Part shown: one piece after another, positions 1 to 40,622 of the stretch
How positions within the stretch are numbered: the first letter of the stretch is position 1
How the letters are laid out: each line of letters begins with the position of its first letter
NCBI GenBank assembly: GCA_003696445.1
Contig: RFHE01000334.1
Span: forward strand, 1-40,622
Direction of reading: 5' to 3'
DNA: 40,622 nt
From: Calditrichota bacterium
GTDB taxonomy: Bacteria; Calditrichota; Calditrichia; RBG-13-44-9; J042
Made by a program: the position numbers and the translations under genes
The notes under the pieces: model-generated
Database searches by the model: none
The model's input: only the letters and a program-made list of their open reading frames with translations
What the model was told of the DNA's origin: nothing

Positions 1-504
1 ACATCCCGGGTAGGCATCACCCTGATCAATCTGGCCGGCAGCATCCGCTGGGATAACCAGCCTGAGATGCACACCACCACCATCCAGGCCAACCATTTCA
101 GCCTGCCCTCCAACCTGTCCGATTCACTGGTTACCAACCACGATTCCAGCTATGCCATCGAGAATTTTACCACCCGCCTGCCGGTGGTTCTGGACATGGC
201 CACCAGCTGGCAGCCCAGTGCACACCTGCTGATTACCGGCGAATGGGAGCAGGGGCTGAACCGCAGCATGGGCGCCACCACTACCCCGCGCCTTGCACTG
301 GGCGGGGAGTTCAAAGCCCTGCCGGTGTTCCCTGTGCGAGCCGGCCTTTCCGTCGGCGGGGCCGCCGGACGTTCCCTTGCCCTTGGCGCCGGTCTGGACC
401 TGAACTACTGGAAGCTGGATCTGGCTTACCTGACCCACGACGGCATCTTTCCCGGCAGCAGCAAAGGCTTCTCGCTGGCACTGACCACCCGCTTTCGCTT
501 CTGA
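1..504 (+). CDS. C-terminal part of a DUF5723/PorV-like outer-membrane beta-barrel protein (5' end outside window)
   Basis: Frame 1 is open from base 1 to the TGA at 502-504. It is colinear with the C-terminus of the 2844-4112 product (e.g. 'LALGAGLDLNYWKLDLAYLTHDG...GFSLALTTRFRF' vs 'WALGSGLNLKYWFVDVAVINHGG...GITLAVSTRFRF') and ends in an aromatic residue as barrels do. Confidence 0.7.
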   Translation, partial: TSRVGITLINLAGSIRWDNQPEMHTTTIQANHFSLPSNLSDSLVTNHDSSYAIENFTTRLPVVLDMATSWQPSAHLLITGEWEQGLNRSMGATTTPRLALGGEFKALPVFPVRAGLSVGGAAGRSLALGAGLDLNYWKLDLAYLTHDGIFPGSSKGFSLALTTRFRF

Positions 505-511
505 TCATCCG

Positions 512-533
512 GGCCTCTCCCAGGCCGGTTTTT
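512..533 (+). terminator. Candidate rho-independent terminator
   Basis: GGCCT-CTCCC-AGGCC stem-loop followed by a T5 run, just after the stop at 504. Confidence 0.5.
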
Positions 534-723
534 CAACAACTGACGAAAATTACAACAATCTCTAAACCCGCCGCGCTTTCAGACATCCGGCTCGCGACGC
601 TTACACCATAAGGCATCCACCGGGTGCTCGTCGGGAAACGCTATAGTTGGCACTGGCTTTGCAATTGATTCTATCGTCAAAGTTCAGTTTCAGGGAAGAA
701 ACCATTAATTCAGGGACGAAGCC

Positions 724-2832
724 ATGCATAAATTGTGTGGATTTTCTTTTAGTAGCTTTATCCTCTTCATTATTCCGTTTCTTTTTTCCGGCTGTAGCGT
801 TCAGGAACCCTCGGTCCCCAGCTGGAATGTTCCGGTAACCGTTCCCCTCTCGCAACAGACCTTTCGTCTGGGCGATTACCTGCTCAACGATTCCACCATT
901 GTGGCTCGCGGGGCCGATTCGCTCATTTTTCTGGACTTTAAAGGGAACCTGGATACCGTTCGGGTTAATGAGGAGGTGCTCCGGCTGCCCGCTCAGGATA
1001 CCTCACAAGCCTTTGCGCTGGGGGAAATCCAATTGGATGCCCTGACCAGCCTGAACTCCGGTTTTCAGACCCTGGGCGAACTGATGCCCGACCTGCAAAA
1101 CTTGGTCGGCCAGCCGGTGCCGTTCACCGTTCCGGAAACCACTTTGACCCCGGCGCCACAGGTGTTGAATTCACCGGATTTTGACAAGGCTCTGCTGGCT
1201 TCCGGACGCATTCAGGTGCGTTTTTTCAACAACCTGCCCTTTCCGCTGGGCCCCAATGCCAGCACTCCCGACGGCATGCATCTGACGGTGTACGATAACC
1301 AGAATCAAAAGGTGGTCGAATTTGTAGTCAGCCAGGTGGTAAATCCGGGCGATCAAGTGGTAAGGGAATCGGCTTTGCCCCAGAACCGCTGGATACAGCA
1401 ACCGTTTCGCATTGAATATACCCTGCCGGTAGCGCAAAGTACCTCCTTTTTGGTCACCAGCGACCTGCTCAACTCGGCCGGCTTTTCTCTGGAATTGCAG
1501 TTCCGCCAATTGCGGGCGCTGGAAATCGTAGCCGACATACCAGCGCAACAGGTGAGCCGGCAAACTTCCTTTGCCATTCCGGGAAAGAACCGCCTGAAAT
1601 GGGGCAAGCTGGAACAGGGCAGCCTGGTGCTCAATTTCAACAACCAGTTGCCCGTTGGACTCACGCTCAATTTTACCATCCCTTTTCTTCTCGGCGCTGA
1701 AAAACAGCCGATCAGCCGCCAGGTGGTGTTGCCCGCCGCCTCGCAACAGGCGGTGACCATCGATTTGAGCAATGCCGAGTTCACCAATCCGCAATCGCCC
1801 GGCGCCTACCTGGACAGCGTTACCGTAGAATATCAGGTGAGCACCCAGCCCTCCAGCGGCATGGTTCATCTCAAACATACCGACCAGGTTGCGGTGGCGA
1901 TTCACAGCGATCCTCTCGTCCTGGCGGGTTTTTCCGGCTATCTGGCCGGGGACACGCTGGCCATGGCCCCGATTGTCGTCCGAGACATCGCCGACTATCA
2001 GGGGCTGGACCCGGATGTGCAGTTTCAACAGGTGAGTTTGGATTTTTCCCTGCACAGTGAAGTCAATGTGGAAAACCTGATCCTGAAACTGCACCTGGTG
2101 GGGTACCACGAAGAACAGGGAGTGGTGACCGACTCCTCGCTGCTGGTGCTGGCCGATCAGCCCATTACCCCGGGGCAGCCCGGTCAACCCGGGACGACCA
2201 CCTTTACCCTCACCGGTGCCGATTTAGCCAACTTTTTGAGCATTCTCCCCACCAGCATTAAAGCCAGCGGGCAGGTGCAGGTGGGTGGCAATACGGAAAT
2301 CACCAAAGGCAGCCGCCTGTGGGGCGATTACCATTTCTCCACCCCGTTAAAGGTACAGATTCAGCATGTCGCTCCCTTCGAAGCAGATCCCACGGTGATT
2401 GAGCCTAACGATATCGACCAGCAGGTGCGCGATGCCAGCGAGAACGACTTGAGTGAAGCCACCCTTTCGCTACAAGTGGAAAACCACACGCCCCTGGGCG
2501 GTTCGGTGCGCATCATCATCACGGCCGACCCCACTGCCGTGGATCCCTATGATCTGGATCATCTGAATCCCGACCTGACCATTGTGAAAGACGTTTCGCT
2601 GGCTGCCGCACCGGTAGATCCTACAACCGGATATGTCAACCAATCTGCCATGAATCCGATCGAATTATCGCTGGATGCCCGGGAGATTGCCCTGTTCGCT
2701 CATCCTCCCTTAAAAGTGGGCTACCTGCTGCAGATCGACGATACCGCCCAGCCGGTGGCGGTGCGGGCCAACGATTATGTGCGGCTGGCCGGAATGGTTC
2801 GGATTGTGTACAACGTAAACAGCAACAATTGA
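724..2832 (+). CDS. Large predicted lipoprotein of unknown function
   Basis: 702 aa; N-terminal hydrophobic segment with lipobox-like 'LFSGC'; beta-rich composition. Confidence 0.75.
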   Translation: MHKLCGFSFSSFILFIIPFLFSGCSVQEPSVPSWNVPVTVPLSQQTFRLGDYLLNDSTIVARGADSLIFLDFKGNLDTVRVNEEVLRLPAQDTSQAFALGEIQLDALTSLNSGFQTLGELMPDLQNLVGQPVPFTVPETTLTPAPQVLNSPDFDKALLASGRIQVRFFNNLPFPLGPNASTPDGMHLTVYDNQNQKVVEFVVSQVVNPGDQVVRESALPQNRWIQQPFRIEYTLPVAQSTSFLVTSDLLNSAGFSLELQFRQLRALEIVADIPAQQVSRQTSFAIPGKNRLKWGKLEQGSLVLNFNNQLPVGLTLNFTIPFLLGAEKQPISRQVVLPAASQQAVTIDLSNAEFTNPQSPGAYLDSVTVEYQVSTQPSSGMVHLKHTDQVAVAIHSDPLVLAGFSGYLAGDTLAMAPIVVRDIADYQGLDPDVQFQQVSLDFSLHSEVNVENLILKLHLVGYHEEQGVVTDSSLLVLADQPITPGQPGQPGTTTFTLTGADLANFLSILPTSIKASGQVQVGGNTEITKGSRLWGDYHFSTPLKVQIQHVAPFEADPTVIEPNDIDQQVRDASENDLSEATLSLQVENHTPLGGSVRIIITADPTAVDPYDLDHLNPDLTIVKDVSLAAAPVDPTTGYVNQSAMNPIELSLDAREIALFAHPPLKVGYLLQIDDTAQPVAVRANDYVRLAGMVRIVYNVNSNN

Positions 2833-2843
2833 GGGAGATTATC

Positions 2844-4112
2844 ATGGGAAAACGTTCCCTTGCCATCTGGTGGATTGTCATTTTGCTCTTGGGGATTGCC
2901 GTCGGCGAGGCCTACGCCCAGCAGGCCATCGACGCCCGGGCAGCCGGCATGGCCTTCAGCAACAGCGCGGCCGGTTATGGCTTGGAACAGGTGGGGATGA
3001 ACCCGGCCATGCTGGCCTTTCCGTACGGGTTTAATTTCGAGCTCAATCTCTTTTCCGGGCAGTTCAGCCTGTTCAACAATGCCCTCAACAAAGCTCAATT
3101 CGATGACTACTTTGCCCCGGGGAGAGTGCTCAGCGAAAGCGACAAACAACAATTATTACAACTAATCCCACAGTCTGGGTTTCAGGCCAGTGCCGGAGCA
3201 CGGGTCAATACGCTGGCGGTGGCTTCGCGCTATTTCAGTCTGGCTCTGGTAGGCATGGGTTCGGGCAGGGTGCAGATCCCCCGCGAACCGTTTGAACTGG
3301 CCCTTCAGGGCAACCAGCTCGGGCGAGAATATCGGTTTAACAATGTGGAAGGGCTCGGCTGGGCCGCCGCCGGAGCCCTGTTTAGCATCGGGATCCCTCT
3401 CCACTCGGCCGATGGCTATCCGGTTACTGCCGTGGGGATAACGGCTAAGTACCTGAACGGCTTTGCCTACTTCGAGGTGCTGAACAGCGAGGGGCGGCTG
3501 GTAACCACCGCCAGTGGCATTGACCTGAACGGCCGGTTGACCGCACGCAGCTCGGAAGGAGGGCAGGGCTACGGCCTGGACTTCGGTCTGGTCACCCGTT
3601 TTGGGGCGCGCTGGCAACTGGCTTTCTCCCTATCCAATGCCATCAGCCGAATTAATTGGCGTTCAAACAACCAGCTTCGTTATTTTTCGCTGAAAGCAGA
3701 CAGTTTGAGTTTTCCTGATGAGTTTTCCGACAGCCTTCTGGTGGACGAGGACAGCAGCGCAGCCTTAGGCGCCTTTTCCACACCGCTTGCCCGACGGCTC
3801 ACTGCGGCCTTTGCCTATCGCTTCAGCCGACGAACGGTGGCCACCGGCCAGGTGGAGCTGCCGGCCGGTGGTTCCTCCCTCTCCAGGGGAAACCAGCGCC
3901 TTGCGTTCGGCCTGGAAACCAGCCTGATCTCCCTGTTGCCCCTGCGCACCGGCATTTCGCTGGGTGACAACAAAGGGCTCTCCTGGGCACTTGGCAGTGG
4001 CCTGAATCTGAAATACTGGTTTGTCGATGTGGCGGTCATCAATCACGGCGGACTGAAGAATGCCAGCAGTCGGGGGATTACGCTGGCCGTGTCCACCCGT
4101 TTTCGATTTTAG
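2844..4112 (+). CDS. DUF5723/PorV-like outer-membrane beta-barrel protein
   Basis: Signal peptide (MGKRSLAIWWIVILLLGIAVGEAYAQQ), 'AIDARAAGMAFSNSAAGYGLEQVGMNPAML' N-terminal motif, C-terminal STRFRF. The ATG at 2844 follows GAGGGA and is preferred over the track's TTG at 2829. Confidence 0.75.
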   Translation: MGKRSLAIWWIVILLLGIAVGEAYAQQAIDARAAGMAFSNSAAGYGLEQVGMNPAMLAFPYGFNFELNLFSGQFSLFNNALNKAQFDDYFAPGRVLSESDKQQLLQLIPQSGFQASAGARVNTLAVASRYFSLALVGMGSGRVQIPREPFELALQGNQLGREYRFNNVEGLGWAAAGALFSIGIPLHSADGYPVTAVGITAKYLNGFAYFEVLNSEGRLVTTASGIDLNGRLTARSSEGGQGYGLDFGLVTRFGARWQLAFSLSNAISRINWRSNNQLRYFSLKADSLSFPDEFSDSLLVDEDSSAALGAFSTPLARRLTAAFAYRFSRRTVATGQVELPAGGSSLSRGNQRLAFGLETSLISLLPLRTGISLGDNKGLSWALGSGLNLKYWFVDVAVINHGGLKNASSRGITLAVSTRFRF

Positions 4113-4139
4113 AGATGCCTGGTCATACCACCCACCCGC

Positions 4140-4185
4140 AGGGGCATGCGCGGCCTTAGGGCCCGGGTGCCCCTGTGCTTTTTCC
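4140..4185 (+). terminator. Candidate rho-independent terminator between convergent genes
   Basis: AGGGGCA (4140-4146) pairs with TGCCCCT (4168-4174), with an inner GGCC/GGCC, followed by GTGCTTTTT; lies between the gene ending at 4112(+) and the gene ending at 4192(-). Confidence 0.55.
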
Positions 4186-4191
4186 AGCCAC

Positions 4192-4839
4192 TCAACCGGT
4201 TAGTATCAACTCTTTTAGAACCGTGTAATGGGCCCCTTCCCGCCGAAGTTGGCTGCGCATCACCTGAACCCGATCCACCGGCATAGGCACCGGCTGGAAA
4301 GAAAGCCGGGAAAAGGTTTCGATGAGAGGTTTTAGATTTTTGGGACTGCGCACCCTGCCAAGGGTGAGGTGAGGCGTAAAAGGCCGGTTTTCTTCAGGGA
4401 AGCCCAGATCAACCATGGCCTGCTCGATTCGGGCTTGCAGGTGCGCCAGTGCTTCTCGGCCGCTGTCGTCGAAGCCCACCCAGAATACCCGCGGCCTGGT
4501 CAGCGAGGGGAAGGCACCCAGGTTGCGGGCAACCAGAGCAAAAGGTTCAATGCCCGAACTGGCTGCGGCCACCGCTGCAAAGATTTCGTTCAGCCGTTTG
4601 GCAGGGACATTGCCCAGAAACTTCAAGGTGAGATGAATGGACTCTGGACGCACCCATTTTACGTCGCCGTTAAGCGGTTTCAGCTCCCCGATCAAAGATT
4701 TCAGGCGCTGAATCAGCGGCGGGGGCACGGGGATGGCGACAAAAACACGCATCTTCTCCGGTAAGGACGAATTCATGGCACACTCCTGGGAACTGTCTAA
4801 AAAGTAAAGCCAAGGGGATATACTCGCGATTTTGTGCAT
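4192..4839 (-). CDS. thpR: RNA 2',3'-cyclic phosphodiesterase (2H phosphoesterase family); true start may be internal at MNSSLPEKMRVFVAIP
   Basis: Two HxTx motifs: 'IHLTLKFLG' and 'PHLTLGRV'; 'MRVFVAIPVPP' N-terminus. Confidence 0.88.
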   Translation of the reverse strand: MHKIASISPWLYFLDSSQECAMNSSLPEKMRVFVAIPVPPPLIQRLKSLIGELKPLNGDVKWVRPESIHLTLKFLGNVPAKRLNEIFAAVAAASSGIEPFALVARNLGAFPSLTRPRVFWVGFDDSGREALAHLQARIEQAMVDLGFPEENRPFTPHLTLGRVRSPKNLKPLIETFSRLSFQPVPMPVDRVQVMRSQLRREGAHYTVLKELILTG

Positions 4840-5098
4840 TCAGTGGTTTGGGTAAAAGCAGGGTTTGCAGCCGGGGTTTTTTCGATTAAACCCAGCCATT
4901 TAAGCAAAGCAATCAACCTTGATTTCCTTCATTTTTTGGCAACCTCAATGCCTTCGCCCAATCTCTTGGCAAGAGAGCAGGTCGGGGGATGCGTTGATTT
5001 AAGTTCGGTGCCAGCGAAAAAGCTAATTGTATAACAATACAGAATCGCAGCCTTTTTGGACAACCCCTTTGCTCTGGTTTGCCGGATTTGCGGTTGCA

Positions 5099-6361
5099 TT
5101 ACGAATCGGTGAGCACATCGCCCACCGGCAACCCCAACAGAATGCGGCGGAGGAAATCCAAGGCAGCTTGGGCGGCCAGTTCTTTATTTAATCGGCGGTC
5201 CTGCACAAATTGAAACCGCCGGGCCATGACCCCTTCCGGGCCAGCCAAACCCACGTACACCAATCCCACCGGCTTGGTGGGTGTTGCTCCCGTGGGGCCG
5301 GCAATGCCGGTTGTGGACAGGGCATAGCTGGATTGAAAGGCCTTCTGCACCCCAGCGGCCATTTCCCGAGCCACCACATCGCTCACCGCTCCGAATTGAT
5401 CCAGCGAGGCTTTGCGCACCCCCAGAAATCGCATTTTGCTTTCGTTGGAGTAGGTGACCATGCCACCCAAAAAATAGGTGGAGCTTCCCGATACATTGGT
5501 AATGCGGTCCTGGACCAGCCCTCCGGTGCAGCTTTCGGCCACCGCCAGGGTTAGATTTCTTTCCCGGAGCAACCGCCCGACCACCGCTTCCAGGTCTTCC
5601 TCGCCCCGGGCATACACGTAATCCCCAACCCGTTCCATGAGGGCCGACTCAAAGGCTTGCTGGCGGTGGGGGGCTGTGGCTGCAGCGCCGCGGGCGATGA
5701 CACGAATGTCCACACCGGTAAACTTGGGCAAAAAGGCGACTTCAAAGTCCGGAAATTGGTTTAGGACATCGCGCAACACTTCGTACAGCCGAGACTCGGC
5801 GATGCCGGTGCTGCGAAATTGCTGAACCCAGATGGCACCACCACCGGTCTTCTGGCGCAAATAGGGTAGCACGGCCTGTTCCATCAATCCTTTCATTTCC
5901 CGGGGCACACCAGGTAACACGAAAACCTCCTTTCCCTCCCGGGAGAAATGCAGTCCGGGCGCCGTGCCCACCGGATTTTCCAGAACTCGCGCGCCCCGGG
6001 GCACCATGGCCTGACCGCGGTTGACCGCGGGCATCTGCATGCCGCGCCGGCGAAACCGTTCTTCAACACGGCGTGAAATCGCCTCATTCAGCTCCAACGG
6101 GGCTCCAAAATACTCGGCAACAGCCTTTTTGGTTACATCGTCGTGGGTAGGTCCCAGGCCTCCGGTTAAAATGACCAACTCCGCCTCCGCCAGTGCAGAC
6201 TCTAACGCTGTACGGATGGCCTCCGCTTCGTCCCCGATGGTCACTACCTTCCGCGTTACAATACCCAGTTCGAAAAGCTTCCCGGAAATAAAGGTAGCAT
6301 TGGTGTTGGTGGTGCGCCCATTGAGCAACTCGTTGCCAATCGAAATGAGAATCGCTTCCAT
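5099..6361 (-). CDS. cinA: CinA family nicotinamide mononucleotide deamidase / competence-damage protein
   Basis: 'MEAILISIGNELLNGRTTNTN', 'LTGGLGPTHDDVTK', 'LPGVPREMKGL', C-terminal 'LAVAESCTGGLV...TGIAGPTGATPTKPVGLVYVG'. ATG at 6361 preferred over the track start 6397. Confidence 0.93.
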   Translation of the reverse strand: MEAILISIGNELLNGRTTNTNATFISGKLFELGIVTRKVVTIGDEAEAIRTALESALAEAELVILTGGLGPTHDDVTKKAVAEYFGAPLELNEAISRRVEERFRRRGMQMPAVNRGQAMVPRGARVLENPVGTAPGLHFSREGKEVFVLPGVPREMKGLMEQAVLPYLRQKTGGGAIWVQQFRSTGIAESRLYEVLRDVLNQFPDFEVAFLPKFTGVDIRVIARGAAATAPHRQQAFESALMERVGDYVYARGEEDLEAVVGRLLRERNLTLAVAESCTGGLVQDRITNVSGSSTYFLGGMVTYSNESKMRFLGVRKASLDQFGAVSDVVAREMAAGVQKAFQSSYALSTTGIAGPTGATPTKPVGLVYVGLAGPEGVMARRFQFVQDRRLNKELAAQAALDFLRRILLGLPVGDVLTDS

Positions 6362-6574
6362 GATGGCCTTCACAAATTGTTTTGGTTCGTTTCTCAAACA
6401 AATTAAAAGCCAACTCCCTCTGCTTCAAGGTTGTTTTTGGTAAGCCCACTTCGGGTCGATTTTTGGACAATGTAACCACGGTTCCAGCTTGGGAACCATT
6501 TCTTGCGTAACAAGATTGGTGACTCTATATTTGATTTCAATCACACAAATTTAAACTGTGAGCGGGGCGATTCC

Positions 6575-9535
6575 ATGAAACCTTTGTTAAGACGATTTCT
6601 CCTGTTGGGGATCAGCTTTGTTGTTCTGGTGGCCTGCAAACTGAGTGCTCAAAATTCCACAGCCGAACTGATCGCTACGATCGACCCTCCCTTAATTAAT
6701 GAAATTCGTGCCAGCGATGGAAACCGGGCGGTTACCGTGCGGGACAGCCTGTTGCTGGTTACCAATTTCTGGAATGGACTTCAGGTAATCAACATCGCTC
6801 AGGTGGAACATCCAAGGGAAATTGCTTTTTTGCCGCTGGAAGACCAGGCCCACAGGACGGTCGTTTCCGGAAAACGCGCCTACGTGGCCAATCACGCGGC
6901 CGGCATCCAGGTGGTGGACCTGACTGCGCTTCCCCGTCTCACCCCAGTGGCTACCCTGCCTACACCGGGGCCGGCGCTGGATTTAAGCGTAGAGGATAGT
7001 TTGCTTTACGTAGCCCTGGGGGATGAGGGCTTTTGCGTTCTCGAGGTGGCGGATTTGCATCACCCCCGTACCCTTGCACTGGAAGTACCTGGGGGATGGA
7101 TTCAGGCCATCGCCAAGCAGGGCAATCGGCTGTATTTGGCCGCCAAGCGAGATGGTGTGCTCCTCTACGATATCAGCCAGCCTACCCTTCCCCAAAAAAT
7201 TTCTCAGTACCGAACCGGGTTCGACGCCATGTACCTTCAGGTGGAAGATAGCCTGCTTTATGTGGCCGACGGGGGTGGTGGACTGCTCATCATGGATATC
7301 CGTCGCCCGGACTCCCCGGAAACGCTGGTGAGGGTACCCACCCAGGGCTTTATTATTCACCTGCACAAAATGGGCAATTTTGTTTACCTGGCCAATCTGG
7401 ACGTAGGTTTGCAGATGGTCAACGTAAGCGACCCCGCTCACCCGGTTCTGGAAAGCACATACCTGACCGAGAGCCAGGTGTATGGGGTGGAGAAACACGA
7501 CGAATACGTTTATGTGGCCGCCAACACCCAGACGTTGATTCTGCGTCACGATCAGGCCCCGCGCATGAAGCCGGTAGGCGACCTGGTGCTGAAAGAAAAC
7601 GAGCCCTTCCAGCTACAACTGGATGTATTTGATCCGGATGGCGATCCGCTCACCGTGCGCGCCTTTCACCTGCCCCCGGGGAGCAGCTTCGACAGCACCA
7701 ATTTTGTATTTCGTTGGAGGCCTACTTATGACCAGGCCGGGGTGTATCCAAACCTCATTTTTCAGGCTACCGAAAACACCCGCAGCCGCCTTTCGGTTGC
7801 AGACACCATTCAGATCACCGTAGAACACGTGAACCGGCCGCCGGATTTGCCTGAACTGGCTCCGCTGGAGGTAAAGGAAAATCAGCGGGTGGTCTTTCGC
7901 CTGCCCGCAGGGAGCGATCCCGATCCCGAGGATGCCGGGCGGCTTCGCTATCGGGCAGAGAACCTGCCGGCAGGGGCGCAATTTGACCCCGATTCACTGG
8001 AATTTCGCTGGACCCCCACCTTTGACCAGGCCGGGGTGTACATCGTCGATTTTGTGCTGGAGGATGGCGCCGGTGGTGCAGATCGCGAGCCGTTGGCCAT
8101 CAAAGTGGATAACGTGGATCGGCCGCCGGTGGTAGAACCGATTGCCGATTTAACCATCCGGGAAGGGGAAAGGCTGGAACTGCCTGTAAAAGCTACCGAT
8201 CCGGACAAAGAAGACGCCGGTCGCATTCGGGTGAAAGTGGAGAATTTACCGCCGGGTGCTGTTTTCGATTCTACCCGTTCCTTGGTGCTATGGACCCCCG
8301 ATTACGACGCCTCCGGCGTGTATCCGGATATTCGGGTCATTGCTTTGTCCGGACCGCTCAGCGACACCGCCCGGTTCACCCTAACAGTCTCCCATGTGAA
8401 CCGGCCGCCCGTTTTAGCCGACTTACCCGCCTTTCAGGTTCGGGAACAGGAAACGCTCCGTTTTCGGATTCATGGGAGTGATCCCGACCGGGAGGACTCG
8501 GCGCGGCTGACCTACCATGCGGAAAACCTGCCGCCCGGTGCGCAATTCGATCCCGACTCCCTGGAATTTAGCTGGACACCCACTTTTGAGCAGGCCGGCG
8601 TTTATCGAGAGGTCGGTTTCGTGGTCAGTGATCCGGAGGGGCTTTCGGATCGGAAAACCACCACCATTACCGTGGAAAATGTGAATCGACCTCCCAAGAT
8701 GAACCCACCCCCACCAATAAGCGGCAAAGAAAATGAATGGCTGGAGGTGCAATTAACGGCCAGCGATCCGGACAGCGAGGATGCCGGCCATCTGACCTTT
8801 TTTGCCCGTAACCTGCCGCAGGGAGCGCAGCTGGAGGCCAGCACCGGTCGGTTGCGCTGGAAACCCGACTTCGACCAGGCCGGTGATTACCGAATTCTGG
8901 TGGGCGTGCGCGACAGCGAACTGTCCGATAGTGCACAGTTGGCAATCCATGTGGAGAATACCAACCGGCCGCCTGAGCTCAACATGCCGGCCCAAATCAC
9001 GGCAAGGGAGGGCGAGCCTGTAAACCTTCGCATTCAGGCCAGCGATCCCGATCGGGAGGATTCGCTCAACCTGAGCCTGAGCATCGAATCCTTACCCGAA
9101 GGGGCGCGCTTTAATCCGGCCACCGGTGAACTGGCTTGGACACCCGGCTACCAGCAGGCTGGCACCTACAGCGTCACCGTCAAGGCCTCCGATGGCGAGG
9201 CGGAAACCAGTGGGGTGCTGGAAATCCGTGTGGAAAACGTCAACCGTCCCCCGCAACTAACCGTGCCAGCCACCATCAGTGGTAAAGAAGGGGAAACCAT
9301 CGAATTCACGGTTAACGCCGGCGATCCCGATCAGGAGGATCGGGGCCGGTTGCAACTACAGGTCCGCAATCTGCCCGAGGGGGCCCATTTCGACGCCGGG
9401 AGCGGTACCTTTCGCTGGCAGCCCAACGCCGAGCAAGCAGGGGCATACGAAGTCACTTTTCTGGTCGCCGATCCAGGCGGCCTGCAGGCCTCGGCCACCT
9501 GCAAAATTACGGTTGCCGATGTACCCGAACTTTAA
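6575..9535 (+). CDS. LVIVD-repeat beta-propeller lipoprotein with seven tandem Ig/cadherin-like domains
   Basis: Signal sequence with lipobox-like 'VLVAC'; repeated 'LYVA...GGLLIMDIRRPDSPE' propeller units; seven ~90-aa units separated by 'V.NVNRPP' linkers. Confidence 0.85.
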   Translation: MKPLLRRFLLLGISFVVLVACKLSAQNSTAELIATIDPPLINEIRASDGNRAVTVRDSLLLVTNFWNGLQVINIAQVEHPREIAFLPLEDQAHRTVVSGKRAYVANHAAGIQVVDLTALPRLTPVATLPTPGPALDLSVEDSLLYVALGDEGFCVLEVADLHHPRTLALEVPGGWIQAIAKQGNRLYLAAKRDGVLLYDISQPTLPQKISQYRTGFDAMYLQVEDSLLYVADGGGGLLIMDIRRPDSPETLVRVPTQGFIIHLHKMGNFVYLANLDVGLQMVNVSDPAHPVLESTYLTESQVYGVEKHDEYVYVAANTQTLILRHDQAPRMKPVGDLVLKENEPFQLQLDVFDPDGDPLTVRAFHLPPGSSFDSTNFVFRWRPTYDQAGVYPNLIFQATENTRSRLSVADTIQITVEHVNRPPDLPELAPLEVKENQRVVFRLPAGSDPDPEDAGRLRYRAENLPAGAQFDPDSLEFRWTPTFDQAGVYIVDFVLEDGAGGADREPLAIKVDNVDRPPVVEPIADLTIREGERLELPVKATDPDKEDAGRIRVKVENLPPGAVFDSTRSLVLWTPDYDASGVYPDIRVIALSGPLSDTARFTLTVSHVNRPPVLADLPAFQVREQETLRFRIHGSDPDREDSARLTYHAENLPPGAQFDPDSLEFSWTPTFEQAGVYREVGFVVSDPEGLSDRKTTTITVENVNRPPKMNPPPPISGKENEWLEVQLTASDPDSEDAGHLTFFARNLPQGAQLEASTGRLRWKPDFDQAGDYRILVGVRDSELSDSAQLAIHVENTNRPPELNMPAQITAREGEPVNLRIQASDPDREDSLNLSLSIESLPEGARFNPATGELAWTPGYQQAGTYSVTVKASDGEAETSGVLEIRVENVNRPPQLTVPATISGKEGETIEFTVNAGDPDQEDRGRLQLQVRNLPEGAHFDAGSGTFRWQPNAEQAGAYEVTFLVADPGGLQASATCKITVADVPEL
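7555..9532 (+). repeat. Seven tandem ~90-codon repeats (putative Ig/cadherin-like domains)
   Basis: Recurring 'D.EDAG.L...NLP.GA.FD...F.W.P.FDQAGVY...V.NVNRPP' unit within the 1010-aa ORF. Confidence 0.85.
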
Positions 9536-9558
9536 ACCGGTAGCTTGGTTAAAGGCAG

Positions 9559-10455
9559 ATGAAGCTCGAAGGTATTTTCCCGGCTCTGATTACCCCTTTC
9601 GACGAGGAAACAGCCAGGCCGGAGTGGCTGCTGAAAATCCTCGAGAAATTCAACACCCTTCCTCTGAGCGGCTACGTGTTTCTAGGCTCCACCGGCGAAA
9701 CCGCTCATCTGAGCGATCGGGAGCGACTGTGGCTGCTCAGAGAGGTTCTGCCCGCCGTGCCGGGAGAAAAACTGAAAATCGTAGGCTGTATGTTCCACGC
9801 CCTGAAGCCTGCCTTGGATTTTCTGGAGGACGGTGCCAGGATGGGTGCACAGGCCGCGCTGGTGCTGACCCCGCATTATTTTCGCCATCAGATGCATGCT
9901 GAACAGTTGGTGGCCTTTTACCGGCAGTTAGCCGACCGAGCACCTGTTCCAATTCTCGTTTACCATTTCCCGGCCGTCACCGGCATCAGCCTTTCCACGG
10001 AAACGCTTCTCATGCTAAGTGAACATCCCAACATCATCGGGTGTAAGGACAGTGCCGGGGACCTGGCTTTGCAACAGGGCGTTCTGGGCCGGTGTAGGCA
10101 ATCCTTTTCTCTGCTTACCGGATCGGCGGCTACCTTATACCCCAGCCTGCTGTGCGGGGCGGCAGGCGGCATACTGGCCCTGGCCAATTTGCTGCCCGAA
10201 GCCTGTCTCAGGCTCTACCAGTTGGTTCAGAACGAGCAGTGGGAGCAGGCCCGGAGCCTTCAGCAACGGCTCATCCCCCTGAACAGGTTGGTTACCCGTA
10301 CCTATGGTCTTGGAGGACTTAAATATGCCATGCAGCAGTTGGGCTACCAGGCGGGGAATCCCCGGGCACCGCTCTCGTTACCGGATGCCAGGGGCCAGGC
10401 GACCATTGACCGAGAATTAAAGCAGGTTTCCGACCTGGCAAACACGTTTCAATAA
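9559..10455 (+). CDS. DapA/NanA/HOGA-family class I aldolase (dihydrodipicolinate synthase superfamily)
   Basis: 'GIFPALITPFDEE', 'GSTGETAHLSDRER', 'YHFPAVTG', Schiff-base Lys context 'IIGCKDSAGDL'. Confidence 0.85.
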   Translation: MKLEGIFPALITPFDEETARPEWLLKILEKFNTLPLSGYVFLGSTGETAHLSDRERLWLLREVLPAVPGEKLKIVGCMFHALKPALDFLEDGARMGAQAALVLTPHYFRHQMHAEQLVAFYRQLADRAPVPILVYHFPAVTGISLSTETLLMLSEHPNIIGCKDSAGDLALQQGVLGRCRQSFSLLTGSAATLYPSLLCGAAGGILALANLLPEACLRLYQLVQNEQWEQARSLQQRLIPLNRLVTRTYGLGGLKYAMQQLGYQAGNPRAPLSLPDARGQATIDRELKQVSDLANTFQ

Positions 10456-10706
10456 CAGGTGAATTCTGCTATTGAAGTGCAGATTAAGCCGATTTGGTGG
10501 GTTTGCTTACAGCCCTACGCCCGCGGTAATCTCAACTTTAAAGCGCTGTCAAGGTTGGGGTCCGGGCCAGTGGGCTGTAAGGCTCGCGGGTGCCACCTTT
10601 TTCAGTTCAGATAGAGAGACAGGATGAACGTTGACAAAGAGCCTTTTAACCACTTTAAATCCAGGGAAATGTTTAAACCGGTGTAAAAATTCACAGGAGC
10701 CATCCA

Positions 10707-11687
10707 ATGCCGCTGATCCGTATTCCCAAAAGGTGGGAACTTCCCGAATCGCAAGTGACTCCCGAGTCTATTTATTGGAACCGACGTCGTTTTTTGAAGG
10801 CATTGGGGCTGGGGACGGTTTCGCTGCTGGGAGGCTTCTGGCCCGGCCTGCTGAGTGGCGCACCCGATGAGCAGGACGAACTGCGGGCCACCATCCCCCC
10901 GCCGCACAAACCATATCCAGCACCACGAAATCCGCGTTTTCAGGTGGATCGTCCCCTCACTCCGGAACTAATTGCCGCTCAATACAACAATTTTTACGAA
11001 TTCACCCTCAAGAAAAATGGGGTTTGGAAACTGGCCCGAAGGTTTCGTCCCCGGCCTTGGACCATCGAAATCAGCGGAGAAGTTCATCGGCCCACCACAC
11101 TGGACATCGATCAATTGCTGGCCCGCTTTCCCTTGGAGGAACGTGTGTACCGGTTCCGTTGTGTGGAAGCCTGGTCGATGGTCGTGCCCTGGACGGGCAT
11201 TCCCTTCAAGAAAATTCTGGATTTTGTGCAACCGACCGGTCAGGCGCGCTACGTGCGTTTTGTCTCCTTCTACCGGCCCGAGGAAGCCCCCGGCCAGAAG
11301 GACCGCAGCTACCCCTGGCCTTATTTTGAAGGGTTGACCCTGGCGGAGGCCAGCAACGAATTAACCTTGCTGGCCACCGGCATTTACGGGCACCCGCTGC
11401 CCAACCAGCATGGCGCACCGGCGCGAATCGTGGTGCCCTGGAAGTACGGCTACAAAAACATTAAATCGGTGGTCAAAATTGAACTGACCCGAAAACGACC
11501 ACCCACTTTCTGGAATACACTGGTTCCGGATGAGTACGATTTCTGGTCTAATGTAAATCCTAATAAACCGCATCCACGGTGGTCGCAGGCTACCGAGCGC
11601 GACATCGCTACCGGAAGGCGAATTCCGACCCTGCTTTACAACGGTTACGCCCAGGAAGTGGCAGCATTATACAAAGAGAGTCGCTGA
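10707..11687 (+). CDS. msrP: Protein-methionine-sulfoxide reductase catalytic subunit MsrP (YedY-type molybdopterin enzyme), Tat-exported
   Basis: Twin-arginine signal 'RRRFLKALGLGTVSLLGGF'; catalytic Cys context 'RFRCVEAWSMVVPWTGIPF'; 'HGAPARIVVPWKYGYKNIKSVVKIE'. Confidence 0.93.
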   Translation: MPLIRIPKRWELPESQVTPESIYWNRRRFLKALGLGTVSLLGGFWPGLLSGAPDEQDELRATIPPPHKPYPAPRNPRFQVDRPLTPELIAAQYNNFYEFTLKKNGVWKLARRFRPRPWTIEISGEVHRPTTLDIDQLLARFPLEERVYRFRCVEAWSMVVPWTGIPFKKILDFVQPTGQARYVRFVSFYRPEEAPGQKDRSYPWPYFEGLTLAEASNELTLLATGIYGHPLPNQHGAPARIVVPWKYGYKNIKSVVKIELTRKRPPTFWNTLVPDEYDFWSNVNPNKPHPRWSQATERDIATGRRIPTLLYNGYAQEVAALYKESR

Positions 11688-11771
11688 AAACTGGAAAGGC
11701 AAAACCCCCACCGGGGATGGCGGAACTTCATTCTTTGAGCTTTTCGCTCACCAATGTACAGAGGAGGTCCC

Positions 11772-12446
11772 ATGCGCCGCTTGTTATCGTACACTTTGTT
11801 GCTTCTCGGCTTGTTGGTGGGGGGCAATCCAGTACCAGGCTGGACACAGGCAGCGGAAACCAGGCCGTTAAACTTGGAAACCTTGCCTTCCTTACCCATT
11901 CAGCCCGGGGACTTTTGCATTGTTTGCAATGTAGGGGCTCGCCATCTGGAGCGGGTGGTACTGTACCGGGGGCGAAGGGTGGGCCTGTGTGCTCTGCATC
12001 CCAGCACCTTTGCCAGTAATCCGGACTATTTTTTCCAGCAACTGCAACCTCAAGGTGCTCTGTTCCACGAGGACTCAATTTCCCGGAAGGCCTTGCGCTG
12101 GGGCTGGTTCATTGCCGGTGCCTGGATTACCCTGGCCATTTTCTCGGCAGGCCTGAGTTGCTGGATCGCACAGTGCAAAGGCTTACCGGCCAAAAAGTGG
12201 TTCTACCTGGGGCTGGTGCTTAATGTACTCAGTTTGCCCGTTATCATGACCCGGCGGGCACTGGCCCGGCTTAAACTGCCACCCCACGTCACCAAACCCC
12301 CTACAACGGCTCTGCCGGAGCCCTGTCCGGATTGTGGCGCCCTGAACCATCCGGCCGCCACTGAATGCAGTGGTTGTGGGAAACCGCTAAAACCTAAAAT
12401 GCAATCGGAAGTGGCACGGGCAGGTTTGAAACCGGGGGAGGGTTGA
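11772..12446 (+). CDS. Membrane protein with exported CxxC (TRASH/YHS-like) domain and C-terminal zinc ribbon
   Basis: ATG after GAGGAGG. Signal sequence, 'FCIVCNVGARHLERVVLYRGRRVGLCALHPSTFASNPDYF', two hydrophobic segments, 'CPDCGALNHPAATECSGCGKPL'. Confidence 0.7.
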   Translation: MRRLLSYTLLLLGLLVGGNPVPGWTQAAETRPLNLETLPSLPIQPGDFCIVCNVGARHLERVVLYRGRRVGLCALHPSTFASNPDYFFQQLQPQGALFHEDSISRKALRWGWFIAGAWITLAIFSAGLSCWIAQCKGLPAKKWFYLGLVLNVLSLPVIMTRRALARLKLPPHVTKPPTTALPEPCPDCGALNHPAATECSGCGKPLKPKMQSEVARAGLKPGEG

Positions 12447-12543
12447 TTTAACGGCCATGGAGACGGCTTTTCAAGGGTTTGTCTTGAGAAAGCAAACATT
12501 GAATTCGCAGCCCGAAACGGACAAGCAAAACGGAGTGTGAAAA

Positions 12544-14868
12544 ATGCCTGGGATTGCTCAGAAAATTCAGGGATGGCTGGAGAACCTATTTGAAACGGCC
12601 ACCGGGGATCTGCGCCGTCCCATTGTGTCCGAATCGCTGGAAAGCAACGTGAAGAACTTGTTCATTGTCGGTGACCTGGCCGGGGCTCCGGTGATTAAAA
12701 TGGCCATGGAACATGGCGTTCGGGTCATCGAAACGATTAAAAAACGGGCACAACCAGGACACAATCCCAAGGTGTTGGATATTGTTATTGTGGGTGCCGG
12801 AGCCGCCGGGCTCAACGCTGCTCTGGCTGCTCAGGAGGCCGGCTTCTCTTATCTGGTCCTGGAAAAAGAGCAGATCGCTAACACCATTCAGAATTTTCCG
12901 GAAGGCAAGTGGGTTTATGCCGAACCGGACAGCGTACCTCCCAAAGGCAAATTATGGCTGGACGGGGCCACGAAGGAAGATCTTATCCGCCGGTGGTATC
13001 AAATTGTGGAGGAAAACCGGCTTCGGGTGCATACCCAAGAGCCGGTGGAAAGCATCCAACGTGAGCAGGACCATTTTCGGGTCAAGACCAATCGGGGGGA
13101 ATATCGCAGTCGATTTGTGGTTCTGGCCATCGGCCAGCGGGGCAATCCAAGAAAGCTCGGCGTTGCTGGGGAGGACCAAGAAGCGGTTTACCATCGCTTG
13201 TACAGCCCGCGCAAGTATCGCAACGAGACGATTCTGGTAGTGGGCGGTGGCAACAGTGCCGTGGAGGCAGCCATTACCCTGAGCGAAGCCAATAAGGTAA
13301 TACTCTCCTATCGCGGTTCGGAGTTCAAGCGCATTTTTAAGGACAATGCTCGCAAGCTGGATGCGGCCATTGCGGCCGGAAAGGTGGAGGTGATTTTTCA
13401 CTCCCGGGTAGCCCGCTTCGAAGGCAAGCGAGCCGTTCTGGTTGTGGATTCGGGCGGCCATCAAGAGGAACGGGTTATCGATTTTGACCATGCTTTCATT
13501 CTGATTGGGGCCGAGTTGCCGGTCAAATTTTTGCGCAGTGCCGGCATCCGTCTGGAAAACGAGTGGCACGGCAGCATGTGGCCGGCGGTGGGCCTTGCCC
13601 TCTCGGCCCTGTTTGGGCTGTGGTTTTTCGGCGGCCATACCGGTTTTGTTCCCCCCTCCTTGACCACCCTGGCCAGCTGGTTCGGCGCACTGGTCACTGT
13701 GCTTTCCTTGGCCGGCCTGATTAAAATGGGCCAGTCCGGCCGCCGGTGGGGTTGGCTGGGTTTGGCCTTCGTAATCTGTTACACCATTTACGGTGCTAAG
13801 GTGGGCAAAGGAGAAGAGTTTTGGCCTTTTACTGGGTGGGGCTATCAGTGGCTTTCTTTTGCCGGACGGCCCTGGAGTTTCTGGTACACCGTGCTCTACA
13901 CGCTGGTGATGACCGTCTTCGGCTTGCAGGCCCTGAAGCGCTGGGGCCTGGACCGGCGGGATCGCTTTCAGGTGTGGCGATACGTCAGTTTGCTCAGCTT
14001 CCAGTGGATTTTCTTTTTCCTGATCCCTGAATTTCTGTTTCAATGGGCGGTCAAGTATCAGTGGTTAGGAGAGCTTTCCCGGGATCCGGTATTTGCCCAC
14101 CAAGCCTGGCGAGCCTACGGGCTGGTTTATGCCTGGCCCCTGTTTTTTTACACCTTCTTCTACAACCCGCACCAGGTCTGGGTGGTCTGGGGGGTGCTGT
14201 TGAGCTTTGTTATTATTCCCATTTTTGTGCTCTTCCATGGCAAGCGCTACTGCTCTTGGATTTGTGGGTGTGGGGGACTGGCGGAAACCTTTGGCGACCG
14301 CTGGCGCCATTATGCCCCCAAAGGCAAGGCCAGCATCCGGTGGGAATGGATGAACCAGGTGGTGCTGATTGCGGCTTTTCTGATCACCGGGGCCGTTCTG
14401 GTGAAGGATGCCTACGGCGTCCTGTCCGGGCTGGCCGACAGTTCCCTGCATCTGTATCGATTGATCGCCGACATCTGGCTGGTGGGTATTATTCCGGTCA
14501 CCCTGTATCCGTTTCTGGGCGGAAAAGTATGGTGCCGGTATTGGTGTCCGCTGGCCAAGATGATGCAACTGATTTCTAAATTTTACACCCGGAGGGGGGT
14601 TAGTAAATTTCACATTTACGCCAACGACAAATGTATTGCCTGCAACGAGTGTAGTCGCAATTGCCAGGTAGGCATCGATGTGATGAGCTTCGCCCTCAAA
14701 CAGGAAGTTTTGGACAACGGCAACAGCTCCTGTATCGGCTGCGGCATTTGCGTCACCGTTTGCCCGATGGACGTCCTATCTTTCCATCAGCCATTGGTAG
14801 CTAATGAAAAAACACCCAACGTCACGTTTATTGAGCGTCCCGGCAGTCCAGTTGGCGTAGAACAGTAA
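12544..14868 (+). CDS. Fused NAD(P)/FAD oxidoreductase - multi-TM NapH/CcoG-like domain - 2x[4Fe-4S] ferredoxin
   Basis: FAD motif 'IVIVGAGAAGLNAALAAQEAG', NAD(P) motif 'ILVVGGGNSAVEAAITL', about 8 hydrophobic segments, 'YCSWICGCGG', 'WCRYWCPLAKMMQ', 'CIACNECSRNCQ' and 'CIGCGICVTVCPMD'. Confidence 0.88.
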   Translation: MPGIAQKIQGWLENLFETATGDLRRPIVSESLESNVKNLFIVGDLAGAPVIKMAMEHGVRVIETIKKRAQPGHNPKVLDIVIVGAGAAGLNAALAAQEAGFSYLVLEKEQIANTIQNFPEGKWVYAEPDSVPPKGKLWLDGATKEDLIRRWYQIVEENRLRVHTQEPVESIQREQDHFRVKTNRGEYRSRFVVLAIGQRGNPRKLGVAGEDQEAVYHRLYSPRKYRNETILVVGGGNSAVEAAITLSEANKVILSYRGSEFKRIFKDNARKLDAAIAAGKVEVIFHSRVARFEGKRAVLVVDSGGHQEERVIDFDHAFILIGAELPVKFLRSAGIRLENEWHGSMWPAVGLALSALFGLWFFGGHTGFVPPSLTTLASWFGALVTVLSLAGLIKMGQSGRRWGWLGLAFVICYTIYGAKVGKGEEFWPFTGWGYQWLSFAGRPWSFWYTVLYTLVMTVFGLQALKRWGLDRRDRFQVWRYVSLLSFQWIFFFLIPEFLFQWAVKYQWLGELSRDPVFAHQAWRAYGLVYAWPLFFYTFFYNPHQVWVVWGVLLSFVIIPIFVLFHGKRYCSWICGCGGLAETFGDRWRHYAPKGKASIRWEWMNQVVLIAAFLITGAVLVKDAYGVLSGLADSSLHLYRLIADIWLVGIIPVTLYPFLGGKVWCRYWCPLAKMMQLISKFYTRRGVSKFHIYANDKCIACNECSRNCQVGIDVMSFALKQEVLDNGNSSCIGCGICVTVCPMDVLSFHQPLVANEKTPNVTFIERPGSPVGVEQ

Positions 14869-14922
14869 CCCCCCTGCCGGCAGTTAAAGGCAACGACTGA
14901 TTGAAAATTTCGAGGAAACGGG

Positions 14923-16266
14923 ATGAAGCTTTCTCAGAACGAACTTAACCTCCTGAACGATCAGATCAGCGAACACATGAACCACATCCTCAAATGCACC
15001 GTACCGGATGAACGATATGGTCGCTTACTGCTGGCTAGCCCGCCGGATCGGCGCTACCCCTACATTTATCCTCGGGATGTGAGCAGTGCCTGCCAGTTGT
15101 TTCGTCGGGTAGCTGGTTCCCGGCATCAATACGATGCCGGCCCCACTGCCTTCCAGCTTCTGGAAGCCATGGCCCGGTTCATGAAAGATGTACAACGGTC
15201 CGATGGTTTCTGGGGACAACGATACAGCTTGCAGGGCGAAGATAAAAGCATTTACAAGCAGGAAGATAATATTGCCCATGGGATCGCCATTTTGTGCAAC
15301 TACTTACTTACCGCTCACCGGCTCCAAAAACCGATCCCCGATTTGCAGGACTATTTGCAGGCAGTGGATAAGGCTGTGCAGTTTGCCTTGAAACACAATT
15401 ACCACAGTGAACTCAATCTATTCTATTCCACCACCGCCATTCATGAATCGGCCATTGAAGAAGGCTATACCTGCTGGGTGAATCTCGCCTATCAATACGC
15501 CTTTATGCTTACCCGGGAGGTGGATATGGTGTTTCAAGAAAAAAGTATTATGGATCCCCAATGCTTGGAATTATGCGCCCACTTCGAGTACTCGGTTCGT
15601 GAATTGTTTATGGCGGGCGACCGTTACTTCCGGCGCTTTAATAAGTTCGGCCATATGGATTTGCGGCCCGATGTGACCCTATTGAGCCCGTTTTATTTTG
15701 GCTATGTTAAATACACGAGGGAATTGGAAAGATCGGTGGCCTACATCGAATCCCATCTCTGCGATCCGGAATTGGGCATGGTGATGCGCTATTTGCCATT
15801 CTACAAGGACTTTGACACCCACGTCCACGCCGGTAACGGCCCCTGGCTGCAGTACACCGCCATTTTAGCCCAGTATCACTTTTGGAATGGAAATCGTGAG
15901 CGTGGCGAACAGTTGTTAAACATGATAAACCAATATCGCAACGAGCAGGGGGAAATTCCGGAACATCTGTCCACCTGCGAACGATTTTACGAGTTCATGG
16001 AAAAAGAATGGCGTACCGGCATCGATTTTGAAAAGGAGTTTTACAAGCCCATTTTGTTGGACAATCTGGATTTCGGCCACATTCTGGAAGAAGCAAACAA
16101 CATGGCCCGGTCCTACAAGCGAACGGGAGAGAAATGCATGATTTTAAATAAAAAGATAAAAGGCGGGGGCTACATTCAATTTGCCACCCCTTTGATGTGG
16201 TCCCACGTGGAATACGCGCGGGCCTTGCTGGTTAGGGCAGGAGACTGGTGGCGCATGCGCAATTAG
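14923..16266 (+). CDS. Six-hairpin glycosidase-like (GH15-type) protein, uncharacterised
   Basis: 'YPYIYPRDVSSACQLFRRVAG', 'RSDGFWGQRYSLQG', 'HESAIEEGYTCWVNLAYQYAFML' resemble the (alpha/alpha)6 glucoamylase-like fold; no signal peptide. Confidence 0.6.
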   Translation: MKLSQNELNLLNDQISEHMNHILKCTVPDERYGRLLLASPPDRRYPYIYPRDVSSACQLFRRVAGSRHQYDAGPTAFQLLEAMARFMKDVQRSDGFWGQRYSLQGEDKSIYKQEDNIAHGIAILCNYLLTAHRLQKPIPDLQDYLQAVDKAVQFALKHNYHSELNLFYSTTAIHESAIEEGYTCWVNLAYQYAFMLTREVDMVFQEKSIMDPQCLELCAHFEYSVRELFMAGDRYFRRFNKFGHMDLRPDVTLLSPFYFGYVKYTRELERSVAYIESHLCDPELGMVMRYLPFYKDFDTHVHAGNGPWLQYTAILAQYHFWNGNRERGEQLLNMINQYRNEQGEIPEHLSTCERFYEFMEKEWRTGIDFEKEFYKPILLDNLDFGHILEEANNMARSYKRTGEKCMILNKKIKGGGYIQFATPLMWSHVEYARALLVRAGDWWRMRN

Positions 16267-16331
16267 TTTCTTGCCGGCGTACTTCTTTCTTCAACAGAGG
16301 CCAATGCCACCGGCAAACCAACCAACTCAAC

Positions 16332-16664
16332 TCAATGGCCCCGCAGACCATAAACCGAATCCACAGGCAGGGTAAAAGCGATACCATTGCCCGGCTCCTC
16401 CAGCGAACCGACCACCTGTTCAATGGCTTTTATTAGAGGCACTTCTTTTTCTTCGGGAATGAGGGTAAAAATGGTTTTGTTGGCCGGACGGCTACCTTCC
16501 ATTAATTGGCGGAAGCCGGCAAAAATGGGGATATCGTGGGCCAGAATGGAGCCCATGCCCACGCTGTCCAGGATGGTGGCGCCACCAATTTCCATCTCCA
16601 GGAAGACCTCCAGAATTTCCTCCAGGAGCTCCTCCCGGTTCAGCACAAAAAAGAACGCTTTCAT
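16332..16664 (-). CDS. PII-like signalling protein
   Basis: ~110 aa with PII-like N-terminus and 'EEPGNGIAFTLPVDSVYGLRG' C-terminus; ATG overlaps the upstream stop (ATGA). Confidence 0.7.
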   Translation of the reverse strand: MKAFFFVLNREELLEEILEVFLEMEIGGATILDSVGMGSILAHDIPIFAGFRQLMEGSRPANKTIFTLIPEEKEVPLIKAIEQVVGSLEEPGNGIAFTLPVDSVYGLRGH

Positions 16665-17134
16665 GCACTCAGTTCGAAATATTGGGATTCTTCTGCTTTG
16701 AGAATCTCATAAATTTCCTGGGGCGAGCTACTCTGCAGGATGCGGCTTCGGACCTCTTCCTTCATGATGATGCGAGAGATACGGCTCAGGAGGCGAACAT
16801 GGGTTCCAGGGTCATCTTCGGGGCCGATGAGGAGAAAAATGATGTGGGCCGGCTTCTGGTCCAGGGATTCGAAATCCACGCCTTCCGGGTGCACCCCCAG
16901 GGCAATGGCAAAGCGCGGACATTTGTACTTGCAGTGGGGAATAGCCACACCATGGCCTACACCGGTGGTCATAATTTTTTCCCGATCCAACACCGCCTGA
17001 AGTGCTTTTTCCTTTTCGTCCACCAAACCTTGTTCGGCAATCACATCAATCAGTTCCTTAATGACTTCAATCTTGTTCCGGCCTTGCAGAGGAACCTTGA
17101 TGAATTCCGGTGTGAGCAAATCGATTAGTTTCAT
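16661..17134 (-). CDS. PTS EIIA (PtsN/fructose-type) domain protein
   Basis: 'GVGHGVAIPHCKYKCPRFAIALGVHPEGVDF' with conserved phosphoacceptor His; 'IIFLLIGPEDDPGTHVRLLSRISRI'. Confidence 0.9.
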   Translation of the reverse strand: MKLIDLLTPEFIKVPLQGRNKIEVIKELIDVIAEQGLVDEKEKALQAVLDREKIMTTGVGHGVAIPHCKYKCPRFAIALGVHPEGVDFESLDQKPAHIIFLLIGPEDDPGTHVRLLSRISRIIMKEEVRSRILQSSSPQEIYEILKAEESQYFELSA

Positions 17135-17200
17135 GGTAAAAAGTCCTCCTGGTTCAAGAAGCTAATTTCACACCGGGTATGTTTTAAATCAATGGATAAA

Positions 17201-17530
17201 TCACAGCACCGGTTCAGCCATGGCTTCTCTTTTCTCCTGCGAGATGTTCATGGGTTCATCCTGCTCTACTGTTGGATCACCTACCTCCAGATGCAATCTG
17301 GCCCGGCATCCGCAGGGACAGATGAATTCAATTTCCTGTACAGTGCCATCGCGCTGATGAATGAGGATTTCCGGTCGGAGTTCGTTCAAGTCCCCGGCCT
17401 CAAACACTTGCACCTGACCGGCTTCCTTTAATCGCTCCGCTTTAATCACTTTACGGTTCCCACGGCGCAGCAGGGGACGTTGAATTTGTTGGTGCGGTTG
17501 CTCAAATAACGAATGAAATTCCTTTTCCAT
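17201..17530 (-). CDS. Small conserved-looking protein with CPCGC cysteine cluster
   Basis: 109-aa ORF colinear with the EIIA gene, 'EIEFICPCGCRARLHLEVGD' motif; no counter-ORF of better quality. Confidence 0.5.
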   Translation of the reverse strand: MEKEFHSLFEQPHQQIQRPLLRRGNRKVIKAERLKEAGQVQVFEAGDLNELRPEILIHQRDGTVQEIEFICPCGCRARLHLEVGDPTVEQDEPMNISQEKREAMAEPVL

Positions 17531-17668
17531 GCTCGGCCCTACATCCCTGTTTTTTATTCCATTATCGGTTGTTCCACAGGCCGGGTTGAGTAAAAAAGAT
17601 TTTTGAACTGATTTGCTCGTTTATTTAATTTGGTACCAAGACAAGAACCCCAAGCAAAGGAGCTCGGT

Positions 17669-18955
17669 ATGGAAAGTAAGCGTGTCTGGTGGGCAGTGTT
17701 GCTGGTGCTGTGGCTGGCAATAAGCGGTTCCACGCAAATCTTTCAGGACCCTTACCTGGAACCTGAACAGAGCAGGTTATTGGGTGGGCTGGGAATGACC
17801 TGGATCGATGATCAGCCCTACACCACATTTACCCTGGCTCCGGATTTCGCTTTCGGCAAATTTGGGTTTGGTCTGTACTTCCAACTGTTGTTCGATAATC
17901 AAAACGGATTTCAGCTGCGTAAAGACGAGTACAAAGGTGGGGTAGGCCTTCTGCGGGCGGTACGCTACGTGCGATACGGGCATAAGTACGATCCGGTTTA
18001 TTTGCGGCTGGGTAGTATCGAAAGTTATACCATGGGCAGCGGCTTCCTGATGTGGAATTACAACAACGCCTCCAATTACGACAAACGCAAGGTGGGGGTG
18101 GTTGCGGATCTGGATTTTGGTAAAATCGGGATCGAGAGCATTTACAGCAGCCTGGCCAATCTGGAAATTGTGGGGGGGAATTTTTACCTTCGTCCGTTTC
18201 GCTTCATGAATCCGGTGCCGCCGTTGCTAGGCCGTTTTCGGGTGCATGCCACTTACTTGCACGACGACCGGCTGTTGGGTGGAACGCTTCTGGACAGTAC
18301 CGAAACACTGGATGTACTGGGCTTTGGTGCCGATCTGCAGTGGCTGGACCTGCCTTTTCTTAAAAGCGCTGTTTACTGGGATTACGGTAAAATTATCCAT
18401 TTTGGTAGTGGGAACGCGGTGGGGATTAATGCGATTTTTCCGGACTTGATCGGCGTGTTTGGGCTTGGTGCTCGGTTCGAGAAACGCTATTTGGGTGCCC
18501 AGTTTATCCCCAGCTTGTTCGGTCCGCTCTACGAACTCAACCGGAACCTAGGCGTGACGGCCATGCTCCAGGCTCAGCCTAAAACAGAGGGCTACTTTGG
18601 GGAGCTTTCCGGACACGTGATCAAGCGAATTCGCCTGATCGGGAGCTTCCAGAAATTGAACGGCATCTCCCACAGCGGCATTCTTCATCTGGAGGCCTCG
18701 GCCCCACGGCTGGTGCCTCGCTTCGAGCTGCGCGCCTATTACGACAAAACCAACATCGAAACGTTTAAAGATGCCCGCACACTGGACTTTAATTCGGTAG
18801 CCACCGTGGAAGTAGGCTATCAACTGAATCGCTTCTTAATGCTGACAACTATTTACCGCTGGTACTGGGTTGAACAGACCGATGCCTCGGGCCTTACGGT
18901 TTACAAACCGGTGGAACGCATCGAACCCAGAATATCGTTTCATTACGCGTTTTAG
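17669..18955 (+). CDS. Predicted outer-membrane/envelope protein of unknown function
   Basis: Signal peptide 'MESKRVWWAVLLVLWLAISGST' after AAAGGAG; alternating beta-barrel-like pattern; C-terminal 'RISFHYAF'. Confidence 0.7.
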   Translation: MESKRVWWAVLLVLWLAISGSTQIFQDPYLEPEQSRLLGGLGMTWIDDQPYTTFTLAPDFAFGKFGFGLYFQLLFDNQNGFQLRKDEYKGGVGLLRAVRYVRYGHKYDPVYLRLGSIESYTMGSGFLMWNYNNASNYDKRKVGVVADLDFGKIGIESIYSSLANLEIVGGNFYLRPFRFMNPVPPLLGRFRVHATYLHDDRLLGGTLLDSTETLDVLGFGADLQWLDLPFLKSAVYWDYGKIIHFGSGNAVGINAIFPDLIGVFGLGARFEKRYLGAQFIPSLFGPLYELNRNLGVTAMLQAQPKTEGYFGELSGHVIKRIRLIGSFQKLNGISHSGILHLEASAPRLVPRFELRAYYDKTNIETFKDARTLDFNSVATVEVGYQLNRFLMLTTIYRWYWVEQTDASGLTVYKPVERIEPRISFHYAF

Positions 18956-18973
18956 CTGAAAGTCATGTTTGCC

Positions 18974-18997
18974 GGTGCAGCCCCTGCGGGTTGCACC
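18974..18997 (+). other. 10-bp hairpin between envelope-protein gene and comF
   Basis: GGTGCAGCCC-CTGC-GGGTTGCACC (one G-U pair) ending 10 nt before the comF ATG. Confidence 0.5.
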
Positions 18998-19007
18998 ACC
19001 CTGAAAA

Positions 19008-19733
19008 ATGAAGCGCCGCCAGCATCTGCAGAGGCTGTACCGTTGGTTGCAGCCGTTAATGGATCTGTTTTTTCCACCCCGATGTTTGCACTGTGACAAA
19101 GTTCTCCCCGGGCCGGAACAGCAAGTGTGGCTTTGCCAGGGCTGCCGGCAACAATTAAAGCCCCTTCCCCTATCTCAGGCCAAGGCACTGGTACTGGACC
19201 GTCTGGAAACCGTTTACCTGGAACACTTGCTGGTGGGTTGGGAATTTACCCCCGAAATTCGCAGCCTGGTTCACCATCTCAAATATCAAAAAATGCCCGG
19301 ATTGGGCATCTGGCTGGGAAGCCGGCTGGCAAACCGATTTGCCTGCGAGTTGAACAGACTGGATCACTTGAAGATTTTGCCCGTGCCTCTGCATCCAATT
19401 CGCCAGCGGGAAAGGGAGTACAATCAGAGCCTACAAATTGCCCGGGGTTTGGTTCAGACACTGCCTAAATTGTGCCTTCTGGCGAAAGGCTTACAGCGCA
19501 TTCGAGCAACCGTTTCCCAGACCGGCTTAAACCGCCAGCAGCGCCGGGAGAATGTGACCGGGGCCTTTGCACTTGCTGAAGGATGGAAACCAGAGGGAGC
19601 AAACCTGCTGCTGGTGGATGATGTGGTAACCACTGGCGCCACTTTGAACGAGTGCGCACGCGTACTGAAAGCAGCGGGCGCTAGCCGCGTCTGGGGTATT
19701 GCCGTGGCCACCCCACCGCTGGATGAAAGCTGA
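19008..19733 (+). CDS. comF: ComF family phosphoribosyltransferase
   Basis: 'LFFPPRCLHCDKV...LCQGCRQQL' zinc finger and PRPP motif 'LLLVDDVVTTGATLNECARVLKAAGA'. Confidence 0.9.
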   Translation: MKRRQHLQRLYRWLQPLMDLFFPPRCLHCDKVLPGPEQQVWLCQGCRQQLKPLPLSQAKALVLDRLETVYLEHLLVGWEFTPEIRSLVHHLKYQKMPGLGIWLGSRLANRFACELNRLDHLKILPVPLHPIRQREREYNQSLQIARGLVQTLPKLCLLAKGLQRIRATVSQTGLNRQQRRENVTGAFALAEGWKPEGANLLLVDDVVTTGATLNECARVLKAAGASRVWGIAVATPPLDES

Positions 19734-19755
19734 CCTGGCGGCAAAAGAAAGCACC

Positions 19756-21168
19756 TTAGAATTTGAAAATCTGAAAAATGCCCTTCTTTTTTTCCTTCCG
19801 GCGTTCGGCCACGAACTGATCGATGATGTCCCGGTCGATGTGTTCCTCCAGTAACAGTTGTTCCATTTCCTCGGGCGCAGCGTCCCGGTGGCGGTTAAAA
19901 ATTTCACGTGCTCTTTGCTCATCCCTTTCCCATTTGCGGGAAACGAGCGCCTCCCGGCGCGGGCTGTCTTCTTGCACGATTTGTTGCAGGCGCTTTTCTT
20001 GAACCTTAAGCGATTTAATGGTCTCATCGCTGTCTTTCAGCTTGCTGAAGGAGCGAATTCGCTGGCGGGTCTCTTGCAGGGTTCGCCCGGCCAGATTAAG
20101 CAACATTTCATTGTATTTCAGGGCAAAGTAATAATCGCCCACCTTCTCGTACAGGTAAGAGAGCAGGCGAAGCACCGCCAAATAGCGAAGGGGAGTTTGG
20201 TCAAAGCTATGCGAATCGGCCATTTTGCGGAAGTATTGGATCGCTCCCTGAACAGCCTTGCGCTCGTCTGTGGGCAATTCCGGCCAGTTGGCGCTCAACA
20301 TTTTCAAATAATCCCGATAGGTCTTAAACGTGTAAAAAGGCTCCTCAAGGGCATCGTCGTCCATCTGGGCCAAGCGTGCCTTACAGGTTTCGCCCAGGGC
20401 GTAGAATTGCTGTAGCAGCTCAAAGAAGCCGTCCATTTGTTCCAACGTGGTTTTGTAAAGCCGATTCAGCTCCTCCTCGAACAACTTCCAAAAGGCCTGG
20501 CCATTATGGGCCTCTTCCTGGGCCACCTGCTGCTCCACCCAGCCATTCAGTTCTTCCAGATCGTGCAAGGCATTCAGATAGTGGCCCTGCAAACGCTCCT
20601 GTCGCTTAAAGAACTCCTTGAGCCCCTCTTCCAGACCGCGGACCTCCACCCGGTGTTCGGCCATGCGAAACAGCCAAGAAACCCGCAAATACAGTCGGGC
20701 GATTTTCTCATCGTTGCGGGAAAATTCGCTGGGGAGGTGCTGTATGTACAGGGCCAGCAGGTGCAGATTCATCAGGTCGGTGGTTGTTTCCGGAGGATAG
20801 GTAATAAACCGAACCAGGCGCTGGATGACCAAATCCTGGCGGGCCTGAGCCCGGTAGGCTTTTTGCAACGATCCGAAAAGGCCCAATCCCTGCCGATACT
20901 CCGGCTTAAGAAATGCCGGACGCTCGTCGGTGTAGAAACAGTGCGGGCAGTGCCACAAATGAAAATAATAGATGCTGAATCGATTGTGGACGGGATTAAC
21001 CCACTGGTAGTCGCTGATAAAGTAATCCGGATCCCTTTTTTTAACAATGTAGGAGCGATCCCGAAGATACTGATGAACTGCCGACTTTCCGCACATGGGA
21101 CAGACAGCTTCTTTTTCAAAATAAGGTAGGTCAATGCCTTTCCTGGCAGTGGCCTGAGTGGCTTCCAT
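19756..21168 (-). CDS. DUF2225 family protein
   Basis: 'AVCPMCGKSAVHQYLRDRSYIVKKRDPDYFISDYQWVNPVHNRFSIYYFHLWHCPHCFYTDERPAFL'. ATG at 21168 preferred over 21243. Confidence 0.75.
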   Translation of the reverse strand: MEATQATARKGIDLPYFEKEAVCPMCGKSAVHQYLRDRSYIVKKRDPDYFISDYQWVNPVHNRFSIYYFHLWHCPHCFYTDERPAFLKPEYRQGLGLFGSLQKAYRAQARQDLVIQRLVRFITYPPETTTDLMNLHLLALYIQHLPSEFSRNDEKIARLYLRVSWLFRMAEHRVEVRGLEEGLKEFFKRQERLQGHYLNALHDLEELNGWVEQQVAQEEAHNGQAFWKLFEEELNRLYKTTLEQMDGFFELLQQFYALGETCKARLAQMDDDALEEPFYTFKTYRDYLKMLSANWPELPTDERKAVQGAIQYFRKMADSHSFDQTPLRYLAVLRLLSYLYEKVGDYYFALKYNEMLLNLAGRTLQETRQRIRSFSKLKDSDETIKSLKVQEKRLQQIVQEDSPRREALVSRKWERDEQRAREIFNRHRDAAPEEMEQLLLEEHIDRDIIDQFVAERRKEKKKGIFQIFKF

Positions 21169-21390
21169 GCAACGGTTCTCCCTCTTTAACCGTTCTCTTT
21201 TATTGTCGCCAGAAAATGACATTTCTTGACACGCCATTTTCAATCACCAAAGCTTTCCACAGCGGGTAAGAGGAAAGGTCATAGAAGCAGGGAAAAGCCC
21301 TGATGCGACCGGCAGGGATTGGTTCCGGGGATAAACTTTGGCTAACAAAGCACGCCAAAGCAGGGGTTGTCTTAAAACCTGCCGCCCCGA

Positions 21391-22809
21391 TTAATCTCCG
21401 CCGTTGTCCTGAATGGTTGGATTTTCAGGAAAGCGGGAGTCTTCCAGATATTGCTCCCATTCCGGATGATGGACTTCCTTACTGTAGCTGGAGTGAACCA
21501 ATTGGTAGTCGCCAAAACCGGTAAAATCCGCAAAGACAAACACGACCCCTTCCTCAAGCCGGTTGTAGTGCCAAACTTCGTAGGGCTTCATGTTGCTACG
21601 CGACACATTGCGGTCAATCTGATCAGGACGCCCGTAAGTTAACAGCACCCGCCCCCGGTCGCTCTCCCAACCCGGCTTGTTTTTAATGGTGAAATGTTCG
21701 TTGGCATAGTAAACCAGGGTTAAATACTCCTGGCGATACTCATTTTCCGGGGTCTCAGGATTGGTATCCCGCCGTTTCCAGAAATCGATGAGAAAATCGA
21801 TCTTTCCCTCCCGGTTCAGGCTCTCCCACACCTTTTTTTCTGCATCGGTGGCTACATAGCGGGCATAATTAAATTCTTCATCCAGCTTTTCTTCCGGTTG
21901 GGATTGGTAATAGAGACGTAGCTGCTGGTAAAAATCGGAAATGGTCACCGAAGCAAATTGATCGGCGTGCTTGAACATTAAAAATCGCCGGGTTTTCTGA
22001 ACAAGCTCGCCGGTATCGTCGTCGCGTACCTGTAAATGGAAATTGTAGGGTTTGCCCTCCAGGGTAACAATATTGTAGCCGCCGATGATAGCCGCATCTT
22101 TGCCCTTTTTAGAGTAGGTCTTGGCCGGGAAGCGCCTAATCTCATTGCCTTCCATGTCTGTTACATAGGCTTCAACGGTGTAAGTGCCTTTCTCGCCGGG
22201 TGGGGCCAGGTTGTACACTTCCGCGTAGTAGTAAATCACCGGCAATTTAACCCCGTAGATGCCGGATGGGTTGGGGATCACTTGAAAACGCCCTTTGCTG
22301 AAACGCCCCGTGCCCCTGGCGGGCATAATTCGAGTACAAAGCTGCAGGTCGCTGATGGAAAACCGATCGGTCGGGTAGGGATGCACAACCGGGGTAAACT
22401 CAAATTCGCCCTGGCGCTGCCCCTCCAGGTCCTTGACAATCAGACGTACCCGATAATCGCCCTGGCGCACTTTGTAGGCATACATATCTAGAAACTGGCG
22501 GCCTGGTGTAATCTGGGCCATGGAGGGCACCTGATCGACAAAATTTTTATCCTGGGCTAGCAAAAGAGAGTCGCCGTCGTAAATCTCAATCCGGGTCGTA
22601 AAACGAGCCTGAAATCCGGAGTCGGAAGCCACGTAGCGCATGTTTTTCTGGTAAAAAGAAAGATACACCTCCATAAAACACCGATTGGAATCGGCCTTAA
22701 ACAGCGCATAATCCACCTGCAGGGGAATGTAGCTGGCCTGTTGCCCGAAAACCAAACCGGCAACTAAGGAAACAAAAAGTACCGGGAGGAGAGCGTAGCG
22801 CAGGTTCAT
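21391..22809 (-). CDS. GWxTD domain-containing secreted protein
   Basis: Signal peptide; 'FLIDFWKRRDTNPETPENEYRQEYLTLVYYANEHFTIKNKPGWESDRGRVLLTYGRPDQID'. Confidence 0.88.
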   Translation of the reverse strand: MNLRYALLPVLFVSLVAGLVFGQQASYIPLQVDYALFKADSNRCFMEVYLSFYQKNMRYVASDSGFQARFTTRIEIYDGDSLLLAQDKNFVDQVPSMAQITPGRQFLDMYAYKVRQGDYRVRLIVKDLEGQRQGEFEFTPVVHPYPTDRFSISDLQLCTRIMPARGTGRFSKGRFQVIPNPSGIYGVKLPVIYYYAEVYNLAPPGEKGTYTVEAYVTDMEGNEIRRFPAKTYSKKGKDAAIIGGYNIVTLEGKPYNFHLQVRDDDTGELVQKTRRFLMFKHADQFASVTISDFYQQLRLYYQSQPEEKLDEEFNYARYVATDAEKKVWESLNREGKIDFLIDFWKRRDTNPETPENEYRQEYLTLVYYANEHFTIKNKPGWESDRGRVLLTYGRPDQIDRNVSRSNMKPYEVWHYNRLEEGVVFVFADFTGFGDYQLVHSSYSKEVHHPEWEQYLEDSRFPENPTIQDNGGD

Positions 22810-22832
22810 GGGAAACTCCCGAATTTAGCCAT

Positions 22833-25800
22833 CTAATTTACACGTACAGAAACGATTTTAGAAACACCGGGTTCCTCCATGGTCACCCCATAGAGGGTTT
22901 CGGTGGCTTCCATGGTTTTTTTGTTGTGCGTTACCAGAATAAATTGAGTGTCCTTGGAAAAGGCTTTCAGGGCACGGAGAAAGCGGCCGATGTTCACATC
23001 GTCCAGGGGGGCATCCACCTCATCCAGAATACAGAAGGGGCTGGGCTTGACCAAGTAGATGGCAAATAGCATGGAGATGGCGGTCAGGGTTTTTTCGCCG
23101 GCGGAAAGCAGCGAGAGGGAACGCAGTTTTTTCCCTTTCATGGTCACGGCAATTTCCACGCTGGCCTCCAGTGGGTCCTTGCCTTCCTCCAGGTACAATT
23201 CGGCCGAACCGGCGTCGAAGAATTCGTGAAAAACCCGTTTAAAGTTTTCATTGATTTGATTGAAAGTCTCCAGAAACTGGCTGCGGGCGGTTTTGTTTAA
23301 CTTGCGGATGGTTTCCAGCAGGCGCTTTTCCGCCTCCAGCACATCGGCCTGTTGTTCTTGCAAAAATTCCAGCCGTTTCTTTTCCTCTTCGTGTTCGCGG
23401 ATCGCCAGCGGGTTGACCTCGCCCAGCGAAGCCAATTTTTTCTGTAGGGCCTCAATCTCTTCCTGAAGCTGCTGCTCGCTTAACGTCTCGTCCAAATCGG
23501 CCGGACTAGTCACGGCATCCTGGCCAAATTGTTCGCGGATCTGCTCTCGGATGCTGTCGATTCTCACCTGGTATTCGCGGCGCTGCAACGCCAGTTGTTG
23601 CAAGCGTTCCCGAGCCTGATTGAGCAAACGCTGTTTCTTTTTTACCTCCTGTTCAAACAACTGGATCTGGCTCTTCAATTCCTGAAAATCTTTTTCGACG
23701 GCGTTTTTTTCTTTTTCCACACCATCACGGACGCGAAGGGTCTGTTCCAGGGTAGCTTCTTTGTCAGCAATCTCCTGATTTAACTGCTCGATTTGCCGGC
23801 ACATCTGCTCAATTTCTGTTTCCCGGCGTGCAATGGCGGCTGCACTTTCCTGCTCACTTTTGTCCAGAAAATGGAGCTGCTGTCGGAGTTCTTTTTCCCG
23901 CGCGGACAGATTCAGCATTTTTAATTGGCATTGTTGAACCTGTTCGCGGCGTTGCTTCAATTCGTCTTCCAGCGCGCGCAATTTTTGCTGATGCTCCTGC
24001 TCCTCGGCCTGATACCGATTCAACGCCAAATCGAACTGCTCCACCCTGGGCGATAATTCCTGGAGTTGCCGCTCTAATTCGGCTTTCTGATTTTCCCAGT
24101 CAGCCAGCTCAAGCCGGCCCTCCTCCAGTAGTTCGTCGAGGCGCGTTTTTTCAAAAAGCTGCTGGTCTCGCTTTTTTTCGGCCTGGTGCTTTTGTTTTTC
24201 CACCTCGGCCAGGTATTGTTGAAAATGGGCGCGCTTTTCGTGCAGCGCCCGCTGCTCCCGGGCCAGCTGTTCGAGCTGATCGTTCAAGCCATTCAACTTT
24301 TCGCTCAGGGCATCCACGGCCCGGGACGCCTGTTCCAGGGCCTTCCCACGCCCGATGATGGGGATATCGCCTCCGAAACGCCCTACGGTAATTTCTCCCC
24401 AGGGAAACAGCACATGGCCGCTGGCGGTAAGGAAGGTAGCCTGCGGAAATTGTTGGCGAAGGGAAAGGGCCTGTTCCAGATGCTCTACTAAACAGGCGCC
24501 AGCCAGCAATCGGGCCAGTAAGGGCTTCAGTTCCGGGGGACCGTTTACCTGAGCCAACAACGGTTGTACGCTGCCGGGAAACCCGTGATCAGGAAGGTCC
24601 TCTCTGGGAACCAACTCCAAAGGCACCACACTCACGCTGCCCTTTTTTGCCTCTTTTACCGCGGCCAACACCTGTCGCGCATCGTTCACCGAACGAACCA
24701 CCAGCGTTCCAACCTTTTCGCCCAGCAACCGCTCCAGGGCCGGCCTAACCTGCTCCGGACAATCAATCAAATTGGCCAGGGTGTCCAGCAGACCGGGGAA
24801 GCGATCCCGGTGGGAAAGCACATACTGTACCGATTCGGAAAAGCCCTGATGCTGGCGAATCAGGTTGGCCAGAAATTCCTGACGACTGCGGGCCGTTTCC
24901 AGTTCTCCCTGGATGCGGTTCAATTCATCTCGCAGCGCCTGTGCCTGAACGGCATTGGCTTCCTGGGAGCGGTTCACCTGTTCCAGTTCGCGCCGGTAAA
25001 TTTCTTCGTCTTTAACCAGGGCGGCCAGGTCGGCTTCAGCCTTGCCGAGGCCCTGCTCCAGCTCCCTGCGCTGCTCCTCCAGCCGTTGGTTTGCCTCGGC
25101 CTTGCGGGCCAAACGCTGTAGCAATTCCTGAAGGCGTGCCTGGTAAACCCGATACGTTTCCCGCACCTCCTCGGCAGCTTGCAACTGGTTCAAATGCCTT
25201 TGCACATAAGCCTGGTGCTGCTCGCGCAGCTTTTGATAAGCAGCCTCGGCTTCATTTTGTTGCTCAACAGCCTGGTGGTAGTTTCTCTCGGCACGTTTTG
25301 CATCCGCCTCCAGCCGCTTCTGTTGTTCAATGAGTTCAGCGCGCTCCTGCTGCTGCTTTTTTTGCCTTTCCCTGTGGGCGGCAACTTCCTGCCGGTGTTC
25401 GGCCACCCGCTCTTCCAGCGACTCCCGCCGCTGTTTTAACAACTGAATGTCTCCTCGTAGATTGCGGATGGCCTCCTCCTGCTGATAAAGCTGATTGGCA
25501 ATGCGCCGAAAGGCCTGTTCCAAATCCACCGCTCGGGTCTGCTGAGCGGCCAGCTTGGATTCGTCGTTGTGAATCTCCGCATTCAGCCGGTCCCGCACAT
25601 GGCTTACCTCATCGTACTCGGCATTTAAGGGCACCAAAGCCTCCTCCAGGGAGCGTAACTTGACCCGGTACAACTGAAGCTGCTTTTCGGAAAGAGCCTG
25701 TTTAAACTGGTGGTATCGACGTGCCTTCCCCACCTGGCGGGAAAGAGAGTTCACCTTCTTCTGCACTTCGGCAATGATATCGTTCAGTCGGTTCAACTCC

Positions 25801-26357
25801 TGGTGGGTAGTGTCCAGCTTGCGCAGAGCCGCCCGGCGCCGGGACTTGTATTTTTTGATCCCCGCAGCCTCTTCAAATAGACGGCGCCGCTCTTCCGGAT
25901 TTTCGTTGAGGATCTGTTCCACCATCTTCAACTCGATGACCGAGTAAGCGTCCGCCCCCATGCCCGTGTCGGCAAACAGGTTGACGATGTCCATCAGGCG
26001 GACCGGCTGGTTGTTGAGCAGATATTCACTTTCCCCGGACCGGGTAAGCCGCCGGGTAATTTTGACCTCGCTGTATTCGGTCGGTAAAATGTTTTTGTTG
26101 TTCTCCAGGTACAAAGAAACCTCGGCCAGCGAGAGGGGTTTTCGGGTGCTGGTGCCGCCGAAAATCAGGTTCTCCATTCGCTCGCACCGCAACACCGAAG
26201 GCCGTTGCTCGCCCAGTACCCAGCGGATTGCATCCACAATGTTGCTTTTCCCACAACCATTGGGTCCCACTATGGCGGTGAGCCCATCGTTAAACTTGAG
26301 CACCACCTTCTGGGCAAACGATTTAAAGCCCAGTATTTCCAGCCTGGTTAAGTACAT
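22833..26357 (-). CDS. smc: Chromosome segregation protein SMC
   Basis: Walker A 'GPNGCGKSNIVDAIRWVLGEQ', long coiled coils with hinge, 'LSAGEKTLTAISMLFAIYLVKPSPFCILDEVDAPLDD'. Confidence 0.97.
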   Translation of the reverse strand: MYLTRLEILGFKSFAQKVVLKFNDGLTAIVGPNGCGKSNIVDAIRWVLGEQRPSVLRCERMENLIFGGTSTRKPLSLAEVSLYLENNKNILPTEYSEVKITRRLTRSGESEYLLNNQPVRLMDIVNLFADTGMGADAYSVIELKMVEQILNENPEERRRLFEEAAGIKKYKSRRRAALRKLDTTHQELNRLNDIIAEVQKKVNSLSRQVGKARRYHQFKQALSEKQLQLYRVKLRSLEEALVPLNAEYDEVSHVRDRLNAEIHNDESKLAAQQTRAVDLEQAFRRIANQLYQQEEAIRNLRGDIQLLKQRRESLEERVAEHRQEVAAHRERQKKQQQERAELIEQQKRLEADAKRAERNYHQAVEQQNEAEAAYQKLREQHQAYVQRHLNQLQAAEEVRETYRVYQARLQELLQRLARKAEANQRLEEQRRELEQGLGKAEADLAALVKDEEIYRRELEQVNRSQEANAVQAQALRDELNRIQGELETARSRQEFLANLIRQHQGFSESVQYVLSHRDRFPGLLDTLANLIDCPEQVRPALERLLGEKVGTLVVRSVNDARQVLAAVKEAKKGSVSVVPLELVPREDLPDHGFPGSVQPLLAQVNGPPELKPLLARLLAGACLVEHLEQALSLRQQFPQATFLTASGHVLFPWGEITVGRFGGDIPIIGRGKALEQASRAVDALSEKLNGLNDQLEQLAREQRALHEKRAHFQQYLAEVEKQKHQAEKKRDQQLFEKTRLDELLEEGRLELADWENQKAELERQLQELSPRVEQFDLALNRYQAEEQEHQQKLRALEDELKQRREQVQQCQLKMLNLSAREKELRQQLHFLDKSEQESAAAIARRETEIEQMCRQIEQLNQEIADKEATLEQTLRVRDGVEKEKNAVEKDFQELKSQIQLFEQEVKKKQRLLNQARERLQQLALQRREYQVRIDSIREQIREQFGQDAVTSPADLDETLSEQQLQEEIEALQKKLASLGEVNPLAIREHEEEKKRLEFLQEQQADVLEAEKRLLETIRKLNKTARSQFLETFNQINENFKRVFHEFFDAGSAELYLEEGKDPLEASVEIAVTMKGKKLRSLSLLSAGEKTLTAISMLFAIYLVKPSPFCILDEVDAPLDDVNIGRFLRALKAFSKDTQFILVTHNKKTMEATETLYGVTMEEPGVSKIVSVRVN

Positions 26358-26366
26358 TGCCTGTTC

Positions 26367-28919
26367 CTAATGCAAAGCGCTGTAAAGGTGATAGATGAAT
26401 TTGAGGTGGGCGAGCAAATTCAATCGGCTTTGTAGGAACAACATGATGCCTCCAGCACAGAGCCCCCCCAGCAACGTTACCACCGCAAACACCCGGGAAT
26501 ACAGGGCATCTAAAAACACGCGAACCCCATTTATCCAGCGCAAATAAAGCCAAACGTTAAAAAATAACAGCATTCCCAACACAATCCAATAGGAATTCAG
26601 GGAGAGGAGCACATTGTACAGAATGGCTGCCAGGGGCATCAAAAAAATCAGCGGGGAGAGGGACCACACGTTGACCACCATTGCCTCACGAAAAATCATG
26701 CGCCTCCTGAAGACAAAGGCGACCAACCTGAGCAATAGGGCCGACAACACCAGCCCAAGGGCAATACAGGCAGTAAAAAATATTAGGCCCTGCCATTGCT
26801 TCCAGATGAGCTCAGCCGCCAAGCGCTTGGAGGCTGGCGTGAACATGAACAGCGACACGAGGTAGTCCATTAAAAAATTGCTGCGAAAGTAAAACAGCAC
26901 CGAGTGCGCCAACACACCGGCGGTGAGAGAGAAAACCACCAGAAGAAACAGTGTCTGCCCCTGCGGGATGAGAATTCGCTCCTGGAGATTGACAAAAAAT
27001 CCATGGGGGCGTTTCAAAGAATAGGTCACATTACGCCTGAAATCGGGAGACTGCTGATAGACAACCAGAAAAGCAAACAGGACCAGCAACCCAGAAAGGA
27101 TGTACAAAAAGGAAAACCGGCTTTTTGCTTCCGACAGCACCGGCTGATCTGCCGCTTCACCGGCCTCAGGCCGCTGGGGAATTTGTTTCAGTTTGCGGTC
27201 CAAGGTGTAAAGCCCCATAGCGGTGAAATTCAGATCTCCAAAGAGACCATTTTGCAAGGAAGGAAAATTAACGCGATAATCGGAAAAGGTGGGGATGAAA
27301 TGAGCCGGCAGCAGGCCGTGCTTTTGCAGTCGGCGGGCCTGGCGGGCAAACAATTGATCTTGGATCAAATCCGGCGCCAGCAGGGTGGAATCCACCCGAT
27401 AGGAAATAGAGCGCAGAAAGGCCGCCGGCCAGACCGGCGCATTCGTTTCGCCCTCTGCCAGCCGGCTGAGCACCCCCGGGTCCCGGCGGTCTAAAATTTC
27501 CCACAACCAGGTCCAATTCCCATTGCCTGTCCTTCCGGGCGGAAACGGCGTATCCACGTAGAAAATCACGTTTGCAGAATCGTTCCGGGAACCGTATTGG
27601 GGGAGCCCGGCATGTTTTGTCTGCATGGGATCGGCAAAATAGCTTACCCCAATGCCTGCCAGGCTGGGATGCCGATGGGCCAGACTCAGCATTTGCCCGA
27701 TGAGCCGGGATTGGTAAACCTGGTAAAGGCTGTCCGCCCCGGGCCGGATTAGTGTGGGCATGAGGGGCAAATCCTGGAACACCAACAAGCCGTGCCTATC
27801 GCACAGGCTGAAAAAGGACTCGGGTAGAGGCGCAAAGGGCACGCGAACAGCATTGTAGCCGGCTTTTCGGATCTGCGCCAAATCCCATTCAACCTGAGCG
27901 GCGTCGAACAAGGTACTGCCGGAGGGATGCTGATAGAGATAATTGATGCCGTTAAGGACCACCGGTTTCCCATTCAAGAAGAGCTGGCCATCCCGCACCT
28001 GCAGGGTTCGCCAGGCGAGGGGCTGCTGCCAGCGGTCCACCAGTTTCCCTTGTTGCCACAGGCTCACCACCAACCGGCACGTCACCGGGTCCGCCGGCTG
28101 CCAGGGCCGGATTCGATCCAGCGGCAGGTGAAGGCGAAACCGATGCACCAGCGAATCGGGTGCACTGACCACCTGACGGGCCACCGTCCTCCCGCCCTGT
28201 TCAAGGCGTGCCTCCACCCGCCAGGCGGCGGGCCGATGCGTGGGCAAGTTTATCTCGCCCTGGAGCTGCAGGTCGCCTTCACCATCGCTATGGGGAAGGC
28301 GCCAGGAGAGTTGCTTCAGGTGCACGGCGGGGCGCAGCTCCAGCCAAACCGGTTCCACCAACCCGAATTCGATCAGAGGAACATTCACCGGCAACCAGGG
28401 CAACATCTGTTGCCATTGATGGGCCCGAGGGCGCACCAACACCTCCAAGCGATTTTTCGCCCGCAAGGCCGCCGTGGGAAGGGGAATCGTCTGGTAGAGG
28501 AAGGGCGCGCCGGAGGCGGCAAGCCGGGTACTATTGAAATAAACCGACATCCCTCCGTTCACCTGCCCCAGGTGCAGCACAGCCTGCATCCCCCCACGGT
28601 TAAGCAAGGAATCCGGTACGGAAAACATTCTTCGGAAGCGAAATGCCTGCACCTGCCGGTAGCTGAATGGTTGTTGAATTTCGCCAAGCAGCGCTTCACC
28701 GTTTTTGCTCAAAACCTGCCACTGCCCGCTCAGCGAGATCCAATGGCGGAGGGGAAATTCCCTTATCGGCCCCTGTTGAACGGAGCCGGCTGCAGGCAGA
28801 GTGTAGAAGGCTACTTGATCGGCAGCAAACAGACCTATCGCCCAGACCAGCAGGAAACCCACTACACCGAAAAAACCGTGATTCAACCTTTGTTTTTGGT
28901 CTGACATGCTCTGTTTCAT
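26367..28919 (-). CDS. GH2-like (beta-sandwich + TIM-barrel) protein fused to a C-terminal multi-TM domain
   Basis: 'QLFLNGKPVVLNGINYLYQHPSGSTLFDAAQVEWDLAQIRKAGYNAVRVPFAP...FFSLCDRHGLLVFQDLPLMP' is GH2 catalytic-domain-like; the last ~240 aa contain several hydrophobic helices. Confidence 0.75.
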   Translation of the reverse strand: MKQSMSDQKQRLNHGFFGVVGFLLVWAIGLFAADQVAFYTLPAAGSVQQGPIREFPLRHWISLSGQWQVLSKNGEALLGEIQQPFSYRQVQAFRFRRMFSVPDSLLNRGGMQAVLHLGQVNGGMSVYFNSTRLAASGAPFLYQTIPLPTAALRAKNRLEVLVRPRAHQWQQMLPWLPVNVPLIEFGLVEPVWLELRPAVHLKQLSWRLPHSDGEGDLQLQGEINLPTHRPAAWRVEARLEQGGRTVARQVVSAPDSLVHRFRLHLPLDRIRPWQPADPVTCRLVVSLWQQGKLVDRWQQPLAWRTLQVRDGQLFLNGKPVVLNGINYLYQHPSGSTLFDAAQVEWDLAQIRKAGYNAVRVPFAPLPESFFSLCDRHGLLVFQDLPLMPTLIRPGADSLYQVYQSRLIGQMLSLAHRHPSLAGIGVSYFADPMQTKHAGLPQYGSRNDSANVIFYVDTPFPPGRTGNGNWTWLWEILDRRDPGVLSRLAEGETNAPVWPAAFLRSISYRVDSTLLAPDLIQDQLFARQARRLQKHGLLPAHFIPTFSDYRVNFPSLQNGLFGDLNFTAMGLYTLDRKLKQIPQRPEAGEAADQPVLSEAKSRFSFLYILSGLLVLFAFLVVYQQSPDFRRNVTYSLKRPHGFFVNLQERILIPQGQTLFLLVVFSLTAGVLAHSVLFYFRSNFLMDYLVSLFMFTPASKRLAAELIWKQWQGLIFFTACIALGLVLSALLLRLVAFVFRRRMIFREAMVVNVWSLSPLIFLMPLAAILYNVLLSLNSYWIVLGMLLFFNVWLYLRWINGVRVFLDALYSRVFAVVTLLGGLCAGGIMLFLQSRLNLLAHLKFIYHLYSALH

Positions 28920-29202
28920 CCCGCGGCAAAATTATTCCCCCAATCTCAGTGAGCCAATAAAAGAAATTTTTGCCCGGCCGATAATGAAAGACTAACACGG
29001 AAGGGCACCGGGAAATCGTGATTCGAAATCCAGAATCACCTTGCATTTTCTGGCTGCTGCCGATAAAATAAATTCTAACAGGAAAACTTCATGTCTCTGG
29101 CAACACCACACGTTTTTGTCTGTAATTGCTTTTAACTTGTTTTAATAGGTATCAGACAGTTAACGGGATTTAAGGAAAAAACCCACGAAGAAGGAGCGTT
29201 TC

Positions 29203-30228
29203 ATGTTTGAGACAACCCACTTTCCTGGCGCTAAAAAATACTGGTACAATGGCCGCTTGGTGGATTGGAACCGGGCGGAATTGCATGTAATGACTCACGC
29301 CCTGCATTACGGGACCTCGGTGTTCGAAGGGATTCGCGCCTACCTGACCGACCGTGGCCCGGCCGTTTTTCGACTCTCTGAACACATCGACCGGTTGTTT
29401 CACTCGGCCGAAGTGATGCGCATGGAGGTGCCTTACTCCAAAAAGGAGATCGTGGACACGGTCCTCGAATTGATGCGGGTAAACGAGTTGAAAAGCGCTT
29501 ACATCCGGCCGCTGTTGTTTTACTCTTACGGGAATCTCGGTCTGGTGCCCCACAGCGCACCGGTGGAACTGGTCATTGGGTGCTGGGAATGGGGGGCCTA
29601 CCTGGGTGAAGAAGCCAAACAAAAGGGCGTGCATGTGCTACTCCTGCCCTGGCGGCGTTTTCACCGCTCCCAAATTGATCTTTCGGCCAAACTGGGGGGG
29701 GTGTATGTGCAATCGAAAATCACTGCAGAGTTTGCCCGCCGGCAGGGCTTTAACGAGGGCATCATGCTCAATCTGGAAGGGCGTATTGCCGAAGGTCCTG
29801 GCGAGAACATATTCATCGTTAAAGAGGGGGTGGTAAAAACCAACCCGGGCAGTGAATCGATCCTGGAGGGAATCACCCGCTCTTCGGTGCTGGAAATTGC
29901 CCGCGATGCCGGCTATCCCACAGAGGTCGGTCCCATTAGCGTTGAGGAGTTCATTTCGGCCGATGAGGCTTTCTTTACCGGTACGGCCGCCGAAATCACC
30001 CCTATTACCCGGGTAACCGATGGCAGCAATCCGAATACATCTCGGGAGGACTGGAAACATTACACCATTGGGGATGGCGTGCCCGGCGGCATTTGCCGGC
30101 ATCTGGCCACCCTGTACAGCAAGACTGTTCGCGGACAGTTGCCCCAGTTCGAGCATTGGCTGTCTTATGTTTACCGTTCCCGGGAAGAAGCTCAAGCTGT
30201 GCTGGGGAGCTTCTCGGCTGCTTCGTAA
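29203..30228 (+). CDS. ilvE: Branched-chain amino acid aminotransferase
   Basis: 'YGTSVFEGIRAY', 'SAYIRPLLFYSYGNLG', 'LLNLEGRIAEGPGENIFIVKEGVV'-type PLP fold IV motifs; SD AAGAAGGAG. Confidence 0.92.
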   Translation: MFETTHFPGAKKYWYNGRLVDWNRAELHVMTHALHYGTSVFEGIRAYLTDRGPAVFRLSEHIDRLFHSAEVMRMEVPYSKKEIVDTVLELMRVNELKSAYIRPLLFYSYGNLGLVPHSAPVELVIGCWEWGAYLGEEAKQKGVHVLLLPWRRFHRSQIDLSAKLGGVYVQSKITAEFARRQGFNEGIMLNLEGRIAEGPGENIFIVKEGVVKTNPGSESILEGITRSSVLEIARDAGYPTEVGPISVEEFISADEAFFTGTAAEITPITRVTDGSNPNTSREDWKHYTIGDGVPGGICRHLATLYSKTVRGQLPQFEHWLSYVYRSREEAQAVLGSFSAAS

Positions 30229-30265
30229 ATCGCGAAACACACACTTAAAATTTTGGAGTGTTCCC

Positions 30266-31462
30266 ATGCCACAGTTGTCGCAAAGAGCCTACAGCATGCC
30301 CGCTTCCCCCATTCGCAAGCTGGCCCCCTACGCGGATCGGGCCAAAGAAGCGGGGCGCAAGGTCTATCACCTCAACATAGGTCAGCCGGACATTCCCACC
30401 CCGCAGACCATGCTGAATTACTTTCGCAATCTGTCTCTAAAAGTCATTGCCTACAGCCCTTCCGGCGGCCTGTGGGAATACCGGGAAAAGCTGACCGAAT
30501 ACTATCGCCGTTTCGATATTGCGTTGAGTAAGGAAGACATTCTGGTCACCACCGGTGGCAGCGAAGCCATCATTTTTGCCATGATGGTGACCATGAATCC
30601 CGGTGACGAGATCATCATACCGGAACCATTTTACACCAATTACAATGGTTTTGCCGTTGAAGCGGGCGTTCGGGTGGTGCCGGTGACCTGCCGTGCCGAG
30701 GATGGCTTTAGGCTGCCCTCGATCGAAAAAATCCGCGAGAAAATTACCGAGCGTACCCGGGCCATTTTGATCTGCAATCCCAACAACCCCACCGGCTACG
30801 TGTACAGCTGGGAAGAACTGGAACAGCTCCGGCAGTTGGTCGCCGATCACGATCTATTTTTGATTGCCGACGAGGTGTACCGGGAATTTGTGTACGACGA
30901 TGCTACCTTTCACTCCGCCCTTCACTTAAAAGGGATTGAGGAGCGCGTGGTGGTGGTGGATAGCGTGTCCAAGCGCTACAGCGCCTGCGGTGCGCGGGTG
31001 GGGTGCCTGGTTTCCCGGAACCGGGAGTTGCTGGAAGCCGCCCTCAAGCTGGGTCAGGCCCGGCTCTCGCCACCCACCCTGGAGCAATTGGCAGCCATGG
31101 CCGCCATCGACACGCCGGAGAGCTACATCCAGCAGGCTCGGGAGGAATACCGCCGGCGCCGCGATGTGGTTTTCCAGGCCCTCCAGCAGGTGCCCGGGGT
31201 GGTGGGCCTGAAACCAAAAGGCGCTTTCTACACCATTGTGGGCCTGCCCGTGGACGACGCGGAAAAATTCTGCATCTGGATGCTGGAATCATTTCATGAC
31301 CAGAACGAAACCGTCATGTTGGCCCCGGCCAGCGGCTTCTACGCTACCCCTGGACTGGGCAAGCGAGAGGTGCGCATCGCCTTCGTGCTCAATGTACAGG
31401 CCATGCAACGCGCCATGGCCCTTTTACAGAAAGCCCTCCGGGAATATCCGGGACGACTGTGA
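30266..31462 (+). CDS. Class I/II PLP-dependent aminotransferase (aspartate aminotransferase-like)
   Basis: 'LNIGQPDIPTPQTM', 'ICNPNNPTGYVYSWEEL', 'DEVYREFVYD', PLP-Lys 'DSVSKRYSACGARVG'. ATG at 30266 after GGAG; the track start 30020 lies inside ilvE. Confidence 0.92.
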   Translation: MPQLSQRAYSMPASPIRKLAPYADRAKEAGRKVYHLNIGQPDIPTPQTMLNYFRNLSLKVIAYSPSGGLWEYREKLTEYYRRFDIALSKEDILVTTGGSEAIIFAMMVTMNPGDEIIIPEPFYTNYNGFAVEAGVRVVPVTCRAEDGFRLPSIEKIREKITERTRAILICNPNNPTGYVYSWEELEQLRQLVADHDLFLIADEVYREFVYDDATFHSALHLKGIEERVVVVDSVSKRYSACGARVGCLVSRNRELLEAALKLGQARLSPPTLEQLAAMAAIDTPESYIQQAREEYRRRRDVVFQALQQVPGVVGLKPKGAFYTIVGLPVDDAEKFCIWMLESFHDQNETVMLAPASGFYATPGLGKREVRIAFVLNVQAMQRAMALLQKALREYPGRL

Positions 31463-31603
31463 GGAAACCCTTTGCCCCTGCCGCCGGGAGCCTTCCTCCC
31501 GGTAGCGGGGGATTTTTCCACTAAACCTTTCTCTCAGAGCTGCCGAATACCAGTAACATTGCTTCAGGGAAGAAACCTTAAACCAAGGAAGGAGATGGCG
31601 CTC

Positions 31604-31786
31604 ATGCACAAGTCCGATCCTGCCGAACAGATCGCCCAGAACAACGCCGAAATGATGCGCGTCTATCAACAGGCCCAGCAAGCGAATCAAGACATGGCGA
31701 ACAAGCTGGTGAAGATGTCTGTTGAAGAGCAGGTCAGTCGAGGCAAAAACGATTTGCTTGGTGCCATTGTGGATTTTTTTGCCTGA
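31604..31786 (+). CDS. 60-aa predicted helical small protein
   Basis: 'MHKSDPAEQIAQNNAEMMRVYQQAQQANQDMANKLVKMSVEEQVSRGKNDLLGAIVDFFA'; strong SD AAGGAAGGAG (alternative ATG at 31595); followed by a terminator hairpin. Confidence 0.6.
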   Translation: MHKSDPAEQIAQNNAEMMRVYQQAQQANQDMANKLVKMSVEEQVSRGKNDLLGAIVDFFA

Positions 31787-31794
31787 GAAACCGG

Positions 31795-31830
31795 CAAGCC
31801 GGTGAGGGGCTCAAAGCCCTCACCGGCTTG
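31795..31830. terminator. Bidirectional terminator hairpin between convergent genes
   Basis: Perfect 14-bp stem CAAGCCGGTGAGGG / CCCTCACCGGCTTG with 8-nt loop, between the stop at 31786(+) and the gene ending at 31902(-); flanking T-tracts are weak. Confidence 0.75.
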
Positions 31831-31901
31831 TTTGCAATGCCTGCAAACACTGGAAACAAGACCGTTTGTGTCAACTGCCCACCGGCTGCAGGCCGGGAGA
31901 A

Positions 31902-33599
31902 CTACTCGTTCAACTGCGCTTCGATGGCAAAGCGGGGGCGAATGTCCACCGGCACGTCGCTCAGCTGGTCCAAAGCCCGTTCCAGTTGTGGGCTGATGTA
32001 GCGGTATTTTTCAATAAAGGCTTTGGCCCCCTGGTAATCGCCCAGGGCCTGAATCATTAACAGGTCGTGGGCCAGAGCCCGCACGGCATCCCGAATCTTG
32101 CTGTCGTTGACCCGAAATTTGCCGGTCGCCTCGTTGTACTCAAAGCCACCCTTCTCCAGCAGGTAATTCAGCGCAATCACGTTGGCGCCCCCGTGCGCTT
32201 CGTTGATCCCAAAGCGCACGCTGCGAAAAATGCCGCCCAGGTAACTGGCGTACATCTGGTCCGCCAGGGAATGGGGAAAAACGCCCCGTTGGACCAGATA
32301 GTCCAGATTGTACAGGCCCAGGATATCGGCCTTGGCCTCCTCGATGGTGGAATAGGTTTCCTTCAACTCAGCATTGACGGTGGTTTCGCGGCCGTTTTTC
32401 ACAATTTTGCCCGGGCCCAGTCCGTGGGACATCTCGTGCATCAATACATGATTGAAATAAGCGTCGAAGGAAACCCGTTTTAAGTCCTTCTCTTCCAGCA
32501 CGCGGTTGACGATGGGAATCCAGCATTTCTGATATTTGGCTTCGGCCACGTTTTTGAGCAAAACCTTCTTGCTGCCCTTGGCCTCGCGCACCCGCTCGTC
32601 GTTGGGCAGATTAAAGGCGGTGGTTTGAACGGCGGCCTTGCTGTCCCCGCCTACGTACACTTCCTGAACCACCACAATCGGCGAAGCCGTTCCCCGATTT
32701 AAATTTTTGTGCTCATCCGGAATGGGCAGATGTTTTTCCATGTCCACCAGATAGCGACTCACCGTTTCCAGCTTCTTGCTCTCCGCGGGATCGACCAGCG
32801 TCACGAAGGCCTCGAAGGAGGCTTTGTACCCGAACAGCCCGTCCTCGTACACCTCGTAGGGGCCAATCACCACCTCGATGGTGTGGTCCTTCAAATCCAT
32901 CCAGTCCATGTCGCTCTGGAAGTAATCGTTGCTCAGAAAGGCCTCGGCCCGGCTGTTTAAGAATTTCTTCAGCGAGGGATTCTCGGCCAGTTGCGCCGCT
33001 TCCTTGAGCAGGCGGGCGGCGGGTTCCAGAAACTCCCGATAGGCCTCGGAATAAGGGATGGCCACCAATCGTCCGTTTTTGCGCCGGATCAGCGTCACCG
33101 TACTGGTAAAGGCCTCGCGTTCCTCGTCGGAGAGGGTAGCCAGGAATGTTTCAAATTCTTCCCGGGTCATGTCCGCCGGATAAAAGTTGGCACCGAGCGG
33201 TTTTTTCTCCTCTAGATTGATGAACGGCTCGTCGTGGTTTAAGCGGTCGAAAGGGCCAAAATTCACCGTGAAATATTCCAGCAGTGTGGGATAGTCGGGA
33301 TTTTTTCCCGTTTTCAGCGCCTGCCGGATGGCCACATTTTTGTGGTACACCTGGCGCAGAAATATCTCGTCCATCAGTTTTGCCGCCTGAACCAGTTTTT
33401 TCAATACCAGCCGGTTTGCCGGGCTGAGCAGACTCTCGTCGTAAGCAATCTCCACAGGCGCCAGTTTCCCCAGTTGAGAGCGAACATAGCCGATGTCTGC
33501 ATAATCCTTAATCACGGTTCCCTCCTTTCGTGCGCATCCCAGACAAAGTACAGCCAGCATGAAGAAAAACACCCAGCGGAATTGGTTTCCAGTTGTCAT
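31902..33599 (-). CDS. Lipoprotein zinc metallopeptidase, dipeptidyl-peptidase III (M49)-like
   Basis: Lipobox 'LAVLCLGCARK', 'HEMSHGLGPGK' HExxH motif, 'ETYSTIEEAKADILGLYNL'. ATG at 33599 preferred over 33656. Confidence 0.78.
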   Translation of the reverse strand: MTTGNQFRWVFFFMLAVLCLGCARKEGTVIKDYADIGYVRSQLGKLAPVEIAYDESLLSPANRLVLKKLVQAAKLMDEIFLRQVYHKNVAIRQALKTGKNPDYPTLLEYFTVNFGPFDRLNHDEPFINLEEKKPLGANFYPADMTREEFETFLATLSDEEREAFTSTVTLIRRKNGRLVAIPYSEAYREFLEPAARLLKEAAQLAENPSLKKFLNSRAEAFLSNDYFQSDMDWMDLKDHTIEVVIGPYEVYEDGLFGYKASFEAFVTLVDPAESKKLETVSRYLVDMEKHLPIPDEHKNLNRGTASPIVVVQEVYVGGDSKAAVQTTAFNLPNDERVREAKGSKKVLLKNVAEAKYQKCWIPIVNRVLEEKDLKRVSFDAYFNHVLMHEMSHGLGPGKIVKNGRETTVNAELKETYSTIEEAKADILGLYNLDYLVQRGVFPHSLADQMYASYLGGIFRSVRFGINEAHGGANVIALNYLLEKGGFEYNEATGKFRVNDSKIRDAVRALAHDLLMIQALGDYQGAKAFIEKYRYISPQLERALDQLSDVPVDIRPRFAIEAQLNE

Positions 33600-33928
33600 T
33601 CCATGGCTCCTTTTTCGTAATCGGCCCGTTAAGTTTAAATGGCCCTGCGCCCCCACACAAGGGCGCTTTGCTTTTTGCCGGCACCTGAGGCGCCGAGCGC
33701 AGGAGGATGTGGTAGGGGAACGAGCTGTTTACCTGGTGGCCGGGACACACGAGCGGAGAGCCGTCTGCAGGGAAGTTGCCGGCAGCACGCCCCGCAACTC
33801 GGTAGTTGAGACCCTGGAGTGGTTTGCACCAGCCCGCAAACGGGTCGGATCGAGCACAGGCTCCGTCTGGAATCCGCCTGCCGGGCGGACTCCGTGGATC
33901 AGCGCCCTGGGCCAACGCACAGGGGGGC

Positions 33929-35317
33929 CTATTTCAACAAAACGGCCCGCCGCACCTGGCGGCCTTTTGGAGTTTGTAGCACCACAAAGTAGGCTCCGGC
34001 CGGCAAATCCGTTCCCTGGAAGGCAAAACGATGCGTTCCGGCCGGAAGCCGTCCCTCAAAAAGTACCGCTACCCGCTGCCCCAGCACATTGTACACCGCC
34101 AGTTCAACCGGCAGGGCACGGGACAGGGCCACGCTGATCTGCGTGCCGGGATTGAACGGATTGGGGTAAGGCGGGTCCAGGCGAAAGTGGCGCACCACCG
34201 GCTGCGATTCCGGCGGCTCAAGTCCGGTAAACACAACGCTGTCCTCGTTAAAGAACGCCACGCCCATCGGACGGGGATAGCCGGTGGAGTCGTCCAGCGT
34301 TAACAGGCCAACAATTTTATTGTTCTGTTGATCCACGGTCAGAAATCCATATTCCCAGATCGGACGCGGCACGTAGGGGGAAAGATCCACCTGTTCCCAC
34401 AGCGTATCCACGGTAAAATGAATGAGGGCCGAACGAGTCGCTACCCAGGGCTGTCCGAAGGCGTCAATAGCAATGCCTTTGTATGCAGGGCGATAGGTAA
34501 ACCCCTGGGTGAGGCTCTGGATCTGCGTCCAGGCCGTGTTGTTATAGCGTACGATGGCGCTCACTGCGGCGGCGCTGTCCCCTCCCAACCAGCGGTTGCC
34601 GGCCGGATCGATGGCCATGGCCACCACACGGGTGTCGAAGCCGGGAGCAAGCAGGCCCTGCCCGTGGTTCTGCCAGGAAACCCCGTCAAAGCTCTGCAGG
34701 CCCCAGTAATCCATCCCGATCCACTTCACCCCAAGTGAATCCACAACGATAAAATTGATGGCATCATGGCCCAGCGGGGAATTCCCCTCGTGCCACCATT
34801 GCCAGCTGGAGCCATCAAAACGCAGCAGCCCCCGGCTGAATGTGCCTACCCACAGGACGCTGTCCCCCTCCAGCGTGAGGGTGTAAATCGCATCCTCCGG
34901 AAGGGGAGAGTTGGAGGTATTGTACACCGTCCAGTTCTGGCCGTCGAAGTGGGCGATGCCGGCATTCAAGGTGGCTACCCAGACTCCACCCTGACCATCG
35001 GAAATCACGTGGCTCACATCGTTTCCAGGCAGGCCGGAGTTGGTGGTCTGGAACACCTGCCAGTTCTGCCCGTCAAACCGCACTAGGCCGCCTTCCACCA
35101 GAATTCCGGTGAAGGGATCAAAATCGTTTCCACAGGCAAACCAGAACACACCCTGATCGTCCTGAATGGCGTACTGGACTCGGTTGCTGGGCAGCGGAGA
35201 GCGGGTTGTGTCGTAAAACACGACCGCATTGCCGGCCTGGAGAGGGGACACCGAAACCGCGACGGTCAGGAGCAGGCCAGTCGCAGCAACGGAGAACATG
35301 CGGAAAGTCAGGGCCAT
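33929..35317 (-). CDS. Secreted two-component-regulator-type propeller protein with C-terminal sorting-like (FlgD-Ig/T9SS-type) domain
   Basis: Repeated 'GLVRFDGQNWQVFQTTNSGLPGNDVSHVISDGQGGVWVAT' units; C-terminal 'PYPNPFNPGTQISVAL...VYNVLGQRVAVL...LPAGAYFVVLQTPKGRQVRRAVLLK'; signal peptide. Confidence 0.88.
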   Translation of the reverse strand: MALTFRMFSVAATGLLLTVAVSVSPLQAGNAVVFYDTTRSPLPSNRVQYAIQDDQGVFWFACGNDFDPFTGILVEGGLVRFDGQNWQVFQTTNSGLPGNDVSHVISDGQGGVWVATLNAGIAHFDGQNWTVYNTSNSPLPEDAIYTLTLEGDSVLWVGTFSRGLLRFDGSSWQWWHEGNSPLGHDAINFIVVDSLGVKWIGMDYWGLQSFDGVSWQNHGQGLLAPGFDTRVVAMAIDPAGNRWLGGDSAAAVSAIVRYNNTAWTQIQSLTQGFTYRPAYKGIAIDAFGQPWVATRSALIHFTVDTLWEQVDLSPYVPRPIWEYGFLTVDQQNNKIVGLLTLDDSTGYPRPMGVAFFNEDSVVFTGLEPPESQPVVRHFRLDPPYPNPFNPGTQISVALSRALPVELAVYNVLGQRVAVLFEGRLPAGTHRFAFQGTDLPAGAYFVVLQTPKGRQVRRAVLLK

Positions 35318-35353
35318 GGCAAACCTCCCCTGGGATACAATCTCACCACCACA

Positions 35354-35797
35354 TTACGGACAGTGAACTACCGGCGGGTCCGGACATCCGGGCAGGGCGG
35401 TGTAGGCCGGATCATTTCCGGAAAAGCATCCTTCAACACGGGTCTCATGGTCGGCAATGCGTAGGGCCCCACCGGGTTCTCCTGAGTCAATGATTAACGT
35501 GCTGTAAATTTTAAATCGTTTTCCCCACAGGGTGGAAGCATCTGCAAAGTGATCAACCAGCCGGACACCCGAAAACGTCACCGGATCTGATGTCGGTTCC
35601 GCAAGCATTTTGGTTTCCGATTTTTGCCTCCACTGGCCGTCCCGAGCATTCCAGGTATCCAGAATATACGTAATCCCGCGGAGATGAACCACCTGCAGGG
35701 TAAGGTCACCGTTCTGGCCCCAGGTGGCGCGGACATCGATGTCGTTCTTGGCACCGCAATTCCAGGTCCAGTCATTCTGGCTGGTGTAAGGCGACAT
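35354..35797 (-). CDS. 147-aa uncharacterised cysteine-containing protein
   Basis: ATG at 35797 preceded on the minus strand by GGAGGGG with ~6-nt spacing; no signal peptide seen; 37 bp upstream of the propeller gene. Confidence 0.55.
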   Translation of the reverse strand: MSPYTSQNDWTWNCGAKNDIDVRATWGQNGDLTLQVVHLRGITYILDTWNARDGQWRQKSETKMLAEPTSDPVTFSGVRLVDHFADASTLWGKRFKIYSTLIIDSGEPGGALRIADHETRVEGCFSGNDPAYTALPGCPDPPVVHCP

Positions 35798-35855
35798 GAC
35801 GACCCCTCCAGTCTGGTAGCACAAATTCGTTGCTTGCAATAATCATTTTTAATGT

Positions 35856-35893
35856 AAAAAAAAAAAAGCCGGAGGTCAAGATTTCTGGCCGGC
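35856..35893 (-). terminator. Intrinsic-terminator-like element (GCCGG...CCGGC stem then T12) on the minus strand
   Basis: 35889-35893 pairs with 35868-35872, followed on the minus strand by 12 consecutive T (A12 at 35856-35867 on +). Confidence 0.45.
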
Positions 35894-36009
35894 GCTGGAT
35901 CTGAGGACCGGGAGAGAACACGCTGCGCCAGATGCCTTTGAGCGGGAGCAGTGCCTTTTTGGGAAAATCTGCATCTAAGAAACAGAACAAAACAAGGAGG
36001 CACCCTCAC

Positions 36010-36573
36010 ATGCCCCTATTTTGGTACAGCGACACCGAGCAAGCCCGGGAGGCAGCCCTTTCCAGTCGGCGCCCCATTCTGCTTCAATTCGAGCGGGAAC
36101 ACTGCGCCGGCTGCCGTAAACTGGAGGAAACCACCTATCTGAACCAGTCGGTTCAGGAGGAGTTAAGCAACTGGTTTATTCCCCTGCGGCTCAACATTCT
36201 CCAGCAACGCGCCCTTCGCTCTCAGCTTGCCGCCGTGTGGACGCCTTCGTTTTACGTGCTGGACTATCATCTCAAATCTTATTTCTCCCTGTCCGGATAT
36301 TTGCCGGTTGAGGATTTTCGCCTTTTCCTGCGCCTGGCGCTGGCCCACTACCTGATTCCCCGCGGGCGTTACGCTCAGGCCATCGAAACCCTGAACGAGG
36401 GGATCTCCCTTTTTCCGGAGAATCCGCGGACCCCGACGTTGCTTTACTGGCGCGGGATCGCTGAATACTTGAGTGGCTGGAATAAAGCCCGGTTTTACCA
36501 GACCCTGACCGAGCTCCGGGAAAAATATCCGAACAGCGCCGAGGCGCGCATGTGGCCGTGGGAGGAAGAATAA
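36010..36573 (+). CDS. Thioredoxin-fold protein (thioredoxin_7/DUF255-like, CAGC motif) with C-terminal TPR-like region
   Basis: 'RPILLQFEREHCAGCRKLEETTYLNQSVQEEL...WTPSFYVLD'; ATG at 36010 after AAGGAGG. Confidence 0.8.
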   Translation: MPLFWYSDTEQAREAALSSRRPILLQFEREHCAGCRKLEETTYLNQSVQEELSNWFIPLRLNILQQRALRSQLAAVWTPSFYVLDYHLKSYFSLSGYLPVEDFRLFLRLALAHYLIPRGRYAQAIETLNEGISLFPENPRTPTLLYWRGIAEYLSGWNKARFYQTLTELREKYPNSAEARMWPWEEE

Positions 36574-36636
36574 CCAGACGGCGGGGCGAATCGACCCCGG
36601 CCCCGCCAATGGCGTCCCTAAAACAGCGCCCGACGA

Positions 36637-37806
36637 CTACATTGGAATGGTGCCTGTTTCCCGCAGGTGTTTAATCAGGTGATGGCCGATGAGCATGCGC
36701 AAAATTTCGGTGGTTCCCTCACCGATGGTGCCGATTTTCACGTCCCGATAGTATTTTTCCACCGGATATTCCTTAATGAAACCGTAGCCCCCGAAAATTT
36801 GCACGGCCTGTTCGGTAATCCGCACGGCCATCTCGCTGCACAGCATCTTGGCCATGGCCGCTTTCAGGGTCACATCCCTGCCCTGGTCTTTTAGCCAGGC
36901 CGCCTGCAGCACCATCAATCGGCCGGCTTCAATCTGCACGGCCATGTCCACCAGTTTATTGCGAACCAGCTGAAACTCGTTGATTTTTTTGCCGAAGGCT
37001 TCCCGTTCTTCGCTGTAGCGGATGGCATGTTCGTAGGCGCCGCGGGCCATCCCCAGGCAGAGGGCCGCAATGCTGATTCGGCCTCCAGCCAGAATTTCCA
37101 TGGCATTAAAATAGCCCTGGCCTTCTTTGCCCAGTAAATTTTCCGCCGGAAGGGCACAATCTTCAAAAAACAATTCGGCGGTGTCCGAAGCCCGGCACCC
37201 CAGCTTGTTCATCGGCTGGCCGACGGTGAAACCAGGCGTGCCTTTCTCCACCACAAAGGCACTGATGCCGGCCTTGCCGGCCTCTGGATTGGTTCGGGCC
37301 ATCACCACCGTGTAATCGGCATAATTCGGATTGGTGATGAAGGTTTTCTGCCCGTTCAGGATCCAGCGATCGCCCTCTCGGCGGGCGGTGGTGCGCAGGG
37401 AGGCGGCGTCGGAACCACAGCAGGGTTCGGTCAGCGCCCAGGCAGCCAGCGTTTCTCCCCTGGCCAACCGAGGAATGTATTTGCGCCGTTGATCCTCGTT
37501 TCCAAACGTGTAAATGTGATTGGTGCCCAGCGAATTGTGAGCGGCCACGGTGAGGCCGATGGAAGGGTCCACCGCCGAGAGCTCTTCGATGATCAGCGCG
37601 TATTCCACCATGCCCATGCCGGCACCGCCGTATTCTTCGGGAATGAACACCCCCAGCAAACCGAGCTCGCCCATTTTGGGCACCAGATGCGCCGGAAATT
37701 CCTTTTTCTCATCGAATTCCATGACGTTAGGGGCGATTTCCTCCCGGGCAAATTCGCGAACCATATCCCGGATGGCCAGTTGTTCTTCACTGAGCTGAAA
37801 ATCCAT
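36637..37806 (-). CDS. Acyl-CoA dehydrogenase
   Basis: 'MDFQLSEEQLAIRDMVREFAREEIAP', 'WALTEPCCGSDAASLRTTA', 'QIFGGYGFIKEYPVEKYYRDVKIGTIGEGTTEILRM'. Confidence 0.95.
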   Translation of the reverse strand: MDFQLSEEQLAIRDMVREFAREEIAPNVMEFDEKKEFPAHLVPKMGELGLLGVFIPEEYGGAGMGMVEYALIIEELSAVDPSIGLTVAAHNSLGTNHIYTFGNEDQRRKYIPRLARGETLAAWALTEPCCGSDAASLRTTARREGDRWILNGQKTFITNPNYADYTVVMARTNPEAGKAGISAFVVEKGTPGFTVGQPMNKLGCRASDTAELFFEDCALPAENLLGKEGQGYFNAMEILAGGRISIAALCLGMARGAYEHAIRYSEEREAFGKKINEFQLVRNKLVDMAVQIEAGRLMVLQAAWLKDQGRDVTLKAAMAKMLCSEMAVRITEQAVQIFGGYGFIKEYPVEKYYRDVKIGTIGEGTTEILRMLIGHHLIKHLRETGTIPM

Positions 37807-37988
37807 TTTCTTCTCCTCTTGATCTTATTTTTTAAGAGTATTGGTCAAATTTTCTTCCGGGGCACAGGCAGGTTCCGGAAAACATTCCCTGCTCAGAGTT
37901 TCCAGTTTGAAAAATCCCTGCCCAGTGAATATATTAACCGCTTGTAATTCAGCAGCAAGGAAAAATTGCAGCTACATTGAGGAGCAAT

Positions 37989-40559
37989 ATGGCAAAGATC
38001 GCCAGAAAAAGCAAGAGAAGAGCCGCTCCGCCGCCGCCTTCAAGTAAATCCAGCCCCCCATTGCTCCAGCGCATCGATTCGCCGAGGGGAATCGCTATTT
38101 TTTTTGTCTGCCTGTTCATTTTGCTGGTCATTCTCTACAAGCCACTGGTTCTTAACGGCTACGAGGTGGGTGGAGGCGACGCCATTTCCAATCTGGGAAA
38201 AACGCACCAAATTAAGCTCTACCACCAGAAAACCGGTCACCGTGCACTGTGGAACCCCTACATGTTCGGAGGCATGCCCATTTACGGGCGCTACGGCCCC
38301 ATCGTCTGGAATGTGGACACGCTGGTGCGCAGCCTGGATGTAGTGGGCGACTGGCGGGTTTGGTACCTGCTGACGGCGGCCCTGGGCCTGTTTTTTCTGA
38401 TTAAATATCTGGGCCTGGGAACGCTGCCGGGCATGTTTTCCGCATTGGCCTACGTGCTTTTGCCCCATTACCATGCTTTAATTGCAGTGGGCCACAACGA
38501 CAAAATTAAGGCTCTGGGCTGGCTGCCCTGGGTCATCCTGGGATTTCTCTACTTCGTGCAGCGGCGAACTTTGCTCTCCATGCTGCTCTTCGCCCTGGCT
38601 TTTGCCCTGCAAATGAGAACCCAACATTACCAAATCGTTTTCTACACCATGATGTTGATGGCTTTCCTGGGCTTCTGGCCCTACATCAAGCTGGTGCTGG
38701 AAAAACAGTGGTCCCATTTTCTTAAGTTCAACGGGCTCCTGGCCGGTGCGGTGGTGCTCGTTCTGCTGGCCGTAGCCCAACCCTTGCTGCCCATCAAGGA
38801 GTACCTGCCCTATTCCACCCGCGGGGGCAAGGCAATCTCCCTAAAGCCGGAGACCGAACAACGCAACAAAAAAGGGGTAGGCTTTGAATATGCCACCCAA
38901 TGGTCTTACTCCGTTTCGGAATTCTGGAACCTGATTGTGCCCAAATTTCACGGCGGCACCAGCAGCGAGGTGTACACCGGTAACGCGGTGCCGCAGTTCC
39001 GAGGGCGGCAAATCCCTGCCTACTGGGGCTCCATGCCGTTTACCCAGTCCTACGAATATTTGGGCATCGTGGTAGCCTTCCTAGCTGTTGTTGGTGTGCT
39101 GTTGCACCGCAGGCAGTGGCTGGTTCGCAGCCTGGGTCTGTTCGTCCTTCTGGCCTGCCTGCTGGCACTGGGCAAGCATTTTGCTCCGCTTTACAAGCTG
39201 TTTTTTTACTACCTGCCCTATTTCGACAAATTCCGCGTTCCGATGATGATTTTAACCACGGTGATGTTTGTGGCCACGGTGCTGGCCGCCTACGGTCTGG
39301 AGGCCTTATTCAAGCGGGCCGGCGATCCAGCCACCCAGCGCACCCTGTACTGGGTAGGTGGGTTCTTCCTGGTGCTGCTGCTCATTCCGCTGCTGCTGGG
39401 GGGGAATTTGGCCCTGAGCCAGCCCGGAGAAGTGCAGCGCTTCGCCCAGCAGTACGGCCAGCAGCAGGCCCAGCAAATTGTGGAGCTCCTGCGGCGTGCC
39501 CGGTTGGATATTCTTCGTGCATCGGTTCTGCGAACGCTGCTGTTCTTCTTGCTGGCGGCTGGAACCATTTTCGCTCTGCTACGCCACAAGCTGAAGGCCG
39601 TCCACGCCGGGCTCATCCTGATCGTCCTGACCGGGGTGGATCTCATGTGGCTCACCGGCGAGTACCTGAAAGGCAAGTTTGTCGATCCTAGGCGCATCGA
39701 AGCGCAAGCTTACGCCAAAACTCGGGTGGACCCCATCATCGAAAAGGATCCGGAACTGTTTCGGGTCAGTCCGCCAATCCGCCAGATCAGTAACGACACC
39801 CGCTGGAGTTACTACTATCAGTCCATCGGGGGATACTCGGCCATCAAGCTACAGGTGGTTCAGGACGTCTTCGACAATTGCCTGCTGGCCACGCCCGATC
39901 CCTCGCTGCCCTTTAATCTGAACATCTTTCGGATGGCCAACGTGAAGTACCTGGCCGAGAATCAGGAGTGGCACCACCCGGCGCTGATGACGGTGGGTGT
40001 GGACAAGTCCCGCCAGTTGTTCCTGCACGCTAATTTAAAGGTGTTGCCCCGGGCCTACTTCGTCCGCCAATATCAGGTTATGGAGAGCCCTGCCGAGGTG
40101 CTGCGGCAAATGAATTCGCCGGAGTGGGATCCGGCTCAGACGGCACTGTTGGTACAAGAGCCCCAAACCACGCTGGAAGCCCCCGATTCGGCCCAGGCCG
40201 AGGTGGTCCACTTTGAACCGGACCAAATTGTGCTGAAAACCTTTACCGACAAACCGGCCCTGCTGGTACTTTCCGAGGTGTACTATCCGGTGGGATGGAA
40301 AGCCCACCTGGAGGACGGCACCCCAGTGCCCATTTACCAGACCAATCACCTGCTGCGATCCATGCCGGTGCCCGCCGGGGACCATCAGATTACCCTCACC
40401 TTCCACCCTCCGGCTTATTTTACCGGGATTCGGCTCTCGCTCGTCGGCCACGCCCTGCTCTACCTGGGCATTCTCATTTCGATGATTCGCGAAAAACCGG
40501 GCTGGTGGAACCAACTTATGGCGCGGATGAAAAGGGTGCGGGCGGCTGCAAAAACCTGA
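37989..40559 (+). CDS. YfhO-like multi-TM membrane protein
   Basis: 'MFGGMPIYGRYGP', many hydrophobic segments, 'VPVPAGDHQITLTFHPPAYFTGIRLSL' C-terminal signature; ATG at 37989 after TTGAGGAG. Confidence 0.8.
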   Translation: MAKIARKSKRRAAPPPPSSKSSPPLLQRIDSPRGIAIFFVCLFILLVILYKPLVLNGYEVGGGDAISNLGKTHQIKLYHQKTGHRALWNPYMFGGMPIYGRYGPIVWNVDTLVRSLDVVGDWRVWYLLTAALGLFFLIKYLGLGTLPGMFSALAYVLLPHYHALIAVGHNDKIKALGWLPWVILGFLYFVQRRTLLSMLLFALAFALQMRTQHYQIVFYTMMLMAFLGFWPYIKLVLEKQWSHFLKFNGLLAGAVVLVLLAVAQPLLPIKEYLPYSTRGGKAISLKPETEQRNKKGVGFEYATQWSYSVSEFWNLIVPKFHGGTSSEVYTGNAVPQFRGRQIPAYWGSMPFTQSYEYLGIVVAFLAVVGVLLHRRQWLVRSLGLFVLLACLLALGKHFAPLYKLFFYYLPYFDKFRVPMMILTTVMFVATVLAAYGLEALFKRAGDPATQRTLYWVGGFFLVLLLIPLLLGGNLALSQPGEVQRFAQQYGQQQAQQIVELLRRARLDILRASVLRTLLFFLLAAGTIFALLRHKLKAVHAGLILIVLTGVDLMWLTGEYLKGKFVDPRRIEAQAYAKTRVDPIIEKDPELFRVSPPIRQISNDTRWSYYYQSIGGYSAIKLQVVQDVFDNCLLATPDPSLPFNLNIFRMANVKYLAENQEWHHPALMTVGVDKSRQLFLHANLKVLPRAYFVRQYQVMESPAEVLRQMNSPEWDPAQTALLVQEPQTTLEAPDSAQAEVVHFEPDQIVLKTFTDKPALLVLSEVYYPVGWKAHLEDGTPVPIYQTNHLLRSMPVPAGDHQITLTFHPPAYFTGIRLSLVGHALLYLGILISMIREKPGWWNQLMARMKRVRAAAKT

Positions 40560-40622
40560 CCGGCCCTGATAGGCATTGCACAGAGGCAAAAAACAGGGAT
40601 GAACAAAAATGAACATGCGCGA

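Follow-up and report, generated by a model that had tools for sequence, protein, structure and literature searches.

A circularly permuted TrxR/YpdA-type flavin domain on a membrane iron-sulfur protein of Calditrichota and other phyla

Position of the FAD-contact segment in the flavin domain

The locus studied here raises the question of whether a flavin domain that carries its C-terminal FAD-contacting motif ahead of its GxGxxG motif is circularly permuted, and of what such a domain would do at the head of a membrane iron-sulfur protein. The gene lies at positions 12544 to 14868 of the window (the whole stretch of 40,622 nucleotides that was analysed) and, like its own parts and the two upstream genes given below, is on the forward strand. 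Its 774-residue product comprises an FAD/NAD(P) domain, a NapH/NosR-like membrane module of about eight transmembrane (TM) helices, and a 2x[4Fe-4S] ferredoxin. Such proteins are publicly annotated just as 'NAD(P)-binding domain-containing protein', and among the matches listed no curated NCBIfam family reached its cut-off for the whole protein. We infer, with a probability of about three in four, that the gene encodes an NAD(P)H/iron-sulfur oxidoreductase, anchored in the membrane, whose flavin domain is of the low-Mr TrxR/YpdA type and circularly permuted. Natural circular permutations of enzymes are uncommon.

The flavin domain, which is matched by Pfam Pyr_redox_3 at E 2.3e-45, has the GxGxxG FAD motif and the inserted NAD(P) domain (GxGxxA/G) of the low-Mr TrxR/YpdA fold. 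It also has the GD segment that contacts FAD, yet this is located N-terminally, and the usual order of core, then GD, does not hold. The GxGxxG motif (residues 84-89) follows the GD segment and forms part of IVGAGAAG (residues 82-89, positions 12787 to 12810), which was assigned to binding of the ADP moiety of FAD from Pfam Pyr_redox_3 and Pyr_redox_2 matches, a motif tally, and alignment with YpdA. All Pfam and NCBIfam models of the domain start at residues 77-79, stop at 337-340, and are unmatched at their C-terminal ends; the NCBIfam models for YpdA and TrxR are covered from 1 to 264 of 316 and from 2 to 251 of 300 positions, respectively. Because both are matched short of their ends, the C-terminal piece of the domain is missing from its usual place. 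A second GD motif after residue 340, which the first-pass annotation had said would speak against a permutation, is absent, the sole later 'GD' being the GDRW of the Fe-S region.

The corresponding piece is found at residues 24-65 (positions 12613 to 12738; RRPIVSESLESNVKNLFIVGDLAGAPVIKMAMEHGVRVIETI), with the pattern RP..SN..GD-LAGAPVIK-AM ending in a helix. Within it, GDLAGAPVIKxAM is near-invariant across 66 full-length relatives, in which the core reads RP...S...GDLAGAPVIK.AM..G, and G43, D44, G47, A48, P49, V50, K52, A54, and M55 are invariant in the family alignments; the conservation of these positions excludes a chance motif. When a profile made from 55 relatives over residues 12-76 was run on all PDB chains, the best match was to lipoamide dehydrogenase (1lvl 289-331, E 1.8e-4), in its C-terminal GD segment, and most other matches were to the equivalent segment in further members of the superfamily, among them glutathione reductase, CoA-disulfide reductase, TrxR, and FNR. 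Of the remainder, most were short stretches of transporter proteins. In lipoamide dehydrogenase and glutathione reductase, this homologous segment instead comes after the NAD(P) domain, with the dimer domain behind it. Residues 25-65 alone gave a weak alignment to YpdA 275-321 that is not significant by itself.

We then examined the effect of restoring the canonical order, by appending the N-terminal segment after the core and scoring the product with an HMM that represents YpdA-like proteins of canonical order in other genomes; shuffled segments served as the control. The native segments gained a mean of +16.6 bits over the core alone, as against -0.04 bits for the shuffled ones (maximum 6.1). 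The de-permuted window protein aligned collinearly to HMM positions 14-332 of 335, and its alignments to the two YpdA structures were extended, from residue 272 to 321 in 7a76 (92.0 to 107.9 bits) and from residue 270 to 296 in 7a7b (97.2 to 109.9 bits). In an audit of 61 proteins, the segment lay upstream in all 34 permuted members (17 per architecture; the second architecture is described below) and downstream in all 27 canonical ones. Consistent with this, AF2 predicts a strand (residues 39-41) followed by a helix (51-68), which is the strand-turn-helix that a GD segment should form. The AF2 models have pLDDT 82 and pTM 0.65 for the flavin domain alone and pLDDT 79 and pTM 0.74 for the full protein; the top solved Foldseek match is YpdA (E about 1e-23), with probability 1.00 for YpdA/TrxR.

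The two joints created by the rearrangement differ in character. Where the old C-terminus meets the old N-terminus, a variable linker (residues 66-78, positions 12739 to 12777) was delimited by length and entropy in the relatives: the joint of residues 63-79 is 15-34 residues long in these, with a mean entropy of 2.38 bits over 66-77, and such variability in length and sequence is as expected for former free ends that have been joined. At the other joint, the end of the flavin domain (FLRSAGIRLENEW; residues 327-345, positions 13522 to 13578) is followed directly by TM1. The AF2 helix begins at residue 345, so that the flavin domain runs straight into the membrane, and the joint (327-346) is 20 residues long in 62 of the 66 relatives, so that there is no flexible tether to the membrane. 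The sequence shows that the new C-terminus lies at the loop that links the NAD(P)-domain return to the GD segment, and that from there the chain passes into the membrane module without a flexible linker. The earlier proposal that the permutation sets the end of the domain beside the membrane thus stands as anatomy, whereas its importance for electron transfer is something we infer.

Same core, joined old ends, new ends at a former internal loop, and occurrence in more than one independent assembly are the marks of a circular permutation, and all were found. We conclude from sequence comparison that the 774-residue protein is a TrxR/YpdA/lipoamide-dehydrogenase-type flavin domain, with its C-terminal GD segment moved to the front, on a membrane module. 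The first-pass annotation had read the domain in this way, from a C-terminal motif that precedes GxGxxG and a domain that halts where this motif is expected and passes into the first TM helix; each of these points was confirmed, the former by profile homology and de-permutation and the latter by the model ends and the predicted helix start, and the permutation itself is borne out by these analyses, the 66 relatives, and the paralogous architecture.

Cofactor motifs, membrane module, and proposed electron path

The NAD(P)-binding motifs GGGNSA and SYRG-x5-R occupy residues 234-263 (positions 13243 to 13332). Arg263 is present in 66 of 66 relatives and Arg257 is invariant, and both are situated where TrxR binds the 2'-phosphate of NADPH; the FAD and NAD(P) dinucleotide motifs are likewise invariant, with GGGNSA retained. 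The CxxC pair noted earlier as missing from the NAD(P) domain is indeed absent, and there are zero cysteines across residues 1-344. The position of the YpdA active-site cysteine is taken by alanine (GAGAAG). Given this lack of cysteines, thiol-disulfide chemistry is unlikely.

About eight TM helices, assigned from AF2 helices and counts of Lys and Arg in the loops, span residues 345-658 (positions 13576 to 14517). The cytoplasmic loops are Lys/Arg rich, and the loop charges fit a topology of eight helices in which the flavin domain, the ferredoxin, and the two CX3C regions face the cytoplasm, with loop 419-443 ambiguous. The module shows the NapH/NosR-type features, combining TM helices and a pair of CX3C motifs with a 2x[4Fe-4S] domain at the C-terminus (Fer4_5, Fer4_21). 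The first motif, C-x3-C-G-C, is at residues 570-576 (positions 14251 to 14271; Pfam Fer4_5 549-585) and the second, C-x3-CP, at residues 664-669 (positions 14533 to 14550); both are invariant. The ferredoxin domain (Pfam Fer4_21/Fer4_7) comprises residues 696-741 (positions 14629 to 14766). Across the relatives, the cysteines of the CX3C motifs and of the ferredoxin are invariant or nearly so.

The protein was compared with the closest known systems. The YpdA/Bdr bacillithiol disulfide reductase (7a7b, 7a76; TIGR04018) matches the core best in both sequence and fold, at 24-27% identity and with the same FAD and NAD(P) subdomains, but YpdA contains GPCG, whereas the window protein is permuted, fused to a membrane Fe-S module, and Cys-free in this domain, and scores 163.5 bits against the TIGR04018 cut-off of 339.9. 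It differs from thioredoxin reductase in having no CxxC redox pair (TIGR01292, 80 vs 343 bits). The nearest working analogues are the TrxR-type ferredoxin-NADP+ oxidoreductases (e.g., 3ab1 and 6gar), which have a TrxR fold without CxxC and exchange electrons between NADPH and ferredoxin, although they are canonical in order, soluble, served by a separate ferredoxin, and about 19-26% identical. With the Fer4_5 proteins NapH, NosR, YccM, and PceC (TIGR02163, PF12801), it shares the two CX3C motifs and the C-terminal 2x[4Fe-4S] ferredoxin, while its first motif differs in being C-x3-C-G-C. NapH has no N-terminal module in place of the cytoplasmic permuted FAD/NAD(P) domain, and the window protein stays below the NapH family cut-offs (TIGR02163, 63 vs 213 bits; NF007013, 56 vs 234 bits). 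NosR and PceC bear a periplasmic flavinylated FMN domain N-terminally; among the Pfam and NCBIfam matches listed for the window protein there is no FMN-binding one.

The dinucleotide motifs, the conserved Fe-S cysteines, and the cytoplasmic topology together point to a route from NAD(P)H through FAD to Fe-S clusters at the cytoplasmic face, and then to quinone or a partner across the membrane. In the mechanism that we propose, the transposed segment would complete the FAD site within its own chain, and NAD(P)H, probably NADPH, would reduce FAD on the cytoplasmic side. FAD would pass electrons one at a time to the cytoplasmic [4Fe-4S] clusters, and these would deliver them to a membrane quinone or, via an upstream partner, to an external acceptor; flow in the reverse direction may also occur. 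The permutation would turn a former interior loop into a docking point of fixed geometry for the Fe-S partner. No single terminal enzyme is conserved across the loci of the relatives.

Relatives and a second permuted architecture

The 66 full-length relatives of the fused form come from independent assemblies in at least ten phyla. Relatives of this form were seen in MAGs labelled Calditrichota, KSB1, Acidobacteriota, Planctomycetota (including Scalindua), Verrucomicrobia, Deltaproteobacteria/Myxococcota, Dadabacteria, Ignavibacteria, Kapaibacteria, Acidimicrobiia, Elusimicrobia, and Spirochaetia. Pseudoalteromonas sp. Bsw20308 has a homologue with 30% identity over the full length on a large plasmid (complete record); this gene (L114:7938-10292) sits among glycosyltransferase, DUF2064, and spermidine-synthase-like genes, a context unlike that of the MAG relatives. 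Permuted forms of either architecture are present in 22 of 40 genomes of the phylum. In one genome (G005, L120:7850-8257), a decayed fused gene retains about the first 141 residues in an open frame of 149 aa; next to it lie pieces of the partner gene described below.

The same genome as the window carries a 474-residue paralogue (L116:3175-4596) with the same permuted order, in which an N-terminal TM helix and two Fe-S motifs (C-x2-C-x2-C-x3-C and C-x5-C-x3-C) are followed by a GD-like segment (GE) and the FAD/NAD(P) core. In this Fd type, 16 of 17 proteins have a spacing of 36 between the last cysteine and the GE motif. The two architectures thus carry their redox partner at one and the same cut and at fixed spacing, on the N-terminal side in the Fd type and on the C-terminal side in the window protein. 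In Fd-type proteins (e.g., L122:8509-9828, minus strand), the second Fe-S motif reads CVGHGxC-x3-C, with a histidine at the expected second cysteine and possibly a [3Fe-4S] or His-ligated cluster.

In most loci examined, the Fd-type gene ends a conserved cluster (e.g., L116:3-4596, on contig C311 of the same genome; L122:8509-16546; and L115:4791-12923) that also encodes a 290-aa membrane protein, multiheme cytochromes, which number one to three (with 9-40 CxxCH motifs in those inspected), and a protein of ∼550 aa that resembles an outer-membrane barrel. The 290-aa protein has conserved histidines and is possibly cytochrome b-like, on Pfam hits that are all sub-threshold. An Emticicia plasmid has the same gene set in slightly different order. 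The cluster suggests an electron path from NAD(P)H to the outside, possibly an undescribed NAD(P)H-driven conduit for extracellular electron transfer in Calditrichota and Bacteroidota.

The closest canonical-order matches of the permuted core are YpdA and a YpdA/TrxR-like group of other genomes, rather than classical TrxR. That group (L113 and L134-L140; 33% identical), like YpdA, has a normal C-terminal GD segment and none N-terminally. In a 790-aa open frame (L148, G004:C85), a TrxR-like core and GD segment in canonical order precede a long C-terminal region. Among the proteins sampled, we saw no tandem-duplicated intermediate. The core tree strongly supports the Fd form, YpdA, TrxR, and another canonical group, and constraining all permuted proteins to one clade was not rejected (log-likelihood 1.8 higher, p-AU 0.57); the tree alone leaves one versus two origins undecided, and a single permutation event is the simplest reading, though not a proven one. 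Tentatively, and with rather less than even confidence, we suggest that one ancient permutation of the TrxR/YpdA fold gave rise to a dedicated NAD(P)H input module, free of thiols, that docks Fe-S partners at its cut site, and that this module now drives at least two trans-envelope electron systems: the membrane polyferredoxin fusion of the window, and Fd-flavin proteins whose gene clusters also encode 9-40-heme cytochromes, a putative outer-membrane barrel, and a membrane protein with histidines (cytochrome b-like), which would form an undescribed NAD(P)H-to-outside conduit in Calditrichota and Bacteroidota.

The literature that we searched, limited in scope, described no permuted members of this flavoprotein superfamily, no YpdA/NapH fusions, and no C. 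abyssi cytochrome operons of matching kind. The permuted flavoprotein-polyferredoxin arrangement thus appears to be undescribed while recurring in many phyla. What is new is the use of the fold, in permuted order, as a fused input module; the flavin fold and the membrane ferredoxin type were already known. Here a permutation is widespread and conserved and has a readable consequence, in that the cut end bears the redox partner; it offers a testable case of a soluble thiol-reductase fold converted to electron input at the membrane, and it points to an uncharacterised link of NAD(P)H to membrane or extracellular electron acceptors. It also bears on annotation, as domain models end at the missing tail of the permuted proteins.

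Neighbouring genes and alternative explanations

Upstream of the fused gene, positions 11754 to 12446 encode a 230-aa protein with a putative signal peptide, a small Cys-containing domain, a TM helix, and a C-terminal zinc ribbon. At 43 of 79 loci a homologue is encoded on the same strand, mostly directly upstream; among the loci without one, some are truncated by the end of a contig and some have different genes alongside. This protein is the best candidate for a partner. Two genes upstream of the fused gene, positions 10707 to 11687 encode MsrP, the Tat-exported methionine sulfoxide reductase (NCBIfam MsrP, 421 bits). A large secreted repeat-protein gene (positions 6503 to 9535) is near MsrP, and an N-terminally similar gene is near MsrP in genome G014 (L163:5320-11500).

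Two alternatives concern the permutation itself. Misassembly, a wrong start, or a chance motif might be suspected in a window that is one contig of a genome in 404 contigs, but the same order in 66 full-length relatives from independent assemblies, and in the complete plasmid record of the named strain Pseudoalteromonas sp. Bsw20308, leaves such an explanation a negligible probability, and an assembly artefact is ruled out by these relatives. The N-terminal segment might otherwise act in trans, as a domain-swapped arm that fills in the FAD site of the other subunit of a dimer, in which case the protein would functionally be a swapped canonical domain and not an intrachain permutation. Low-Mr TrxR-like enzymes are dimers, and the 63-79 joint, variable and 15-34 residues long, is long enough for either route; against this, the AF2 monomer places the segment at a pLDDT around 90 (pTM 0.74 for the whole), in a monomer model whose reach does not extend to dimers. 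We regard a swap as improbable, though it is the strongest of the alternatives.

Slightly less probable still, and about equal to each other, are two different views of the role of the protein. In one, the flavin domain is not an electron input but serves a NapH-like quinol-linked Fe-S protein as a sensor of nucleotides or in regulation, which would agree with the ability of NapH-like proteins to function without a cytoplasmic flavin domain (eLife 2021, PMC8238504). The invariance of the FAD/NAD(P) motifs and both arginines, the fixed joint into TM1, and the sister architecture, which pairs the same flavin domain with Fe-S motifs and cytochromes, argue instead for electron input. In the other, the protein donates electrons to a molybdenum enzyme of the sulfite-oxidase fold, here MsrP, in place of MsrQ. 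MsrP is indeed on the same strand two genes away, the own genome (89% complete) gave no match to the MsrQ-type family PF01794, and at 8 Acidobacteria-type loci (L051, L060, L066, L072, L075, L076, L077, and L080) a short sulfite-oxidase-fold molybdoprotein is encoded directly downstream of the fused gene. However, the same MsrP type occurs in four relatives with no fused system beside it, where PF01794 matches are elsewhere or absent, and for this reason we do not rely on an MsrP partnership. As the pairing of MsrP with the repeat-protein gene is found in G014 without a fused gene, the MsrP neighbourhood may be independent of it. Across 40 genomes of the phylum, MsrP is unlinked to the fused gene; we therefore rejected it as a dedicated partner, and it is probably a neighbour and not an obligate partner of the NAD(P)H/iron-sulfur oxidoreductase that we favour. 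The Acidobacteria enzymes are of a different, unexported type, with no evident signal peptide, in a group that has no zinc-ribbon partner gene; they may reflect one event and may represent a local use of the permuted module.
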